From Neobacillus cucumis (GTDB taxonomy: Bacteria; Bacillota; Bacilli; Bacillales_B; DSM-18226): DNA of 61,590 bases. Below are positions 1 to 61,590 of this stretch, piece by piece. Under the pieces are notes generated by a model. The model made no database searches, had not been told where the DNA came from, and saw nothing but the letters and a program-made list of their open reading frames with translations. The stretch is taken from the NCBI RefSeq assembly GCF_023715505.1, contig NZ_JAMBOH010000032.1:1-61590 (forward strand). Reading direction: 5' to 3'. The stretch's first letter is position 1; each line of letters starts with the position of its first letter. A program made the position numbers and the translations under genes.

Positions 1-1
1 A

Positions 2-91
2 CAGAGACAGCAATCCATTGTTCGGCATTCACTTCGAAGACTTGAAGGTTTAGGATACAGGGTTACTCTACAAGAACCTGAAGCATCCTAA
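2..91 (+). CDS. C-terminal end of a transposase-like protein (partial)
   Basis: The window opens inside a reading frame of 29 codons that stops with TAA at 89-91. The visible end is basic and reads RRLEGLGYRVTLQ near its C terminus, a style of ending I associate with transposases, but I cannot assign a family from 29 residues. The rest lies outside the window. It runs in the same direction as the recombinase that follows. Confidence 0.4.
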   Translation, partial: QRQQSIVRHSLRRLEGLGYRVTLQEPEAS

Positions 92-251
92 TCTATTCAA
101 CTGAATTCCATAGATCAATGAATTAGATGCTCTCCCCTTTTTAAAAAATGAATGAGCTGCGTCTTCTTTAGTATTGCCTTTTTATCGAAGGTACAGAAGT
201 AAATTTTCATGGTAGTTCAATACCTAACGTTTTCATAACTACAATCAAGGC

Positions 252-289
252 AATAATTCCTCTAATATAACGAATAAGGAGGAATTATT
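252..289 (+). promoter_or_regulatory. Hairpin covering the recombinase ribosome binding site
   Basis: AATAATTCCTC (252-262) and GAGGAATTATT (279-289) are perfect 11-bp inverted arms with a 16-nt loop. The Shine-Dalgarno AGGAGG (277-282) falls largely in the 3' arm and the GTG start codon follows at 290. In RNA this would hide the ribosome binding site, so translation of the recombinase may be restrained. The structure is seen in the sequence; the effect is inferred. Confidence 0.55.
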
Positions 290-1129
290 GTGTTATTGTC
301 AAAATCCTGGGAACTTTATGAATCGGATAAAAGAATTGAAGGTTTCTCTCCTCAGACCTTAAAAGCGTATAAGCTCCAATCTAAGCTACTTATCCAACAC
401 TTTAACGATGTAAATATTGAATCTTTGACGACTAATCAGTTGAAGGTATACTTAGCAAAGTCTAGTGAACACTTAAAGCCATCAAGTTTAGCTCATCGGA
501 TTCGCTTTATTAAATCTCTATTCCGGTGGTCACACAAGGAAGGGCATATACCTAAAAACCCATCTGCGAAAATTAAAGAACCCAAACAAGGAAAAAGAAT
601 TCCTAAATTTTTGACGGAGAGAGAAATTGAACATTTGAGGGAAGCGTGCTTTACTCCTATGGAAAAGGCATTATTCGAATTTATGTTTTCCACAGGTTGC
701 AGAATAGGTGAAATTGTTTCACTTGAAAAGAATAGTATTAATTGGTCAAATCGTTCTGCCATAGTCCTTGGAAAGGGAGATAAGGAAAGGAAGGTATATT
801 TTAATATACGGTGTGAAATCTGGCTCAAACGATATTTAGATCTTCGCCAGGATAAAGATCCAGCTATTTTTGTTACTGAACGGCATCCACATAAAATGAG
901 TATAGGACAGATGAGGTACATCATTAAACGAATATCAAGTCGTGCAGGGATCAACAAAGAAATCCATCCACATCAACTACGCCACAGCTATGCGACACAC
1001 CTATTGAACAACGGAGCTCCCATTGATGTTATTCAAAGTTTACTAGGTCACGAAAAAAGCGAGACCACTAGGATTTATGCTCAGTTGAGTGGAAGCCTTA
1101 GAAGAGAATTTTATAGAAAATATTTTTAG
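290..1129 (+). CDS. Tyrosine recombinase, XerC/XerD-like (279 aa)
   Basis: Site-specific recombinase of the phage-integrase family. The N-terminal SAM-like DNA-binding domain covers about residues 1-95 (core binding, SPQTLKAYKLQSKLL). The catalytic domain shows the Arg of TGCRIGEIVSLE, a Lys in GKGDKERKV, the HxxR box HPHQLRHSYATHLL, the second His in LLGHEKSETT and the Tyr nucleophile in RIYAQLS. Length is typical of Xer-type recombinases. The start is GTG with AGGAGG 7 nt upstream. It stands alone beside the transposase tail, which suggests an accessory recombinase rather than the chromosomal XerC or XerD. Its target site is not evident. Confidence 0.93.
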   Translation: MLLSKSWELYESDKRIEGFSPQTLKAYKLQSKLLIQHFNDVNIESLTTNQLKVYLAKSSEHLKPSSLAHRIRFIKSLFRWSHKEGHIPKNPSAKIKEPKQGKRIPKFLTEREIEHLREACFTPMEKALFEFMFSTGCRIGEIVSLEKNSINWSNRSAIVLGKGDKERKVYFNIRCEIWLKRYLDLRQDKDPAIFVTERHPHKMSIGQMRYIIKRISSRAGINKEIHPHQLRHSYATHLLNNGAPIDVIQSLLGHEKSETTRIYAQLSGSLRREFYRKYF

Positions 1130-1141
1130 AAATAGATTGGC

Positions 1142-1171
1142 AAAAGGCAATGGATACTTCCGCTGCCTTTT
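1142..1171 (+). terminator. Hairpin after the recombinase
   Basis: AAAAGGCA (1142-1149) pairs with TGCCTTTT (1164-1171), ending in a short U run just after the recombinase stop. Probably a weak intrinsic terminator. Confidence 0.5.
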
Positions 1172-1237
1172 CACTATTGCCCCCGATAGTTTAAGTACAA
1201 TGCTTCACAATGTCTTGAAAATTCATTTATATAAGTC

Positions 1238-1423
1238 TTATTTATCAGACTGTCTTTTAAAGAATAAGCAACACAATGCAAAAATGACCAAATATAACAT
1301 TGCTTGACCAGTTGAATTTTCGCTAAGAAAATTGTGGATACCATTGGCACGAAGTATGGAACGAATAACAATAGAAATAATTGCAGCAATAAATGCAGCA
1401 ATCATGTATTTTTTAAATGTCAT
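1238..1423 (-). CDS. Small membrane protein (61 aa), unknown
   Basis: The frame extends further upstream, but the ATG at 1423 is preceded by AAAAGGAGTAACTTT, a strong ribosome binding site, so I start there. The protein has a hydrophobic stretch at about residues 7-20 (MIAAFIAAIISIVI) and another near the C terminus (AMLYLVIFALCCLFF), with a short polar loop between them. It is therefore a likely two-helix membrane protein. I do not recognise a family. It stands alone, followed by an intergenic repeat copy. Confidence 0.6.
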   Translation of the reverse strand: MTFKKYMIAAFIAAIISIVIRSILRANGIHNFLSENSTGQAMLYLVIFALCCLFFKRQSDK

Positions 1424-1517
1424 AAAGTTACTCCTTTTACCCAGGCTAGTAAAAAATAAGAGAAGGACTACGAATACATACAATTTATAATCTGCGTTAA
1501 ATTTGTTTTTTTATTGA

Positions 1518-1605
1518 ACTAACCTGCAACCGTTTAGTGGAACAAGAAAAAGGGTACCGCAGCAGCAACCCCTTGTTCAATTCAAGCCCCCTGTTAGCGG
1601 GAGAA
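1518..1605. repeat. Dispersed intergenic repeat, copy 1
   Basis: One of a family of about 80-100 bp elements found between genes here. Shared marks are a CCGTTAG-like box, ACAAGAAAAA, a central short hairpin, CTTGTTCAA or CTTGAACTC, and a second CCCGTTA-like box. This copy is diverged. Confidence 0.55.
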
Positions 1606-1617
1606 AAATATATTCCT

Positions 1618-2256
1618 TTATTTAAATACCCTGTCTATTTCATACCTATCGTAATCTAAAATCCAATGATTGTATCCTTCATAAATATGTCTAATTGTTT
1701 CGGGCGATGTCGCTAATAAATCACAACCTCTGTCATCGTAAACGTGAAATATAGTTTTTTTATTGATATTTATGAAGTAAACCCTATGGAATATCCTTGG
1801 TTTCAGCCCCAAGTCTTGATTGCAAATTGCTTTTAATAATGGAATGTATTTAAAATCAGACGTTTTGCAGTTTAGAGAAAATCTATGGGTTTTATATGTA
1901 CCTTCTTCATCATCCTCTGGAAAAATATAAGGCATTGATTGATGTTTCAGGCTAAACAATAATGTTTTTTCAACATAGCGAGAAAAGTTATTTAACTGAT
2001 TTTTGAGTTTTTTCCCCTTATCAAAATCATTTACATCTGTCACGACGCATATTTCCTCTGTTGGAGAATGTAGGGCTTCGAATAGCGTAATTGCCCTTTT
2101 ATAACATCCTAGTACATAGGGGTTGTTGGGGTAGTCATATTCCCTTTTCCACTCCACCCCTAGTTCAAACCGTATCCCAATGTCCCAACAATAAAACAAG
2201 GGTGGTCTTAGTTCTAAGTTTGGAAAATTCTCATTCATAAAATTGTTTAAAAGCAT
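1618..2256 (-). CDS. DUF3885 domain protein (212 aa)
   Basis: Cytosolic protein of unknown function that looks like the Bacillaceae DUF3885 family. The C-terminal part carries the typical pattern HVYDDRGCDLLATSPETIR followed by a Tyr- and Asp-rich ending. The start ATG at 2256 has AGAGGTG upstream. No signal peptide or membrane segment is visible. It is monocistronic and lies between two copies of the intergenic repeat family. The family often occurs as orphan genes in accessory regions; its function is unknown. Confidence 0.7.
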   Translation of the reverse strand: MLLNNFMNENFPNLELRPPLFYCWDIGIRFELGVEWKREYDYPNNPYVLGCYKRAITLFEALHSPTEEICVVTDVNDFDKGKKLKNQLNNFSRYVEKTLLFSLKHQSMPYIFPEDDEEGTYKTHRFSLNCKTSDFKYIPLLKAICNQDLGLKPRIFHRVYFININKKTIFHVYDDRGCDLLATSPETIRHIYEGYNHWILDYDRYEIDRVFK

Positions 2257-2305
2257 TTTGCACCTCTTTTCTTACCATCATTATATCATCGTTCTGTATA
2301 TGTCT

Positions 2306-2382
2306 GCCCCGTTAGTCGAATAACAAAAAGACCACCATATATGGCAGCCGCTATTAACAATCGCACCGTTAGTTCAATAACA
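2306..2382. repeat. Dispersed intergenic repeat, copy 2
   Basis: Carries CCCCGTTAGTCGAATAACAA, a central imperfect hairpin around CCACCATATATGG, and a second GCACCGTTAGTTC box. Same family as copies 1, 3 and 4. Confidence 0.65.
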
Positions 2383-2385
2383 CGA

Positions 2386-2859
2386 TTAATTTCCTATTTT
2401 TTTCTCCAAACAATAATGGACTTTATCGTTGTAAATTAATTCTTTATATTTCGTAAACCCAAATGAGTTCCAAAAACGAATACCTTGCTGATTAATCTGA
2501 TGAACCGCTAACCGAATAGCAGTTTTTTCTTTTTCTTTTATTAAATTTTCAAATTGAATATATACTTTTTTGGCTAAACCATTGCCCTGGTACTTGCGAT
2601 GAATGACAAATAGGCTAATCCACGTTTTTCCATCCGATAGATTTGATAAGCAGTAATCAAGAATGCCAATGTAGTTCTGGTCATTTTTCACAAGCAACCT
2701 TACCACATTTAAATCCTTACTTTCTTGAAATTCTTCTATGATGTCCTGTTCTTCGATTGTTTCTTTGTTTTTTGAGATTAAGTTGTAATCTGGATTAGAG
2801 TTCATAATATCCATTTCGATTTGCTTTTTATCAAATGTATTTTCTTCGAAATTAATCAC
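2386..2859 (-). CDS. GNAT family N-acetyltransferase (157 aa)
   Basis: Acetyl-CoA-dependent N-acetyltransferase; the substrate is unknown. Motif A of the GNAT fold is visible as a strand ending in SLFVIHRKYQGNGLAKKVY (pyrophosphate-binding R/Q-x-x-G-x-G/A). Motif B follows as GIRFWNSFGFTKYKE near the C terminus. Length is normal for the family. The start is GTG at 2859 with AGAAGGAAG upstream. It is monocistronic between repeat copies 2 and 3. Confidence 0.85.
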   Translation of the reverse strand: MINFEENTFDKKQIEMDIMNSNPDYNLISKNKETIEEQDIIEEFQESKDLNVVRLLVKNDQNYIGILDYCLSNLSDGKTWISLFVIHRKYQGNGLAKKVYIQFENLIKEKEKTAIRLAVHQINQQGIRFWNSFGFTKYKELIYNDKVHYCLEKKIGN

Positions 2860-2956
2860 TTTTTTACTTCCTTCTCCCTTTTAAGAAGTTTGTATTAACA
2901 ATTGTCATCATAAAACTTATACTCTTAATTGTACTACTTCTTCTGAAAAATAAAAT

Positions 2957-3052
2957 TTCTTCTTCAACTATCCTGCCCGTTAGCGAAACAAGAAAAGCCA
3001 CCTGAAATGGCAGCTGGATCTTGAACTCTTGCACCCGTTATCTGAATAAACA
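2957..3052. repeat. Dispersed intergenic repeat, copy 3
   Basis: The best-preserved copy. It reads CTTCAACTATCCTGCCCGTT, then ACAAGAAAAGCCACCTGAAA, then TGGCAGC, then CTTGAACTCTTGCACCCGTT. The GCCA...TGGC centre can form a hairpin. Confidence 0.75.
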
Positions 3053-3085
3053 AGGTGTATTTTCACTGCTCGTTAGTGAATAGCA

Positions 3086-3961
3086 TTATTCCTCATCTAC
3101 AAAGTCAATCATCACACCAACAACCTTTTTTGAAATGTTATATTTTACTTTCACTTCGTACATTCCGTCACCATAACCAGACATTGAAACCGCACCATCT
3201 GAGACAACTCCCCCCTGTGCATCTGAAGCAACTACCTCATCATATTGGATGGCTTCGTCTCTACCAAATGTTTTAAAATCAAAAATTCCTGCTTGTGCAG
3301 AGTCAACTCCAATCTGTTTATCGCAAACATGCCATTTTCCAATTGGTTTCTTTTCCCCATAAAATACAAATAAGTTTTTAACAACTTCATCAGGAGTATA
3401 AGAAATGGAAGCTGTCCAGTTACCATTTTTCACATTTAAAAGTACATTTTGCAACTCAGCTTCTTCATCCACTTTATAGTATGGGTCAGTAACAATTAGC
3501 TTTCCACTTTCAACCATAAACGTGCCAAGTTTATTAGGCTTATTAGTATTTACTTTCGGCACATGCCGATCGATAAATTCACTTAATGTTAAAGACGCAT
3601 ATTTGCCTAACCCAGTTTTGTCATTCCAAGTATAAATTAGTTCCTGCATAAATCTTTTCCTAATTCGATAGCAAAGTTTTTCACCACTCATTTTTTCACC
3701 AATACAAACCATATCACTCGGTAGATTTTTGGGTCTGTTCTGATTTTGTTTTACTATATCAATTGTTAATGCCGTTTGTTCATTAGCTGGAATAGGGAAC
3801 AAAGTCCAATCGCCAAATTTTGCTCCATTCGTTTCTAAAAAAAGTTCCTTGTATTCATCTGGAAAAATAGCACCAAGTGCTTTTTCTGTTTTTTTCAATT
3901 CAACTAACGACACTCCAGCCACTTTCGAACTTGGATTAATCATGTTTAATACTTTCTTCAT
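3086..3961 (-). CDS. SUKH (SMI1/KNR4) domain protein with a C-terminal DUF4241-like domain (291 aa)
   Basis: The N-terminal half (about 1-140) looks like a SUKH/SMI1-KNR4 domain: FPDEYKELFLETNGAKFGDW and later LTLSEFIDRHV. SUKH proteins often serve as immunity proteins against contact-dependent and polymorphic toxins. The C-terminal half (about 150-291), with GKLIVTDPYY, IFDFKTFG and SGYGDGMYEV, resembles DUF4241-type domains. Upstream of the second ATG (3961) is GGAGGAAGAG, so I prefer it to the first ATG at 3973. No toxin gene is seen beside it, so it could be an orphan immunity gene. That role is inferred. Confidence 0.7.
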   Translation of the reverse strand: MKKVLNMINPSSKVAGVSLVELKKTEKALGAIFPDEYKELFLETNGAKFGDWTLFPIPANEQTALTIDIVKQNQNRPKNLPSDMVCIGEKMSGEKLCYRIRKRFMQELIYTWNDKTGLGKYASLTLSEFIDRHVPKVNTNKPNKLGTFMVESGKLIVTDPYYKVDEEAELQNVLLNVKNGNWTASISYTPDEVVKNLFVFYGEKKPIGKWHVCDKQIGVDSAQAGIFDFKTFGRDEAIQYDEVVASDAQGGVVSDGAVSMSGYGDGMYEVKVKYNISKKVVGVMIDFVDEE

Positions 3962-4077
3962 CTCTTCCTCCATGATTCTCTTTAGGATTACTTTGTCAGA
4001 CTACATTCAAATTAACAATGAATGTTTTCGATATTTATTATAAAAACCCTCTATTTATTCAATAAAATAAAGCATTT

Positions 4078-4162
4078 CTTCTTCAACTCCACTTTAGTTC
4101 AATAAGAAAAAGCTGTCTCGATGACAGCTCTGCTCTTGAACTCAAGCACCCGTTACTTTAAG
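4078..4162. repeat. Dispersed intergenic repeat, copy 4
   Basis: CTTCAACTCC, AATAAGAAAA, then the perfect hairpin AGCTGTC-TCGAT-GACAGCT, then CTTGAACTCAAGCACCCGTT. It shows that the central hairpin is kept while its sequence changes between copies. Confidence 0.75.
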
Positions 4163-4275
4163 TGTAATCCTTCACAAACTTATCAAAACACTTCGTTAAT
4201 TTAATTAACATTACCATATTGAAGCCTATAGAAATCGTTTTTTGTTCCAACATTGAATGATCTATTTATAAGAGG

Positions 4276-4343
4276 AACCCCACTGATTTGAAAAGTGGGG
4301 TTTCTCGACAAGCTGAAAGGATAGATGAAGATCATCTATCCTT
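4276..4343 (-). terminator. Double hairpin ending clpE
   Basis: AAGGATAGATGA (4317-4328) and TCATCTATCCTT (4332-4343) form a perfect 12-bp stem that overlaps the clpE stop codon. Further along comes AACCCCACT (4276-4284) with AGTGGGGTT (4294-4302). Together they form a plausible transcription end for clpE. Confidence 0.7.
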
Positions 4344-6465
4344 ATGCTACGTTAATATTATTATTCTCTACTGAGACAGTGATCGTAGTTACGTTTTCGC
4401 TATTAATAATTAAAGAAGTGATTTTATCTTCAATTTTCTCTTGAATAACGCGTCGAAGTGGACGAGCACCAAACACATTGCTATATCCTAATTCGGCAAT
4501 CTTTTCTTTTGCTTCCTTATCGATTTCAATGGAAATCCCTTGTTCCTCTAATGTTTCTTTAAGCTCCGCCATCATAATCTCGATAATTTCCACAAGGTTC
4601 TCTTTTTGTAGGTGGTTAAACTCAATAATCGAATCAATACGGTTTAAGAATTCAAGCTTAAAGTGATTTCCGATTTTATCGACAATATGTGACTCTACTC
4701 CTTGCTGTTCATCGCTGCCAAAACCAATTGGCCCTAAAGTTTTGTTTCCAACACCTGCGTTTGAAGTCATGATGATAATCGTTTCCGTAAAGCTTACAAC
4801 TCTTCCTTGGCTATCTGTTAACCTGCCATCTTCCATGATTTGAAGAAACACATTCATCACATCTGGGTGTGCTTTTTCGATTTCATCCAGCAGAATGATG
4901 GAATAAGGGTTTCGGCGAACTTGTTCCGTGAACTGACCTGCGTCTTCATGTCCGACATAGCCAGGAGGTGAACCAATGAGCTTAGAGACAGAATGTTTTT
5001 CCATATATTCACTCATATCTAGGCGAATCATCGCATCTTTACTGCCGAATAATTCGGCGGCAAGAGTTTTCGTCAACTCGGTTTTACCTGTACCTGTTGG
5101 ACCTAAGAATAAAAATGAAGCGGTTGGACGTGTTTTCGGTTTTAACCCAACACTTGCCCTTAAGATTGCATTGGCTACTTTTTCAATAGCTTTATCCTGA
5201 CCAATAATTTTACTTGCTAGTTTCTCTTTCAAGTCTTTCATTTTTTGTTGCTCTGCTTTTTGTAGCTTTTGTACAGGGATTCCAGTACTTTTTTCAATAA
5301 TCTCTTGGACCATTTCTACGGTAATATCTTTCACTATATTGTCTGAGTATTCAGATAATTTTTGTTTCATTTCTCTCTCTTCATCACGAAGAATCGCCGC
5401 TTTTTCGTAGTGCTCTAATTTCGTTGCTTGTTGTTTTTCTTCAGTAATGTCTTTTAAGCGCTGTTTTAAATAGTTAACATCTAGCTCTCCATGAGCAAGG
5501 TTTAGTATTGCACCGGCCTCATCCATTAAATCGATGGCCTTATCTGGTAAGAAGCGATCTTGAATATAGCGTTTTGATAGTGTCACACATGCTTTTAGGA
5601 CATCATCCGAATACGTTACATCGTGATACTTTTCATATGCTGGCCGAATTCCTTTTAAAATTTCAAACGCCTCATTCACAGACGGTTCTTTCACGATCAC
5701 CGATTGGAAGCGACGCTCAAGTGCAGGATCTTTTTCAATCATGCGATATTCTTTCATCGTTGTTGCGCCAACAATTTGAATTTCACCGCGCGCTAACGCT
5801 GGTTTTAATATATTCCCTGCATCCATTGAACCGTCAGACGTACCTCCAGCACCAACCATCATGTGTAGTTCATCAATGAACAAAATCACGTTTTTACGTT
5901 GTTGTAATTCAGCAATAAGTTTTTTCATTTTTTCTTCAAATTGTCCTCTGTAGGATGTACCTGCTACAAGTGAACTGATGTCTAACAAATATACTTCTTT
6001 CGTTTTTAGTTTCGCCGGTACTTTGCCTTTGACGATTTGAAGGGCAAGGCCTTCAACGATCGCTGTTTTCCCGACACCAGCCTCACCGATTAAGACCGGA
6101 TTATTTTTTGTACGACGGTTTAATATTTGAAGGATACGTTCAATTTCTTGATCCCTACCGATCACGCCATCAATTCGCCCTTCTTTTGCTTCATTCGTCA
6201 AGTTCCGTCCATGTTGATCAAGAAAGCTATTTTTTTTTCGTTTCTTTGGCTTGGTTACATGGACATTTTTGTTTTGCTCAGGCTGGCTGCCATCTGTGTC
6301 CAACAGATTGAACATTTGGTTGTCAAGTTGAATGGAGCCGTTTTCCAATTTTTGTTTTGCGATATCATAGCATTCCGCACACAAACTAATTTGGCTTTGA
6401 CCGTGATTAAATGAGAAGTTTAACTGATAACTCGCTGGCGATGTTTGACAGTTTTGACAAATCAT
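4342..6465 (-). CDS. clpE: ATP-dependent Clp protease ATP-binding subunit ClpE (707 aa)
   Basis: Hsp100 unfoldase that works with ClpP to remove heat-damaged proteins in the cytosol. The N-terminal zinc finger has Cys3, Cys6, Cys29 and Cys32, the mark of ClpE as opposed to ClpC. The first AAA+ module has Walker A GEAGVGKT and Walker B LFIDELH. A middle coiled coil follows at about residues 330-400. The second AAA+ module has [21 protein letters not shown] and the sensor/lid [10 protein letters not shown]. Length matches the family. Start ATG at 6465 has AAAAGGAGG upstream. A CtsR box lies directly upstream, and ClpE genes are CtsR-controlled in Firmicutes. Confidence 0.96.
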
Positions 6466-6479
6466 AATTCCACCCTCCT

Positions 6480-6502
6480 TTTGACTTTGACTATCTTTGA
6501 CT
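6480..6502 (-). promoter_or_regulatory. CtsR operator of clpE
   Basis: On the minus strand AGTCAAAGATAGTCAAA (6486-6502) matches the CtsR consensus RGTCAAANANRGTCAAA at every defined position. A third AGTCAAA heptad adjoins at 6480-6486. It lies 15-37 nt upstream of the clpE start, next to the ribosome binding site, where CtsR would block expression in unstressed cells. Confidence 0.9.
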
Positions 6503-6605
6503 ATGAATATATGAAAAAGGAGCCACTTCTACCAGTAAGCCCGGTGAATTTTTTATTAAGTTTCTTCTATTATATTGTACTTCTTTTAACATTTCTACAG
6601 GTAAT

Positions 6606-6640
6606 GGTTGGGTATATACCCAACCTAGTAAACGTTTACT
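6606..6640. promoter_or_regulatory. Two adjacent perfect palindromes upstream of clpE
   Basis: GGTTGGGTATATACCCAACC (6606-6625) is a perfect 20-bp palindrome. One base later AGTAAACGTTTACT (6627-6640) is a perfect 14-bp palindrome that resembles a CcpA/LacI-type cre site except at its two outer bases. They lie about 140-175 bp upstream of clpE. Their regulator is unknown. Confidence 0.6.
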
Positions 6641-6711
6641 CCACCATACTGTTGGAAACATAAGAATGATGTAATGTAATTGTCAGTCTATTTTTGCCCA
6701 AGTCTCTCTTT

Positions 6712-6784
6712 TACTGAGCCCTTGTTCAACAAAAAAGAACATTTCTCCCTCTTTAAGAAATGCTCCCGTTTGCTTAACAAGAAT
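6712..6784. repeat. Dispersed intergenic repeat, copy 5
   Basis: GAGCCCTTGTTCAACAAAAA, a hairpin with ACATTTCTC and AAGAAATGC, then CTCCCGTTTGCTTAACAAG. A diverged member of the same family. Confidence 0.55.
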
Positions 6785-6823
6785 ATTATTCTTTATTTTT
6801 AGAAATAACCTAGGGATTTTTTT

Positions 6824-7105
6824 TTAAAAGGATTTTACTATCTTTGTTATTTTACTGTTTGCATATTTTGCTACTTCTCCATAAGGAATCCATATTTCTC
6901 TATTTTGAATTGGTTCATATAGAGAGGAAATAACGGTATTTTGGTGATCTAGGGGTAATTTCTTTGTTGTACCTATTTCATTCATCTGATTGTGATAGAG
7001 TTTACGAAGTTCAGTTGCTATCCATTCCTTGTGACTATTTATTAATTGTGAAAAACTCTTGTTTGTTTGAAGAAGGTTTCCATTTACTTTAATATGATTT
7101 TTCAA
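6824..7105 (-). CDS. Hypothetical protein (93 aa)
   Basis: Unrecognised small basic protein. Start is TTG at 7105 with a very strong AAGGAGGGTGATTA upstream, which supports real translation. The sequence is soluble-looking, with SFSQLINSHKEWIATELRK and IWIPYGEVAKYANSKITKIV; no membrane segment. It is divergent from the DUF6429 gene across a 161-bp gap. The second half reads like a short conserved tail, but I do not know its family. Confidence 0.6.
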   Translation of the reverse strand: MKNHIKVNGNLLQTNKSFSQLINSHKEWIATELRKLYHNQMNEIGTTKKLPLDHQNTVISSLYEPIQNREIWIPYGEVAKYANSKITKIVKSF

Positions 7106-7266
7106 TAATCACCCTCCTTAAGTCTTAGATATTCCCACAGTAACAATTAAGCAAAAGTTAACAAAAATAAGTTTGCCATTCGATTTTATCAAATTATTAT
7201 TTTCTAACTTTGAAATAATAACATTATTTTAGTTACAATAGTATAAAAAGGAAGGACTGTACTAAA

Positions 7267-7506
7267 ATGAAAGATCAGATTGATGAATTAACGTTATTAT
7301 TGTTGCATTTAACGTCTTTTAATGAAGACTATGGTTTAGGTGAAGCTAAAAGAAGTTGGAAAGGTTATCCTTTTGAGTCACTTAATGAGCTATCAGAGAA
7401 TGATTTCATTCGTGACAGCAAGAGATCAAAATCAGTATATCTAACAGAGAAAGGAATCGAAACCGCTAAAGAGTTGATGAAAAAATATAATGTAAAAGAA
7501 CAGTAA
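7267..7506 (+). CDS. DUF6429-like small protein (79 aa)
   Basis: Small protein with the winged-helix look of DUF6429: LTLLLLHLTSFNE, then RSWKGYPFESLNEL, then SVYLTEKGIETAKELMKKY. The last segment is the pattern of a wing followed by a helix. Start ATG at 7267 has AAGGAAGGA upstream. Found as orphan genes in many Bacillaceae; function is not known. Possibly nucleic-acid binding, by analogy only. Confidence 0.7.
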   Translation: MKDQIDELTLLLLHLTSFNEDYGLGEAKRSWKGYPFESLNELSENDFIRDSKRSKSVYLTEKGIETAKELMKKYNVKEQ

Positions 7507-7639
7507 GGGATTTCTCATAATGAGATTTCCTTTTACCTTTCGTAAAAAAGACCTGCGTTTGTATTTTATGCAGATTTTGAATTCTTGCACCCGTTACTTA
7601 AAGTACATTACTTCACAATCTCCTTGGATAATTAATCCT

Positions 7640-7660
7640 AAAAAGGCAGTGCCTTTTTTT
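7640..7660 (+). terminator. Intrinsic terminator
   Basis: AAAAAGGC-AGT-GCCTTTTTTT is a short compact hairpin with a long U run. It lies 133 bp after the DUF6429 gene, just after a partial intergenic-repeat box (about 7577-7600). Confidence 0.7.
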
Positions 7661-7777
7661 GTGCAAGCCCTAACCATTAAAAATTCGGATCATCAGCAAT
7701 ATCTATCAATACATGGTTTTAAGGGCAGACCCTATGCCAGGTTCATCCATTATGATTATTAGACGGCGAATAACCAC

Positions 7778-7924
7778 TCAGCATTGGATACCACAAGTAG
7801 GACAACTCGGTACTTCTTCATATTTAAATGGCATATCGGAAAGAGAAAGGTTTATTGCCTTTTCAACCTCTTCAATCTCTTTATCAGTTAGAATTCATCA
7901 ATAAATTTAAAAGTTTCTTTTATA
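7778..7924 (-). pseudogene. Gene remnant ending in a CxxC motif
   Basis: On the minus strand a coding-like stretch reads KETFKFIDE, then after a one-base shift ILTDKEIEEVEKAINLSL and ends KYEEVPSCPTCGIQC before TGA at 7778-7780. The acidic helix and the C-terminal CPTCG zinc-binding pair look like real protein. No full frame or start remains. Family unknown. Confidence 0.4.
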
Positions 7925-8252
7925 TTAATTGAATATTATAAGCCAAAGGATTGAAATAATGGAAGCAAGTCGGGATGTAACTTTTTGGGTTCTATCTTAT
8001 TTCTGAATTTCTGGTGATTACCAGTACAAGTGCATCTGCCGGTTGACGCCGAGCATTGCATTCTCTATCGCTAGATACAAGCTAGGCAATAGAAGGAAGT
8101 TTACGGCATGTGCACGACGGATAGTTTCCGCAGTTATTTATTTCCCTTTTTATGAATTAAATTATAAGAAAATTTGATATATTTACAACTTTATTAATGT
8201 TTATTTTAATGCAATAATAAATTAATATAATTCCAGAAAAGTAGGTGAAAAT
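7925..8252. other. Gene-free stretch
   Basis: No frame or RNA was recognised. The part at about 8020-8130 is richer in G and C than its surroundings (CGGTTGACGCCGAGC) and may be a remnant of transferred DNA. The last 90 bp are AT-rich and probably hold the promoter of the following MarR gene. Confidence 0.4.
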
Positions 8253-8795
8253 ATGAGAGGGTCTATTAATGATTATACAATTATGGAATCCTTATTTTTT
8301 AGTCAAAGAATGATGCAATTAAGCAAAGCACTCTGGAAAGCAATTGAAAAGGATTGGCAGGAATGGATAAAGCCTTATGATCTTAACATTAATGAACACC
8401 ATATTTTATGGATTACCTATTATTTAAAAGACGCTCCCATTTCAGAAATTGCTAAACTTGGAGTCATGCACGTGTCAACAGCCTTTAATTTCTCAAAAAA
8501 GTTAGAAAACCGAGGATACTTACATTTTTCTAAAAAGGAAAATGATTTGAGAAACACATATATTCAATTAACGGAAAAAGGGGAAGAAATGCTTTTAACC
8601 ATTTTCAAAAATTATGAGCCGTTACAAAATTCCGTATTTAAAGGAGCATTACCATTACACCAATTATACGGAAAATTTCCTGATTTTATTGAAATGACGA
8701 CCATTGTTCGTAGTATATATGGTAATGACTTTATGGAAGTTTTTGAACACTCTTTCGATAACATTGAAAAAAATTCGCTCAAGTGGAAGGAATGA
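8253..8795 (+). CDS. ScoC/Hpr-type MarR family regulator, paralogue 1 (180 aa)
   Basis: Resembles Hpr (ScoC), the transition-state repressor of proteases and sporulation in Bacillus subtilis. Clear family marks are [34 protein letters not shown] and the recognition region [20 protein letters not shown]. It then has a wing ([14 protein letters not shown]) and a C-terminal LYGKFPDF segment. Start ATG at 8253 has AGGTG upstream. Length is a little shorter than the 203 residues of the B. subtilis protein. A second paralogue lies at 37877-38407, and which, if either, is the true ScoC cannot be told here. Confidence 0.88.
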
Positions 8796-8839
8796 TTTAA
8801 AAAATGAATAAAATTTCTTTTTAAGCTATCTTGCCCCGT

Positions 8840-9060
8840 TAGCCACCCATGAAGCGCAAAACCGGCGCTTCACAACAGAGAATGAAAATATTCCATGCAG
8901 GCTATACTGTTTTAATGCTGGCGAAGAAGGTCGTTACACTATGGTGCCTTTGAGCCCATCCGTTTGTCTGACTCCAACGATCACGGTGTACCACCGAATG
9001 TCGCGCCCTATAGGGGTAGCACTCATGGGAGATTAATCCTTTTCTAATCGTTGCGCCAGC
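8840..9060 (-). mobile_element. Possible IS remnant (non-coding or decayed segment)
   Basis: GC-richer than its surroundings. A minus-strand frame covers it with many Arg, His and Trp codons, and there is a hairpin GAAGCGCAAAACCGGCGCTTC at its left edge (about 8851-8871, loop AAAACC). The sequence reminds me of the tail or non-coding end of an insertion sequence, but I cannot name one. No transposase frame is intact. Confidence 0.3.
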
Positions 9061-9165
9061 TTATCCTTGATTTTGTTTTTATGTAGAAAGGTTTCCAATT
9101 CACAATCGTTTAGCACCTAATCATGATTTTTCAAGAGGCACAGCCTTTTTTCAGTTTTTATTTTC

Positions 9166-9240
9166 ATGGGAGTGAAATAAGGAAAAGCTGACTTAATGAC
9201 AGCCCAATCTTAAACTCTTGATCCCGTTTTTTTAACAAAC
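9166..9240. repeat. Dispersed intergenic repeat, copy 6
   Basis: AATAAGGAAAAGCTGACTTA, then ATGACAGCCC, then CTTAAACTCTTGATCCCGTT. Same architecture as copy 4. Confidence 0.65.
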
Positions 9241-9368
9241 ATTTTATCTTAAAATGAATATAATCATAATGCCATAACATTTACTTCACTCACTTTCGTT
9301 TCAATATGGGCTAAATTTTATTTACCATTTTTTGTATATTGAATTTTAATATTAGAAAAAATTATAAC

Positions 9369-9557
9369 AGAGCAAGGAAATCAACCTTTGATAACACCTA
9401 CATTGAAATGCCTTGCTCTATATTTTTAAAAAATAGGCTAATATCCAAGATTAATAACTCAAATGTAATAATATATAAACAAATACTGACCTTCAACCAG
9501 TATGTATAGTAATGACACATTCCATTGTGTCTATGCCAGGAGAAATCCTGGTTTTTT
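9369..9557 (+). terminator. Two hairpins without a recognised upstream gene
   Basis: AGAGCAAGG (9369-9377) pairs with CCTTGCTCT (9411-9419). Further on CCAGGA-GAAA-TCCTGG is followed by TTTTTTA (9536-9557), a textbook terminator. No convincing gene ends before them on the plus strand, so they may mark a lost gene or an untranslated RNA. Confidence 0.55.
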
Positions 9558-9601
9558 ATTTTCGCCAAACGTACCAAATAGGACAAGAAGACTTATGTAC
9601 T

Positions 9602-9934
9602 TTAATACCTGTTAGCAATATATTCTAGAGATGGACAAGGAGAAAATTCCACTTTATTTTTAGTTTCGAGGTCTTTTTTCACTTTTTCTGCAAGCTGTTT
9701 TACCTAGTTTATTATGATCGTTTTCCATTTCAATTCCGTTGGGACGCAACATATCTTTATTCCCAACTAATCCATTTACCAAACATCACTTTGCATCTCA
9801 TAAGTTCTTCTTTTAAATCATTTGAAATGGGAACTTCTTCAATATCAAAGAAAAATCCACATTTATTACCCCAAAAGGCTTTGTATCAACTTCACCTTCT
9901 ACTTTTAAATCATAAGTGTCCTTAACATCGCATC
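9602..9934 (-). pseudogene. Decayed conserved hypothetical gene
   Basis: Reading the minus strand and switching frames gives a continuous protein: DVKDTYDLKVEGEVDTKPFG, then NKCGFFFDIEEVPISNDLKE, then KDMLRPNGIEMENDHNKLGK, then QLAEKVKKDLETKNKVEFSP, ending at TAA (9602-9604). At least three frameshifts or stops interrupt it. The N terminus is lost. The family is unknown to me. Confidence 0.65.
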
Positions 9935-10201
9935 CAATAGCCCCCCTATTATGGGTTCATTAAGTGGCAGTAATGGGCTTTTATTATGCAAATAACATTA
10001 CTAATTGATTTCTACTGACAAGTGAATAAAATTCTAAATATTCTTTGTATTGAAATGAATGGGCTATTATATTAAAAATTAAAAGTAATTTGGCCTGAGA
10101 GCGAATCTCAGACATGACCCCAACTTAAATTTTTGAATTTATTTAAATTAAATAAGAATGGCAGAATTATAGATAGAACAAACATTCTGTGTTAAAATAT
10201 A

Positions 10202-10230
10202 AGTAAAGATAATTAGGTCTTATCTTTACT
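10202..10230 (+). promoter_or_regulatory. Inverted repeat with 7-bp spacer, candidate recombination core or operator (element 1)
   Basis: AGTAAAGATAA (10202-10212), spacer TTAGGTC (10213-10219), TTATCTTTACT (10220-10230). Perfect 11-bp arms. It lies 44 bp upstream of the tyrosine recombinase start. Arm length and spacer fit the core site of a tyrosine recombinase, and inner GATAA...TTATC resembles the inner arms of dif. It could instead be an operator. Confidence 0.55.
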
Positions 10231-10274
10231 ATACATAATATAATTATTTATAACTAATTCTTAGGAGGTCAATA

Positions 10275-11390
10275 ATGAATTACTTGACCCTTCTTCAAAA
10301 TATGAATAGTGAACAGTACTTAACCCATTTACAGGAGAATCTAAAAGCTCGTCATCTACTTGATGAAAATCGGAACCTCACACTTGAAATTAGTTCCGAA
10401 CAGGATTTTCTTGAAATGTTTTTTTTAGAGAAATTGTTTCCGCAAGATAAAAAACTTTCTTCCCACACCATTAAAGCCTACCGATCGGATGCGAAGACGC
10501 TGCTTACTTTTCTGACGGACCATTCCCTTTCCTTTCGGGATATCGGATTCCCAGAAGTAAAAGCGTATAACCATTTTATCAAAGAAAAGTATGCAGCTAA
10601 ATCAGCCATACGAAAATTGGAGTTTTTCAGAAGATTGTTGGACTTTGGTTATGAAACACAATTTTACAAAGCCCACCTTTCCACTTGGATCTCGAAGCCG
10701 GTGTCTAAAAAAGGACACTATATAATAGAAGAAACTCGTCACGAAGAAGCACAAACCCGTGTGCAAGTCAGGGAATTGAATCAAAGAGAAGCTGAATTTC
10801 TTATTTCCTTCTTTCCTAAAATAGTAAGGGCAACACGAAATCGAGAACAATTGGAGAAGAGGAATTTGCTGATTGGCTACCTACTCTATACCACAGGGCT
10901 TCGTGCAAGTGAGCTTTTAAGCTTAAATTGGGGAAGCTTTCGATATAACCGTAAAGGATTTTTATTTGTAGATGTCATTAGTAAAGGGAATAAACCTCGA
11001 TCAATTCCTATAAGAGATGAAACCAAAGATATTTTATTTAGTTATCGAAAAAGTATGGGCGAAACCGTTGAAATAAATATGCAGGATACCAGCCCGCTCT
11101 TTTTCGCTTTATACAATAAAAATGAGCCCATAGTTAATAAAAAACGGTTAACCTACCCTGCCCTGTATAAAATTGTGAAGAAAGCTGTACAACTTGCTGG
11201 AAAAAATTTAAGCGTAACGCCTCACTGGTTCCGTCATACATTTGTCACACTTCTGCTTGAGAACGACGTTCCTCTTGCTGTAGTTAAGGATTGGGCTGGC
11301 CATTCGGATATTTCTACAACCAATATATACCTAGAGCGCATCAACCAAGATAACTCATATCTTCATTTAAATAAAGTTAACTTGTTTTAA
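10275..11390 (+). CDS. Tyrosine recombinase / integrase (371 aa), element 1
   Basis: Phage-integrase family recombinase with an N-terminal extension (about 1-55), a core-binding domain (about 55-140: LSSHTIKAYRSDAKTLLTFL) and a catalytic domain. Visible catalytic residues are the Arg of TTGLRASELLSLNW, the Lys of SKGNKPRSIPI, the HxxR box PHWFRHTFVTLLLENDVPL, the His of WAGHSDISTT and the Tyr of NIYLERI. Size and layout resemble recombinases of the Tn554 TnpA kind, though this is by impression. Start ATG has TTAGGAGG 8 nt upstream. A 29-bp inverted repeat precedes it and a segment shared with the third recombinase follows at 11742. Confidence 0.93.
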   Translation: MNYLTLLQNMNSEQYLTHLQENLKARHLLDENRNLTLEISSEQDFLEMFFLEKLFPQDKKLSSHTIKAYRSDAKTLLTFLTDHSLSFRDIGFPEVKAYNHFIKEKYAAKSAIRKLEFFRRLLDFGYETQFYKAHLSTWISKPVSKKGHYIIEETRHEEAQTRVQVRELNQREAEFLISFFPKIVRATRNREQLEKRNLLIGYLLYTTGLRASELLSLNWGSFRYNRKGFLFVDVISKGNKPRSIPIRDETKDILFSYRKSMGETVEINMQDTSPLFFALYNKNEPIVNKKRLTYPALYKIVKKAVQLAGKNLSVTPHWFRHTFVTLLLENDVPLAVVKDWAGHSDISTTNIYLERINQDNSYLHLNKVNLF

Positions 11391-11427
11391 AGAACATTCT
11401 TTTTTATTAACAAAAAGCATACAACAG

Positions 11428-11733
11428 TTGTTGGGTAACCTTTTGATTAGAAAGAGTGATTTTGAAACTTTCTTAGAAGGAAAAATTATTGGCCATTTTT
11501 TATTTTTATTGATCTACACACCATGGATAATAGTCAAAGGGACCTATTCAGGTTATGTCTATTCTAAACCAATTAAGAGTGATATCTTCAGATTATCTAG
11601 AGGAAAACTTTCTAGCATTAACTTTAATTCAATACGTAGAGCAATGGCCTTAAATTTTTATTTAAAAAATTATTCTTTACAAGTGATTGCAAAAGAACTT
11701 GGAATTAAAAATTTAATCAACCCATTTTTCTAA
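11428..11733 (+). CDS. Uncertain reading frame after recombinase 1 (101 aa)
   Basis: A TTG-initiated frame with no clear ribosome binding site, 37 bp after the recombinase. The middle is hydrophobic (GHFLFLLIYTPWIIVKG) and the end reads ALNFYLKNYSLQVIAKELGI, which looks like a helix-turn-helix or a recombinase fragment. It may be a small accessory protein of the element or a decayed second recombinase. I cannot decide from sequence alone. Confidence 0.35.
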   Translation: MLGNLLIRKSDFETFLEGKIIGHFLFLLIYTPWIIVKGTYSGYVYSKPIKSDIFRLSRGKLSSINFNSIRRAMALNFYLKNYSLQVIAKELGIKNLINPFF

Positions 11734-11741
11734 AATTTGGA

Positions 11742-11832
11742 ATGTTGGAGATTTGCATTCTGACGTATTTATCTTTTAATTCATGTATAACTCTTCAACT
11801 AATTTTGTTGTAGATTAGTTATATGAAAATTC
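11742..11832 (+). repeat. Shared 3' flank of recombinase cassettes, copy 1
   Basis: Begins TGTTGGAGATTTGCATTC and includes TTCATGTATA and CAACTAATTT. A similar copy (about 80% by eye over the first 60 bp) lies inverted at 39741-39833, directly after the recombinase at 39849-40796. Both hold an inner inverted repeat (AACTAAT...ATTAGTT). Candidate element end. Confidence 0.75.
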
Positions 11833-11917
11833 AAAAATCATGTCATGCTTGGACTGATTAAATACCCTTTCGTCTCCAACTCTCCATGTGCAACTCCCAT
11901 ATAAAACGAATATATAT

Positions 11918-11951
11918 TTAATAATAATAGTTATAATGCTATTATTATTAA
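11918..11951. repeat. Perfect AT-rich inverted repeat
   Basis: TTAATAATAATAG (11918-11930) and CTATTATTATTAA (11939-11951) with an 8-nt centre TTATAATG. It lies 85 bp beyond the shared recombinase flank, in very AT-rich DNA. Role unknown; it may mark an element boundary. Confidence 0.6.
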
Positions 11952-12414
11952 AAATGACATATATTTAAAATAGATAGTATAATTTATCATATATGTTATA
12001 TTATATGTTATACTGGGTTTATATTTATACGCAGTAAAATTAGGCACCAAGCACGGAATCTAATTCTTCTTGAAAATAAATGAACATATCCATGCCAAGG
12101 TTGTGAAGTGAATCGGATTATAAAACTGAGATACTTTAAAAACGTTGTTTTAACCGGATATTATTTTTACAATGTATGATTTAGCAGATGACAATGGTGG
12201 CAACAGCGTGGTTTTCCACCAATTTGCAACCATTGTTCCTACACTCCACATGTGTGGACTGTAATTAACCACACAATGGATGTTGGTGGGTTTATAAACA
12301 TTCTTGAGGCCTTTTTCTCTTAGAACATCACACTTGTTAAACTAAAGCCCATTAGTTAGTTGCCCTTTTGATAGAGAAGTCAGCACTATTTTTCACAAGC
12401 AAATTAGGATACAC
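11952..12414. other. AT-rich non-coding stretch with hairpins
   Basis: No gene is visible. A nested hairpin lies at 12192-12235: outer CAATGGT/ACCATTG, inner GTGG-TTTT-CCAC. TCCACA-TG-TGTGGA follows at about 12246-12259. These may belong to a remnant of a mobile element or an untranslated RNA. Confidence 0.4.
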
Positions 12415-12961
12415 TTATTTCCTTCCGCTCAAAATCATTGCATTTCCTAATACTTTTTTGTTAATAAGAGCTTTGGCAATTTCATTACTTTAGCAAGTTT
12501 GTAGCTATTCAATTCGGATACACCATATTTTTTTAAGACATTTAAGAGCTTTTTTCATTCCCAAATATTTTTTCATCCATAAACAAATCTAAGAATACAA
12601 ATTCACCACCAGGCTTTAAAACTCTTAATGCCTCTTTCATTACTTCCGTTTTATTTAGTCTATCTTTTACTTCATGAAATGTTAGACAACTTACAATTAG
12701 ATCAAATTCGTCATCATTAAAAGGGAGTTCTGCAGCACTTGCTTTCAGGATCAGAGACCCCTTCTATTTCAGCATTTTGTTGACATTGAGTTTTCGAATA
12801 CTCCCAATTCCCACCCCAATAATCACTTCCAGTTAAAATCGAATTAGGATAAGTCTTTGCAAGTTTATTAATCAGTGAACCACTACCTGTTCCTATATCT
12901 AGGATTTTTCCTTTTCCAGATCAATAATCCACTAAAAGCTATCTTTACTAGCTCCTAACAT
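12415..12961 (-). pseudogene. Broken class I SAM-dependent methyltransferase
   Basis: The minus strand, read through several frameshifts, gives GKGKILDIGTGSGSLINKLA (SAM-binding motif I, DxGxGxG), then SAAELPFNDDEFDLIVSCLT (motif II region), then EALRVLKPGGEFVFLD (motif III/post region), then a C-terminal tail to TAA at 12415-12417. Frameshifts fall near 12915, 12750 and 12560. The gene cannot make a functional enzyme. Its former substrate is unknown. Confidence 0.8.
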
Positions 12962-12984
12962 TTATTAATTAAAAAATATTTCCA

Positions 12985-13078
12985 AAATAACTTCTTCAAC
13001 AATCTGGCCGGTTTTTGAAAAGAAAATAAACCCCTTAATTGATAAAATCCTTTGCCTTCATTAAGTAAAGGATTTTTT
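12985..13078. repeat. Dispersed intergenic repeat fragment and terminator
   Basis: AACTTCTTCAACAATCTGGC belongs to the intergenic repeat family (copy 7, diverged). It ends in a hairpin AAATCCTTT...AAAGGATTTTTTT (13045-13078), which can serve as a terminator for either flanking strand. Confidence 0.55.
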
Positions 13079-13094
13079 TGATGAGTTTCTTCTA

Positions 13095-13580
13095 TTATAT
13101 ATTTGTATTTTTCGGATCCCTTTCATACCCCTTAAAAAACTTATAAAATGTTGTCTTTTTAACACCTATTTCTTGCATCGTTTTCACAGCTGTTATCTCT
13201 CCCTTTTTCCATCGATGATAAGCTTGTTTAAACTCTTCCGTAATAATAGATCTCGGTCTGCCAAAAACTATACCATTTTTTATTGCCACATAAATTCCTT
13301 CACACTGTCGTTTTCGAATTCGATTGCGTTCGTCTTCTGCCATCCAAGTTAGAATTTGTAAAACCAGATTAGCAATGAAGGTGCCTAGACTGGCTTTAAA
13401 TAGAGTGGTGTCCAATAAGGGCATATCCAATACCACAATGTCAGCCTTGGTATTTTTCGTAATGTCATTCCACTCTTGTAAAATTTCTTCTTTGTTCCGG
13501 CCAAAGTGACTTGAGTAATTGGTATTGAACTCGATTGAAATCCTTTCCACTTTATTTGTCCATAAAGATATCGCGTTCAT
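13095..13580 (-). pseudogene. N-terminally truncated serine recombinase (161 aa left)
   Basis: Matches the second half of a resolvase/invertase: a catalytic-core strand with ADIVVLDMPLLDTT, the long E helix with LVLQILTWMAEDERNRIRKR, the linker NGIVFGRPRS, and a C-terminal helix-turn-helix ITAVKTMQEIGVKKTTFYKF. The N-terminal 60 or so residues with the catalytic Ser are missing, and the DRFGR-like motif is altered to SSHFGR. The remaining frame opens at ATG 13580 but is unlikely to recombine DNA. Confidence 0.8.
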
Positions 13581-13708
13581 CTATCCCCTTTTTGACTGGC
13601 TTGCCTTCTTTAATTTAACTTAAAACCACTTTAACCCATTAACAGAGCCCTTTATTTCAAAAATCCCCCGTCATAGTAAATATATAACAGTTAATATACG
13701 CAATTAGC

Positions 13709-15340
13709 TCATTTCAATTGATGAATTATATAATCTGCCGTACGAATCGCTAAGGCAACCGTTGTCAATGTAGGATTTGCGGCTCCACTAAAAGGTAATA
13801 TACTATTGTCAGCCACATAGACGTTCGATATTCCGTGTAATTGACCATAACGGTTCGTTACAGATGTAGCAGGGTCATTTCCCATTCGGCAGGTTCCCAT
13901 TTCGTGATAATCGTCTCCGGGTACATATAAGCATAGGTCTGATTTTTTTATAGTAATAGCTTTTCCTATACCGGATATGATTTGATTTACGCCGTTTACC
14001 ATTATTCCAATCATTTCTTTATCCTTTTCACTATAAGAAAATTGAACTTGTATTTCCGGTACCCTGTATTCATCTAATCGATTGGAATTTAAGGAAATAT
14101 GGTTTTCAAAACGCGGCTCAACGATCCCCAAGGCTTCAATTCCAATTTCTATTTCTTCTAAAAGAGGTTTATCTTCGTATGTTTGATACCACATATATCG
14201 TTCAAGATTTGGGCCATAAATCGTTACTTGAAAGGGACGATCATTGGTTCGAGGCACCAAAAGAGCAAGTGTTCCTAATACCTCCGGAAATGCATTTCGG
14301 TCCACCCTCACTGTTGCAACAATTTTTGAGTGATTCATTAAATAATGACCAATGGAAGTTCCTTGAATTCCAGAATGGATGAGAAGACGAGGGGTTTCCC
14401 AGCTGCTTGCCGACAATACAATGTTCTTTGCTTTGATGTAATAAGATTTTTTATCAGGAGACATAACCTGGATCCCTCTAGCGTTATCGTTTTCAGTGAA
14501 GATCTTAACAGCTCGTGCCCTAACGGCTATATCAAACGGACGTTGATATAGGGCCATAGCAAGCAATGAAATGGAACTGAAAAATGCGTTTGAATGGATT
14601 TGGCCAAATCTCGTGCTCGAAAGATCAACCGCCATTGGCATTTCCGAGACATCAGGGAAACCGCTTCTTCGAATAATTTCCAACATTTTTGTTGTAATTC
14701 TGGAATCTTTTGTATATCCAGTAGACACATTCATGATTTGTTCGGCGATATTGTAATATGGAATCATTTCTTTGTATGAAACAGGCCAGTCGTCCATGTC
14801 GATGGGATGTAAACGAGGAGTATTCCCCGACCAGAATAAAGATCTACCACCAAGAGCAAACACTTCCGTTGCCCCTGGGTATTCCGGTTGGAATTTTCCG
14901 AGCGGAAACCCAAAGTTTTTATAAAAAGCTCTTGCACTCGTTGCATTCAAAGTTGGGACATTAAGGGCATTGGTTGGCATTAAGAGATCTCCGCTTTCAA
15001 TGACACCAATTTGCATTCCCTTTTTTCGCCACTGTTCGCACAGTCGCCATAGAACAGTCGGACCTCCAAATCCAGTACCGACAATTAACACATCATATTC
15101 GGTTTCTGACATTTTTTCTAAAGATGTTAAAGGAATCCAATGTTTTTGTTCTGTCAAAGGAGCCATAGGTTTACAGACAGGAATTTTGATGATTCTTCTA
15201 ACATTGACTTTTTGTCCTTCTAGATCGACATTAGGATTGGTAATTTGGGGATTGATGGATATGAGCTGCTCAATACCTATATTCATTTGATTCGCAATGC
15301 TTCTTAGGGTATCTCCTTTTTTCGCACTATACGTATACAT
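13709..15340 (-). CDS. LysM domain fused to a GMC-type oxidoreductase (543 aa)
   Basis: FAD-dependent oxidoreductase of the glucose-methanol-choline type, with a LysM carbohydrate/peptidoglycan-binding domain at the N terminus (about 2-47: YSAKKGDTLRSIANQM...). The FAD-binding motif is VLIVGTGFGGPTVLWRL. The GMC C-terminal signature shows DDYHEMGTCRMG and NPTLTTVALAIRTADYI, with the active-site His in YHEMG. I start at ATG 15340, because GGATGTGAT lies 6 nt upstream and the LysM domain begins there; the open frame reaches 15481. No signal peptide is visible, so how LysM would reach the wall is unclear. Substrate unknown. Monocistronic. Confidence 0.85.
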   Translation of the reverse strand: MYTYSAKKGDTLRSIANQMNIGIEQLISINPQITNPNVDLEGQKVNVRRIIKIPVCKPMAPLTEQKHWIPLTSLEKMSETEYDVLIVGTGFGGPTVLWRLCEQWRKKGMQIGVIESGDLLMPTNALNVPTLNATSARAFYKNFGFPLGKFQPEYPGATEVFALGGRSLFWSGNTPRLHPIDMDDWPVSYKEMIPYYNIAEQIMNVSTGYTKDSRITTKMLEIIRRSGFPDVSEMPMAVDLSSTRFGQIHSNAFFSSISLLAMALYQRPFDIAVRARAVKIFTENDNARGIQVMSPDKKSYYIKAKNIVLSASSWETPRLLIHSGIQGTSIGHYLMNHSKIVATVRVDRNAFPEVLGTLALLVPRTNDRPFQVTIYGPNLERYMWYQTYEDKPLLEEIEIGIEALGIVEPRFENHISLNSNRLDEYRVPEIQVQFSYSEKDKEMIGIMVNGVNQIISGIGKAITIKKSDLCLYVPGDDYHEMGTCRMGNDPATSVTNRYGQLHGISNVYVADNSILPFSGAANPTLTTVALAIRTADYIIHQLK

Positions 15341-15499
15341 ATTTTTATCACATCCATTCATTGAAAATGTCTTCTTCATTATATGTAAGGGTTTTTGAGT
15401 ATAGTATGATGAGCATAATAAAGAAGCACCTAAAGTTAGATGCTTGTCACTTGTCTTCTTTTGCACAATAGTACTAAACAACGTTAAGGGTTTATAAGA

Positions 15500-16007
15500 T
15501 TGGATTTACTCTTCCCTAATGGAATAAAATGGATACCATATTTTCGGAATGAACATAATCAAAGGGCTTTTTTTGAACGTGATATCCTGAGCATGAAAAG
15601 GATACAATCACTCGCTAAAGCGCATGGCGTCACCCTGGAGGATAATGTAAGTTCCGGTTTAAAGAGTATTCCTAGAAATGAAATACAAACTGTTTCGCCC
15701 CCGACACCCGCACATCACTCCCCAACACAAAGCAAATGGAGCAATTACAAGCCTTTATTACAGCTATGATGATAAATTTAACGCACTGAAAAACATAAAG
15801 ATGAATTAAAAGAAATGATACAAAACTTCACGGAGAACGTGAAGGGACAACATGAAGGGACAACATGAATACATTGACCAATCATTAAAAAAGCGAGATG
15901 AACAGCTAATGCAGTCTATAAGGGAACCCATGCAAGCCCAAATCGAGGCAGCCAGCACTGAAAAAAAGGATTCAATCCAATGCTGGATCTACCCTCTCTT
16001 TCAATAA
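15500..16007 (+). pseudogene. Broken DUF3967 / MerR-like plasmid-type gene
   Basis: The 5' part reads MKRIQSLAKAHGVTLEDNVS (helix-turn-helix-like tail). The 3' part reads KDELKEMIQNFTENVKGQHE and then EYIDQSLKKRDEQLMQSIRE, the coiled coil typical of DUF3967 proteins of Bacillus plasmids and phages. The frame is broken by a probable one-base loss in an A run near 15790 and by a 13-bp tandem duplication at 15841-15866. Removing the extra 13 bp restores the frame exactly. Further shifts lie near 15760. Confidence 0.75.
15841..15866 (+). repeat. 13-bp tandem duplication
   Basis: GAAGGGACAACAT occurs twice in a row. Since 13 is not a multiple of three, it shifts the frame of the host gene. Both copies are identical, so the event looks recent. 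Confidence 0.9.
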
Positions 16008-16110
16008 TTTTAATTTTTCCCGGTTAAACGACCTGTACTGCTTTCACTAATAAAACAGCTCCTTTTTTGTCGTTTTTGTATTGAACTTGCGCAGCCAGTT
16101 GTTAATCGTA

Positions 16111-17064
16111 TCAAATGTCGAGAGAAGATGGTACATATGACTTTTTTCTCCAGAACACTTCTTCTTGTTCCTCTATTTGTCCTGATTCTATTAAATCGAT
16201 TAAATGATGACGAACTACCGAAATAGCACGAAACTCTTTTTGTTTGTTCATAATTTCACATACATTCGACCATAATAATTCTAAACCAGCTTTTTCATGC
16301 CTTTGTAATGTCGATAAAATGATTTCATCAATAGTAGATAAATAGTGGTAGACTTTGTGAATTTGCTGTTTCGTTTCTTTTTTTGACATAGGATCATAAT
16401 GCCCAGTTAATACTCTTTCTATGGAATATTGATCAAGTGTATTTTCAAGTTTTTTTAAAGATTCTCTTAACTGTGATGGTCGTAAATGGCCTGGAAATAT
16501 TGGAATGTCCGTTCGAACAATAATATCGCCTAAAATGAGTGTTTTTGTGTTTAATTCGATTAAACCCAGCTCATATTCAATATGCCCGGGCAAACTGATC
16601 ACCTTTAATTCCAAGTCATCAATCCTTATTACATTTTCGTCCTGTACACGAAAATTCACTTTACTGTTACCGTCCATGGACTGGTAAATCTCTTCTCTTT
16701 TAATGGCAGTATCAGGATGAATATGCGGAAATGACAATGCAAACTCTTTATAATTTAAACCAATATTCTCAATCCACTTTTCTGCCCCCATTGGCGCCAT
16801 AATAAAACAACCTGTATTCTGTTGTATAGTGTAATTACATCCTATATGATCGTGATGGGCGTGCGTATTAATGAGGAGTTTCAATGGCTTCGATGCCTTG
16901 TTTAAGTCTTCAAGCAATTGTAAGTAATTATTTTTCATTGTTGCAACTCCCGAATCAACTAAAATGGAAGCCGTAGTTCCTGTAAGGACATAGGAATTAA
17001 CAAATACTTTATCCGTCAAATCGTATTTGATGCGTTGAATTGAGTCAGGTAAATTCACCATCAT
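16111..17064 (-). CDS. MBL-fold metallo-hydrolase (317 aa)
   Basis: Metallo-beta-lactamase-fold hydrolase. The metal site is LLINTHAHHDHIG (HxHxDH) at about residues 86-96, with further metal ligands in SLPGHIEYELGL and ILGDIIV, and a distant His in VLTGHYDP. The C-terminal 90 residues are helical, as in larger MBL hydrolases of the glyoxalase II/lactonase type. Start: AAAGGAG lies 5 nt before ATG 17064; a GTG at 17070 is less likely. It is the last gene of the sugar-ABC operon, 18 bp after the aldo/keto reductase, which suggests action on a sugar-derived ester or lactone. That is inference. Confidence 0.85.
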   Translation of the reverse strand: MMVNLPDSIQRIKYDLTDKVFVNSYVLTGTTASILVDSGVATMKNNYLQLLEDLNKASKPLKLLINTHAHHDHIGCNYTIQQNTGCFIMAPMGAEKWIENIGLNYKEFALSFPHIHPDTAIKREEIYQSMDGNSKVNFRVQDENVIRIDDLELKVISLPGHIEYELGLIELNTKTLILGDIIVRTDIPIFPGHLRPSQLRESLKKLENTLDQYSIERVLTGHYDPMSKKETKQQIHKVYHYLSTIDEIILSTLQRHEKAGLELLWSNVCEIMNKQKEFRAISVVRHHLIDLIESGQIEEQEEVFWRKKSYVPSSLDI

Positions 17065-17082
17065 CGTCACTCCTTTAATCTG

Positions 17083-18015
17083 TTAAATATTATTTTCTAT
17101 TTTTCCGCTATACCAAATCTTATCTTTAATCGGTGACAACATATCTTGAACAGTTTTTAATACTTCCAAATCAATGGGTTCATTGATCCAATTAATATTC
17201 TTAATCATATTGTCCGGATTTGCTGTCCCAACAAGAGTAGTTGCTATTAGATTATTGGAACAAGAAAACTGAACAGCCAACTTTTCTATATCAATGCCAT
17301 TTTCGGTACAAAAGCTAACTGCCTTTTCACAAACATTTTTAATTTCTTGGCCAGCAGGGTGCCAAGGTGGTGCTCCCCTTTTACTTAACAGCCCCATCGA
17401 TAATGGGGACGCATTAATAACACCTATGTTCACATCTTTCATCTCATGTAGAAAATCGATTAATTTAGTATTATTTAATGAATAATGACAATAGGATAAA
17501 ATACTATCAACATAACTCTTAGTCAATACCTCTTTAAAAATTTTTAGGGGTAAACCCGATACCCCAAAGAATCGTATTTTACCTTCTTTCTTTAATATTT
17601 GGAGAGTCGGAATACTTTCTTCTAGGATTTGATCCATAGAACCGAATTCAATATCATGGAGATGCAAAATATCTATATAATCTGTTCCAAGACGTTTTAG
17701 GCTCTCTTCAACACTTTTTTTAATTGTACTTTCTGAAAAATCAAAATCATCATCACCGTATCGACCAGCTTTGGTTGAAAGAATATAGTTTTTCCTTTGA
17801 ATGCCCTTAAGTGCTTTTCCTAATACCGCTTCTGCTTTTGTCAGCCCATAATAAGGAGCTACATCGATCAAATTCACCCCCAAATCTAAAGCTGTATGTA
17901 CCGTTCTGATCCCCTCATGTTCATCAATATTTCGGAATACCGATCCGAGTGAAGATGCTCCTAGACTTAAAACCGATACTTCTATTCCTGTCTTCCCAAG
18001 AGTTCTATAATGCAT
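17083..18015 (-). CDS. Aldo/keto reductase (310 aa)
   Basis: NAD(P)H-dependent oxidoreductase with a TIM barrel. It begins MHYRTLGKTGIEVSVLSLG. The catalytic tetrad is visible as Asp in LIDVAPYYG, Tyr in the same motif, Lys in LSTKAGRYG and His in ILHLHDIEFG. The cofactor region near the end is AVQFSCSNNLIATTLVGTAN. It resembles the sugar dehydrogenase branch (L-fucose, L-galactose or D-threo-aldose 1-dehydrogenases). AAAGGAGGATCCT precedes ATG 18015, so I reject the upstream start at 18048. It sits between the sugar-binding protein and the MBL hydrolase in one operon. Confidence 0.88.
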   Translation of the reverse strand: MHYRTLGKTGIEVSVLSLGASSLGSVFRNIDEHEGIRTVHTALDLGVNLIDVAPYYGLTKAEAVLGKALKGIQRKNYILSTKAGRYGDDDFDFSESTIKKSVEESLKRLGTDYIDILHLHDIEFGSMDQILEESIPTLQILKKEGKIRFFGVSGLPLKIFKEVLTKSYVDSILSYCHYSLNNTKLIDFLHEMKDVNIGVINASPLSMGLLSKRGAPPWHPAGQEIKNVCEKAVSFCTENGIDIEKLAVQFSCSNNLIATTLVGTANPDNMIKNINWINEPIDLEVLKTVQDMLSPIKDKIWYSGKIENNI

Positions 18016-18091
18016 AGGATCCTCCTTTAATTTTGTATATTTTTTCAAGAGATTCTAAGTTATAAAACTTAGAATCTCTTTTTTCATTCTT

Positions 18092-19093
18092 TTATTTAAC
18101 GTAATAATCTTTGACATTCTCTTTTGTTACGATATTAATGCCAGTATCAACATATTTAGGCAGTGTTTTAGGAGCTAAACTATGTTTTAGGGTAAAGAGG
18201 GAAACCATCGACCAATAACCCATATTTTCAGTACCTTGGGCCATAGTGGCATCCACTCCTCCATTCTTGACCATATCTAATAAAGCTTTATCTGTATCGA
18301 ATCCAATAATTTTAATCTTGTCTTTTTTACCTGCTTCACGAACAGCTGTTGCAGCACCTAATCCGGCAACACCATCAGCGGCAAATACCCCTTTAATATT
18401 TGGTTTTCCCTGCAATTCAGCAGCCAGGGCAGTAGCTGCTTTTGTTTGATCTCCCCCATCATTAGCTTTTACTACCACTTTCATATTTGGATATTTATTT
18501 TTTATTTCAGATTGAAATCCCTTAATTCGATCCTCAACATTCTGCTGTCCAATTGTATAAAGTAAAGCTACTTCACCTTCTTTATCCATTAACTTCGCCA
18601 TATAGTCAGCTGCTTTTTCACCTGCAACTTCATTACCTGTAGAAAAAAAGGCTGATCGGCTGCTATTAGAGGAATCACTATCATAGGTTACAACTTGGAT
18701 TCCTTCTTCACGAGCTTTATTAATTGGATCTTTTAAGGCATCGGCATTAATTGCGGCAACTGCAATTCCAGCCGGTTTTGTCGCAGCAACTTGTTCAAAT
18801 ACTGCAACAGACTTGTTTATGTCATATCCAGGATCTCCTGCGTACTTTGTTTCTACACCAAATTGATTTCCTGCTTTTTGAAAGCCTCCCAAAACACCTT
18901 TCCAGTAATCCAATCCAGATAAAAAGGAAATCACATAATACACTTCATTCTTGTCACCTTGAAACGCTACTTTTGAATCTGCTTTTTCCGAAGTCCCTCC
19001 AGTTTTGGCAGATTGGCAACCAGCACTTGCAGCTATAAGCAAACAAATTGATCCTATTAAAGTAAATTTTTTTAGTGTTTTCAAGATATTCAT
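18092..19093 (-). CDS. Sugar ABC transporter substrate-binding lipoprotein (333 aa)
   Basis: Extracellular sugar-binding protein of the RbsB/periplasmic-binding-protein type, anchored as a lipoprotein: the signal peptide ends at lipobox SAGC with Cys26. The mature part shows the family pattern VYYVISFLSGLDYWKGVLGG, AGIAVAAINADALKDPINKA, GVFAADGVAGLGAATAVREA and the hinge-region IIGFDTDKALLDMVKNG. Length is typical. It follows the permease by 21 bp and is encoded after the ATPase and permease, so the three form a complete importer. The substrate is unknown; the broken uxuA nearby hints at a uronate or related sugar. Confidence 0.93.
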   Translation of the reverse strand: MNILKTLKKFTLIGSICLLIAASAGCQSAKTGGTSEKADSKVAFQGDKNEVYYVISFLSGLDYWKGVLGGFQKAGNQFGVETKYAGDPGYDINKSVAVFEQVAATKPAGIAVAAINADALKDPINKAREEGIQVVTYDSDSSNSSRSAFFSTGNEVAGEKAADYMAKLMDKEGEVALLYTIGQQNVEDRIKGFQSEIKNKYPNMKVVVKANDGGDQTKAATALAAELQGKPNIKGVFAADGVAGLGAATAVREAGKKDKIKIIGFDTDKALLDMVKNGGVDATMAQGTENMGYWSMVSLFTLKHSLAPKTLPKYVDTGINIVTKENVKDYYVK

Positions 19094-19114
19094 CTCTCCT
19101 TTTTAAAATTAGAC

Positions 19115-20122
19115 TCAAATCGATTTTCTTTTTTGACCAATGTGATCCATCGTAACCGCTACCAAAAGAATCATAAATGTTACAAATTGCTGCCAGTAAA
19201 CGGAAACGTTCAGCAATACAAGACCGTTGTTGATTACCGCCAATAAGAGAACGCCGAGAACAGCTCCGAATATGGATCCTTCTCCCCCTTTTAAACTTGT
19301 ACCGCCAATGACAGCAGCCGCAATGGCCCTTAACTCAGCACTATCACCAGTTGTGGGAGAAGCTACACTAAATCTAGCTAAGGTAATTATTCCGGCAATA
19401 CTTGCTAATAAAGCGGTAAGAATGAAGACACCCATTTTAATTTTCGTGACATTGATGCCGGATAAAACAGCTGCTTTTTCATTGCTTCCGATGTAAAATA
19501 CTTTTCTAAATGCTTCTGATTTCCTCATTAAATAATCAAATACAATCGTGCCAATAATTAGTAAAATAATCATGAACGGAACCCCAGCAATGCTGCCTGT
19601 CCCAATGAATCGGAACGATTCAGGGATACCGCCTATTGATAATGGAGAACCTTGTGTGAAAATGTATGCTGTACCACGAGCAATACCCATCATAGCCAAG
19701 GTTGTAATAAAAGGATTAAGACCTACTTTACCTACAAAAAGGCCGTTTATTACCCCACAAATTATACCTACAATAATAGCTGCTAAACATGCGAACCAGA
19801 TTTCAACTCCAGCTAAATACAAACTTCCAGCCACAACACTGGCCAGTCCCATAATTGATCCTACGGAAAGGTCAAATGCACCTAATACTAGTGCAACCGT
19901 CATTCCAATCGCAATAATTCCATCAGCGACTAACGCAATTCCCGTTGAAGCCAAATTACTGCTCGTTAAAAACTGAGGTGATAAAATCGTTAGAACTCCT
20001 GAAACTAGAAGAATGATAATAATTAAGCTTGTTTCTCTAAAACCAAAAGTGATCTTAAACAAATTACTAGACTTGATTCTGCCCATTGCAGTTGGATTAT
20101 TACTTACAATCAAGTTTTCCAC
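19115..20122 (-). CDS. Sugar ABC transporter permease, RbsC type (335 aa)
   Basis: Membrane subunit of the importer, with about 8-10 predicted helices. Family marks are LTSSNLASTGIALVADGIIA, ALVLGAFDLSVGSIMGLASV, the EAA-like loop IGSNEKAAVLSGINVTKIK, and AVIGGTSLKGGEGSIFGAVL near the end. It acts as a homodimer in the cytoplasmic membrane. It is 19 bp downstream of the ATPase gene and 21 bp upstream of the binding-protein gene, and is clearly in one operon with them. Confidence 0.95.
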   Translation of the reverse strand: MENLIVSNNPTAMGRIKSSNLFKITFGFRETSLIIIILLVSGVLTILSPQFLTSSNLASTGIALVADGIIAIGMTVALVLGAFDLSVGSIMGLASVVAGSLYLAGVEIWFACLAAIIVGIICGVINGLFVGKVGLNPFITTLAMMGIARGTAYIFTQGSPLSIGGIPESFRFIGTGSIAGVPFMIILLIIGTIVFDYLMRKSEAFRKVFYIGSNEKAAVLSGINVTKIKMGVFILTALLASIAGIITLARFSVASPTTGDSAELRAIAAAVIGGTSLKGGEGSIFGAVLGVLLLAVINNGLVLLNVSVYWQQFVTFMILLVAVTMDHIGQKRKSI

Positions 20123-20141
20123 CTCTTTCTAAATTTATCTA

Positions 20142-21641
20142 TTAAGTACCTAAGCCTGAAGCTAAAATCATGATTTTATCCTCAGTTAAATCTTCTTTTT
20201 GCAAAATATCTTTTAATTTTCCTTCATGCATGACAGCTACACGATCACACATTCCAATTACTTCGGGCAATTCAGACGAAACAATAATAATACCGATTCC
20301 CTTTTCCGAAAGTTCCCTCAATAATTTGTAGATTTCTAGCTTGGCACCAATATCAATTCCTCTTGTTGGTTCATCTAAAATTAATACTTTCGGTTCAATA
20401 GCCAACCATTTTGCAAGAAGGACTTTTTGTTGATTTCCCCCACTTAATCCATCGACTGGCTGCCTTACATCTGATATCTTAATAGAAAGCCTTTTTACGT
20501 ATTCACTAGACAAATCTCGTTCCTTGCTGCTTTTAAGAAATAAACCGTTTTTGATTTTTTTTAAAATAGCGGCTGTGATGTTCTTCTCGATACTTTGATC
20601 TAAAAAAAGTCCCTGTTCTTTACGGTCTTCTGGTACATAACCTATTCCCACCTTGATTGCTTCGGAATAAGTTTTAATATTCAAGGATTTTCCATTTAAA
20701 TAGACTGTACCTTTTGACTTTTCATCAATTCCACAAACCGCACGCATCACTTCTGTTCGGCCTGCCCCTACAATCCCTGAAAAACCAAGTATTTCCCCCT
20801 GATATAAAGTAAAATTAATATCATTAAAAATCCTATTTAGTCCTAAATTCTCAACTTTTAAAATCTCTTTTTTAATAATTTTAGTTGATTTAGGGGGATA
20901 TTTATTTTCAATGTTTCTTCCTACCATCATGTTAACAATCTGATTTTCTGTAATATCAGTTGTTTTAACCGTACCTATATATTCACCATCTCTTAAAATC
21001 GTAATCTTATCACAAATTCTGAATATTTCTTCCATTCGATGGCTGATATACAAAATACTTACACCGTTGTTTTTGAGCATTTCCACAATTTCAAATAAAA
21101 CTTCTGCCTCTGGTTGAGTAAGTGAGGACGTCGGCTCATCAAGTATTAACAACTTGCAATTAAGTGATATAGCTTTGGCAATTTCAACAATCTGTTGTTC
21201 GGCAATATTAAGCGTTGCAACAATCTGGTTAGGTTTGAAATTGACCTTGAATATATCAAGTACTTCCTGACACTTTTTGTATAGACTTTTATAATCAACC
21301 ATCGTCGATTTTTTCTTGGGCAATCGCCCAATAAAAATGTTCTCTGCAACCGTCATATGAGGACATAAACTTAATTCTTGATGAACGAGCCCGATTCCGA
21401 CCTCTTGAGATCCTTTTGGATTTTGAAAGTTAACCTTTTTTCCTTCGAAAAAGATCTCACCCTCCTCTGATTGATGAACCCCGCCGATAATCTTCATGAG
21501 GGTTGATTTCCCTGCTCCATTTTCCCCCACAAGACTATGTACCTCTCCCTTTTCAACAAACAAATTAACATTTGATAGTGCCTTAGTACCGGGAAAGTAT
21601 TTTGATATCGCTTTCATTTCTAACAAATAATTAGAATCCAT
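20142..21641 (-). CDS. Sugar ABC transporter ATP-binding protein, RbsA/MglA type (499 aa)
   Basis: Two fused nucleotide-binding domains. Domain 1 has Walker A GENGAGKSTLMKIIGG, a signature-like region TLNIAEQQIVEIAKA and Walker B LLILDEPTSSL. Domain 2 has a degenerate Walker A (SGIVGAGRTEVMRAV), the intact signature LSGGNQQKVLLAKWL and Walker B VLILDEPTRGID. This uneven pair is normal for sugar ATPases of the family. Start ATG 21641 has AGGTG upstream. It is the first gene of the operon; a TGTAACAT/ATGTTACA operator lies 150 bp upstream. Confidence 0.95.
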   Translation of the reverse strand: MDSNYLLEMKAISKYFPGTKALSNVNLFVEKGEVHSLVGENGAGKSTLMKIIGGVHQSEEGEIFFEGKKVNFQNPKGSQEVGIGLVHQELSLCPHMTVAENIFIGRLPKKKSTMVDYKSLYKKCQEVLDIFKVNFKPNQIVATLNIAEQQIVEIAKAISLNCKLLILDEPTSSLTQPEAEVLFEIVEMLKNNGVSILYISHRMEEIFRICDKITILRDGEYIGTVKTTDITENQIVNMMVGRNIENKYPPKSTKIIKKEILKVENLGLNRIFNDINFTLYQGEILGFSGIVGAGRTEVMRAVCGIDEKSKGTVYLNGKSLNIKTYSEAIKVGIGYVPEDRKEQGLFLDQSIEKNITAAILKKIKNGLFLKSSKERDLSSEYVKRLSIKISDVRQPVDGLSGGNQQKVLLAKWLAIEPKVLILDEPTRGIDIGAKLEIYKLLRELSEKGIGIIIVSSELPEVIGMCDRVAVMHEGKLKDILQKEDLTEDKIMILASGLGT

Positions 21642-21790
21642 TTTTTCACCTCACAAACTTAATTTCATAGATTGGGAAACCTCTGATTAAATTGCATTCA
21701 CAAAGTACTATTTTTTCAAACTTTAAGCCTTTTAAACCGTATTATTGCAAACTATTGTATTAAGAATTACCCTCCTACTAAAATGTGATA

Positions 21791-21811
21791 TGTAACATTT
21801 CACATGTTACA
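21791..21811. promoter_or_regulatory. Operator 1 of the sugar locus
   Basis: TGTAACAT (21791-21798), 5-bp spacer, ATGTTACA (21804-21811). It has the same half-sites as those near uxuA and the GntR gene, and lies upstream of the ABC operon. Probable binding site of the GntR regulator. Confidence 0.75.
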
Positions 21812-21890
21812 TATTGAATGATAGAACAAAAACCCCTACCTGTCAAATGGTTTTTTGAATTTTTAATAAATTCCAAAAATACAAAAGTTG

Positions 21891-22944
21891 TCAGTTTCTT
21901 TTTAACTCTTTTGTTGCCGCTTCCCATAAACCATTTAAGTAGGTGACACCGAGAGCACGGTCATACAAACCCTATCCAGGTTTAGCAATCTCATTCCAAA
22001 TCATCCGGCTGTGGTTGGGACGAATGGGTCCTGAGTAGTCAAACTCGCGTAAAGAACGAATGATTTCATACATATCAAGTGAACCTTCTGTTGATAGATG
22101 GGCTGATTCGTGAAATGACTTTTCACCAAATAATTTGATATTACGGCCATGCATGAAATTTACTCGACCAAGTTTACCGAAATAACGAACAAGCTCAGGA
22201 AGATTATTTTCCGGATTTGTACCTAGTGAACCGCTGCAAAGACCTAGTCCATTATTGGGGCTATCATACAGGTTTATAAACCGCTCAAGATTTTCCTTGT
22301 TTGAAATAATGCGGGGTAATCCAAAAATAGACCAAGGCGGATCATCCGGATGAATCGCCACCATTTTAACATTTGTTTCATCGGCAACCGGAATGATTTC
22401 ACGAATAAAATAACTTAAATTTCCCCATAAATCTTCTTAAGAAACGGATTCATATTGTTTAAATTACCTTTTAACTCTTCTTTTTCATAGCTTGAATTCC
22501 ATCCATGAAGAGATAATTCCCTAGTAAGTGGGTTCATTTGCTTTAAGATTTCATCTTCATAAATCAAACAAGAGAGCCATCTTGGAGTTGGTAATCTAGG
22601 GATGAACGTGTCAAATCAAATACAGGCATGAAATTATAACACACAACCTGTATACCAGCTTTTCCAAAATTTCGAAGGGTTATTTTATAATTTTCAATAT
22701 ATTTTTCTCTTGATGGTAAGCCTAATTTAATATCTTCATGGACGGGAACGCTTTCAATAACCTCTAATGATAATCCATTTTTCTCTACCTTTCCTTTTAA
22801 TTCTAAAATTTTTTCGTAAGGCCAGGCTTCACCTACCGGGATATCATAGATAGCTGATACAATCCCGGTCATACCAGGAATTTGACGAATATTTTCTAAT
22901 GTTACAGGATCGTTGACGCCGTACCAGCGAAATGTCATTTTCAT
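21891..22944 (-). pseudogene. uxuA: Broken mannonate dehydratase (uxuA)
   Basis: Mannonate dehydratase converts D-mannonate to 2-keto-3-deoxygluconate in glucuronate breakdown. The start is intact: AAAGGAGG before ATG 22944 and [20 protein letters not shown]. After 120 residues the frame is lost near 22560; it resumes as NPLTRELSLHGWNSSY, shifts again near 22440, then continues VKMVAIHPDDPPWSIFGLPR and SFHESAHLSTEGSLDMYEII. A TAT-to-TAG type nonsense codon interrupts the C-terminal PG-GLYDRALG segment, and the true end is TGA at 21891-21893. At least two frameshifts and one stop make it inactive. Confidence 0.92.
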
Positions 22945-22982
22945 GTTGGTTGCCTCCTTTGGATAAAATCTAAAATGTGTTA

Positions 22983-23004
22983 TGTAACATGTAAAATGTA
23001 ACAT
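22983..23004. promoter_or_regulatory. Operator 2, upstream of uxuA
   Basis: Two direct TGTAACAT half-sites at 22983-22990 and 22997-23004, 40-60 bp upstream of the uxuA start. Same half-site as operators 1 and 3. Confidence 0.7.
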
Positions 23005-23151
23005 TTCAGATTTTATACTTCTTTATGTTATAATTTTCTTAGTAATCAGTCAACTCTTTTTTTTTAGCTATAATATTGTTTACTTGCACACTATATTTTA
23101 ATTAATTGTACATTGACGACAATTTACTCTAAGCTCTATAATTCAATAGAA

Positions 23152-23165
23152 TGTAACATGTTACA
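23152..23165. promoter_or_regulatory. Operator 3, upstream of the GntR gene
   Basis: TGTAACATGTTACA is a perfect 14-bp palindrome, 31 bp before the GntR start codon. It suggests autoregulation. Confidence 0.8.
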
Positions 23166-23196
23166 ATTTAATTATGGACTATCAGGAGGTTTTACC

Positions 23197-23889
23197 ATGA
23201 ATCACTTAATTGAAACATCAGCTCTTGCTACGCAAATATACAAAGTTCTTCGAAAAGAGATTATGAGTGGAATATTCACACCTGGAGACAAGCTTGATAT
23301 TAATAAGCTGGCGGAGAAATTTGGAGTGAGCCGTTCTCCTGTTAAAGAGGCAGTTAATCAATTAGTTCACGAAGGTTTAATTGAAATATTGCCACGTAAA
23401 GGAACTTATATTACACAATTAAGATATAAAGATTTCATTGAAGTGCTCGATGCACGATTCATGATTGAAACATGGGCTGCACGTATTGTTGTCTCTACTG
23501 TATCAGAACAACAAATTACCAAATGGGAAGAAATAATTTTAAAAATGGATTCATTATTAGAACAGGATCCATTTTCTTTTGAAACCTACAGTAAACTAGA
23601 CATAGAATTCCACCAATTATTAGTTAAATGGGCTCTAAATCAGAAAATAGAAGACATCTATAATTCAATTAATCCTCAGGTGGCACTAGCCCGTGCTATA
23701 TATAGCAACGTCCTTGAACATAGTTTAAAAAGACATAAGGACCATCACTATTTGTTTGAGGCGTTGAAAAATCGCGATCTTGTTAAGCTTATTGATGTTT
23801 TACAAAAACATTGTGAAAGTGTAAAACAAGATATAAAATTAAGCTGGAACCAACAACTGCACGGTCCAATTGATGAAGTGAAACCGTAA
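23197..23889 (+). CDS. GntR family regulator with FCD domain (230 aa)
   Basis: Transcription factor controlling the adjacent sugar/uronate genes. The N-terminal winged helix (about 10-75) shows LRKEIMSGIFTPGDKLDINK, KFGVSRSPVKEAVNQLVHEG and the wing IEILPRKGTYIT. The C-terminal FCD ligand domain has the metal/ligand pattern VLDARFMIETWAAR, DIEFHQLLVKWA and a later RHKDHHYLFEAL. I start at ATG 23197 with AGGAGG upstream; the frame stays open to 23113. It is divergent from uxuA; the TGTAACAT operators lie on both sides and before the ABC operon. The inducer is probably a uronate-pathway sugar, by analogy with UxuR/ExuR. Confidence 0.92.
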   Translation: MNHLIETSALATQIYKVLRKEIMSGIFTPGDKLDINKLAEKFGVSRSPVKEAVNQLVHEGLIEILPRKGTYITQLRYKDFIEVLDARFMIETWAARIVVSTVSEQQITKWEEIILKMDSLLEQDPFSFETYSKLDIEFHQLLVKWALNQKIEDIYNSINPQVALARAIYSNVLEHSLKRHKDHHYLFEALKNRDLVKLIDVLQKHCESVKQDIKLSWNQQLHGPIDEVKP

Positions 23890-24096
23890 AGTCAAACGAT
23901 GTCACAAACATTATTACTGTTTCAAAGAAAAGCATATTTAGTTTTACTTGTTTGGTCATTGTTCGCCATTAAGTAAAATGTAAAAAGGATTGGGGAAATC
24001 TCCGCTTTTGTCCTCACCTAACTTTTGGAGAGGATAGTCGTATATTGTTCCGATTTCCCCACCTAATCACCATTAAGTATCAAGCTATTTATTTTA
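23890..24096. other. Intergenic with a long inverted repeat
   Basis: GGGGAAATC (23992-24000) and GATTTCCCC (24052-24060) are separated by about 50 nt. CCATTAAGTA occurs twice, near 23966 and 24072. It separates convergent gntR and gapN genes and may terminate both. Confidence 0.45.
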
Positions 24097-25551
24097 TTAC
24101 TCTTGAATATTTAACACTATTATTTTTTCACGCGTCATTGATTCGATGCTTTTACGGATTCCTTGTGCACCCATTCCTGACCCTTTTACACCGATAAACG
24201 GGAAATGGTCTGGACCGCGTTCAGTTCGTCCATTGATTTGCACGGAGCCTGTTTCTATCTTATTGGCAATCGAAAATGCTTTGTTAATATCTTTTGTAAA
24301 CACACTTGCTTGTAAACCAAATTCAGACTTGTTAGCATGTTCAATCGCTTCTTCATCAGAAGTTACACGTAGGACAGGCAATACTGGTCCAAATGGTTCT
24401 TCCCAGGCTACGTTCATATCTTCTGTTACATGATCTAGAAGGGTAGGATAAATTAAATTGCGTTCACGCTTGTTTCCTACTACAAGTGTTGCACCTTTTT
24501 TGAGGGCATCTTCGATTAAGCCTTGGACAAAGTCAGCTGATTGATCGTCAATTAACGGAACAACTGTGCTGCCTTCTTCTGGAGAACCTACAGCTAGTTT
24601 TTCAATCTCTCCTTTTAAAATACCCACAAGCTCATCCGCTACACTTTCATGCACTAATACACGTTTAATCGCTGTGCAACGTTGACCTGAATAAGAAAAC
24701 GCACCGCTGATAATTTGTTTGGCTGCTTCTTCCAGATCTGCATCTTCACGGACAATCCCTGGGTCTTTACCGCCAAGCTCGAGAACAAGCGGAATCATCC
24801 CTGCTTTCTTCGCTAAGCGTTTACCTGTGTTTGTTCCCCCTGTGAAGGAAATCATATTAATTCCTTTATGCTCGACAAGGTAATCTCCAATCACAGAGCC
24901 GCGACCTGTCACGATATTTACAATCCCTTTTGGAAGCTTTGCTTTGTGAAGGGCCTCAATCATTTTAATCCCGCTAATAGCACCTTGCGTTGCAGGTTTG
25001 AAAATAACCGCATTTCCTGAGATAAGTGCCGGCGCTAACTTTGCTGCTGCTAGGTTTACTGGATAGTTAAATGGTGGAATTGCTAGCACCACACCTAATG
25101 GGACACGTTCCACAATGGCGATTTTCGACTTGGAACCTCCAGGGAAACTGTCCCCTTTCATGCTTTTTCCATGCATATGCAGCGCTTCTTCCACTGTGTA
25201 ACGAATAAAATCAGCAGTTCGTGCAACTTCGTTCTTCGCATCCTTTAGACTTTTTCCGACCTCTTTCATAATAATCTCAGCGATTTCTTCTTTCATGTTA
25301 ACTAATTCATCAGCCCACTTATATAAATATTTGGCACGTTGTTGAAGAGAATTTTCCGCCCATGCTTTTTGTCCAGCATGTGCAAAAAGAATCGCTTCAT
25401 CCACTTCTTCCTTCGTAATCGCCTGCACTTTTCCAATTACTTCGTTGAGATAAGGTGAACAGATGTCAATAGTCTGACCAGATTTGCTTTCATTCCACTC
25501 GCCATTTACATAAAACTTATATGAAGATGAAGTTAAAACGTTTGTTGGCAT
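24097..25551 (-). CDS. gapN: NADP-dependent non-phosphorylating glyceraldehyde-3-phosphate dehydrogenase (484 aa)
   Basis: Oxidises glyceraldehyde 3-phosphate directly to 3-phosphoglycerate and makes NADPH in the cytosol. The aldehyde-dehydrogenase fold shows AIPPFNYPVNLAAAKLAPAL, GNAVIFKPATQG, the cofactor loop SFTGGTNTGKRL, the catalytic Glu of LELGGKDPG and the catalytic Cys of FSYSGQRCTAIKR. GapN-specific regions near the end match streptococcal GapN (VQINGRTERGPDHFPFIGVK). GGAGGAATTTTG precedes ATG 25551. It stands alone. By composition and position I see no link with the sugar operon. Confidence 0.95.
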   Translation of the reverse strand: MPTNVLTSSSYKFYVNGEWNESKSGQTIDICSPYLNEVIGKVQAITKEEVDEAILFAHAGQKAWAENSLQQRAKYLYKWADELVNMKEEIAEIIMKEVGKSLKDAKNEVARTADFIRYTVEEALHMHGKSMKGDSFPGGSKSKIAIVERVPLGVVLAIPPFNYPVNLAAAKLAPALISGNAVIFKPATQGAISGIKMIEALHKAKLPKGIVNIVTGRGSVIGDYLVEHKGINMISFTGGTNTGKRLAKKAGMIPLVLELGGKDPGIVREDADLEEAAKQIISGAFSYSGQRCTAIKRVLVHESVADELVGILKGEIEKLAVGSPEEGSTVVPLIDDQSADFVQGLIEDALKKGATLVVGNKRERNLIYPTLLDHVTEDMNVAWEEPFGPVLPVLRVTSDEEAIEHANKSEFGLQASVFTKDINKAFSIANKIETGSVQINGRTERGPDHFPFIGVKGSGMGAQGIRKSIESMTREKIIVLNIQE

Positions 25552-25720
25552 CAAAATTCCTCCATCGGTTAAATATTATTAAAATAAATAAAATTCAGTT
25601 TATTTTTCTTAAAAAATAACTATTTATAAATTGGTGTATGTTTTCTTTTTATTTAGACTAAGAAAGACTGAAATAATTCCTCTCACAACTTTAAAAAAGT
25701 AATATTATATTTCATCAATT

Positions 25721-26668
25721 TTATTTTAAGTTTGATGTAAGAAAATCTATTTTTCTTTTTGCATTTTCTTGATCAATGATATCTATTCCAGTATCAATCC
25801 TTTTTTCAACAGGTTTTCCATTAATCGCTTTAATAGCTTGTACAACGCTTAAATATCCCATATCAAAAGGATTTTGTGCTATAGTAGCACTATTATTTCC
25901 CTCTTCAACTTCTTGTACCATATTCATATTTCCGTCTGTACCAACGACTGGAATCGGCATACCTTTTTCTTTCAATTCTTTTAAGGTACCAATTGCAACC
26001 ATATCTGTAGCAGCAAACACACCTTTGATGTTAGGAAATGTCTGCACGATGTTATTCAATGCTTTCTTGACTTCCCCCGATTGGTTATCTGCCGGGAGTT
26101 CCGCGATAATTTTAATCCCAGCAGCTTCTAAAACATCTCTAGCACCCTTCAATCGATCAACCATATCACCATTAACTACGGTTGGATGAATAAGAGCTAC
26201 TTGATCCCCTGGCTGCAACATAGATCCCAAAAGTTCTCCGGACGTTTTACCTAATAGGTAGTTATCTGTTCCTATATACGAAGTCTGGCCATTCCAATCA
26301 ATGTGGGTATCCACAATCAGTACAGGAATGTGTCTTTTCTTATATTTCTCTAATATAGGAATAGTTGTAGATTGCTGAATAGGGGCAATTAATAGTGCTT
26401 CCGGCTTTTGCTTCAAAATATTTTTCAATAAATCCACTTGGTCTTTGACTTCGTGATTTGGCGCGACCACCACACCATCTATTTTGAAATCTTTAAAAGC
26501 CTTTTTTGCTCCTGACTCAATGATTTTCCAATACTGTTCCTTAGTATTTAATGTTTTCAAAACAACAACAACTTTAGGCTTATTATCTTTTTTATTAAGA
26601 TAAGAACCTATTAAAATAATAAGAAAAGCACCACCAATCAAAAGAAGTATTCTGGTCTTCTTTAACAC
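25721..26668 (-). CDS. Membrane-anchored sugar-binding protein (315 aa)
   Basis: Periplasmic-binding-protein type 1 sugar receptor. The N terminus is one hydrophobic helix (ILLLIGGAFLIILIGSYL) with no lipobox Cys, so it is probably anchored by that helix. The fold is visible in VVVVLKTLNTKEQYWKII, ALLIAPIQQSTTIPILEKY, SYIGTDNYLLGKTSGELLG, GVFAATDMVAIGTLKELKE and VVGTDGNMNMVQEVEEG. Start GTG 26668 has AAGGAG 8 nt upstream. No permease or ATPase is adjacent. It may serve a distant importer or a sugar-sensing histidine kinase, as in similar orphan receptors. Confidence 0.85.
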   Translation of the reverse strand: MLKKTRILLLIGGAFLIILIGSYLNKKDNKPKVVVVLKTLNTKEQYWKIIESGAKKAFKDFKIDGVVVAPNHEVKDQVDLLKNILKQKPEALLIAPIQQSTTIPILEKYKKRHIPVLIVDTHIDWNGQTSYIGTDNYLLGKTSGELLGSMLQPGDQVALIHPTVVNGDMVDRLKGARDVLEAAGIKIIAELPADNQSGEVKKALNNIVQTFPNIKGVFAATDMVAIGTLKELKEKGMPIPVVGTDGNMNMVQEVEEGNNSATIAQNPFDMGYLSVVQAIKAINGKPVEKRIDTGIDIIDQENAKRKIDFLTSNLK

Positions 26669-27062
26669 CCTTCTATCTCCTTACATTTATTCCAGGCAGA
26701 TTGTAAAGTCATTCATATATCGTTAATAGATATCCTCAGGCTTTTTCATTTAAATAATCCATTCATTAATGATAACTTCCTTCTACTTATCACTAATTGC
26801 TTAAACAATAATTCCATTTCTTACAAATACTTCTCTAATTTCTTTTAACAGCTCTAAATGGAGAATTTTCTTTGACAATAATGGACGGATGTGAAATTAC
26901 ACACAATTGGGTTAAACTCGTTTAAGAGACGATTTGTATCATACTCGCTGATCAATATAAATTCTAATCCGTTTTTTCTTCCTTATAAACAGAGGCTCAA
27001 CCTGCAATCGATTAAGCCTCCTTTGTAATTCTTCAATAGGTGATCTAAAACCATTAAAATGG
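26669..27062 (-). other. Non-coding stretch, possibly a decayed regulator tail
   Basis: No full frame. The minus strand gives a 34-codon coding-like run (SEYDTNRLLNEFNPIVC) between 26875 and 26975, and LLKEIREVFVRNGIIV in another frame. They may be the remains of a gene once downstream of the sorbitol operon. No family is recognisable. Confidence 0.35.
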
Positions 27063-27428
27063 CTATTCACTTACAATCTTTAGTTGAGTTCCCAACTCAA
27101 TGGAATGGATTTCTTTATTTTCTAAATACAGCGTACCCGGTAGTTCTGGAGTTTTCGATCCATCAAAACGTAAAGTAATATGTCCTAAAGTCGTAAGGTT
27201 CCTTTGAACAACATCCCCAACAGCTGTGATTTCAAATTTTTGATTATTAATATAAAGCATTTGACCTGCTTTAATTTCCTCATCGGCATTTACAACATCA
27301 ATGTTATAACAAAAATCTTTTAGATCTTGAGGAGCCTCGTTACCAAATAATATAAACATTTTTTCTTCTAAGAAAGTGTTCGCAAATGGACCTATATTTT
27401 TTACTTTATTTTCATAAATTGTTTTCAT
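27063..27428 (-). CDS. srlB: PTS sorbitol-specific EIIA component (121 aa)
   Basis: Cytosolic phosphocarrier that passes phosphate from HPr to the sorbitol EIIBC. It has the glucitol EIIA fold: MKTIYENKVKNIGPFANTFL, MFILFGNEAPQDLKDFCYNI, then DVVQRNLTTLGHITLRFDG, where the His of LGHITLRFDG is a candidate phosphorylation site. I start at ATG 27428; AGGAG lies only 2 nt before it, an unusually tight spacing, and the TTG at 27446 has no ribosome binding site. It is the last gene of the sorbitol operon, 136 bp after the IIBC gene. Confidence 0.9.
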   Translation of the reverse strand: MKTIYENKVKNIGPFANTFLEEKMFILFGNEAPQDLKDFCYNIDVVNADEEIKAGQMLYINNQKFEITAVGDVVQRNLTTLGHITLRFDGSKTPELPGTLYLENKEIHSIELGTQLKIVSE

Positions 27429-27564
27429 ATCTCCTGGCACCGACAAATCATGCCGTGCCTGCCTCCAATACTATAGAATTTTTTGTTAAAGTTTATAATG
27501 TTTCTTTATCTAAACACAATGGTTTATTCACTCTCTTGAGGTTAATTAAAGGGACCAATAAAAA

Positions 27565-28581
27565 TTATGATTGGTATAAACCAAAGCTTGCTAGCCAGGC
27601 AACAAATACCCTTGGAACCCCTATTAAGAATCTCGAGTAGAGAACAGAAGGTACCCCCACTTCAACTGTTTCCGCCTCAGCTTCAGCAAGTCCTAATCCA
27701 ACAGGAATAAAATCACAGGCATTTTGTGTATTAATCGCAAATAATGCCGGCAAAGCTAAGTTTGGTGAGATATTTCCCTTACCTATTTCAACTCCAATTA
27801 GTGTACCAATAACCTGGGCGATAACAGCACCTGGACCAAGTAATGGGGATAGGAATGGTAAAGAACAGATAAAGCCGATTAAAACTAGTCCCCAGATATT
27901 ACCTGCAAGCGGCGACATCATTTTCGCAAATAGATTACCGATTCCAGACCCTTGGATGATTCCAATTAATAAGGATACAAAGGCCATAAACGGAATAATC
28001 GTATTGATCATGGTTTGGACTGCATCACGACCTGCTTGATAAAAAGTGTTAATAACCTTACCTGCACCAAGTCCAAATTTAGTTATGATGCTTTTATTCT
28101 TTTTAGCTGCCAACGTTTGGGAGATCTTTTGATTAGTACTATATTTATATTCTCTATCTGGATCAGGTAATTTTTCTGCTGCAGCAGCTACCTGTACTTC
28201 TGCCCCGTCAACTAGTTGGATCTGATCCACATCCACTGCAGAAACATAGATATCTTCTGTGATAAATTTTGCTAATGGACCACTTTTACCTGTTGGCATA
28301 ATATTAACAGTTGGAATACCTTTTTGCGGATAGATTCCGCAGCGTAAGGTACCCCCGCAATCAATAATCGCCAGCGCAATCTGATCATCCGGAACAGACG
28401 TTTGAAAACCATTCACCGCCTCAGTGCCCGTTAGTTCGACAATCTTATCTACAATAGCCGGCTTAGCGCCTCCGCCTGTTATATATACGATTTTATTTTT
28501 AGCTGCAGTTGGAGTAATCGTCAACGGACCTCCAAAACCACCGCTTCCTTTTACAATTTTAATTGCACGATACTCAGTCAT
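27565..28581 (-). CDS. srlE: PTS sorbitol-specific EIIBC component (338 aa)
   Basis: Membrane transporter subunit that phosphorylates sorbitol during uptake. The N-terminal IIB domain holds the active Cys in [20 protein letters not shown]. After a linker (about 120-175), the C-terminal IIC part has 4-5 helices: [40 protein letters not shown] and [16 protein letters not shown]. Length matches glucitol IIBC. It lies 19 bp after the IIC gene. Confidence 0.95.
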
Positions 28582-28600
28582 CTTAAACCCTCCCTACATC

Positions 28601-29152
28601 CTAGTGATGCAACTTCACTTCTGTTTTTAATTTAATGCCTTGTTGTTTTTCAACCAATTTTGTTGTAAAGTCAGTTATCCAGCCCGCAAAGAAGTTCATC
28701 ACTAATCCGACTAGAAGGTATCGGACAGCCAATTCTGCTGTATTGAATCCGAGCTTTTCAATCCCTGCGGAGATTCCGAGAAAGATAAACAATTCACCTG
28801 GGTTGATATGTGGGAATAATCCATTGCTTGTATGACAGAAAAAAGTACCAGAAGCATAATAGCTTGGTTTATATTTTTCTGGTAAAAAGCGTCCTAATGA
28901 CAATGCCATTGGATTACCTAACATGAACGACCCAATAAACGGAAGAACTAAATATCTTAATAGCGGGTTTTTACTGGAAGCCATCGCCAGCCTGTTAATC
29001 CGTTTTTCTCCAATTAACTGAATCAACGTATTCATCGCCACCATTAATAATAAAACAACTGGTACGATTCCTTTCATCCATGAAATAAACGTGTCAGCAC
29101 CCGTTTGAAATAATTTCATAAAGCCTTCGGCAAATACAACGATATAATCCAT
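28601..29152 (-). CDS. srlA: PTS sorbitol-specific EIIC2 component (183 aa)
   Basis: Integral membrane subunit of the sorbitol phosphotransferase transporter. Typical segments are GIVPVVLLLMVAMNTLIQLI, YLVLPFIGSFMLGNPMALSL, YYASGTFFCHTSNGLFPHIN and ELAVRYLLVGLVMNFFAGWI. About four helices. Length is that of SrlA. It follows gutM by 16 bp. Confidence 0.95.
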   Translation of the reverse strand: MDYIVVFAEGFMKLFQTGADTFISWMKGIVPVVLLLMVAMNTLIQLIGEKRINRLAMASSKNPLLRYLVLPFIGSFMLGNPMALSLGRFLPEKYKPSYYASGTFFCHTSNGLFPHINPGELFIFLGISAGIEKLGFNTAELAVRYLLVGLVMNFFAGWITDFTTKLVEKQQGIKLKTEVKLHH

Positions 29153-29168
29153 TAACTCTCACCTCTTC

Positions 29169-29621
29169 TTATTTTTTTACAGCAGCCACGCGTTCTGCTT
29201 GCAGCATTATTCGTTTAAAGAGACTATTCTTTTCCGGAATTTCGCCACCGCTCATGATAACTTTGTAATTATGAACTGCATCCAGAATGGCTAATTTTAA
29301 TAGTTTATTGCAATGTGCCATATCTTTTTCTTCAAGTGCTTTAATGTTTTTATCCTCAAAGCCATCCAAATCCCTGACTTGTGCCATGACAGTGACTCCT
29401 TGGATTTTCTTTGCCTTCAGAATCTTCCCGCTATTGGTTACAGCAAACATGACAATGGTACCTGCGCGGACCTTACCAGGCCTCTTACCGATTGCCACTT
29501 TTCCAATCCTGCGTAACTCTGCATACGGTTTCGAAAAATGTTTGATTTGCAAATAACCTAAGACCATTTGAACGACAAATGCACCTGCAATAAAAATCAT
29601 GATGATAAAAATTTGCATCAT
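29169..29621 (-). CDS. gutM: Sorbitol operon activator GutM/SrlM (150 aa)
   Basis: Accessory activator of the sorbitol operon. One N-terminal membrane helix (IFIIMIFIAGAFVVQMVLGY), then IKHFSKPYAELRRIGKVAIG and RPGKVRAGTIVMFAVTNSGK, typical of GutM. In Lactobacillus casei GutM is needed for full gut operon expression with GutR. The gene is 21 bp after the PRD regulator and before srlA, the position seen there too. Confidence 0.92.
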   Translation of the reverse strand: MMQIFIIMIFIAGAFVVQMVLGYLQIKHFSKPYAELRRIGKVAIGKRPGKVRAGTIVMFAVTNSGKILKAKKIQGVTVMAQVRDLDGFEDKNIKALEEKDMAHCNKLLKLAILDAVHNYKVIMSGGEIPEKNSLFKRIMLQAERVAAVKK

Positions 29622-29642
29622 GTCACTTCCTTACAAATGGAT

Positions 29643-31565
29643 TTATGACCTACTCGCTTGTTCGAGGTATATCGATAAATCCTCATAGCTGTTGGTACTA
29701 GCCAATTGATTTATCAATTGTTTGTCAGCAGCAATTTGAATGATCTCTTCGTAAATTTTTACTAAAAGATTCGCATCGTTATCAGTTTGTTCCGGTATTC
29801 CTAACAGAAAGACCAATTTTATTTCTTTTCCATCGACTGTTATCTTTTCCGGGAATACCCCCAGTGCAAGCTCTATTTTATTGGACTTATGATTAACGGT
29901 GTGCGGTAAGGCAATATACTGATCAAAAACCATCGATCCTTTTTCTGCCCTTACCTTAAGTCGTTCTTTAAAACCCTCGTCGAAATAGCCCTTCATCACT
30001 AAAGCATCTATCATATCATTTACATTTTCGTGATAACTTTTCCTACTATCTAAAATGAAGTATTTTTCTTCATTTGTTAGAAGTTTTACGATGGAATGAT
30101 GATTTCGAGCATTTTTAAGCTTGAACTTTTTCAAATAGGTCACTTTTTCAATTTTCCGTGAAACCATATTTTCATCAAATATCTCATTAATCATGATTAA
30201 TGGTGAGTCGGTTTCAAATCCAAGTTTTACTGTTGAAAAAACAATATCATAATCAGCTAATCGTTCTTTCGTTACCTCTTTTTCCGAAAATAGATCAATT
30301 TCTGTATTTTGATTAAGAACACGTTGTAATTGTATAGCAACCAATTTAGCTGTTCCTCTTCCGGTTCCGCAAACGACCGCAACCCTATGCAAACGGTTAA
30401 CCTTTACTTCATTCTGAGTAATAAAAACTCCGAAATAGAAAGCTATATAACCAAGCTCATCTTCAGTAACCTCAAGATTATATTCATTTTCAATAACTTG
30501 TCCAGCAATCGCAGCCATTTTAAAGGCTACAGGATATTTCTCCTTTACATCGGGTAGTAAAGGGTTTTTCAATCGCAAGCCAAACATCAATCGGTTTAAC
30601 ATAAACGTTAAATGATATTGTAAATCCTTAAAAAAGATTTGATTCTCATGAATAATCCCCTTATCCAAACCAATCTGTTCGAAAATCAAATTCAACAACC
30701 CTTTAATATCTTCGGTAATTGTAATATCAACCATGGTTCGATTGTTTGTCGGTGTTCTTCGGCCAGCAATCGGTAACGTTATAAACAAAATTTCAGGCTT
30801 AGGAATAGTGATAGGCAAATGACTTTCAATTACCTCAATAACTTCTAATGCAATTTGATAGTCTTTTGTGTTCAAAAGTTTATGATGTTTCTCTTGAATC
30901 TCCATAAGTGGATGATTTTTTAAAAGTCGGTCCAACATGACAATGGCAAATTGCATTAACCTATTTTGGGTGGTAGAATCCAAATCATATTGATTGGCAA
31001 TCCTAATTATCGCTTCTTTTATATCCTCATCTAATGGATATAGGCTATACAAAAAGTCATAAACGTTATCTAAGATAAAAAAACGCAAATCATGTTCATT
31101 ACCACTTAAATACATGCCGGTGTTTGGTTTCCCACGAATCGCTAAATTATAAGACTTCAAAGCCACTGCCGCTTTTTTCAATTCATTTACAAGAGTTGTT
31201 CTGCCTAAATTCATATCAAAAGCCAATTCATCCAGGGTATTGGTCTTATCACTGTTTATTAATCGATCAATGATAAATGCAATCCGCCGCTGTGGTGAGT
31301 CTTGAAAATTTTTCTCTGCATTAATTTTCCCCATCAGTTCCTCAAACTTTTGCTCATCCTCAATAACCAGGCGGTAGCCTTTACCCTTTTCGTTGACTAA
31401 TGCTCCGATTCCATTCAAGTCGCTGTTTAGCTGCTTAATATAATTACGGATGGTCCTAGTACTAACCTCCATTGTTTCTGCAAGATAATCTAATGAGCAG
31501 TATTCTTTTTTTCTCGTCATTTCAATTAACCGGAAAAGTTGTTTATCTATTGATACGTCAGACAT
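29643..31565 (-). CDS. gutR: PRD-containing transcriptional regulator of the sorbitol operon, GutR type (640 aa)
   Basis: PTS-controlled activator/antiterminator of the MtlR/BglG class. In order: N-terminal HTH pair (about 5-150: EYCSLDYLAETMEVSTRTIR, TNTLDELAFDMNLGRTTLVN), two PRD domains (about 185-400: FAIVMLDRLLKNHPLM; LNRLMFGLRLKNPLLPDVKE), a EIIB-like domain with the Cys of VAVVCGTGRGTAKLVAIQL, and a C-terminal EIIA-like domain with the phosphorylatable His of YIALPHTVNHKSNKIELALG. Phosphorylation by HPr and the EII proteins would couple it to sorbitol uptake and carbon status. It follows srlD by 145 bp. Confidence 0.93.
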   Translation of the reverse strand: MSDVSIDKQLFRLIEMTRKKEYCSLDYLAETMEVSTRTIRNYIKQLNSDLNGIGALVNEKGKGYRLVIEDEQKFEELMGKINAEKNFQDSPQRRIAFIIDRLINSDKTNTLDELAFDMNLGRTTLVNELKKAAVALKSYNLAIRGKPNTGMYLSGNEHDLRFFILDNVYDFLYSLYPLDEDIKEAIIRIANQYDLDSTTQNRLMQFAIVMLDRLLKNHPLMEIQEKHHKLLNTKDYQIALEVIEVIESHLPITIPKPEILFITLPIAGRRTPTNNRTMVDITITEDIKGLLNLIFEQIGLDKGIIHENQIFFKDLQYHLTFMLNRLMFGLRLKNPLLPDVKEKYPVAFKMAAIAGQVIENEYNLEVTEDELGYIAFYFGVFITQNEVKVNRLHRVAVVCGTGRGTAKLVAIQLQRVLNQNTEIDLFSEKEVTKERLADYDIVFSTVKLGFETDSPLIMINEIFDENMVSRKIEKVTYLKKFKLKNARNHHSIVKLLTNEEKYFILDSRKSYHENVNDMIDALVMKGYFDEGFKERLKVRAEKGSMVFDQYIALPHTVNHKSNKIELALGVFPEKITVDGKEIKLVFLLGIPEQTDNDANLLVKIYEEIIQIAADKQLINQLASTNSYEDLSIYLEQASRS

Positions 31566-31710
31566 TTAATCACCACCTTCTCTTTAAATGTGAATGTCTA
31601 AATTTAAATATATCGAACAATTAAAGATTTTTTTCTAATTCCAAATTGCCCACCTATTGTAGACATTCACAAAAAGGCTTTATCTGACTCTTAAAAAACT
31701 CCAGTATTTT

Positions 31711-32511
31711 TTAACCGCGAGATTTACCGCCCGAAATATTATACGTGGTACCCGTAATATAACTTGCACGGTCTGAAGCAAGGTAAGAAACTAGATCGCC
31801 TATTTCATTTAATTTTCCTTCTCGTCCCAAAGGAATGGACTTACTATAATCGGTCGCTAGTCCATCCACTGTAACACCACGAGTATATGCTAGCGCTTCA
31901 TTATAAGCATTTGTTCTCAATCCTGTTGATTCCATGATGCCAGGTGCCAATGCAACAACCCGGATATTGTATTTACCTAATTCCTTCGCCCATGCACGAG
32001 TGAAGGAGATTACTGCTCCTTTTGTTGCTGAGTAACAACTTTGCCCTGCAGAACCTTCCTGACCTGCTTCTGAAGCAATATTAATAATTACACCCTTATT
32101 TTGCTTTAACATCTCTTTAGCGGAAGCTTGTGCACAAAGATATGGACCTTTTTGGTTTACAGCTACCATAAAGTCGAAGTCCTTCTCGTTTAATTCGTAT
32201 TCCGGTTTCTCACCTTCAACATCAACTAATAATCGAGGCAAATTTACACCAGCATTATTTACTAGAATATCCACAGAGCCAAACAATTCAACTGTTTTGG
32301 CTACCATTTTGTCAACGCTTTCCTTATTTGTCACATTACAATTTATAAAATAAGCTCCGTCATCTTGTGGTCCTTCCTCTACATTCAAATCAGAGACAAC
32401 CACTTTAACTCCATTATTTAATAGTTCCCTTTTAATATATAAACCGATGCCAGAAGCACCACCTGTTACAATCGCTACTTTTCCTTCTAAATCTAGCCAA
32501 GAATTACTCAT
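31711..32511 (-). CDS. srlD: Sorbitol-6-phosphate 2-dehydrogenase (266 aa)
   Basis: Short-chain dehydrogenase that oxidises sorbitol 6-phosphate to fructose 6-phosphate with NAD. The cofactor motif is VTGGASGIGLYIKRELL, with an acidic Asp at the end of strand 2 (VVVSDLN) that favours NAD. The catalytic set is NNAGVNLPR, Ser in INIASEAGQEG and YxxxK in SCYSATKGAVISF. Long C-terminal loop and YITGTTYNISGGKSRG end as in SrlD of Firmicutes. It is the first gene of the operon, with GGAGGAAATATAG before ATG 32511. Upstream at 32552-32565 TGAAAACATAATCA (minus strand) is a weak cre-like sequence. Confidence 0.94.
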   Translation of the reverse strand: MSNSWLDLEGKVAIVTGGASGIGLYIKRELLNNGVKVVVSDLNVEEGPQDDGAYFINCNVTNKESVDKMVAKTVELFGSVDILVNNAGVNLPRLLVDVEGEKPEYELNEKDFDFMVAVNQKGPYLCAQASAKEMLKQNKGVIINIASEAGQEGSAGQSCYSATKGAVISFTRAWAKELGKYNIRVVALAPGIMESTGLRTNAYNEALAYTRGVTVDGLATDYSKSIPLGREGKLNEIGDLVSYLASDRASYITGTTYNISGGKSRG

Positions 32512-33000
32512 CTATATTTCCTCCTTATCCTGTTTTCAATAATACGTTTTCTGATTATGTTTTCAGTATAAGAAGTTTTACGTTTTAGATTAATACACAG
32601 TTTTTCACTTAAAAATGAAAAGGGTATATTATTGGGTGAGAAAGCTATTTAAGATCTTACGAAGCAGTATTTCCACTTTTTCAACCTGTTTTACAATTTA
32701 CACTATTAGTCTCTAGTATAGTAGAAAACCTATCCTTGAATTCCTAACGATTTAGACAAATGTGTCAAAGCAAATATATAGTTACTGCTACATTTTGTAT
32801 ACCCTTTCAACACAAAAGAGCCTCTTTAAACGAGAGGCTCAATACTAGAAGATATAGTTAAAATGGGAGTGTCTATCAGATTTATTTGCACTAGGTTATT
32901 TTTCTAATGTCACATAAAAGGTGAGATTTATGTCCTTTTGTAAGTTGGAATCCTTCTTCTAGTTTACTACCGCTTACCAATGGCTATAATTTATACAGAT
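32512..33000. other. Divergent intergenic region between sorbitol and germination genes
   Basis: The first 150 bp hold the probable srlD promoter. GAGCCTCT-TTAAACG-AGAGGCTC (32819-32841) is a strong hairpin; on the minus strand it runs into TTTTGTG, so it would stop leftward transcripts. No gene was found that it would end. Confidence 0.5.
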
Positions 33001-33028
33001 ATACGTTAATACAACAGTATTAACGTAT
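33001..33028. promoter_or_regulatory. Perfect 12-bp inverted repeat upstream of gerAB
   Basis: ATACGTTAATAC-AACA-GTATTAACGTAT. It lies 125 bp upstream of the GerAB-type gene and lacks a U run, so it looks more like a protein-binding site or a leader hairpin than a terminator. Binding factor unknown. Confidence 0.55.
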
Positions 33029-33152
33029 CCCTCCCTTGGATTCCCCAGATTCGAGAGGGAAATTAAGGACTACTAACTCATACAACAGCTCTGTACCATA
33101 TTTTTCCATATTTTCACCTACTCTTATTTTTCTAAATTCAAGGAGGATATTA

Positions 33153-34241
33153 ATGTATAAAATTTCCTCATATCAATTATTTGCAATGATATTTATATTC
33201 CAATTAGGAACAAACATTATATTTGGCTTTGGAGCTTCAGCTGGCCGAGATGCGTGGATTAGTCAACTAGTTTCAGCTTTTCTAGGCATATTCGTTATTT
33301 TGTTATACACTTCCTTAATGCGTATGAACCCGGGGTTACCTCTTGTTCAGTGGTTTCCGGCACAATTTGGACGATGGATAGGAATACCCATTGCATTTTT
33401 ATATCCTCTCTTGTTTCTGTATCAATCATCACGAGTTCTTGGAGATATTAGAGATATGATTTCAACCACATTATTATTCCAAACACCACTTATAATAATT
33501 ACAGTGGTATTTGCCCTACTGATTCTATATATCCTTTATGGTGATATTGAGATCATTTCTCGATTCGCAGAATTAACTCTTCCCATCATTTTGGCGCTTT
33601 TTGGTATTGAGGTAATACTTCTTTTTAGCTCAGGTGTAATGCACCTAAAAAATCTTCAACCTATATTAGAAAACGGATGGGGGCCCATCTGGAAGGTTGT
33701 GTATCCAGGCGGTATAAATATGAGTTCTGGGATTTCAATCATATTCGCCATGTTCTGGACAGAGACATCGCATCCTGAAAAGATTAGGAGGATTACTATT
33801 CTTGCCATTTTACTATCTGCAATCATGTTAACATGCTTTGACATGTTAGCTATTTCAGTTTATGGAAGTCTGTTTTCACATTTTCTGTATCCGCTTTACA
33901 CATTATTGAGTTTAATCCGTGTCGGAGAATTTATTGAAAACTTACAAATTATTGGAGTCATATATTTTTTTACAACGGCATTTTTGCATGCTTCGATTCT
34001 CCTGTTCGCAGCGGTAAAAGGTATCCAGCAATTGATGCGTATGGAGGACTATCGTAAACTTGTCATCCCAGCAGTCGTCATTGAACTGTTCTTAGGAATG
34101 ACAATGTCAAAAAACATCGCCGAGCATGTCTACTATCAACACACGAAAATATTGGTACCTTATATTTGGGTACCAATGTATTTTGTATTACCGACCATAC
34201 TATTCATCGTAACGTGGGTTCGGAAAAAGGTGTTCAAATAA
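33153..34241 (+). CDS. GerAB-family spore germination permease (362 aa)
   Basis: B subunit of a GerA-type germinant receptor, in the inner spore membrane, with about 10 helices of the APC amino-acid-transporter fold. Begins MYKISSYQLFAMIFIFQLGT and shows SAGRDAWISQLVSAFLG, the family hallmarks at the first helices. Later come FAELTLPIILALFGIEVILL and YFFTTAFLHASILLFAAVKG. AAGGAGG precedes ATG 33153; the frame is open to 33036 but unsupported. It is alone on the plus strand and convergent with the C and A subunit genes 63 bp away, unlike the usual A-B-C order. Confidence 0.93.
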   Translation: MYKISSYQLFAMIFIFQLGTNIIFGFGASAGRDAWISQLVSAFLGIFVILLYTSLMRMNPGLPLVQWFPAQFGRWIGIPIAFLYPLLFLYQSSRVLGDIRDMISTTLLFQTPLIIITVVFALLILYILYGDIEIISRFAELTLPIILALFGIEVILLFSSGVMHLKNLQPILENGWGPIWKVVYPGGINMSSGISIIFAMFWTETSHPEKIRRITILAILLSAIMLTCFDMLAISVYGSLFSHFLYPLYTLLSLIRVGEFIENLQIIGVIYFFTTAFLHASILLFAAVKGIQQLMRMEDYRKLVIPAVVIELFLGMTMSKNIAEHVYYQHTKILVPYIWVPMYFVLPTILFIVTWVRKKVFK

Positions 34242-34304
34242 AAAAACGTGTTTAGGATTTCGTTAGTACGGGTAGATAAAACAAGAAATCAGCCAACTTT
34301 ATTG

Positions 34305-35498
34305 TCAATCTGATTTTCTTTCAAATATCGATGGTCCTGTTAATCCTATTTGTCGAACCGTTAAATTTACTTTTACAGAAACCTCAGCATCCGAAAACTT
34401 TTTGTCCCAGTTTTTCTTTAAGGACTTCCATTGATGTGGATTTTTTCTCTGAATTACATCACTAATTCCAAAGACATCCGTCCCATACTTTTTTTGTACC
34501 TTTATCACGGTTTTTAGAACCATTTTTTCAACATGTTTGTCCAATGCTTTTTGAGCAATGGTAATATTTTTGAGCTGAGTAAGATCCAGACTCGTGTTGT
34601 TTTCTCGAATCATTCCTTGTCCATTTAATGTTATAAATATTTTTGTCTTGTTCTTTTGAATGATGGGCTTAATCATCCTATCCAACTTGTTTATATCCAA
34701 ACTGACATAGTTTTTCTTTTGAGGTACAAAGGCTGTAATTGTCTGTTTATCTAGGTTCCCAGTTACCCAGCGGAGTACCTTTCCTTCTTCCACATTTAAG
34801 AACCCAATCAATTTAAGGTCTTTATTAAAAATTCCAGTTCCTGCGATACTAAAACCTTTCGTATTGGATTGATCCCCTTTTGATGAAGAAGAGGAGGATC
34901 CAAATGTAATTGCAGGCATGGTTGGGTAACTACTCACATTGGTTGCAGAGAGTAAAAAGTTTAGAAATCCTACTTCTTTTAGGGCCCCCATTTGGTTATA
35001 TTCTTTTAAAGCCCCTAGGGCGGGTATTTTCTCTAACGGGTACGATGTTTTTAGAAAATCCTTGGCAGTTCCACCCTTGATAACAAAAATATCCGTAAGT
35101 AAATTAATGTTGGGATCGCGAGTGTAAGTATCTAATACATCTTTGATTCCTTGTCTAGCCAGTGATTCTCCAATCACGATGACCCGCCGCTGGCCACGAA
35201 ATATTTGTCGAGAAAGCTTTGTCTGCATTTGCTCTACTGCATCGAGTGTATCCTTTCCAATGCCCGTTTCGACAAAAAAGGGTTTTTCCTGACTTCCTCC
35301 ACTACCACCTCCCTGTCCTCCACCTATTTTCGACGGGAGTATAATCTGTGTACTTATCTGAATATCCTTGTTCTTAGCTTTGTCTATCCCCCATGCGAGT
35401 TCAATGGCACGATCGTTTAACTCCTTACTATCCCAACAACCAGTGAGGAAGAACATGGATGGAACAAAAATGAAAAAAACGATTAGTTTTTTATTCAT
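34305..35498 (-). CDS. GerAC-family germination lipoprotein (397 aa)
   Basis: C subunit of the germinant receptor, a lipoprotein on the outer face of the inner spore membrane. The signal peptide ends at FLTGC with Cys21, followed by the family start WDSKELNDRAIELAWGID. Further marks are RRVIVIGESLARQGIKDVLD and the C-terminal GerAC domain beginning around residue 220 (GTGIFNKDLKLIGFLNVEEG). Length is normal. It overlaps the A subunit gene by 8 bp, so the two are translated from one message. Confidence 0.95.
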   Translation of the reverse strand: MNKKLIVFFIFVPSMFFLTGCWDSKELNDRAIELAWGIDKAKNKDIQISTQIILPSKIGGGQGGGSGGSQEKPFFVETGIGKDTLDAVEQMQTKLSRQIFRGQRRVIVIGESLARQGIKDVLDTYTRDPNINLLTDIFVIKGGTAKDFLKTSYPLEKIPALGALKEYNQMGALKEVGFLNFLLSATNVSSYPTMPAITFGSSSSSSKGDQSNTKGFSIAGTGIFNKDLKLIGFLNVEEGKVLRWVTGNLDKQTITAFVPQKKNYVSLDINKLDRMIKPIIQKNKTKIFITLNGQGMIRENNTSLDLTQLKNITIAQKALDKHVEKMVLKTVIKVQKKYGTDVFGISDVIQRKNPHQWKSLKKNWDKKFSDAEVSVKVNLTVRQIGLTGPSIFERKSD

Positions 35499-37095
35499 TT
35501 GTCTGGTCTCCCGGCTTTGGACTTAGGGTTGTTGACCTTAAGGCAACACGCTTTTTATCTGCTCCAGATATGAATGCAGGACGATAGGTCATGCTCCATC
35601 TAGGTACACGGATGAATACATCCTTCAAGTTTTCGGGAATTAACGGAGATACTGGACTCATATATGGAACTCCAAACGAACGAAGTCCGAGGAGATGTAT
35701 TATCATTAAAAAAATGCCAAATATTATTCCATATAAGCCTAGTGTTCCTGCCAAAATCAACATCGGGAAACGAAGAAATCGGTATGAAGTCCCAAGGTTA
35801 TATCGTGGTATTGCAAACGATGCAATGCCAGTCGTGGCTACAACAATCACTACGGGCGCAGATACGATACCTGCTTGGACAGCAGCTTGCCCAATGACAA
35901 GCGCTCCAACAATACTAACAGCTGAACCAATAGGTTTTGGCAAACGAATACCTGCTTCACGAAGACCTTCAAACATAAGTTCCATCAACAACGTCTCAAC
36001 GACCGTAGGAAACGGGACCCCTTCCCTGGCAGCAGCAATACTGATTAGCAGAGTTGTAGGAATAAGCTGTGGGTGATATGCTATGACTGCAACATACAAA
36101 GACGGGAGAAGTAGCGCAATATTAAATAAGCTGTAGCGAATGAATCGGACGAAAGTCGTATATATAGAACGTTCGTAATAATCATCCGCCGCCTGTAAGC
36201 CACTCCAAAATGTCATCGGAACGACCAACACAAAGGGGGTATTATCGACAAAAATGGCGACTTTTCCTTCTAACAAACTAGAACATATGACATCGGGACG
36301 CTCGCTATTTTGGACTTGAGGGAAAGGAGACCAAGTGGAATCCTCAATAAATTCTTCGATATAACTTGATTCTATTACCCCGTCAATTTGGATTCGGCGG
36401 ATCCTTTTCCGGACTTCCTCAAGGACTGTATTCGAGGCAATTCCATCAATATATGCAATGACAACATCGGTCTGAGAAACTTCACCAACCGTAATCGACT
36501 CCATTTTGAGTTTTGCACTTCGGAGTCTCCTGCGTACAAGGCTTGTATTTGTCCGTAAATTTTCTGTAAACCCATCCCTTGGCCCGCGAACAGATGTTTC
36601 GGCAGATGGTTCTTCAACACCTCGTTTTTCGAATCCTTTGAGGTCTGCAATTAATGCCCTACTTTCTTCAACAACTAAAATGGCGATACTCCCCTTTATT
36701 ATGCCATCAGCCACATCTTTGACTTTAGAAGTCTTCTTAACTTGAGAGATTGCAACAAGCTGCTGTTCGATGACTTGCTCGAAAGTAGAAACTTTTCCTA
36801 ATCCAACGGGAAGCCCCTCAAACATCATTGGCTTTAAAACAACTTCATCTAGAGTCTTTGTATCACTCAAACCATCGATATAAATCAAAAGTAGTTTGGT
36901 CTCACCGTAGATTTGAATAGGGCGAAACACGATATCTGAACAGTTTTGAAAAATTTCTTTAAGTATCTTCTCGTTTATAGCGAGTTCAGTGTTTAAATCT
37001 ACAGTTTGAACGTTTGGAGACAGAAAATTTGTCAATTCAATATCTTTTAACATCTTATTATAAACCGAATGGTTCCGACCTTTTTTCCGATTCAT
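35491..37095 (-). CDS. GerAA-family spore germination protein (534 aa)
   Basis: A subunit of the germinant receptor. The N-terminal soluble part (about 1-260) includes the conserved RRRLRSAKLKMESITVGEVS and VVIAYIDGIASNTVLEEVRK. The membrane part (about 270-470) has the family marks PQVQNSERPDVICSSLLEGK, FVLVVPMTFWSGLQAADDYY, RLPKPIGSAVSIVGALVIGQ and the conserved FGVPYMSPVSP. Start ATG 37095 has AGGGAGAAGG upstream. It is the first gene of a two-gene A-C operon; the B subunit is in the opposite orientation past gerAC. Confidence 0.95.
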   Translation of the reverse strand: MNRKKGRNHSVYNKMLKDIELTNFLSPNVQTVDLNTELAINEKILKEIFQNCSDIVFRPIQIYGETKLLLIYIDGLSDTKTLDEVVLKPMMFEGLPVGLGKVSTFEQVIEQQLVAISQVKKTSKVKDVADGIIKGSIAILVVEESRALIADLKGFEKRGVEEPSAETSVRGPRDGFTENLRTNTSLVRRRLRSAKLKMESITVGEVSQTDVVIAYIDGIASNTVLEEVRKRIRRIQIDGVIESSYIEEFIEDSTWSPFPQVQNSERPDVICSSLLEGKVAIFVDNTPFVLVVPMTFWSGLQAADDYYERSIYTTFVRFIRYSLFNIALLLPSLYVAVIAYHPQLIPTTLLISIAAAREGVPFPTVVETLLMELMFEGLREAGIRLPKPIGSAVSIVGALVIGQAAVQAGIVSAPVVIVVATTGIASFAIPRYNLGTSYRFLRFPMLILAGTLGLYGIIFGIFLMIIHLLGLRSFGVPYMSPVSPLIPENLKDVFIRVPRWSMTYRPAFISGADKKRVALRSTTLSPKPGDQTNE

Positions 37096-37162
37096 ACAAA
37101 CCTTCTCCCTAATTTTTTATAGATGCCTTATTACAATTTCACAAAATCAACCAATTTCATCA

Positions 37163-37192
37163 TAATATTCCCTTTGATAGGTTAACCATTCA
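37163..37192 (-). promoter_or_regulatory. Candidate sigma-G type promoter of gerAA-gerAC
   Basis: On the minus strand TGAATG (37187-37192), a 17-bp spacer, then AATATTA (37163-37169). It resembles sigma-G elements (TGAATA, CATACTA), with two differences in the -10. It lies 68 bp upstream of gerAA. Receptor genes are generally transcribed by sigma G in the forespore. Confidence 0.4.
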
Positions 37193-37254
37193 TGACTTTA
37201 GAGGTATAGGATATTTCCGTTTCTTAATTTGACTGGCATATGTCTGCCCTCTCA

Positions 37255-37437
37255 TTAAATTTGTTTTAGCTCATGACTTTCAACAATGGAGTGAGAATAT
37301 CCGTTCTTTGCAACTTGTATCATAGCTTTTCCAAAATGCTCTGATGTAATGACGCTGCTTGACTTCATCAGCAGCGGATAAAAAAGTTTCATGACATCAT
37401 ACATAAGCTGAAGCCATTTTGTCTCTATTCCGTCCAA
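37255..37437 (-). pseudogene. C-terminal remnant of an NAD-dependent epimerase/reductase
   Basis: The frame reads MYDVMKLFYPLLMKSSSVIT then SEHFGKAMIQVAKNGYSHS. This is the usual end of small NAD(P)-binding epimerase/oxidoreductases of the YbjT/SDR-a type (KLFYPLL...T-E-G-AMI-VA-GY). The nucleotide-binding N-terminal two thirds are missing, so only the tail survives. A TTG start at 37437 is preceded by GGGGAAGGATGA, probably by chance. Confidence 0.6.
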
Positions 37438-37532
37438 GAGTCATCCTTCCCCTGTACGGTGTGGAATCAATTAATGTTACAGTCGGAATATCATTCAAGG
37501 TAGCTATTCATAGCAATTAGATCTCCCCCTAT

Positions 37533-37572
37533 AAGGGGTAGTGTAAGGAAAATGCGGATTTACAACGTTAAG
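37533..37572 (+). repeat. GCGGATTTACAACG repeat, copy A
   Basis: AAGGGGTAG followed by GGAAAATGCGGATTTACAAC and GTTAAG. Three other copies lie at 57511-57550, 58710-58749 (minus) and 60445-60484. A long terminator hairpin begins 16 bp later. Confidence 0.85.
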
Positions 37573-37587
37573 GGAATTCCAACATAA

Positions 37588-37632
37588 AAAGCCCAATTTC
37601 CCAGCATTAAAATTGAGAAATTGGGCTTTTTC
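37588..37632. terminator. Long bidirectional terminator
   Basis: AAAAAGCCCAATTTC and GAAATTGGGCTTTTT form a 15-bp stem with U runs on both strands. It follows repeat copy A. Confidence 0.8.
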
Positions 37633-37832
37633 CTTAGTCCAGAAAAGCGCCCGATTGTGGAAGAGTCATTTTGTTTTTTGATTTATGCACAATCCCACAA
37701 TCCTTTCTAGTTGAATTTGCATTAAGTAAAGACATTTTGAAACTCCACATAAGGCTCCACTCTGGTGAAAATGGCATATGTAGAGATGGTATCAAAATAA
37801 TTTCAATTTGTGCTTTTATAGTCAATAAAAAA

Positions 37833-37853
37833 GCATTCATTTTACATGAATGC
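37833..37853 (-). terminator. Terminator of ScoC-like paralogue 2
   Basis: GCATTCAT-TTTAC-ATGAATGC stem with an A run at 37826-37832, that is, a U run on the minus strand. It lies just downstream of the regulator gene. Confidence 0.85.
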
Positions 37854-37876
37854 CAAACCTTTTTTAGGTTCTTATT

Positions 37877-38407
37877 TTACATTTTTTCAATAAAATCTTT
37901 TTCCAAATGCTGAAAAATCTGTTCATGAGTATCCATAAATTTTTCACCGTTGATATGTCGAATAATGGCTTTTAGTTCAAGCAATTCAGGGAATTTCCCA
38001 TATAAATTCCTTAATGGAAGTGAAGCTGAAACAAGGTCATTGTCTTCTCGCTGGTATGATTCTAGCAAGCTATTGATAATTTCTTTTCCTTTGTCAGTAA
38101 GTTGGATATACGTATTTCTTTTATCATCTTCTCTTTTTAAAAATTGTAAAAGCCCTCGTTCCTCTAGCTTTTTGGAAAAATTAAATGCGGTAGAAACATG
38201 CATGACTCCTAACTCCGCAATTTCGGAGATAGATGAACCGTTTAGATAATAGCTAATCCATAAAATATGGTATTCATTAATATTCAAGTTAAATGGTTTT
38301 ATCCATCGTTGTAAATCATTTTCAATCACTTTCCAAAGTGCCTTGCTTAATTGAGCTACTCTTTGACTAAAAATAAGCGCTTCCTTGATTGAATAGATTT
38401 TTCCCAA
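37877..38407 (-). CDS. ScoC/Hpr-type MarR family regulator, paralogue 2 (176 aa)
   Basis: Second Hpr-like transition-state regulator in the window. It shows [56 protein letters not shown] and the wing [15 protein letters not shown]. The C-terminal segment [20 protein letters not shown] is family-typical. It is related to the protein at 8253-8795 but clearly diverged from it, so the two are not a recent duplication. Monocistronic with its own terminator. It may repress proteases or sporulation genes, as Hpr does; that role is inferred. Confidence 0.9.
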
Positions 38408-38579
38408 TTTTTCTGCCCCTTTTTCTTTTTACTTTAATAAAATTAGACTAATACACTATTGAAGTTTTTATAATATTTTAAAATTTCTAGAAATAATTAA
38501 AGTTATTATACCATATTATGAAGGTTAATTTATAATGCTCATTTTTTGATTGCAACCTCTACAATCTGACCCTAAACAT

Positions 38580-38640
38580 AAAGAAAGAGCACAATTCATG
38601 TTGCAGAATTGCGCCCGTTTGCTTAAAACGAAAAAGTCGA
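38580..38640. repeat. Dispersed intergenic repeat, copy 8
   Basis: AGAGCACAATTCATG, a hairpin with CAATTC and GAATTG, then CGCCCGTTTGCTTAAAACG. A diverged, short member of the repeat family seen at the left of the window. Confidence 0.5.
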
Positions 38641-38686
38641 GGCTATTTGAAATGCCCACGACCTTTTCGTTATTCAAAAAATTAAT

Positions 38687-39392
38687 TTAAATGTGTGACA
38701 TAGCTTTTTTAATATACTTATAAAGCTCTCCATCTACTCCATATTGAAGTGCATTATTGGGGTTCTCTGCATAGAAGTGTTCAGCAGCTTTAACAATCCC
38801 TGGGTCACCACCAGCTAATCTTGTAGTCAACTCTTGCCAACGATTGGCCAACTTGATAGCATCCGGATGGTTTGCCGGAGTTTTATTTTCTAATTCCTTA
38901 CGAATTTTAGCAATTAGCTCAGTCCATTGATTGTCGATTTCCTTTTTTTCTTCCGGACTGAAATGTCTGTTTTTCATCTTTTCTAATTGTTCTTGCGTAA
39001 AGTACTTTTCACTCATAGTGATCACTTCTATTAATTTAATAAATTGTTCAGGCTGAACTTCTTGTTGAGTTTCAAGGAGCTCATACATGCTCTCTAACCG
39101 TCTGTACAACTGTTCTTGTACCTCCATTTGCTTTTTAACCGTTTCTAATTGAATTTTAATTACTCTAATTGGGTTAAAATTAGAGTTTTCCATCGTTTCT
39201 TTAATTTCTTCCAAGGAAAATCCCAATTGTTTTAGTGATAGGATTTGTTGCAACTTTTCAATATCTGCTTCGGTATAAATTCTATGTCCCGATTCCGTAT
39301 AAGCCAATCTGGTCATAGTGGTGAAGTGTACGTACCGTTAATCCAGTTTGTTTTGCCAATTCTCCTATTTTCCAATCCCTATTTATGATCAT
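38687..39392 (-). pseudogene. Frameshifted MerR-family regulator, TipA-like
   Basis: The start is ATG 39392, which reads NRDWKIGELAKQTGLTVRTL and HHYDQIGL: a MerR helix-turn-helix. The frame is then lost at about 39310, and the rest of the protein continues in another frame as AYTESGHRIYTEADIEKLQQ, a coiled coil (about 60-110), and a TipAS-like C-terminal domain with FSPEEKKEIDNQWTELIAKI. The expected few residues between IGL and AYTESG are missing, so a small deletion likely caused the shift. The longer 3' frame alone (209 codons) lacks half the DNA-binding domain. Confidence 0.85.
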
Positions 39393-39610
39393 CCCTCATT
39401 TCGCACGATTGTTATTGCCGGCAACTTTAATATACAACCTGACGTTACGTTAGGTTCAAGTGTTTTCTCACTTTTTATTTTTAATTTTAAGTTCCCAAGA
39501 TTATGAAGCGTTTTATGCTGAATTTTTGCTTGTTAATTAAATAACTCTTACTAATATTCTTTTTGTAAAATTATAGGAATGTTAATAATGTCACACTTTA
39601 AAAAGAATAA

Positions 39611-39638
39611 GGACACCGCTTATATAGTGGTGTCCTTT
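39611..39638. terminator. Hairpin between MerR remnant and recombinase
   Basis: AGGACACCGC (39611-39620) pairs with GTGGTGTCCT (39629-39638). On the minus strand it is followed by TTATTCTTTTT, so it may end transcripts from the recombinase. Confidence 0.65.
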
Positions 39639-39740
39639 ATTGGTTTATAAGATTTCTTTATGGTAATCCCTTTTTGTAGTGAAAAATTAGGGGCAATGTC
39701 TGAACTTTTAGTTGCTCTAAAAAAGAAATAGTATATTTTT

Positions 39741-39833
39741 CTCAATTTTCAAACTAATTTTGTACAGCGAAATTAGTTGAACTACTATACATGATTCAAA
39801 AAATAAATTCGTTAGAATGCAAATCTCCAACAC
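39741..39833 (-). repeat. Shared 3' flank of recombinase cassettes, copy 2
   Basis: Minus strand begins TGTTGGAGATTTGCATTC and includes ATCATGTATA and TTCAACTAATTTCGC. It is similar to 11742-11832 in the opposite orientation. The inner inverted repeat is AACTAATTT...AAATTAGTT, longer than in copy 1. It starts 16 bp past the recombinase stop. Confidence 0.75.
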
Positions 39834-39848
39834 ACCGAAAATTGGAAA

Positions 39849-40796
39849 TTATAAGTTTTTTAAAATGCTGCTTGCATTGTTTTTATAACGTAAACCTGCC
39901 TGAACATATCGATCAACCATTTCCCTAGTTTTATGACCGGTTTGTTTCATAATTGCTATTTCTGTCATTCCCATCATTGCTGCGCTTGTTGATAAGCCAC
40001 TTCTTAAACTATGTGCTGCAAACTCGTTTGCATCCATCCCAAGTTCCCCGATATATTTCTTTATAATGAGTGCTACGGATTTATCACTCAACCGTTCCTT
40101 GATATTTCCATGCCGATCAATTGAACGAAACAACGCTCCAGTAGTGATTTCACTTATTTTAATCCATTCTTTAGTTGCTTTAACTGGACAAAATTCATTG
40201 TACGTATAAACAACACCTTTTATAAAATCATCATTTTTCGTTTTAGTTTCGCGAACTCTTACGTCCATCCCAAAGTCGGTAATTTCTAAATCTTCTATAT
40301 TAATAGATACCAATTCTGAACGTCGGCTTGCCAGGGCAAAACCTAATAAAAGAATAGTTTTATCTCGTACTCCAATAAGAGTCGATGTGTCAATCCTATC
40401 GATTAAGGCCGGAAGGACCTGCAGCATCAATGCTTTTTTCGGTTCTTGCCGAGTACCGATCTCTCTTTTAATTCCTTCCAATAAGGCTCGGACCTCCACT
40501 TCCTTGGAAGGTGGAAGATGATGTTTGAATTTATGCGCCATATTAATAGAAGAAACTCGTCTTCGTATAGTCGAATATTTATGTGTCGTTGCTAATTCTG
40601 ATAGATAAAGGCAAAGTGTACCAGTAGATGCCGGAAGAGGTTCCCGCCCATTCAACTCACACCACTGAGTAAAATGTTTCCAGTCGGAAGTGTAACTTTT
40701 CTGTGTATTCTTACTTTTAGAGTTTTGGATGTAGAATTTTATTTTTTCCAGTTTCTCATTATCAATCGGAAGAAATTTCTCACTTTCAGTTAACAT
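39849..40796 (-). CDS. Tyrosine recombinase / integrase (315 aa), element 2
   Basis: Phage-integrase family enzyme. The N-terminal core-binding domain (about 15-110) shows SKSKNTQKSYTSDWKHFTQW. The catalytic domain has the first Arg in ASRRSELVSINIEDLE, a Lys in ETKTKNDDF, the HxxR box AAHSLRSGLSTSAAMMG, the His of KQTGHKTREMV and the Tyr of DRYVQAGLRY. It belongs to a different branch from the 371-residue enzyme at 10275, yet the flanks of both genes look alike. ATG 40796 has AAGGAGG upstream. A 33-bp inverted repeat lies 37 bp upstream. Confidence 0.93.
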   Translation of the reverse strand: MLTESEKFLPIDNEKLEKIKFYIQNSKSKNTQKSYTSDWKHFTQWCELNGREPLPASTGTLCLYLSELATTHKYSTIRRRVSSINMAHKFKHHLPPSKEVEVRALLEGIKREIGTRQEPKKALMLQVLPALIDRIDTSTLIGVRDKTILLLGFALASRRSELVSINIEDLEITDFGMDVRVRETKTKNDDFIKGVVYTYNEFCPVKATKEWIKISEITTGALFRSIDRHGNIKERLSDKSVALIIKKYIGELGMDANEFAAHSLRSGLSTSAAMMGMTEIAIMKQTGHKTREMVDRYVQAGLRYKNNASSILKNL

Positions 40797-40833
40797 AATA
40801 TCGAACCTCCTTAACGGCTGGTTTTTCCGGATT

Positions 40834-40866
40834 TAAGTTCCGATAACTATATATTATCGGAACTTA
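40834..40866 (-). promoter_or_regulatory. Inverted repeat with 7-bp spacer, candidate recombination core or operator (element 2)
   Basis: TAAGTTCCGATAA (40834-40846), spacer CTATATA (40847-40853), TTATCGGAACTTA (40854-40866). Perfect 13-bp arms. Same geometry and inner GATAA-N7-TTATC as 10202-10230, and also just upstream of a tyrosine recombinase. Confidence 0.6.
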
Positions 40867-41231
40867 GTATTTTCGTAAACAAAATAGAGTGAAAATCCAT
40901 GATTTAAATTCACAAGTTAGCAGTGAACCAGTCTAAAATGTTAACATTTAACAACCATATTAATAAATAGTCGAGACTATAATGAAATTTAAAATATATC
41001 ATGTTTAAATAGAAGGAACCAGTCACGAAGAAAAAAACATTATGAAACTTTGCACATTAAAATAAATATGTATTTACAATTAAACTGCATGGTGATGAAT
41101 TTCGAATGAGGATTCAGGTTACATTTAATCTTAATTGTTTTTGACACCCATAAATTACCGATAGTTGACGGTATTGCCTGTCCGGAGGTGAACGAGTATA
41201 ATGTCCACGTATAAATCCGGAGAAAGGAAAA
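40867..41231. other. Gene-free stretch
   Basis: AT-rich in its first 230 bp. From 41150 it becomes GC-richer (CCGATAGTTGACGGTATTGC, CTGTCCGGAGGTGAACG) and leads into the hairpin at 41232. No believable gene; it may be an insertion-sequence remnant. Confidence 0.4.
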
Positions 41232-41280
41232 GACGCCCCCCATAATGTATAACTGCGCCAACAGTTATACGGGAGACGTC
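41232..41280. repeat. Compound hairpin of unknown role
   Basis: GTATAACTG (41247-41255), 6-nt loop CGCCAA, CAGTTATAC (41262-41270) is a perfect stem. Outside it CCC/GGG and GACG/CGTC pair as well. It stands out in composition and could be an IS end, a recombination site or an RNA element. Confidence 0.5.
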
Positions 41281-41450
41281 CCACAAAAAACAACTGTGAT
41301 TATTGTATCAGATTACAAACTTATTGAGAATTGGTTAGTCAACCATTAGACCAATGTGTAATAGAAAAGGCTATGGATACAACGCCATATATAGTATAAA
41401 AGTTAAAGTAGAGTAAATTTCTTTATAAAAATTTCCCTTTTATAAACAAA

Positions 41451-41478
41451 CTAAAGACCGATTTCTGTCGGTCTTTAG
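41451..41478 (-). terminator. Terminator of the yeiH-type gene
   Basis: CTAAAGACCGA (41451-41461) and TCGGTCTTTAG (41468-41478), with a T-rich tail on the minus strand. It lies 67 bp beyond the gene. Confidence 0.75.
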
Positions 41479-41544
41479 TAATTTCTCACACCTTCGGTCA
41501 GCCAGTTCAAGAATTAAAGTCGATGGTTTCAAACTATTCATTTT

Positions 41545-42579
41545 CTAATCTAAATGAAAGGCACAAACTAAAAGGTATCCTAAAATGGATAATAATATAG
41601 AACCTATAAAACCTGCCCCAAATGATTTGAGTCCAAACCTTCTAAATGTCTTGACATCTACATTTAGGCCCAGTCCTGCCATAGCCATAGCTATTAACAT
41701 ATAGGCGATAACAACAAGATTATTTGTGAACGTTGTTGGCAATATCCCTATTGAATTGAGGGCACTCATTGCCAAGAAACCAAGAAGAAACCATGGGATA
41801 GGAATGGATTTCCATGATGTCTGATTCTTTTTTCCACTTTGAGAACGATTAGCTCGATTTGTCCAAAATCCAATTATAATAGCTACTGGAACCAGTAAGG
41901 CAACTCTTGTTAATTTTACAATCACTGCTATGTCAACAGCGTCTTTCCCACCAGGAGAAGCTGCTGCGATTACGTGTGCAATCTCATGTAAGGTAGCACC
42001 TGAAAACATTCCATATCCGTTTGCAGATAATCCTAATATAGGATAAAGCATTGTATATGCTAATGTAAAAATCGTGCCCAAAATAGCTACCGTTGCTGCA
42101 CCGATTGCGGTTTCATCATCATTCGCTTTAATTTGTGGGGCAATTGCAACAACAGCTGCTGCACCACAAATGGCAGTTCCACATGCTGTTAATATGCCCA
42201 GTCTTTTTTCCACTTTAAACAATCGAGTTAATCCGTAAACGACGAATAAGGTGAAAACAATATTTATCACTGCAATAGCAAATACTTTAGGTCCTGCATG
42301 GAGTATATCAACTAAATTCAGTCTCATACCTAGTAGTATAATCCCTATACGAAGGAGTTTCTTACTTAAAAAATTCGTTCCAGCAATTAAATATTCAGGC
42401 AAACCCATTAAGGCTCTCCATCCAATACCAAGCAGTATAGCCATAACTAGTTGACCCATAATATTTAAAAACGGGAATTGTTCCAAATATTTCGCTAGGA
42501 TAGCAATAAAAAGAGTCAGCCCAAGACCTAGAATAAAAGATCGCTTATTTTGACTTTCTTTCACGAGTGTTTGTTCCAA
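41545..42579 (-). CDS. YeiH-family putative sulfate exporter (344 aa)
   Basis: Integral membrane protein of the YeiH/UPF0324 family with about 10 helices: FPFLNIMGQLVMAILLGIGW, LLRIGIILLGMRLNLVDIL, ACGTAICGAAAVVAIAPQIK, GYGMFSGATLHEIAHVIAAA and LGLNVDVKTFRRFG. These are family landmarks. Members are annotated as sulfate exporters and are often controlled by a divergent LysR regulator, as here. GGAGTGAT lies 8 nt before TTG 42579, which I take as the start; another TTG at 42597 has no ribosome binding site. The transported substrate is not proven. Confidence 0.9.
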   Translation of the reverse strand: MEQTLVKESQNKRSFILGLGLTLFIAILAKYLEQFPFLNIMGQLVMAILLGIGWRALMGLPEYLIAGTNFLSKKLLRIGIILLGMRLNLVDILHAGPKVFAIAVINIVFTLFVVYGLTRLFKVEKRLGILTACGTAICGAAAVVAIAPQIKANDDETAIGAATVAILGTIFTLAYTMLYPILGLSANGYGMFSGATLHEIAHVIAAASPGGKDAVDIAVIVKLTRVALLVPVAIIIGFWTNRANRSQSGKKNQTSWKSIPIPWFLLGFLAMSALNSIGILPTTFTNNLVVIAYMLIAMAMAGLGLNVDVKTFRRFGLKSFGAGFIGSILLSILGYLLVCAFHLD

Positions 42580-42743
42580 TTTTATCACTCCGATCAATTC
42601 TCTTATGCGAGATGTTTTAATAAATCAACTATACGTCAGACTTAACAATAAGTTAAATATATATTAACTATCTTAAGCATTATAAAAACTTATGATAAAA
42701 TGATGTTAACTAAGTTTTGAAATGATTGGAGGAAATCAAATCA

Positions 42744-43634
42744 GTGATTGTAGATACAATGAAGGTTTTCGTAACAGTTATTGAACAAAAAAACTTTACT
42801 CGTGCAGCAGAACTTTTAAATATTTCTCAACCCAATGTAAGCTTACATATACGAAATTTAGAAAATGAATTGGGGACCAAGCTCATTCATCGTTCGCCTA
42901 AACTGGTACAAATTACGGAAGCTGGGGAAATACTATATAAGCATGCTAAACAGATACTATTACACTTTGAAGAAGCAAAACATGAAATTAATGATTTGTT
43001 TCATGTTGTATCAGGAAAATTAAGAGTGGGAGCAAGCTTTACCATAGGTGAATACATCCTACCTAAAGTATTAGCTGACTACGCTGGCCAATTTCCTCTA
43101 GTTGATGTTCAGATCATTATCTCTAACACTGAAGAAGTTATTGAAGGAGTTAGAACAAATCAGCTTGATATTGGATTAATCGAGGGTGAAACAAATGTTC
43201 ACGATATTCATATAGAGCCTTTTATGGAAGATGAAATGAGTGTGGTTGTACCTACGAACCATCCATTATCTCAAATGAGGCTGATTGAAAAGGACATGTT
43301 GCAGAATCAAATCTGGATTACTAGAGAAGTGGGTTCTGGAACAAGGACCTATATGGATAAATTTATTTCAGAATTGGGCTTAATAATTAAACGCTCCTTT
43401 GTTTTTAGCAGTAATCAAGGGGTAAAAGAAGCTGTCAAAGCAGGACTAGGAATTGCACTGTTATCCCGATGGGCAGTTGATAGAGAAATTGAGACTAATG
43501 AGATACGAGCTCTCACTTTAAAAAACAAAAAAATCACAAGACCTTTTTCGTTTGTTCAAAGTAAAAACACTGATGATTCCAAAGCAATAAAAATGTTTCT
43601 TCAGAAAATCCAGGAATTTCGTATGAATAACTAA
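42744..43634 (+). CDS. LysR family regulator, CysL-like (296 aa)
   Basis: N-terminal winged helix MKVFVTVIEQKNFTRAAELL and SQPNVSLHIRNLENELGTKL, followed by a type 2 periplasmic-binding effector domain (about 90-290: LRVGASFTIGEYILPKVLAD; VREVGSGTRTYMDKF-like region; GVKEAVKAGLGIALLSRWAV). It resembles CysL/YwfK, which responds to sulfur supply. It is divergent from the YeiH-type gene with a 164-bp gap, the usual layout when the regulator controls its neighbour. The start is uncertain: GTG 42744 has GGAGG 12 nt upstream; ATG 42759 is an alternative. Confidence 0.9.
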   Translation: MIVDTMKVFVTVIEQKNFTRAAELLNISQPNVSLHIRNLENELGTKLIHRSPKLVQITEAGEILYKHAKQILLHFEEAKHEINDLFHVVSGKLRVGASFTIGEYILPKVLADYAGQFPLVDVQIIISNTEEVIEGVRTNQLDIGLIEGETNVHDIHIEPFMEDEMSVVVPTNHPLSQMRLIEKDMLQNQIWITREVGSGTRTYMDKFISELGLIIKRSFVFSSNQGVKEAVKAGLGIALLSRWAVDREIETNEIRALTLKNKKITRPFSFVQSKNTDDSKAIKMFLQKIQEFRMNN

Positions 43635-43663
43635 ACAAACACTTTATAGATCAAAATTCACAT

Positions 43664-43709
43664 AAAAAGGCAGTCCTTAAATTTTGTGTAATTTAGGACT
43701 GCTTTTTTA
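43664..43709 (+). terminator. Terminator of the LysR gene
   Basis: AAAAAGGCAGTCCT-TAAAT pairs with ATTTAGGACTGCTTTTTT across an 8-nt loop. A U run follows. Also usable leftward for the DUF302 remnant. Confidence 0.85.
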
Positions 43710-43765
43710 GCACGTATATGTTTAGTTTGAAATTGATAAACTCAAAAGAATTATGCGGCTTACAA

Positions 43766-44087
43766 TTACTGACTTTTGTTCAAAACATTTATTAATGTAG
43801 ACTCAATATTTTCTGCGATCTCTTTTAATTGTGGGTCATCAATCATACCCACCATCATTGTTGGTTTAGGTAATCCAATTCTCGTTATTCCATTGCTTTC
43901 ATAAACTGTTATTTTACAAGGTAAAAAATAACCAACTAGTTCATTTATTCCGAGTACCTTAGCTGCTTCAACTGGATTACATACTTCTAAAATTCGATAA
44001 GGATTGTTGTAACTTTCTACACCCTTTTTCATGCAACTTTGCAGAAAGATCTAACTGCCATAAAACAATTGTGGCAGACCGGAGGAT
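43766..44087 (-). pseudogene. Truncated and frameshifted DUF302 gene
   Basis: The 3' part (43766-44032) reads VESYNNPYRILEVCNPVEAA, ELVGYFLPCKITVYESNG and GLPKPTMMVGMIDDPQLKEI, a typical DUF302 domain. One base upstream of its ATG the frame shifts: the missing N-terminal part continues as VLWQLDLSAKLHEKG in another frame, up to about 44087. Beyond that it is replaced by P450 sequence on the other strand. The gene lost its start and is inactive. Confidence 0.8.
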
Positions 44088-44645
44088 TGAGCCCAGAAAC
44101 GATATTATATCCACTTTGCTTACTGCTGAAGTCGACGGAGAGAAGTTATCAATAGATGAGTTGCTATTTTTGCTTTCTTCTTCTTGTGGCAGGTAATGAA
44201 ACCACCACCAATCTTATTACTAATACAATGCATACTCTGTTTGAGCATCCTGACATCCTAAACCAATTATATAAAGACAATACCCTTATACCTGCCGCCA
44301 TTGAAGAATCGCTTCGTCACTGAGGATATCAATTTTAAAGGGATGAATCTGAAAAAAGGGCAAGAGGTGATGGCCTGGATCGGCTCTGCTAATAGGGACG
44401 AAAACGTATTTGACAAACCAGATGAGTTTGACATTCATCGCTCTTCAAATCATTATTTATCTTTTGGAGCCGGAGTTCACTTTTGCCTGGGTTCACAGCT
44501 AGCAAAATTAGAAGCGAAAATATGCATGACAGAAATGCTAAATGCTCTGCCGAATATGAGATTAAATACTACCAAACAGATTAGAATGATCCCTAGTACG
44601 TTAGTGTACGGATATAAAGAGCTTCCCGTCATTGTAGGATCGTAA
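44068..44645 (+). pseudogene. Broken cytochrome P450 remnant
   Basis: The C-terminal half of a bacterial P450. Read across frame changes it gives PRNDIISTLLTAEVDGEKLS, then AGNETTTNLITNTMHTLFEH (I helix with the oxygen-binding Thr), then AAIEESLRH (K helix ExxR), then NFKGMNLKKGQEVMAWIGSA, and finally LSFGAGVHFCLGSQLAKLE with the haem-ligand Cys. Breaks fall near 44194 and 44322, and about 15 residues after ExxR are missing. The N-terminal half is gone, cut at the DUF302 remnant. It resembles CYP107/109-type enzymes of Bacillus. Confidence 0.88.
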
Positions 44646-44852
44646 GTAAAAAGTGAACGAGAAAAAACAACCCAACCTTAAACAGCAGTTTTAGGTGGCG
44701 CAATACCTAAAAGTTTAATGATCTACTAAACATAATAAAAATAATATTCAAGATATTAAATGAAAAAGGAGGAAAAAGCTTCATTGAAATCCAAACAGGC
44801 ATTTGACCTTGTTTTGTCAAAATTCCTTTAATCGGTGACTTTACAAACCCCG

Positions 44853-44900
44853 GGGACGGTCCTAGTAGCTATTTTTAATTATAACTACCAAAACCGTCCC
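44853..44900. terminator. Long hairpin downstream of the urease operon
   Basis: GGGACGGT (44853-44860) pairs with ACCGTCCC (44893-44900); inside, GTAG pairs with CTAC. On the minus strand it lies just beyond the small frame after ureD. Similar GGGACGGTCC hairpins recur in Bacillus intergenic DNA, from memory. Confidence 0.55.
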
Positions 44901-44910
44901 TTTGGCTCTA

Positions 44911-45090
44911 TTATTCAATCGCCTTTTTTCCCGTTATTACTTTGTCATGGAACGTTGAGTACATTTCTTCATCTCTAACAGTTATTAGTTTCTTTATTTC
45001 GGTTGGTGTAAAAGAATCCAGTGTATCTTCTGGTGCTTTAACTGAAAAGATGCATTCCACAACCTTAGTATTTCCTCCATCTAACAACAT
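44911..45090 (-). CDS. Small frame downstream of ureD (up to 59 aa), uncertain
   Basis: A frame overlapping the ureD 3' end. Its later part reads FSVKAPEDTLDSFTPTEIKK and LITVRDEEMYSTFHDKVITG, which looks like genuine protein by composition and charge. GGAGGAAA inside the ureD end could act as ribosome binding site for a GTG further down (about 45058). It may be the tail of a lost gene. No family recognised. Confidence 0.4.
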   Translation of the reverse strand: MLLDGGNTKVVECIFSVKAPEDTLDSFTPTEIKKLITVRDEEMYSTFHDKVITGKKAIE

Positions 45091-45880
45091 CCTTCGCCAA
45101 CAGCTGATGTCTGGCCCATGCATGTGCATGAGTAATCATTTTCTCAATCATCCCTGTAGTCCGGGCCAGCACCCTCAAAATCACTCCGCCCTCCGGCAAA
45201 GAGGACAATCCGAAACGAACGTCTTCCTGAATATCCTCCATGACTTCATATAAACCATCCAAAAAACCTTTATCCGCTTGATCATGAAGGATGAGGAAGG
45301 TCCCAACATGGGTATACCCCTCCATTTGCATAATCCCGCGCAACTGATTATCCGGCTCAAGCAGCAAATGATCAAATAAAACGAGCTTGTCATTTTTATA
45401 GACTTTTAATTTCGAACGGATCCAGTCATAGCGAAACAAGCTCCCATCCTTTGCCCATCCGGGTGTGATCATATCGCTATAAAAAAAACAAGCTTCCTCC
45501 TCCATCCGAACATTGGTTTCTTGAATAAAACGTGAACCCTCATAAGCGATTAATGAATCCGGCAAATATTCAAGCACACTTCCCTTGCCCACTTTCAAAT
45601 TTGTTCGCTGAACAACAGGTTTTTTTGGCGTTCTATATACTTTTGTAGCGGATTGCGTCGTGACTGCTAATTCCGCTCCCGCCTCAACAGAAAGGTCAGT
45701 CAAATAGGTATCGCCGTCGACATAGCCGCCCCCAACATGTATCAGATAAACGGATGGCACATCCTCCTCCAGGTAAACCGGGCGGGTTAATTTCAATGCC
45801 CCTTCATAATAACAGCTGGATACAATACTTTTGGACTGCCTTCTGACCGCAGAAAGCTCCAAAACACCGGTATAGCTCAT
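45065..45880 (-). CDS. ureD: Urease accessory protein UreD (271 aa)
   Basis: Part of the UreD-UreF-UreG complex that prepares apo-urease for nickel. UreD marks are [58 protein letters not shown] and [20 protein letters not shown]. Length is normal. Its ATG overlaps the ureG stop by 4 bp (ATGA), so translation is coupled. It is the last gene of ureABCEFGD; a final D position is common in Firmicutes. Confidence 0.95.
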
Positions 45881-46491
45881 GACTCCAATCCCATTAATAG
45901 AGCTTGTTTTTTAATCCAAGCGATCACTTGATCAAGGCCTGTTCCATCTTTTAAATTTGTAAAAATATAAGGCTTGTCCCCTCTCGCGGCGATTGTGTCC
46001 CGCTCCATGATTTCCAAACTTGCTCCAACGTAAGGCGCCAAATCAATTTTGTTGATGATGAATAAGTCTGACTTGATCATCCCTTGTCCACCTTTGCGCG
46101 GAATTTTTTCCCCTTGGGCCACATCAATAATATAAATGGAGAAATCAACAAGCTCCGGACTGAACGTTGCCGCTAAATTATCGCCGCCACTTTCGACGAA
46201 GATCAATTCAACATCAGGGTGCCTTTCTTTCAACTCATCGATGGCCGCAAAATTCATCGAGGCATCCTCACGAATCGCCGTATGCGGACAACCGCCAGTT
46301 TCTACCCCGATTACCCGATCCTGCGGCAGCACTCCGTTTCTCATGAGAAATAACGCATCTTCTTTTGTATAGATGTCATTCGTGACAACGCCCATGCTCA
46401 GTTCTTCGTGCATCGCCCGCGTTAATTTTTCCACAAGCATCGTTTTTCCTGCGCCAACGGGTCCTCCAATTCCAATACGTACTGGTTCCAT
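45877..46491 (-). CDS. ureG: Urease accessory GTPase UreG (204 aa)
   Basis: SIMIBI-class GTPase that delivers nickel to urease. The P-loop is [17 protein letters not shown]. Further GTPase features are [19 protein letters not shown], the metal-binding [20 protein letters not shown] (Cys-Pro-His), the switch [17 protein letters not shown] and the base-specificity motif INKIDLAP. Length and every hallmark fit. Start ATG 46491 has AGAGGGATG upstream. Confidence 0.97.
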
Positions 46492-46518
46492 TTCTACATC
46501 CCTCTTTTTCTAAAAAAT

Positions 46519-47205
46519 TTAAGACATAAACAAGCGCACATGTAATCGTTCATGACGCATTTGGGCAATTTCCAATCCAGGGCTGACCGCCCCAAGATCA
46601 TCCTTGGACAACAACATAATCTTCTGAACGGCTTTCTTTAAAAGCGGCTGGATGTTGACCAACAGCATTTGACCATCGGTCTGGCCGAGGGGAATGCCGC
46701 GGACAGCGTTTTGAATCAGAGAGGAAACAGCTCCATATAAATACGCGCCAATGGCTGTTTCTTTTCCCACTTGCAAGTGGCAGGCAACGATCGAAAACAC
46801 CAAGGCAGAATGTCCATAGGCCTGCTTTTCTTTGATTTTATCGACATAATCGTCGAGAATCGGTGATGGATAAAGGCCAGCACATAACTTTGCCATTCGT
46901 TCCCCCATTCGTCGATTGCCGATCCTCGTTTCTGCAGCAAGGCTCGCAGCAAATAATAATTGATCCAGCTCGAAAAGATCCGCCATCCTGTTTTGCCCGA
47001 CCGCTTCAAAAGCAAGCCGGCACGCCAGTCCCTCGACAAAAACAAGCTGTTTTTCAATATATACAGTAATCGCTTCAGAAAAGCTTTTCGTATCGGTAAT
47101 GACTTGTTCCTGAATGTAGGTTTCCAATCCGAACGAATGCGAAAAGCCTCCGGAAGGAAAATTGGAATCACACAACTGAAGCAGCGGAAACAATTCGCTA
47201 ATCAT
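46519..47205 (-). CDS. ureF: Urease accessory protein UreF (228 aa)
   Basis: Helical partner that couples UreG to UreD and urease. It shows [34 protein letters not shown], the long helix with [40 protein letters not shown] and [16 protein letters not shown]. The ATG 47205 overlaps the end of ureE and fits translational coupling; a TTG at 47217 is the alternative. No strong ribosome binding site for either. Confidence 0.93.
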
Positions 47206-47644
47206 GACGGTGTCCAATATGACGAAACGCTTGCTTTACCTTTCGATTTTCCCGCTTAAAAGGAATTTCTAATTGCTGGAGAAGCTCTTCGACCAAATAA
47301 TCATACTGAACAAGCATTTCATTTCCTTCAAATTGGGCCGGAAGATGACGGTTCCCCAGTTGGTGGGCAATTTCCCCCATTTGCCGGATCGACGTTGGCT
47401 GGATCACTAACAAGTCATCATCTTTAACGGAGATGACGATCATATTTCGTTCATCTATATGCAAAACATCACCGTCGATTAAGTCACGATTGTCTTTTAA
47501 GCGAATCCCAATCTCCTTGCCATGGTCGGTGATAACACGCTGAATCCGTTTAACCAAGTCATCGCTGTTCATGTACACCCGTTCTGTATGCGGTGCTTTT
47601 TTTTCTATTGTCGCAACATTTCCAATTACTTTTTCAATAATCAT
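47198..47644 (-). CDS. ureE: Urease nickel metallochaperone UreE (148 aa)
   Basis: Supplies nickel to the UreG complex. The N-terminal domain has [15 protein letters not shown] strands ([20 protein letters not shown]) and the peptide-binding domain [20 protein letters not shown]. The nickel-binding C-terminal domain has [20 protein letters not shown]. It ends in a short His-containing tail RHIGHRHD. Start ATG 47644. A 168-bp gap with phased repeats separates it from ureC. Confidence 0.94.
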
Positions 47645-47692
47645 TTTTTTCTCTCCTTAAAAAAGAAATAGAGTAGGGCACTACAGGAATGA

Positions 47693-47745
47693 ATTTCGCC
47701 AAACTTGGTGAATATTTCGCGAAAAAAGAATTTATTTCGCCAAAC
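47693..47745 (-). repeat. Three ATTTCGC repeats phased by 20-21 bp between ureC and ureE
   Basis: ATTTCGCCAAAC at 47693, ATTTCGCGAAAA at 47714 and ATTTCGCCAAAC at 47734. Spacing is 21 and 20 bp. They lie in the leader of ureE. Unknown role. Confidence 0.7.
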
Positions 47746-47812
47746 AAAAAATAGAATGCTTCAACCAAGTAAGGATCGTTGTACCTCCCTCGGTTTCGGC
47801 AACTCAAATACC

Positions 47813-49522
47813 TTAAAACAAGAAATAGCGCTGTGCCATTGGAACTGCTTCCGCCGGCTCACAGGTTATTAATTCACCATTTACTTTCACTTCGTATGTT
47901 TGCGGATCCACTTCGATTTCAGGTGTTTCCCCATTAAAAACCATCGATTTTTTCGTTAACTGGCGGATCCCTGACACAGGTTTGACGATTTTCTTTAGCC
48001 CAAGTGTTTCATGAACCCCTTTTTTAAAAGCAGCTTGGGAGACAAATGTCATCGACGTTTGATATTTGGCACTTCCGAATGATGCAAACATCGGACGATA
48101 GATAACCGGCTGCGGCGTTGGAATGCTGGCATTTGGATCTCCCATCAGACTGTGTGCAATCATGCCGCCTTTTAAAATCAACTCTGGTTTCACACCAAAA
48201 AACGCTGGATCCCAGACAACCAAATCCGCAAGCTTTCCTGTTTCAATCGAACCGACATAATCGGCAATCCCATGTGTCAAAGCAGGGTTGATCGTATATT
48301 TGGCAATATACCTTTTGACCCGGAAGTTATCGCCAACGCCTTGATCCTCCACCAGTTTTCCGCGCTGTTTTTTCATCTTATCCGCCGTTTGCCACGTACG
48401 CGTAATCACTTCTCCCACCCGTCCCATCGCCTGCGAATCAGAGGAAATCATACTGAATACACCGATATCGTGTAGGATATCTTCTGCGGCAATCGTTTCT
48501 TTGCGAATCCGCGAATCAGCAAAAGCAATGTCCTCCGGAACGTCCGGATCAAGATGATGGCAAACCATCAGCATATCTAAATGCTCTTCTAGGGTATTGA
48601 CCGTATAAGGCCTTGTTGGGTTGGTCGATGACGGCAAAATATTAGGGAAGCTGGCAGCCTTAATAATATCCGGTGCATGCCCTCCCCCTGCGCCTTCCGT
48701 ATGATACGTATGGATCACCCGTCCATCAATGGCCGCCAATGTATCCTCAACAAATCCACCTTCGTTAAGGGTATCGGTATGAATGGCGACTTGCACATCA
48801 TATTGGTCAGCCGTTTTTAGACTCGTATCAATGGCTGCGGCCGTTGTTCCCCAGTCTTCATGAAGCTTTAAGCCGATTGCTCCCGCTTCAATTTGTTCCT
48901 TTAATGGAGCTTCATCCGAAGCATTTCCTTTTCCCAAAAAACCGAGATTCATTGGGAATTCTTCTGCTGCCTGGAGCATCCGGTGGATATTCCACGGTCC
49001 CGGGGTACAGGTGGTTGCGTTCGTGCCTGTAGCCGGCCCTGTCCCCCCGCCAATCATCGTGGTCACGCCAGAGGAAAGCGCCGTTTCAATTTGCTGCGGA
49101 CAAATAAAGTGGATATGGGCATCAATGCCCCCGGCAGTCACGATTTTTCCTTCTGCGGCAATCACCTCGGTTGACGCACCAATGACGATATCTACCTTGT
49201 CCATCAGCAGAGGATTCCCAGCCTTGCCAATCGCCGCAATCTTCCCATCTTTCACACCGATGTCTGCTTTATAAATCCCGGTATAATCAACAATTATCGC
49301 ATTGGTTAACACAAGGTCCACACTTTCCGCCCTTGTCACAAGCGGGTGTTGCCCCATTCCATCACGAATCACCTTGCCTCCGCCAAACTTCACTTCATCC
49401 CCGTAGGTGGTGTAATCTTTTTCAATTTCAATAAACAGATCAGTATCTGCTAAACGGACAGCATCTCCAACCGTTGGACCAAACATATCGGCATATTGTT
49501 TTCGTGGCATGTGAAAGCTCAC
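47813..49522 (-). CDS. ureC: Urease alpha subunit UreC (569 aa)
   Basis: Catalytic subunit that hydrolyses urea to ammonia and carbamate at a dinuclear nickel site. The nickel ligands and active site are visible: HIHFICPQQ, the carbamylated Lys of [15 protein letters not shown], the His of [37 protein letters not shown], the flap Cys/His of [10 protein letters not shown] and the Asp of [12 protein letters not shown]. Length is normal. GTG 49522 starts directly after the ureB stop, with AAAGGAGGAGGAG upstream. Confidence 0.98.
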
Positions 49523-49843
49523 TTACTCCTCCTCCTTTTTGACGGATCCGTTTGTTAATTGATTTAAACCGTACACCTTCTGTTCCCCCGAAAAAGGAAC
49601 GATCTCTACTTCCTTTTCATCGCCAGGCTCAAATCTTACGGCCGTTCCCGCCGGAATATTCAAATGCCTGCCAAATGCCCGGCCACGGTCAAATTGCAAT
49701 GCTGTATTGACTTCAAAAAAATGAAAATGCGAACCGATTTGGATCGGGCGGTCGCCCCGGTTTAACACACGAATGACTAGCGGCTGCTTATTTTCGTTAC
49801 ACAAAATTGGTTCTTTTTTTAATCGATACTCCCCAGGAATCAT
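49523..49843 (-). CDS. ureB: Urease beta subunit UreB (106 aa)
   Basis: Structural subunit of urease. [60 protein letters not shown] and [17 protein letters not shown] are the family pattern. Start ATG 49843 has GGAGGGAAGGCA upstream. It follows ureA by 44 bp and is immediately followed by ureC. Confidence 0.97.
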
Positions 49844-49887
49844 TGCCTTCCCTCCTAAATGTTTTGGTTTGGGTTTGTAAAATCGGG

Positions 49888-50199
49888 TTATCGAATCGGG
49901 TTATGTACAGTGACCAGTTTTGTACCGTCCGGGAATGTCGCCTCGACCTGAATGTCCGGAATCATTTCCGGTACGCCTTCCATCACATCTTCTCTTGTCA
50001 GAATGGTGGTGCCGTATTGCATAAGCTGTGCCACCGTTTTCCCATCCCGCGCCCCTTCGAGAACTTCATAGGTAATAATGGCGATGGATTCAGGATAGTT
50101 AAGTTTTAAGCCTCTTTTTTGCCGGCGGCGCGCCAGGTCAGCAGCCACCACAACCATAAGCTTTTCCATTTCACGTGAGGTCAGTTTCAACTTTTTCAT
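49888..50199 (-). CDS. ureA: Urease gamma subunit UreA (103 aa)
   Basis: Small urease subunit. [60 protein letters not shown] and [18 protein letters not shown] match the family closely. It is the first gene of ureABCEFGD, with AAAAGGAAGG before ATG 50199. A set of phased octamers lies 70-155 bp upstream. Confidence 0.97.
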
Positions 50200-50266
50200 C
50201 CTTCCTTTTTTCCTGTAACCGGAGGTTTTCTTTTATAACGTAGAAAAAATACATATTGGGGTCGGG

Positions 50267-50356
50267 ATTCTATACGATTGGGCCAATTCTACATTTATTC
50301 CACGGAATTCTACACGTTTGCTGGCCGATTCTACATTTGCTCCTCGTGATTCAACA
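50267..50356 (-). repeat. Five octamer repeats phased by 19-21 bp upstream of ureA
   Basis: ATTCTATA at 50267, ATTCTACA at 50286, 50307 and 50328, ATTCAACA at 50349 (plus-strand sequence; TGTAGAAT on the ureA strand). The steps are 19, 21, 21 and 21 bp. All sites therefore face the same side of the helix. Confidence 0.8.
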
Positions 50357-50361
50357 TGAAT

Positions 50362-50391
50362 ACCAAAGCAGCCAAGACCTGCTGCTTTGGT
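50362..50391 (-). terminator. Hairpin between the symporter genes and ureA
   Basis: ACCAAAGCAGC (50362-50372) and GCTGCTTTGGT (50381-50391). A strong stem without a U run on the minus strand; it may end or attenuate the symporter transcript. Confidence 0.6.
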
Positions 50392-50411
50392 GACCAATCT
50401 TTCTTTTCCCT

Positions 50412-50642
50412 TTATCGCTTGTATTCCTTATAAAGCTCAATAAATGGCCGAATGGTGATAAAAAGCGCGGCAAACACCAGCCAGCCAAATGCTAGATAAA
50501 CCCAGCCCGTGAAAAAGGAAAGACTATAGATATACCCTGTCGAAAACATAATTCCTGGCCAAAAGACGACAAGTACTAAACTTAACCCCAATGCCCAACG
50601 TGTGTACAGCTTCGTCTGTTTTTTTAACTCCAAATCGTTCAT
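50412..50642 (-). CDS. Small two-helix membrane partner of the symporter (76 aa)
   Basis: Two hydrophobic helices: WALGLSLVLVVFWPGIMFST and FFTGWVYLAFGWLVFAALFI. The N terminus is polar and the C terminus basic. Its start overlaps the stop of the symporter gene (ATGA, 50639-50642), so both are co-translated. Small membrane partners of this kind occur with other SSF transporters (for example the DUF485 protein YjcH next to the acetate symporter ActP). The partner role is inferred from that layout; I do not recognise the family itself. Confidence 0.8.
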   Translation of the reverse strand: MNDLELKKQTKLYTRWALGLSLVLVVFWPGIMFSTGYIYSLSFFTGWVYLAFGWLVFAALFITIRPFIELYKEYKR

Positions 50643-52186
50643 CCTAAATTCTCCTTTCTAGCCGTGCTATGACTTTCATCAAAACTCTTAAACTTGTCTT
50701 TTAACGACTCAAAATGAAATTCCTCAGAAGAGATGAGTGCATGCCCAATGGAAATCACTCCACTAATTACAAATACTGCCAGATTACCAAAAAGCATCGG
50801 GTAGAGTCCGCCCAGCGATTCTACATTCACATGCCCTGCTGTAACATAAGCAGAAATAAGCCAAACTGTTACGCCGCCAATCATCCCCAACAATGCTCCG
50901 TAAAAGGCTCCTGCATTTGTGGCCCGTTTCCAAACGAGTCCAAGTGTGACCGGTATAACGGCTGCACTAACAAAAATCCCCATCGCCATATAAACAAAGC
51001 CTAGACTGATTCCTAAATAGAATAGTAGGATCGAAAAGATTCCCATCGATAATCCGAACCCTAATGTAACCAAACGGGAAACACGCAATAGTTTCTTACT
51101 GCTAGCATGTGGATTGATCGAATGACGATAAATATCCGTAACGATAATATTCGTAACAGCTGTCAGTTCCGCGGACCCCGCAGACGTAACTGCCATAAAC
51201 AGCATGGTCAAAAACAGAATTGATCCAACCGACCCAAGGATGTGTGAGGCCATAATCGGTGCAACAGAATCAGGAGAAGAAACTGAAATTCCAAGGCCGG
51301 CCGCACTAACACCCAAAATCGTAGCTACCGCAAATGGGATCGAAAACCAGGAGATTCCTCCATATATGTACGCTTTCGAAGCGGCTTTATCCGTACTGGC
51401 AATAGCCCGCTGCCAATAGGCTTGATCGACAAAAACAGTTCCGAAATTCCCAACAATATTAATAATCCCAAACAAAAGCCCTGGAATAGATGCCATCGTC
51501 AGCATTTGCTTGGATTCCGGCAAGGCACGCAACCCCTCATAAATATTGGAGATGCCAAATTTATAATAGACCGCAACCCCAAAGATCAATAGAACAACAA
51601 ATAAGATTACCGTGTGCAAATAATCAGCAATAAATGAAGCTTTTAGTCCACCAATCATCGTATAAATTGTGAATGTAACGGGGATTAAAAAGGCTGCTAC
51701 ATATAAATTCATTCCTGTTAACTGATTTAACGTGATTGCGCCGCCGAGAATGATCATCGAGGTGACGATAATATTCGTCATCAGCGCAAATACGAGCATT
51801 AAGCGGTGATTTTTTTTATCAAAACGCTGTGAAATAAACTCTAAAAACGTATGAGCGTTTGGTGCTTTTCTTTTTAAATGAACAGCAAGGATCGCAAATA
51901 ATAAGATTTGGATGGTAGCACCAGCCGCATACCAAAATGGCCCGCTGATTCCATATTGATAACCGGTCGAGGATGACATCATGATCGTGGCAGCCCATGT
52001 CCAAGCCGCTACGATCGAAGCGCTGGCTAAACCAACCCCTACACTTCTTCCGGCAGTGTTAAATTGTTCCGCCGTCATTTCTTTTCCTTTGCGTTTGGAA
52101 TCCATGCGGTGAATAACCGCCGTAACTCCCGTAAACAAAACTCCAAAAATAAGTAAAATAAGATACCCTACACTAGGTGTTAACAT
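50639..52186 (-). CDS. Sodium:solute symporter family protein, probable urea transporter (515 aa)
   Basis: SSF-family secondary transporter with about 13 helices. Conserved regions are AASIVAAWTWAATIMMSSST, GYQYGISGPFWYAAGATIQI, FTIYTMIGGLKASFIADYLH (the G-G-x-K-A segment), the sodium-site-like FLTMLFMAVTSAGSAELTAV and ATILGVSAAGLGISV. It resembles the urea-type (DUR3-like) branch. Its place beside urease and the urea-sensor-like regulator supports urea as substrate; that is inference. The gene starts at ATG 52186 and is divergent from the regulator. Confidence 0.85.
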   Translation of the reverse strand: MLTPSVGYLILLIFGVLFTGVTAVIHRMDSKRKGKEMTAEQFNTAGRSVGVGLASASIVAAWTWAATIMMSSSTGYQYGISGPFWYAAGATIQILLFAILAVHLKRKAPNAHTFLEFISQRFDKKNHRLMLVFALMTNIIVTSMIILGGAITLNQLTGMNLYVAAFLIPVTFTIYTMIGGLKASFIADYLHTVILFVVLLIFGVAVYYKFGISNIYEGLRALPESKQMLTMASIPGLLFGIINIVGNFGTVFVDQAYWQRAIASTDKAASKAYIYGGISWFSIPFAVATILGVSAAGLGISVSSPDSVAPIMASHILGSVGSILFLTMLFMAVTSAGSAELTAVTNIIVTDIYRHSINPHASSKKLLRVSRLVTLGFGLSMGIFSILLFYLGISLGFVYMAMGIFVSAAVIPVTLGLVWKRATNAGAFYGALLGMIGGVTVWLISAYVTAGHVNVESLGGLYPMLFGNLAVFVISGVISIGHALISSEEFHFESLKDKFKSFDESHSTARKENLG

Positions 52187-52332
52187 GCTACCCCTCCAAT
52201 TTTTAATATTACAATTTTGTTACAAACATTTCTAAGATGTTTCATTAACACAGTGTTATTGTCAGAAAATTCTAGAACAGTTTTAAATATAGACACAATT
52301 TCTCTTTCTTTCTACAACCACGTTAGATTTTC

Positions 52333-52348
52333 TGACACGTTTTTTGCA
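52333..52348 (+). promoter_or_regulatory. Sigma-54 (-24/-12) promoter reading toward the regulator
   Basis: TGACAC-GTTTT-TTGCA fits TGGCAC-N5-TTGCA with one mismatch. GC at the -12 is intact, while the -24 GG is GA. It lies about 140 bp upstream of the regulator start codon. Confidence 0.55.
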
Positions 52349-52360
52349 TAATTTCTTCCA
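52345..52360 (-). promoter_or_regulatory. Candidate sigma-54 promoter reading toward the symporter
   Basis: On the minus strand TGGAAGAAATTATGCA has the invariant GG and GC exactly 10 bp apart. Other positions match poorly. It overlaps the plus-strand element by 4 bp and lies 160 bp upstream of the symporter start. Confidence 0.4.
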
Positions 52361-52411
52361 AATCAATTGCATTTTTTCCTGAACTTTCTTTATAATCAAA
52401 AAATAAGTGGT

Positions 52412-52464
52412 CATATTGTTCACTTTATGTGCAAGGGTGTTCAATTTGTAAAATGAACAATATG
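52412..52464. promoter_or_regulatory. TGTTCA operator cluster of the urea locus
   Basis: CATATTGTTCA (52412-52422) and TGAACAATATG (52454-52464) are perfect 11-bp inverted arms. A further TGTTCA at 52438 lies exactly 21 bp after the first. Probable binding sites of the adjacent HTH_8 regulator. Confidence 0.65.
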
Positions 52465-52486
52465 TAACATGAAAGGGAGTGGTTGG

Positions 52487-55333
52487 ATGGATAAAAGCAT
52501 TAGGGTGGGGATTCTATTTTCTTTATCCGGGACAATGGAAATCTCTGAAAGAGGACAATATCAGGCCGCCCTCCTGGCCATTGAAGAGGTAAATCGAAAC
52601 GGCGGGGTAAACGGGAGGAAAATCAGACCCTTTGTTGCGGATACAGCTTCCAATCCTTATATCGCAGCAAGAGAAGCGGAACGATTGATCGTCGAACATA
52701 AAGTAACCGCGATCATCGGCTTATACACTTCCGCTTCTCGGAAGGAAGTCATTCCGATTATAGAAAAATATCATTCTGTTCTTTTTTATCCAAATGGATA
52801 TGAAGGCGAAGAACAACATCCCAATATCATCTATTGCGGGCCGCTGCCAACACAAAATCTGATTCACTTTATTCCATGGATGACGGACCACATCGGCAAG
52901 AACTTCTACCTAATTGGATCTGATTATATTTATCCCCACGAAACCAACGCCCATATCCGCTCACTGGTACAGGTTTATCGGGGAAAGATTTTAGGCGAGG
53001 ACTACACCCCGCTGGGTAAGCAGAAATTTGAAGAAAATGTAAAAAATATTCAGGAGCTTGTTCCGGACATTGTTTTTTCAACTCTCGTTGGCAGCAGTGC
53101 TGTGGCTTTTTATAAGCAATATTATGAAGCCGGGATCAAAAAACCGATTGCGAGTTTAATTACTGCAGAAACGGAAGTAGCTGCGCTTGATCCTAAGTAC
53201 ACCGTTGGCCACTATGCCTGCTTTCCCTACTTTGATTCAATTGAAACATCGGAAAACCGGTTATTTTTAAAATGTTTCAAAGATTTATATGATACCGATA
53301 TTGTAAGTTCTGTTATGGAAAACGCCTATAACAGCGTTTATCTATTGGTCGAGGCATTAAGAAAATGTGAGAATATCGATACGGCATCGATTTTAAAGAA
53401 TGTAAGAGGTGTTCAGTTTCGTGCCCCTCAAGGCCAAATCATGGTGGATAAAGACAACCAGCATCTCTGGCTGAATTCGAGAATCGGACAAGTAAACAAG
53501 GATGGAAAATTTGATATTTTGTGGAAATCGGATCGCCCCATTCAGCCGATTCCGTTTGCCAAATACATTTTTTTCGATCAAAAAAATAAGGCTAAATCGC
53601 TGGATCAGCTCGATGAGCAGTTACAAGTTAAGAGGAAGCACTATCAGCCGCTCATCAACGAATTGAAAAAAGCGACACAGGATGCAACCGATCCTATTGT
53701 TTTTTTTGATAACGATGGCCAATTAATTTCTATATTAAACGGTCAATCCCTATTAGAAAAAAATTCATTATTATTTCCTATCGGAACATCCGCCTGGCAA
53801 ATGCCGATGCTGCGAAATTCAGGGATTGTTCATGCTCTAACCACAAACATCCCCACTTTTACTATCAAGGAAGAACATATGGACAAACATTTAAATAAAT
53901 GGACCACCATTGGGATCCCGGTAAAAAATAAAAACGAGCGTTTAATCGGCTGCTTAGGCATCTTCGTCAGCCGTAAAAATCAAGCTTCGATTCATCTTTT
54001 CGTGTCCTTCCTGTCGAAAATCGCTTCCGGTTGTGTTGAATTACTCGAAAGATCGGATCAGTATCTTTCCACTTATGAATGGTTAAATTATTTTTCAAAC
54101 GTAATCGATGAGCCGTTATGGATCATCCGTAAGAATGACATTGTGTTTGAAAACCATTCCGCCAAGCAGCTGCGGATCGAGCACCGGGATTTTTTGCTCG
54201 AGTTTATCAAAAAAACCGTTAGCAACATAACCTTAGACAAAGCCCGGAAAGTGGTGCAGCAAAACAGTTCAAATGAATTTTTTGAAATCAACATCATAAA
54301 GAAAGGGAATGACCATTTTGTCAGCGTCAAACCTTCGGTAAATCCCTCGATTTTAAAACGAGCTGACTCAAACCTGATCGGAAAGAGCAAAGGGTTTTTG
54401 AAGGGCTTGTTTTTTGCCAATATGGCTGCAAAAACGGATACGAATGTCTTGCTGATTGGAGAAAATGGAACCGGAAAGGAGACATTTGCTAGGGTCATAC
54501 ACAATAAAAGCAACCGCAAGGGACAACCGTTTATCATCTATAACTGCGCTGCTCTTCCTTCCCACCTCATCCAGATGGAATTGTTCGGATATGAGTTCCC
54601 CGATGGCGAAAAACCTGGAAATCCGGGAGTGTTGGAATTAGCTGAGGGAGGCACTTTATTTGTAGACGGAATAACTGATCTGCCGCTCGACCTTCAAGCA
54701 GCCTTTTTGAAGATCCTCCAGGAAAAAAAGATAACAAGGGCGGGCAGCCATTCAACGGTCCCCATTAACGTCAGGGTAATTGCAGCGACAAATAAGAATA
54801 TTCATCAAGAAATTGCTTATAAAGGTTCGTTTCGAAGTGATCTCTACTTCCATTTGAATGCCTGCTCCATTGAACTTTTGCCTTTGAGAGACAGAAAAGA
54901 GGATATCCCTCCTCTCATCGATTATTTCATCAGCAAGCTGTCAAAAGCTTCAGGAGGAGGCAAGAAAGAAATCAATATGAAGGCACTAAGCTGCCTGTTG
55001 GACTATCATTGGCCTGGGAATATAAGGGAACTTCGGGATGTTCTGGAGGGCACCTTTCATGCGTCAGGCACTTTTCCAAAAATCACGGTCGATCATTTAC
55101 CAAAGTATGTTGTGGATCATAGCAAGGAATTTGTTGAAACTTCCCTCCCCCCTAAAAATAGGAATCGTAATGCCGATGCAAAACTTCTCCGGAAGCCATA
55201 CGATGAGGCCAAGATCACGGAAGCCTTGATTCAATTCAAAGGAAACATCAGCAAAACCGCCAAGCACCTGCAAATGTCCAGAACCACTTTGTATCGGAAA
55301 CTCGAGGAAATGAATGCAAAGTACAAATCTTGA
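52487..55333 (+). CDS. Hybrid regulator: UrtA/AmiC-like ligand domain + AAA+ domain without GAFTGA + Fis-type HTH (948 aa)
   Basis: The first 370 or so residues form a type 1 periplasmic-binding fold of the urea/amide kind: IRVGILFSLSGTMEISERGQ, EVNRNGGVNGRKIRPFVADT, YGEEQ-like region FYPNGYEGEEQHPNIIYCGP and PQGQIMVDKDNQHLWLNSRI. No signal peptide precedes it, so it is cytosolic. A GAF/PAS-like region follows (about 400-610). The AAA+ domain has Walker A GENGTGKE (about 658) and arginine fingers in GSFRSDLYFHLN, but GAFTGA is absent between MELFGYE and GVLELAEGG, and Walker B is LFVDGI rather than LFLDEI. The last 45 residues are an HTH_8 (GNISKTAKHLQMSRTTLYRK). Start: ATG 52487 after AGGGAGTGG. 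Divergent from the symporter and urease genes. Confidence 0.9.
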   Translation: MDKSIRVGILFSLSGTMEISERGQYQAALLAIEEVNRNGGVNGRKIRPFVADTASNPYIAAREAERLIVEHKVTAIIGLYTSASRKEVIPIIEKYHSVLFYPNGYEGEEQHPNIIYCGPLPTQNLIHFIPWMTDHIGKNFYLIGSDYIYPHETNAHIRSLVQVYRGKILGEDYTPLGKQKFEENVKNIQELVPDIVFSTLVGSSAVAFYKQYYEAGIKKPIASLITAETEVAALDPKYTVGHYACFPYFDSIETSENRLFLKCFKDLYDTDIVSSVMENAYNSVYLLVEALRKCENIDTASILKNVRGVQFRAPQGQIMVDKDNQHLWLNSRIGQVNKDGKFDILWKSDRPIQPIPFAKYIFFDQKNKAKSLDQLDEQLQVKRKHYQPLINELKKATQDATDPIVFFDNDGQLISILNGQSLLEKNSLLFPIGTSAWQMPMLRNSGIVHALTTNIPTFTIKEEHMDKHLNKWTTIGIPVKNKNERLIGCLGIFVSRKNQASIHLFVSFLSKIASGCVELLERSDQYLSTYEWLNYFSNVIDEPLWIIRKNDIVFENHSAKQLRIEHRDFLLEFIKKTVSNITLDKARKVVQQNSSNEFFEINIIKKGNDHFVSVKPSVNPSILKRADSNLIGKSKGFLKGLFFANMAAKTDTNVLLIGENGTGKETFARVIHNKSNRKGQPFIIYNCAALPSHLIQMELFGYEFPDGEKPGNPGVLELAEGGTLFVDGITDLPLDLQAAFLKILQEKKITRAGSHSTVPINVRVIAATNKNIHQEIAYKGSFRSDLYFHLNACSIELLPLRDRKEDIPPLIDYFISKLSKASGGGKKEINMKALSCLLDYHWPGNIRELRDVLEGTFHASGTFPKITVDHLPKYVVDHSKEFVETSLPPKNRNRNADAKLLRKPYDEAKITEALIQFKGNISKTAKHLQMSRTTLYRKLEEMNAKYKS

Positions 55334-55342
55334 AAGAAGAAA

Positions 55343-55372
55343 ACCGGGCAACTGCCCGGTCAATTTTTTTTT
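55343..55372 (+). terminator. Terminator of the hybrid regulator gene
   Basis: ACCGGGCA-AC-TGCCCGGT followed by CAATTTTTTTTT. A strong intrinsic terminator 10 bp after the stop. Confidence 0.92.
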
Positions 55373-55503
55373 GATTAAGACGTTAGGATTGTTTTGACAA
55401 ATCTTAGGCCTTGACAGGCACTTAAATATCCAACTTCTTTTATAAACTATATAGAAAGAAATTTTCCGTTACGCCAAAGGTTTCTTCGTTAATATCCAGT
55501 TCG

Positions 55504-55524
55504 ACTGGTCGGGAAGACAGGATT
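55504..55524 (+). repeat. tRNA-Pro 3'-end copy, candidate att site
   Basis: ACTGGTCGGGAAGACAGGAT and one more T match 60829-60849 exactly, that is, the CCA end and T-arm start of the tRNA-Pro gene, in the same orientation. No more of the tRNA is present. It lies in a minus-strand frame that continues the serine-recombinase frame past its stop. Confidence 0.7.
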
Positions 55525-55623
55525 ATGCTGTTTATGTTCATGCTCTGGTCCATTCTTGTCAGCTTGCAACTGTTCTTCCCAAATGCTTTCCCATTCTTTT
55601 AAACCATCCCAAAAAATGGTCCA

Positions 55624-56202
55624 TTATAATACCAGCTCCTTTTCTTCCTGTTCCTTCAAAGCACGATACAAGGTAGATCTAGAGACGGAAGTCATTCCCG
55701 TGATTTCTTTAACCGTGTATTTGTTCAATTTATAAAGCTCAATGGCGTGTTTAAGACCAGCGTGTTTCTTGTGGTATTTCTTCGGTCTTCCTTCATAAAC
55801 ACCTTTACTTTTAGCAATCTCGATTCCATTCCGCTGTTTCTCTTTTAAAATGGTCCTTTCCATTTCAGCAAAGCCAGCCATGATTGTTAAAAAGAACTTT
55901 CCTGTTGGCGTCCTGGTATCTATGTTCATATCAAGAATCACAAGATTAATATTCCTTGCTTCAAAATCCTCAACCAATTCTATTAGCTGTCTGGAGCTTC
56001 TTCCTAATCGGTCCATCCGGATTACTACAATCGTGTCTCCAGATTCCAACTTGTCTAATAGCTTGTCTAATTCTGGTCTTTGTTTGGCAACGCCAGAAAT
56101 TTTTTCGTGTACAATTTCATCGACTCCGAATTTGGAAAGGGCTGCAAACTGAGTGTCCAAATTCTGATCCTTAGAACTGACCCTCGCATATCCGTAAATC
56201 AT
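55624..56202 (-). CDS. Serine recombinase, resolvase/invertase type (192 aa)
   Basis: Complete small serine recombinase. The catalytic Ser9 is in IYGYARVSSKDQNLDTQF. Other active-site elements are VVIRMDRLGRSSRQLIELVE (RxxxDRLGR) and the E helix GFAEMERTILKEKQRNGIEI. The C-terminal helix-turn-helix is KYTVKEITGMTSVSRSTLYR. Start ATG 56202 has GGGGGGAAGAAA upstream; ATG 56223 is less likely. TTTTTGG-containing repeats lie upstream, and a broken relative lies at 57102-57256. Probably resolves or inverts part of this accessory region. Confidence 0.93.
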   Translation of the reverse strand: MIYGYARVSSKDQNLDTQFAALSKFGVDEIVHEKISGVAKQRPELDKLLDKLESGDTIVVIRMDRLGRSSRQLIELVEDFEARNINLVILDMNIDTRTPTGKFFLTIMAGFAEMERTILKEKQRNGIEIAKSKGVYEGRPKKYHKKHAGLKHAIELYKLNKYTVKEITGMTSVSRSTLYRALKEQEEKELVL

Positions 56203-56259
56203 TTTCTTCCCCCCATGTTTCACTTACTCTGCCGTGTTCATGCTGCCTCTCCTTATTTC

Positions 56260-56412
56260 TTATTTAGAATTATAGTTATCACCATAATAATCAATATTCA
56301 TATCTGTAACCATACTTTTAAGTTCATGGGCCACACTAGCCACCCATACAATAGCCCCTATGGTGAGCCCTACACACAATAATGTTATAACTCTTTTTTT
56401 CTGTTTCTTCAT
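56260..56412 (-). CDS. Small membrane-anchored protein (50 aa)
   Basis: A basic start (MKKQKKR), one helix VITLLCVGLTIGAIVWVASV, and a polar, Tyr- and Asn-rich tail (DMNIDYYGDNYNSK). AAAGGAAGGAAACGGCA precedes ATG 56412, giving good support for translation. It is too short for most gene finders. One membrane helix with the tail probably outside. No family recognised. It lies 57 bp upstream of the serine recombinase gene on the same strand. Confidence 0.65.
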   Translation of the reverse strand: MKKQKKRVITLLCVGLTIGAIVWVASVAHELKSMVTDMNIDYYGDNYNSK

Positions 56413-56483
56413 TGCCGTTTCCTTCCTTTTATGTAATCTCTTATACTACAAAATTGTATCCTATCCGCTTAAGTCTTGGAACA

Positions 56484-56571
56484 ACCTTTTTGGGACACTC
56501 TAAAATATTAATCTTGCGTCCTCTTGAATTATCAGACAATTCGTTCCACGGGGTAGACTTTTTGGAACAGT
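56484..56571. repeat. Two direct TTTTTGG motifs upstream of the serine recombinase
   Basis: ACCTTTTTGGGACACT (56485-56500) and GACTTTTTGGAACAGT (56556-56571), 71 bp apart. Related motifs in both orientations recur at 57311-57420. Candidate resolvase binding sites. Confidence 0.5.
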
Positions 56572-56662
56572 AGAAAAAATATTTTACCTCCCTCTTGAAA
56601 TCCACCATTTTTGATGGAAAAATAATACAGTGCATATTTCAGAAATTTTAGGGGGAAATCAC

Positions 56663-56953
56663 TTGGAAAAAAAAGTTGAATTAGAACAATTGAGTTTTTT
56701 TGATGCTGGATTTGACAAACAGGCTTGGGTATCAGGATGTTTGTTTGAACGACTTTATGGTTCAAAGCTACAAAATTTAGATCTCAAAAATGAACTTGAA
56801 AAACTTAAAGAGAACTTGATGATATTAAAAGCAAAAAAACTGATTAAGTTTGCATATTGTGAGAGCAAACGTCAAAAAGCCCGGTATCTAGGAATAGGAA
56901 AACCGGGCTTTTTGCTAGGGTTTACAACTATGTCATTCGTTAGAGATTGGTAG
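56663..56953 (+). CDS. Short frame of uncertain status (96 aa)
   Basis: TTG start at 56663 after TTAGGGGG. The first 70 codons look like a helical protein (KVELEQLSFFDAGFDKQAWV, LKNELEKLKENLMILKAKKL). A perfect terminator hairpin (56874-56913) lies within the last third, so the coding part has probably lost its original end. Function unknown. Confidence 0.45.
   Translation: MEKKVELEQLSFFDAGFDKQAWVSGCLFERLYGSKLQNLDLKNELEKLKENLMILKAKKLIKFAYCESKRQKARYLGIGKPGFLLGFTTMSFVRDW
56874..56913 (+). terminator. Terminator inside the short frame
   Basis: AAAAAGCCCGGT and ACCGGGCTTTTT, 12-bp perfect stem, 16-nt loop, U run. It works in both directions. Confidence 0.85.
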
Positions 56954-57095
56954 ATCTAGGACCGTAATAAATATAACATTGCTTGTTTACAGTTTAGTTA
57001 ATGGACAGGGACAATTTGGTAACATTTCCATTACTTTTGAGGAAACACTCAGCTTATATGTAAAATGTTTGTCTAGATTTCTTTTGAGATTTCAT

Positions 57096-57118
57096 TTTTG
57101 TTCATCTTCTGAACAAAA
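57096..57118. terminator. Inverted repeat
   Basis: TTTTGTTCA-TCTTC-TGAACAAAA, perfect 9-bp arms. It lies at the end of the broken serine recombinase; likely a terminator. Confidence 0.6.
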
Positions 57119-57256
57119 GCTCAATTAAATGAAATTGTCTTGCATATTTACTCATATCCCGTTCTTCAATTCCTTCCTCATAGTCTTCATTTGCCTCGCT
57201 TCGTTTTGCTCTTTTGATGATACACGGACATAACCGAATATTTCCTCATGTATCAA
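57102..57256 (-). pseudogene. N-terminal fragment of a second serine recombinase
   Basis: From TTG 57256 (AAAGG upstream) the minus strand reads IHEEIFGYVRVSSKEQNEAR, the catalytic-Ser start of a resolvase, then QMKTMRK. A one-base shift leads to GIEERDM, after which resolvase similarity ends. Only about 40 residues of the catalytic domain remain. Confidence 0.75.
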
Positions 57257-57310
57257 ATCTACCTTTCTACGAAATATTTGTTATTTGTTGTCTTAACAAT
57301 ATATCATTCT

Positions 57311-57430
57311 ATCCCAAAAGGTCGAACGTAATTTTGGAACATCCCAAAAATGTATTTATCACCTTTTAGGACTCCAAGAACGTTGATTTTATAGAGGGCA
57401 TGTAACCATCCCGAAAGGTGTACCTTTTGA
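57311..57430. repeat. Cluster of CCCAAAA/TTTTGG motifs, candidate res site
   Basis: ATCCCAAAAGGT (57311), ATTTTGGAACAT (57331), ATCCCAAAAATG (57341) and ATCCCGAAAGGTG (57408), directly upstream of the broken serine recombinase. Arrangement of several related subsites upstream of a resolvase is typical of res. Confidence 0.5.
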
Positions 57431-57510
57431 GAAAAATTCTATTGCTATATACAGTTTTATTGTCCCAGCCTTATTTTTTATTTAACATTCATAAATTTGG
57501 ACATTCCATT

Positions 57511-57550
57511 ATGGGGTAGCGTCAGGAAAATGCGGATTTACAACGCTAAG
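57511..57550 (+). repeat. GCGGATTTACAACG repeat, copy B
   Basis: ATGGGGTAGCGTCAGG then AAAATGCGGATTTACAACG and CTAAG. It lies 79 bp upstream of the Ltp-domain gene. Confidence 0.9.
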
Positions 57551-57628
57551 CTAGACTAAAATAATGATACTATTTTACTAGATTAATATGATACAATGTT
57601 ATAAAAAGGAAATAACGGGGGTACGAAA

Positions 57629-58282
57629 GTGGAGAAGAAACAAAAACAGAAAAAGCCGTTCTATAAAAAATGGTGGGTTTGGGTGATTGCGATTATTATT
57701 ATTGGGTCTGCTGTCAAAGGCAACGATGATGACACAGCGGACGCAAACAAAAAGGAAAGCAAGCCGGCTGTCACCGAACCAGTAAAGGATACGACAGCAG
57801 AGGATACAACAGCACAGGATAACGTTCCTGCAGATTATAAGTCTGCTTTGGAAAAAGCTCAATCGTACGCAGAAACAATGAACATGTCCAAAAATGGTAT
57901 TTATAACCAATTAACTTCAGCAAGTGGTGAAAAGTTTTCCGCAGAAGCTGCTAAGTATGCAATGGATAATCTTGAATTTGACTGGAAGGCAAACGCTCTG
58001 ATAAAGGCTGAATCCTATTCAGAAACTATGTACATGTCAAAAAAAGGATTATATGAACAACTGACTTCTGCAAGCGGTGAAAAATTCACTGCCGATGAAG
58101 CACAGTACGCAATTGACAATATTAAAGCCGATTTTAATAAAAATGCCTTGGAAAAAGCAAAAAGTTATCAAGAAACAATGAGTATGTCACCAGAAGCGAT
58201 AAGAGACCAACTGACTTCTGAAAGTGGTGAAAAATTCACACAAGAAGAAGCTGATTACGCTATTAAGAATTTAAATAAATAA
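57629..58282 (+). CDS. Membrane-anchored protein with three Ltp-type repeats (217 aa)
   Basis: Residues about 1-13 are basic, followed by one helix (WWVWVIAIIIIGSAV). A low-complexity linker rich in Asp, Thr and Ala covers about 30-70. Then come three 50-residue repeats, each with ALEKAQSYAETMNMS..., a Tyr/Ile-containing turn, QLTSASGEKFSAEAAKYA and a final helix. This is the Ltp/host-cell-surface-exposed lipoprotein HTH domain, known from the superinfection-exclusion protein of phage TP-J34. No lipobox Cys is present, so it would be helix-anchored. GTG start with GGGGG upstream. A role in blocking phage DNA entry is possible, by analogy only. Confidence 0.85.
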   Translation: MEKKQKQKKPFYKKWWVWVIAIIIIGSAVKGNDDDTADANKKESKPAVTEPVKDTTAEDTTAQDNVPADYKSALEKAQSYAETMNMSKNGIYNQLTSASGEKFSAEAAKYAMDNLEFDWKANALIKAESYSETMYMSKKGLYEQLTSASGEKFTADEAQYAIDNIKADFNKNALEKAKSYQETMSMSPEAIRDQLTSESGEKFTQEEADYAIKNLNK

Positions 58283-58341
58283 AATGTAAAACACGCCCTC
58301 ATCCTATTCTTTGGTTGAGGGGATTTTAAGTTTAATAATTA

Positions 58342-58370
58342 CGGAGTTCCTTCGGGGCTCCGAATTTTTT
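58342..58370 (+). terminator. Terminator of the Ltp-domain gene
   Basis: CGGAGTTCC-TTC-GGGGCTCCG followed by AATTTTTTA. A further CCCTCA/TGAGGG hairpin lies at about 58296-58321. Confidence 0.85.
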
Positions 58371-58430
58371 ATTGGTAAAACCAGTATTTCATTACATATT
58401 ATGGACACACTACCACTTGAGGTGAAATAA

Positions 58431-58619
58431 ATGAGCAGATTTAAAGTTGTGTTTGAGAATTCAATCCAAAGTGGTGGGTTTTCATTGGAGCAGTATTTGA
58501 TAACATTACATCAAGAAAAAGATATGTTGGATTCATTTGATGGTCATCCAGAATATGAATCAGATATGAAGTTGTTCGAAGAGGAAATTGAGAAGGTTAA
58601 TCGATTGTTGGAGAGCTGA
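58431..58619 (+). CDS. Small acidic protein (62 aa), unknown
   Basis: ATG 58431 with TTGAGGTGAAATA upstream. Sequence is helical and acidic, with FENSIQSGGFSLEQYLITLH and DMKLFEEEIEKVNRLLES. No membrane segment. The stop codon is inside a strong terminator hairpin, so it is a single-gene unit. Function unknown; such small genes are common in prophage-like regions. Confidence 0.7.
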   Translation: MSRFKVVFENSIQSGGFSLEQYLITLHQEKDMLDSFDGHPEYESDMKLFEEEIEKVNRLLES

Positions 58620-58633
58620 TTGCTCTCTTTTTT
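58611..58633 (+). terminator. Terminator overlapping the stop codon of the small acidic gene
   Basis: GAGAGC-TGATT-GCTCTC followed by TTTTTTATTT. The stop TGA lies in the loop. Confidence 0.9.
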
Positions 58634-58709
58634 ATTTATAAAATAAGTATTTTATCATATTAAAGTCTGCATGGTTCAACGGATTTGGGGGAATCGTCTT
58701 GATAATGTG

Positions 58710-58749
58710 CTTAGCGTTGTAAATCCGTATTTTCCGGACGGTATCCCTA
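58710..58749 (-). repeat. GCGGATTTACAACG-type repeat, copy D (inverted)
   Basis: On the minus strand GGAAAATACGGATTTACAAC then GCTAAG, one base different from the other copies in the core. It begins 20 bp after the stop of the DNA ligase gene, in its 3' untranslated region. Confidence 0.88.
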
Positions 58750-58768
58750 AACAGCAAAAAGAGCAGGC

Positions 58769-59590
58769 TTATGCCCACTCTACAAAACTAGGTATTCTAA
58801 GCAAACCAGACTTAGTTAAATTCCGATATTTAACACGGCAACGGATAGGATCTATATAAGCGAAATCATCGCTTTCATTAATGATTGGCGCTCGATATAC
58901 CTTTGCCTTTTCCTTGGCTGGTACGCCTAACTCCATAATACCAGCATAACGACCATCTTCGAATTGAAGCAGCCAGCCGAAATCTTTCGGCTTTTTTCTG
59001 CATCCAATAACCAATATATCGGCGTATTGATAATTGATTACCTTAAGCCAGGAATGCGACCGTTTGCCGATTTCATATCGGGAATCTTTACGCTTTAAGA
59101 CGATTCCTTCAAGAGATTGAGCCTTAATTGCATCAAAATAAGCTTCGCCATGACCTTCGATAAATTGAGTTCTTGTTAGAATTGAAGAATCAGCCGGAAT
59201 GACGTCAGCTAGTATTTCCTTGCGATCCAGCAGCGGAAGATTGGTTACGCGCTTGCCTTCATGCTCGATTACATCAAATGCAGCAAAGGTAACCGGCGTT
59301 TTATCTCGAGATGACATAAACCTGGACATCATCGCCTCAAAATCAGGCTTTCCAGCGTTGTCGCTAACGATTAACTCTCCATCAAGAACGGTACCAGGAT
59401 GAATATTTAAAGATGTAAGCTCAGGAAATTTAGAAGTAATTTCATTATTATGGCGGAAATATAGCCGGACTTTGCCAGCTTTATCAACAGAATATATTAA
59501 ACGAATTCCATCCAATTTCAACTCAGTAATATAATCTGAGGAATCAAAAGGTTGATTCGATTTATGAAGAAGCATTGGTGATATGAACAT
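58769..59590 (-). CDS. ATP-dependent DNA ligase, minimal type (273 aa)
   Basis: Seals nicks in DNA using ATP. The adenylated Lys25 is in TELKLDGIRLIY (motif I KxDG). Motif III is TVLDGELIV, followed by FAAFDVIEHEGKR, motif IV EGIVLKRKDSRYEIG and motif V SHSWLKV. The C-terminal OB fold ends the protein. It resembles YoqV of the SP-beta prophage, a ligase of about 270 residues. GACGAGGTG lies before ATG 59590, which I prefer to GTG 59599. A prophage- or island-type gene, not the housekeeping NAD ligase. Confidence 0.93.
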   Translation of the reverse strand: MFISPMLLHKSNQPFDSSDYITELKLDGIRLIYSVDKAGKVRLYFRHNNEITSKFPELTSLNIHPGTVLDGELIVSDNAGKPDFEAMMSRFMSSRDKTPVTFAAFDVIEHEGKRVTNLPLLDRKEILADVIPADSSILTRTQFIEGHGEAYFDAIKAQSLEGIVLKRKDSRYEIGKRSHSWLKVINYQYADILVIGCRKKPKDFGWLLQFEDGRYAGIMELGVPAKEKAKVYRAPIINESDDFAYIDPIRCRVKYRNLTKSGLLRIPSFVEWA

Positions 59591-59881
59591 AGTAAACACC
59601 TCGTCTACTATTCTAACAGAAAAACAATTGTAATTTTAATGGAAACCGATAGATAAAACGAAACCATTTACAAATACAAATGGTAGCCTATTTTTGGGAA
59701 AATTATTTGATAGAATATGAGATAGGAAGTATAAAAGCTTTCTCTTTTGGTGATAATGATAATAGGCAAAGAAAAACCGCCCCAAAACAATCTGAAGCGG
59801 TCGGGAATCAACGCCCTAAACCAAAATCACCCTAATGTTAACATTAACTTTCTAGTAAATCAAAAAGTTAGGGGTATGACC
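59591..59881. other. Divergent promoter region
   Basis: Holds the promoters of the ligase (minus) and the following hypothetical gene (plus). ACCGC...GCGGT (about 59778-59803) can form a hairpin; TTAACATTAAC repeats lie near 59836. Confidence 0.4.
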
Positions 59882-60292
59882 ATGGAAAAAGTGAAAACCC
59901 GAGAACAATCTGTAGAGTACATGATCAACTGGATTAAACCGCTGCTGGAAAGGGTCAAAGAAATAAAGGATTACTCCCAGGCCATGAATCATATACAGCA
60001 TATTTATTTTGACTTCATGGATGCCACCTTAAATAGCAAATTCTTTAAAGAGCCATTTTCCCAGGAAGAAATTATCGAGATCAGCAAGCAGGCCATGGAC
60101 ATGTGCTTAAAATTAAAAGAGGAAAAATGGAAAGCCTGGCAGGAACATGAGCATGAGAATTTTAAAAAAATTTCAGCAACTGCCAAGCTAGGAAATATGA
60201 AGGGGAAGCAGCGAATCGCGGCAAAGAGATCCGTCACTGGTATTATACCAGGACTGGCGGTGGTCAAAGTTTTACAGAATGGATTAATATGA
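59882..60292 (+). CDS. Hypothetical protein (136 aa)
   Basis: ATG 59882 with AGGGG 6 nt upstream. Helical, charged protein: TREQSVEYMINWIKPLLERV, MNHIQHIYFDFMDATLNSKF, EEIIEISKQAMDMCLKLKEE, then a basic tail with GKQRIAAKRSVTGIIPG. No membrane segment or known motif. It overlaps the next small gene by 4 bp (ATGA), so the two form a translationally coupled pair. Function unknown. Confidence 0.7.
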   Translation: MEKVKTREQSVEYMINWIKPLLERVKEIKDYSQAMNHIQHIYFDFMDATLNSKFFKEPFSQEEIIEISKQAMDMCLKLKEEKWKAWQEHEHENFKKISATAKLGNMKGKQRIAAKRSVTGIIPGLAVVKVLQNGLI

Positions 60293-60447
60293 GACTGGAA
60301 GAAGTAGAAAGCCGTATGGAATTCGCATGCCTAAAAGCCGAAGTGAAGGATATGCTGCGGGATCAAGTAATCAGTTTATCCGAAGCGGATAACTGCTATA
60401 GAATTCTTCAAAAATTCGCCGTAAAACATGAAATTGAATTTAAATAG
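60289..60447 (+). CDS. Small protein coupled to the preceding gene (52 aa)
   Basis: ATG 60289 overlaps the stop of the 136-residue gene. The peptide begins MRLEEVESRMEFACLKAEVK and ends KFAVKHEIEFK. Mixed charge, helical, no membrane helix. It is too short for usual gene calls, but the ATGA overlap and amino acid composition support it. Its stop codon is the first triplet of repeat copy C. Confidence 0.65.
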   Translation: MRLEEVESRMEFACLKAEVKDMLRDQVISLSEADNCYRILQKFAVKHEIEFK

Positions 60448-60484
60448 GGGTAGAATCAGGAAAATGCGGATTTACAACGCTAAG
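60445..60484 (+). repeat. GCGGATTTACAACG repeat, copy C
   Basis: TAGGGGTAGAATCAGG then AAAATGCGGATTTACAACG and CTAAG. It starts in the stop codon of the small coupled gene and is followed after 15 bp by a terminator, as copy A is. Confidence 0.9.
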
Positions 60485-60498
60485 AAGTTTTAATCCAT

Positions 60499-60542
60499 AA
60501 AAAAAGCCGATTCCTTAATTCCACAGGAAATCGGCTTTTTTT
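60499..60542. terminator. Long bidirectional terminator
   Basis: AAAAAAAGCCGATT(CC) pairs with GGAAATCGGCTTTTTTT. It ends the plus-strand pair of small genes, and from the other side the tRNA operon. Confidence 0.85.
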
Positions 60543-60640
60543 ATTTACCTTGTTGAACTAAAGCTACAGCATTAAAACAATAAAAGCCTACTCATTAACG
60601 AGTGTGCTTATTTTCGTTATCTTTATCCAATTTTACATTT

Positions 60641-60714
60641 ACGTGCCTTAGGGATTCGAACCTCTGACCGTACGCTTAGAAGGCGTCTGCTCTATGCAGC
60701 AGAGCTAAACCGCC
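60641..60714 (-). pseudogene. Degenerate tRNA-Arg (UCU) gene
   Basis: Anticodon arm ACGC-CTTCTAA-GCGT gives UCU, and the D and T arms are recognisable. The acceptor strands do not pair (5' GGCGGTT against 3' AAGGCAC), the T stem has mismatches, and no CCA is encoded. Probably not functional. Last of the tRNA cluster. Confidence 0.65.
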
Positions 60715-60733
60715 ATCTTTCAATAAAAACGAA

Positions 60734-60806
60734 TGGAGTCTAGGGGGATCGAACCCCTGACCTCCTGCGTGCAAAGCAGGCGCTCTCCCAGCTGAGCTAA
60801 GACCCC
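60734..60806 (-). tRNA. tRNA-Ala (UGC)
   Basis: Cloverleaf intact: acceptor GGGGTCT/AGACTCC with one G-U pair, anticodon loop TTTGCAC with TGC, T loop TTCGATC. CCA is not encoded. Confidence 0.93.
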
Positions 60807-60828
60807 ATGTTATTAATATCAATTCTCA

Positions 60829-60849
60829 ACTGGTCGGGAAGACAGGATT
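60829..60849 (+). repeat. tRNA-Pro 3' end matching 55504-55524
   Basis: The exact 21-bp partner of the copy at 55504, here within and next to the tRNA-Pro 3' end (minus strand). Candidate second att site. Confidence 0.7.
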
Positions 60850-60907
60850 CGAACATGCGACCCCTTGGTACCAAACCAAGTGCTCTGCCAAGCTTAGCTA
60901 CTTCCCG
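60831..60907 (-). tRNA. tRNA-Pro (UGG)
   Basis: Acceptor CGGGAAG/CTTCCCG, anticodon TGG in loop TTTGGTA, T loop TTCGAAT, CCA encoded (60831-60833). Confidence 0.93.
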
Positions 60908-60946
60908 TTCAATTGAAAGTTATTTTGCTGGCGCAAAATACTATAG

Positions 60947-61019
60947 TGAGCCATGAAGGACTCGAACCTTCGACCCTCTGATTAAAAGTCAGATGCTCTA
61001 CCGACTGAGCTAATGGCTC
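60947..61019 (-). tRNA. tRNA-Lys (UUU)
   Basis: Acceptor GAGCCAT/ATGGCTC, anticodon TTT in loop CTTTTAA, T loop TTCGAGT. CCA is not encoded. Confidence 0.95.
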
Positions 61020-61039
61020 AAAAAGTCAAAAAAAATAAA

Positions 61040-61115
61040 TGGTGGAGGATGACGGGATCGAACCGCCGACCCTCTGCTTGTAAGGCAGATGCTCTCCCAG
61101 CTGAGCTAATCCTCC
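61040..61115 (-). tRNA. tRNA-Val (UAC)
   Basis: Acceptor GGAGGAT/ATCCTCC, anticodon TAC in loop CTTACAA, T loop TTCGATC, CCA encoded (61040-61042). Confidence 0.95.
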
Positions 61116-61153
61116 AGTAAATGATAGTTATTTTCGCTATCGCGAGTAATTGA

Positions 61154-61225
61154 TGACCCCTACGGGATTCGAACCCGTGTTACCGCCGTGAAAGGGCGGT
61201 GTCTTAACCGCTTGACCAAGGGGCC
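61154..61225 (-). tRNA. tRNA-Glu (UUC)
   Basis: Acceptor GGCCCCT/AGGGGTC with one G-U pair, anticodon TTC in loop CTTTCAC, T loop TTCGAAT. CCA is not encoded. First tRNA after 5S. Confidence 0.94.
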
Positions 61226-61249
61226 TAAGTGTAATTTCTGCAAAATAAT

Positions 61250-61265
61250 AGCCCCAAAAGGGGCT
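61250..61265 (-). terminator. Hairpin between 5S rRNA and tRNA-Glu
   Basis: AGCCCC-AAAA-GGGGCT with a T-rich tail on the minus strand. May attenuate transcription or guide processing. Confidence 0.5.
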
Positions 61266-61268
61266 TTA

Positions 61269-61384
<116 letters not shown>

Positions 61385-61466
61385 CTATTTAATTTGAGAG
61401 ATCATTCTCTCAAAACTAGATAATATAGAAGAAATTAGGTAAAAACGAGTTCATCTTAAAAAGTTT

Positions 61467-61590
<124 letters not shown>

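What the first reader, a model, noticed from the sequence alone, without database searches (positions are those of the whole stretch)
52469..55333. Urea-locus regulator built from a transporter-type ligand domain and a AAA+ domain lacking GAFTGA and the Walker B glutamate
The protein joins a UrtA/AmiC-like substrate-binding fold (no signal peptide), a central region, an AAA+ domain and an HTH_8. The AAA+ part keeps Walker A and the arginine fingers, but the GAFTGA loop is replaced by FPDGEKPGNP and Walker B reads LFVDGI. GAFTGA is the sigma-54 contact in enhancer-binding proteins, so classical sigma-54 activation is unlikely. TyrR-type proteins are a precedent for a relative without GAFTGA. 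Position next to urease and a symporter suggests a cytosolic urea or amide sensor that controls uptake and breakdown.
Basis: partly seen in the sequence, partly recalled or inferred. Interest (0 to 1): 0.85.

Follow-up and report, generated by a model that had tools for sequence, protein, structure and literature searches.

The report
Amide-sensor regulator that lost sigma-54 contact
Beside a bacterial urea-uptake and urease operon sits a gene regulator whose relatives probably switch on amide-degrading genes through a special RNA-polymerase factor; this lineage has lost the part that touches that factor, and its neighbour lacks the matching promoter, so it probably works in another way or is on its way out.

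Summary
In detail: a 954-aa ORF (true start probably 52487) with an AmiC/UrtA-type receptor, a GAF-PAS-like middle, an AAA+ domain without GAFTGA, Walker B VDGI, and an HTH_8. One detail fails: the second arginine finger is His.

Of 51 listed homologues, 48 have G[AS]FTG[AS] and DE. The two nearest that reach the loop (P0002, P0003) lack GAFTGA like the window; the Walker B loss is the window's alone. Of 16 GAFTGA+ loci, 14 lie divergent from amidase, dimethylformamidase-like or nitrile-hydratase genes, and those 14 have a -24/-12 promoter facing them. The window has none facing its DUR3 urea symporter, but keeps the family operator TGTTCA/TGAACA (three copies). In the clade the AAA+ domain evolves fast, receptor and HTH do not. 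DUR3 instead carries a GlnR/TnrA box, perfect in 27 of 28 other DUR3 loci. Two close relatives keep DUR3-urease but lack the regulator.

Best reading: a sigma-54 amide sensor turned sigma-54-independent DNA-binding regulator, accessory and labile. Pocket residues look AmiC-like; urea as ligand is unproven. Main rival: a decaying activator. New variant of a known kind.

The parts
52487..55333 (+). REG, regulator gene, probable true start at 52487 (ORF opens at 52469)
   Evidence: ORF; AAAGGGAG at 52472-52479 before ATG 52487; P0003 starts at the equivalent residue
52499..53566 (+). Receptor domain, residues 11-366, AmiC/UrtA type (periplasmic-binding fold without visible signal peptide)
53582..54337 (+). 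GAF-PAS-like middle region, residues 372-623
   Evidence: model of residues 372-630; top three Foldseek matches are E. coli DhaR(N), E 2.5e-9 to 5.8e-9, but TM 0.42-0.49 and rmsd 15-17 over the pair of domains
54377..54871 (+). AAA+ sigma-54-activator domain, residues 637-801
   Evidence: PF00158 E 9e-50
54596..54625 (+). Loop 1, residues 710-719 FPDGEKPGNP in place of GAFTGA
   Evidence: absent in window, P0002, P0003; present in 48 of the other 48 homologues that reach it
54656..54673 (+). Walker B LFVDGI, catalytic Glu replaced by Gly
   Evidence: P0002 and P0003 keep DE
54851..54853 (+). His795 at the second arginine-finger position
   Evidence: of 52 rows Arg in 48, His in 2, Tyr in 1, gap in 1
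55214..55309 (+). HTH_8 (Fis type), residues 916-947
   Evidence: PF02954 E 5.5e-10
52412..52464 (.). Inverted repeat; predicted operator with half-sites 52417-52422, 52438-52443, 52454-52459
   Evidence: the only cluster of 3 or more half-sites within 60 nt in the window; family-wide enrichment
52391..52396 (+). TATAAT, possible -10 of the regulator's own sigma-A promoter
   Evidence: inference, no good -35 (not listed by the scan)
52321..52337 (-). GlnR/TnrA-like box TGTCAGAAAATCTAACG (one mismatch)
   Evidence: identical in L120 and L121; perfect boxes in 27 of 28 other DUR3 loci
52286..52314 (-). sigma-A-like promoter TAGAAA-17-TATATT facing DUR3
   Evidence: consensus match only, 1 found against 1.5 expected by chance
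50639..52186 (-). DUR3-type urea symporter
   Evidence: E 1.8e-133 to DUR3 structures; PF00474
45065..50199 (-). ureABCEFGD
   Evidence: ORFs; matches in the same order in L120 and L121; UreG hits the cobW/HypB/UreG domain; the other names from sequence and gene order (recalled)

Best explanation
REG belongs by descent to a family of amide-responsive, one-component sigma-54 activators of Bacilli in which an AmiC-type receptor is fused to a GAF-PAS-AAA+-Fis activator (the family's function is itself inferred, from neighbours and promoters). In its clade the sigma-54 contact was lost, most simply before the three known lineages split, and ATPase parts eroded afterwards. Shown: loss of loop, Walker B Glu and second Arg finger; absence of a -24/-12 promoter facing DUR3; retention of receptor fold, HTH and the family operator motif; fast evolution centred on the AAA+ region. 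Inferred: the protein still binds an amide-like or urea-like ligand in the cytosol and binds the TGTTCA operators that lie just upstream of its own start; it represses or tunes its own gene and perhaps modulates the divergent DUR3-urease promoter at sigma-A RNA polymerase, without ATP hydrolysis, the AAA+ domain serving for oligomerisation. Core nitrogen control of DUR3 is predicted to come from GlnR/TnrA, so REG is accessory, which would explain why close relatives lack it.
For: Of 51 homologues, the 48 outside the clade have G[AS]FTG[AS]; P0002 and P0003 (67% and 64% identical to the window) do not, P0001 ends before it. 14 of 16 GAFTGA+ loci have a TGGCACN5TTGCW-type promoter (at most 2 mismatches) facing the divergent gene; the best minus-strand match in 52187-52486 has 3 mismatches. 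TGTTCA/TGAACA: 19 sites against 2.1 expected upstream of 13 non-redundant canonical regulators, in 8 of the 13 regions, 0 of 1000 shuffles reach it, top of all 6-mers ranked; 3 in the window (3 of 1000 shuffles reach it). Branch-length ratio AAA/receptor 2.96 in the clade against 0.96 elsewhere; HTH 0.88 against 1.03; middle 1.88 against 3.0; lid 1.76 against 1.9. GlnR/TnrA box perfect in 27 of 28 DUR3 loci (0.26 expected); no REG match upstream in 27 of 27 tested. Divergent genes: aliphatic amidase above the NCBIfam cut-off in 3 of 3 tested loci (L105, L107, L116), DMFA2_C in L111. GAFTGA-less bEBPs acting at sigma-70 promoters are published (passages of PMC10274813).
Against: No expression or binding data. 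Only three members of the clade reach the loop, two of them from contigs without a named organism; only the best 120 of 846 hits were listed, so others may exist. Loop sequences differ among the three (FPDGEK, LLPERG, VFPEAE), so no new loop function is visible. P0002 has a damaged Walker A (GTEKE), the window a damaged Walker B; two close relatives lack the gene; P0001 (96% identical, Bacillus sp. AFS076308) is recorded as only 707 aa, ending just before the loop. In the window's own branch the lid is long too (0.552 against 0.125 for the receptor), and one canonical tip (P0039, AAA/receptor 2.25) exceeds P0003 (2.07). The HTH comparison rests on 39 residues. All of the losses also fit decay.
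Confidence: 0.62

Rival explanations
1. Vestige: REG is a former sigma-54 activator whose target promoter was lost; the gene is decaying and has no regulatory role in this strain.
For: ATPase motifs lost piecemeal in different lineages; the window's AAA+ tip branch is 5.05 times its receptor branch, the highest of the tips ranked, and its lid branch is long too; G109 keeps only the upstream region and first codons, G155 not even the operator; P0001 recorded as 707 aa; DUR3 elsewhere has its own GlnR/TnrA box.
Against: A 954-aa frame is open; receptors are 77.3-77.5% identical among the three members without the loop; receptor, middle and HTH not accelerated over the clade as a whole; operator with 3 half-sites kept. 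Against P0001 receptor and middle are 95.8% and 97.0% identical, although the DNA divergence of that pair is unknown.
Confidence: 0.25
2. Urea sensor that directly controls DUR3 and urease, as activator or repressor at sigma-A.
For: Divergent to DUR3 and urease; closest solved structure by identity is a urea-binding protein, 41%; P0003 and a DUR3 homologue (P0131) are both listed with a longest contig of 42377 bases, probably one contig.
Against: W120, Q144, N246 of UrtA are Tyr86, Gly110, Val207; 27 of 27 further DUR3 loci have no REG in the upstream stretch held (about 1.5 kb); operator lies nearer REG than DUR3.
Confidence: 0.1
3. Still a sigma-54 activator through a changed loop 1, acting at a promoter elsewhere.
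For: sigL is present in 10 of 10 relatives searched; a TGACAC-N5-TTGCA sequence (one mismatch) faces REG at 52333-52348.
Against: Loop, catalytic Glu and an Arg finger all gone; the -24 element reads GA, overlaps the GlnR/TnrA box and is not conserved in L120 or L121.
Confidence: 0.03

Closest known systems
GAFTGA-positive receptor-bEBP family of Bacilli (P0004-P0051; where named, called 'transporter substrate-binding protein' or sigma-54-dependent/Fis family regulator)
   Same: Full architecture, operator motif TGTTCA (8 of 13 non-redundant regions), divergent layout with a catabolic gene (14 of 16 loci)
   Different: 48 of 48 have GxFTGx and DE, RxDLxxR is Arg in the 48 rows outside the clade, and 14 of 16 loci seen have a -24/-12 target promoter; targets are amidase, DMFase-like or nitrile hydratase
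AmiC amide receptor of Pseudomonas aeruginosa
   Different: AmiC is a separate protein that controls the antiterminator AmiR (1qo0 title; mechanism recalled); here the receptor is fused to a DNA-binding regulator; Gly110 instead of Pro
UrtA, ABC urea receptor
   Same: Fold and 36-41% identity
   Different: No visible signal peptide; three of five key urea residues differ
DhaR of E. coli
   Same: Middle region (top fold match); AAA+ and HTH match. Recalled: DhaR activates a sigma-70 promoter and represses its own gene
   Different: Recalled: DhaR has no binding-protein receptor; its input is the DhaK/DhaL kinase subunits
GAFTGA-less bEBPs: Caulobacter and Rhodobacter capsulatus NtrC, VpsR (passages of PMC10274813); TyrR (recalled)
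   Same: Loop 1 lost, sigma-54 contact absent
   Different: Those have a reported role at sigma-70 promoters; they are NtrC-type proteins without an amide receptor (recalled); the window also lacks the Walker B Glu

Membership tests
sigma-54-dependent bEBP | AAA+ Sigma54_activat domain | tested here: met
   PF00158 E 9e-50
sigma-54-dependent bEBP | GAFTGA loop 1 | tested here: not met
   FPDGEKPGNP
sigma-54-dependent bEBP | Walker A | tested here: met
   GENGTGKE
sigma-54-dependent bEBP | Walker B Asp-Glu | tested here: not met
   VDGI
sigma-54-dependent bEBP | Both arginine fingers (RxDLxxR) | tested here: not met
   R789 kept, position 795 is His
sigma-54-dependent bEBP | -24/-12 promoter at the divergent target | tested here: not met
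   best minus-strand match 3 mismatches, against 14 of 16 relatives with at most 2
sigma-54-dependent bEBP | rpoN/sigL in the same genome | tested here: inconclusive
   own genome not held; 10 of 10 relatives searched have it
Receptor-bEBP family of Bacilli | Receptor + middle + AAA+ + HTH_8 over full length | tested here: met
   39-66% identity over 98-100% of the query for those aligned over full length
Receptor-bEBP family of Bacilli | TGTTCA/TGAACA operator upstream | tested here: met
   3 copies, 3 of 1000 shuffles reach it; 8 of 13 non-redundant relatives have it
UrtA | Exported protein (signal peptide) | tested here: not met
   no N-terminal hydrophobic leader in the sequence; first strand at residue 11; no signal-peptide program run
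UrtA | Urea-contact residues W120, S122, Q144, Y190, N246 | tested here: not met
   Y86, S88, G110, Y153, V207: 2 of 5 kept
AmiC-type amide receptor | Pocket residues and binding of short amides | tested here: inconclusive
   Tyr and Val as in AmiC, Gly not Pro; binding not testable here
GAFTGA-less sigma-70 regulator (TyrR, RcNtrC, VpsR kind) | Acts at a sigma-A/sigma-70 promoter | not testable with these tools
   only a consensus sigma-A-like promoter, no better than chance, was seen

The most novel reading that the evidence does not exclude
A natural switch of sigma factor caught with its stages side by side: GAFTGA-positive amide sensors with sigma-54 target promoters; a clade in which the activator loop (3 of 3 members that reach it) and, in the one locus that could be read, the target promoter are absent while receptor, operator and HTH persist; and sister genomes in which the regulator is gone. 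In the middle stage an amide-gated regulator works through its operator with an AAA+ domain turned into a non-hydrolysing scaffold.
Probability: 0.4. Interest if true: 0.66.

Novelty: new variant of a known kind. Interest (0 to 1): 0.52.

Why it matters
It joins three things usually seen apart: a periplasmic-type amide receptor built into a cytosolic enhancer-binding protein; a family of such sensors beside amidase, formamidase, dimethylformamidase-like and nitrile-hydratase genes, with sigma-54 promoters and an operator predicted here; and a clade in which the sigma-54 contact is lost, and in the window the target promoter too, while receptor and DNA-binding parts persist. That makes the question of how enhancer-binding proteins leave sigma-54 testable within one family of near neighbours. 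No description of the family (amide-sensing one-component sigma-54 activators) came up in the searches of the held library, which lacks most subscription journals.

Tried and rejected
The genome-contig scan used a generic AAA+ pattern and returned mostly unrelated enhancer-binding proteins; it served to obtain genome handles and the L001 locus. The plasmid DNA search: the listed rows match only the rRNA/tRNA end of the window; the protein search gave two places covering at least 80% of the query, both GAFTGA+ loci. The DUR3 protein had no match in plasmids at E 1e-100.

A first count of GlnR/TnrA boxes wrongly took all loci as plus-strand: 11 of 29 perfect; it was corrected by orientation (27 of 28). 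These loci are not independent; several share the same box and probably come from close species. In the window as a whole the box pattern is not beyond chance (one place, found on both strands, 0.99 matches expected, 30 of 100 shuffles reach it); its weight comes from its place, its identity in L120 and L121, and the 27 of 28. The sigma-A-like promoter facing DUR3 is 1 found against 1.5 expected. Faster decay of the operator in G109, which lacks REG, was considered: 12 of 53 positions differ in the operator against 54 of 292 overall; not clearly different, so not used. The sigma-54-like sequence at 52333-52348 was rejected as chance, because it overlaps the GlnR/TnrA box and is not conserved.

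In the branch-length test 11 of 52 sequences were left out (fragments, P0001 among them, and shorter proteins); it used one fixed topology and no bootstrap; one canonical tip (P0039, 2.25) exceeds P0003 (2.07). In the pairwise check 10 of 1128 canonical pairs also had AAA+ identity at least 5 points below the receptor, the lowest involving the fragment P0046. Two canonical loci, L103 and L104, have no -24/-12 site facing away and no such divergent target, and 5 of 13 non-redundant canonical regions lack the TGTTCA motif. The TGTTCA motif was first picked from the window's repeat and from eye inspection, then ranked without bias. Among the 14 promoters and 16 regions some loci are close relatives (L107-L109; L112-L113). 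P0001's 707-aa end could be a contig end or a stop; not resolved. DNA of P0001-P0003 was not available, so dN/dS was not computed. The VIA alignment tests the receptor only.
Full report

Motifs across the family. The search listed 51 proteins of this kind (P0001-P0051) among the best 120 of 846 hits; only 7993 candidates were scored. In the alignment of 52 (window plus 51), 48 have G[AS]FTG[AS]; the four without are the window, P0002, P0003, and P0001, which ends before the loop. Walker B DE is present in 50 and missing in the window (VDGI) and the short P0001. The second arginine finger is Arg in 48, His in 2 (window, P0002), Tyr in 1 (P0003) and a gap in 1 (P0001). P0002 has a damaged Walker A (GTEKE). 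So loop and finger loss are common to the clade, and further ATPase losses are private to each lineage. Variants such as GSFTGA are reported to stay active (passage of PMC6615313), so they were counted as intact.

What the family does. Sixteen GAFTGA+ loci were examined (15 fetched, plus L001). The divergent neighbour is an AmiE-type amidase in L001, L102, L105-L110 and L116, nitrile hydratase in L115, a dimethylformamidase-like pair in L111-L113 and its large subunit in L114. Tested products pass NCBIfam cut-offs for aliphatic amidase (L105, L107, L116) and formamidase (a second gene of L107), and the large subunit of L111 matches DMFA2_C, E 3.1e-94, while its small partner matched no Pfam family; L112-L114 were named by likeness to L111. 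Three loci (L107-L109) also have urease genes further along. L103 and L104 have no such neighbour. A -24/-12 promoter facing the neighbour is found in 14 of the 16: 6 with no mismatch to TGGCACN5TTGCW, 7 with one, 1 with two; L103 and L104 have none. The top 6-mer in the 160 nt upstream of 13 non-redundant members is TGAACA/TGTTCA, 19 seen against 2.1 expected, 0 of 1000 shuffles, in 8 of the 13 regions. Hence the family is best read as amide-responsive sigma-54 activators with TGTTCA operators (inference). It is uncommon: 4 of 193 genomes in one family and 8 of 397 in the order sample at E 1e-110.

The window locus. The neighbour is DUR3-like (E 1.8e-133 to DUR3 structures), followed by ureABCEFGD. 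No -24/-12 site faces it: the best minus-strand match has 3 mismatches. The operator is kept: three half-sites at 52417, 52438 and 52454, the only cluster of three within 60 nt among 57 half-sites in the window, and the only perfect TGTTCA-N10-TGAACA. A possible -10 for REG (TATAAT, 52391-52396) lies just upstream of it, so binding there could repress REG (inference).

Where selection acts. On a fixed tree of 41 sequences the AAA+ to receptor branch-length ratio is 2.96 for the clade and 0.96 for the rest; the HTH ratio is 0.88 against 1.03, the middle 1.88 against 3.0 and the lid 1.76 against 1.9. By tips, the window has 5.05 and P0002 3.16, but the canonical P0039 (2.25) lies above P0003 (2.07), and in the window's own branch the lid is long as well (0.552 against 0.125 for the receptor). 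Pairwise, AAA+ identity in the clade is 7-11 points below the receptor, whereas 1128 canonical pairs average 14.8 points above; 10 of those pairs fall to -5 or lower. This points to loss of constraint mainly on the motor. It does not by itself prove function.

Control of DUR3. A GlnR/TnrA-like box (TGTCAGAAAATCTAACG, one mismatch) lies at 52337-52321, identical in L120 and L121, centred about 50 bp upstream of a start of transcription estimated from a consensus promoter that is itself no better than chance. Published TnrA consensus and GlnR control of ureABC: passages of PMC5569456. In 28 other DUR3 loci (27 from a 397-genome sample plus L122) the TGTNAN7TNACA box is perfect in 27 and has one mismatch in 1, within 300 nt upstream, against 0.26 perfect expected; no REG match appears in the upstream stretch of the 27 loci tested, and none of the 31 upstream regions scanned has a sigma-54 site with at most one mismatch. 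Several of these loci share the same box and are not independent.

Relatives without it. G155 and G109 share the DUR3-urease unit at about 95% and 91-92% DNA identity but have no protein of REG's architecture; their best REG matches cover the AAA+/HTH part only. In G109 homology runs through the operator region, ribosome-binding site and first codons of REG and then stops, which speaks for loss there; in G155 it stops near 52344. sigL is present in both, and in 10 of 10 relatives tested, so absence of sigma-54 does not explain the change.

Ligand. Passages of PMC10392092 name nine residues near urea in UrtA, five of which (W120, S122, Q144, Y190, N246) proved critical. In REG these are Tyr86, Ser88, Gly110, Tyr153 and Val207. 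AmiC has Tyr and Val at the first and last and Pro at the third. Gly110 is found only in the four clade members, Asn109 in three of them. PDB 1qnl, AmiC with butyramide, has Asn at that place where 1pea, with acetamide, has Thr (sequences, titles). A short amide is the likelier ligand; urea is not excluded.

Verdict. REG is a family member by descent that fails the defining tests of a sigma-54 activator, and whose neighbour lacks the target promoter. The best reading is a sigma-54-independent, operator-bound, ligand-gated accessory regulator; the main rival is an activator in decay. GAFTGA-less relatives acting at sigma-70 promoters are known (passages of PMC10274813; TyrR and DhaR recalled), so the kind is known and the variant new.

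Noticed in passing
window 49081-49367 (+): Rfam 5_ureB_sRNA match (101.5 bits) antisense to ureC; since it overlaps conserved urease coding sequence it may reflect coding conservation rather than an RNA.
   Followed up: no
window 21972-23004 (-): Two short ORFs that look like the C-terminal and N-terminal parts of one mannonate dehydratase (recalled resemblance, ORFs), so the gene seems broken.
   Followed up: no
window 55624-56223 (-); L103 5755-6366; L116 8741-9361: A serine recombinase gene lies near the regulator in 3 loci; those of L103 and L116 are 83% identical, the window's only 31-33% to them.
   Followed up: partly
L115, L116: GAFTGA+ family members on plasmids of Parageobacillus and Peribacillus, next to nitrile hydratase/amidase and amidase-AmiS genes: the amide module is carried on plasmids.
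   Followed up: partly
L111-L114: Dimethylformamidase-like genes facing sigma-54 promoters beside receptor-bEBPs: predicted sigma-54 control of dimethylformamide breakdown in Bacilli.
   Followed up: partly
L122-L149: DUR3 genes of this order carry a perfect GlnR/TnrA box in 27 of 28 loci, a predicted conserved regulon member.
   Followed up: yes
window 60734-61590 (-): tRNA cluster, 5S and the end of a 23S rRNA gene, so the window is probably chromosomal.
   Followed up: no
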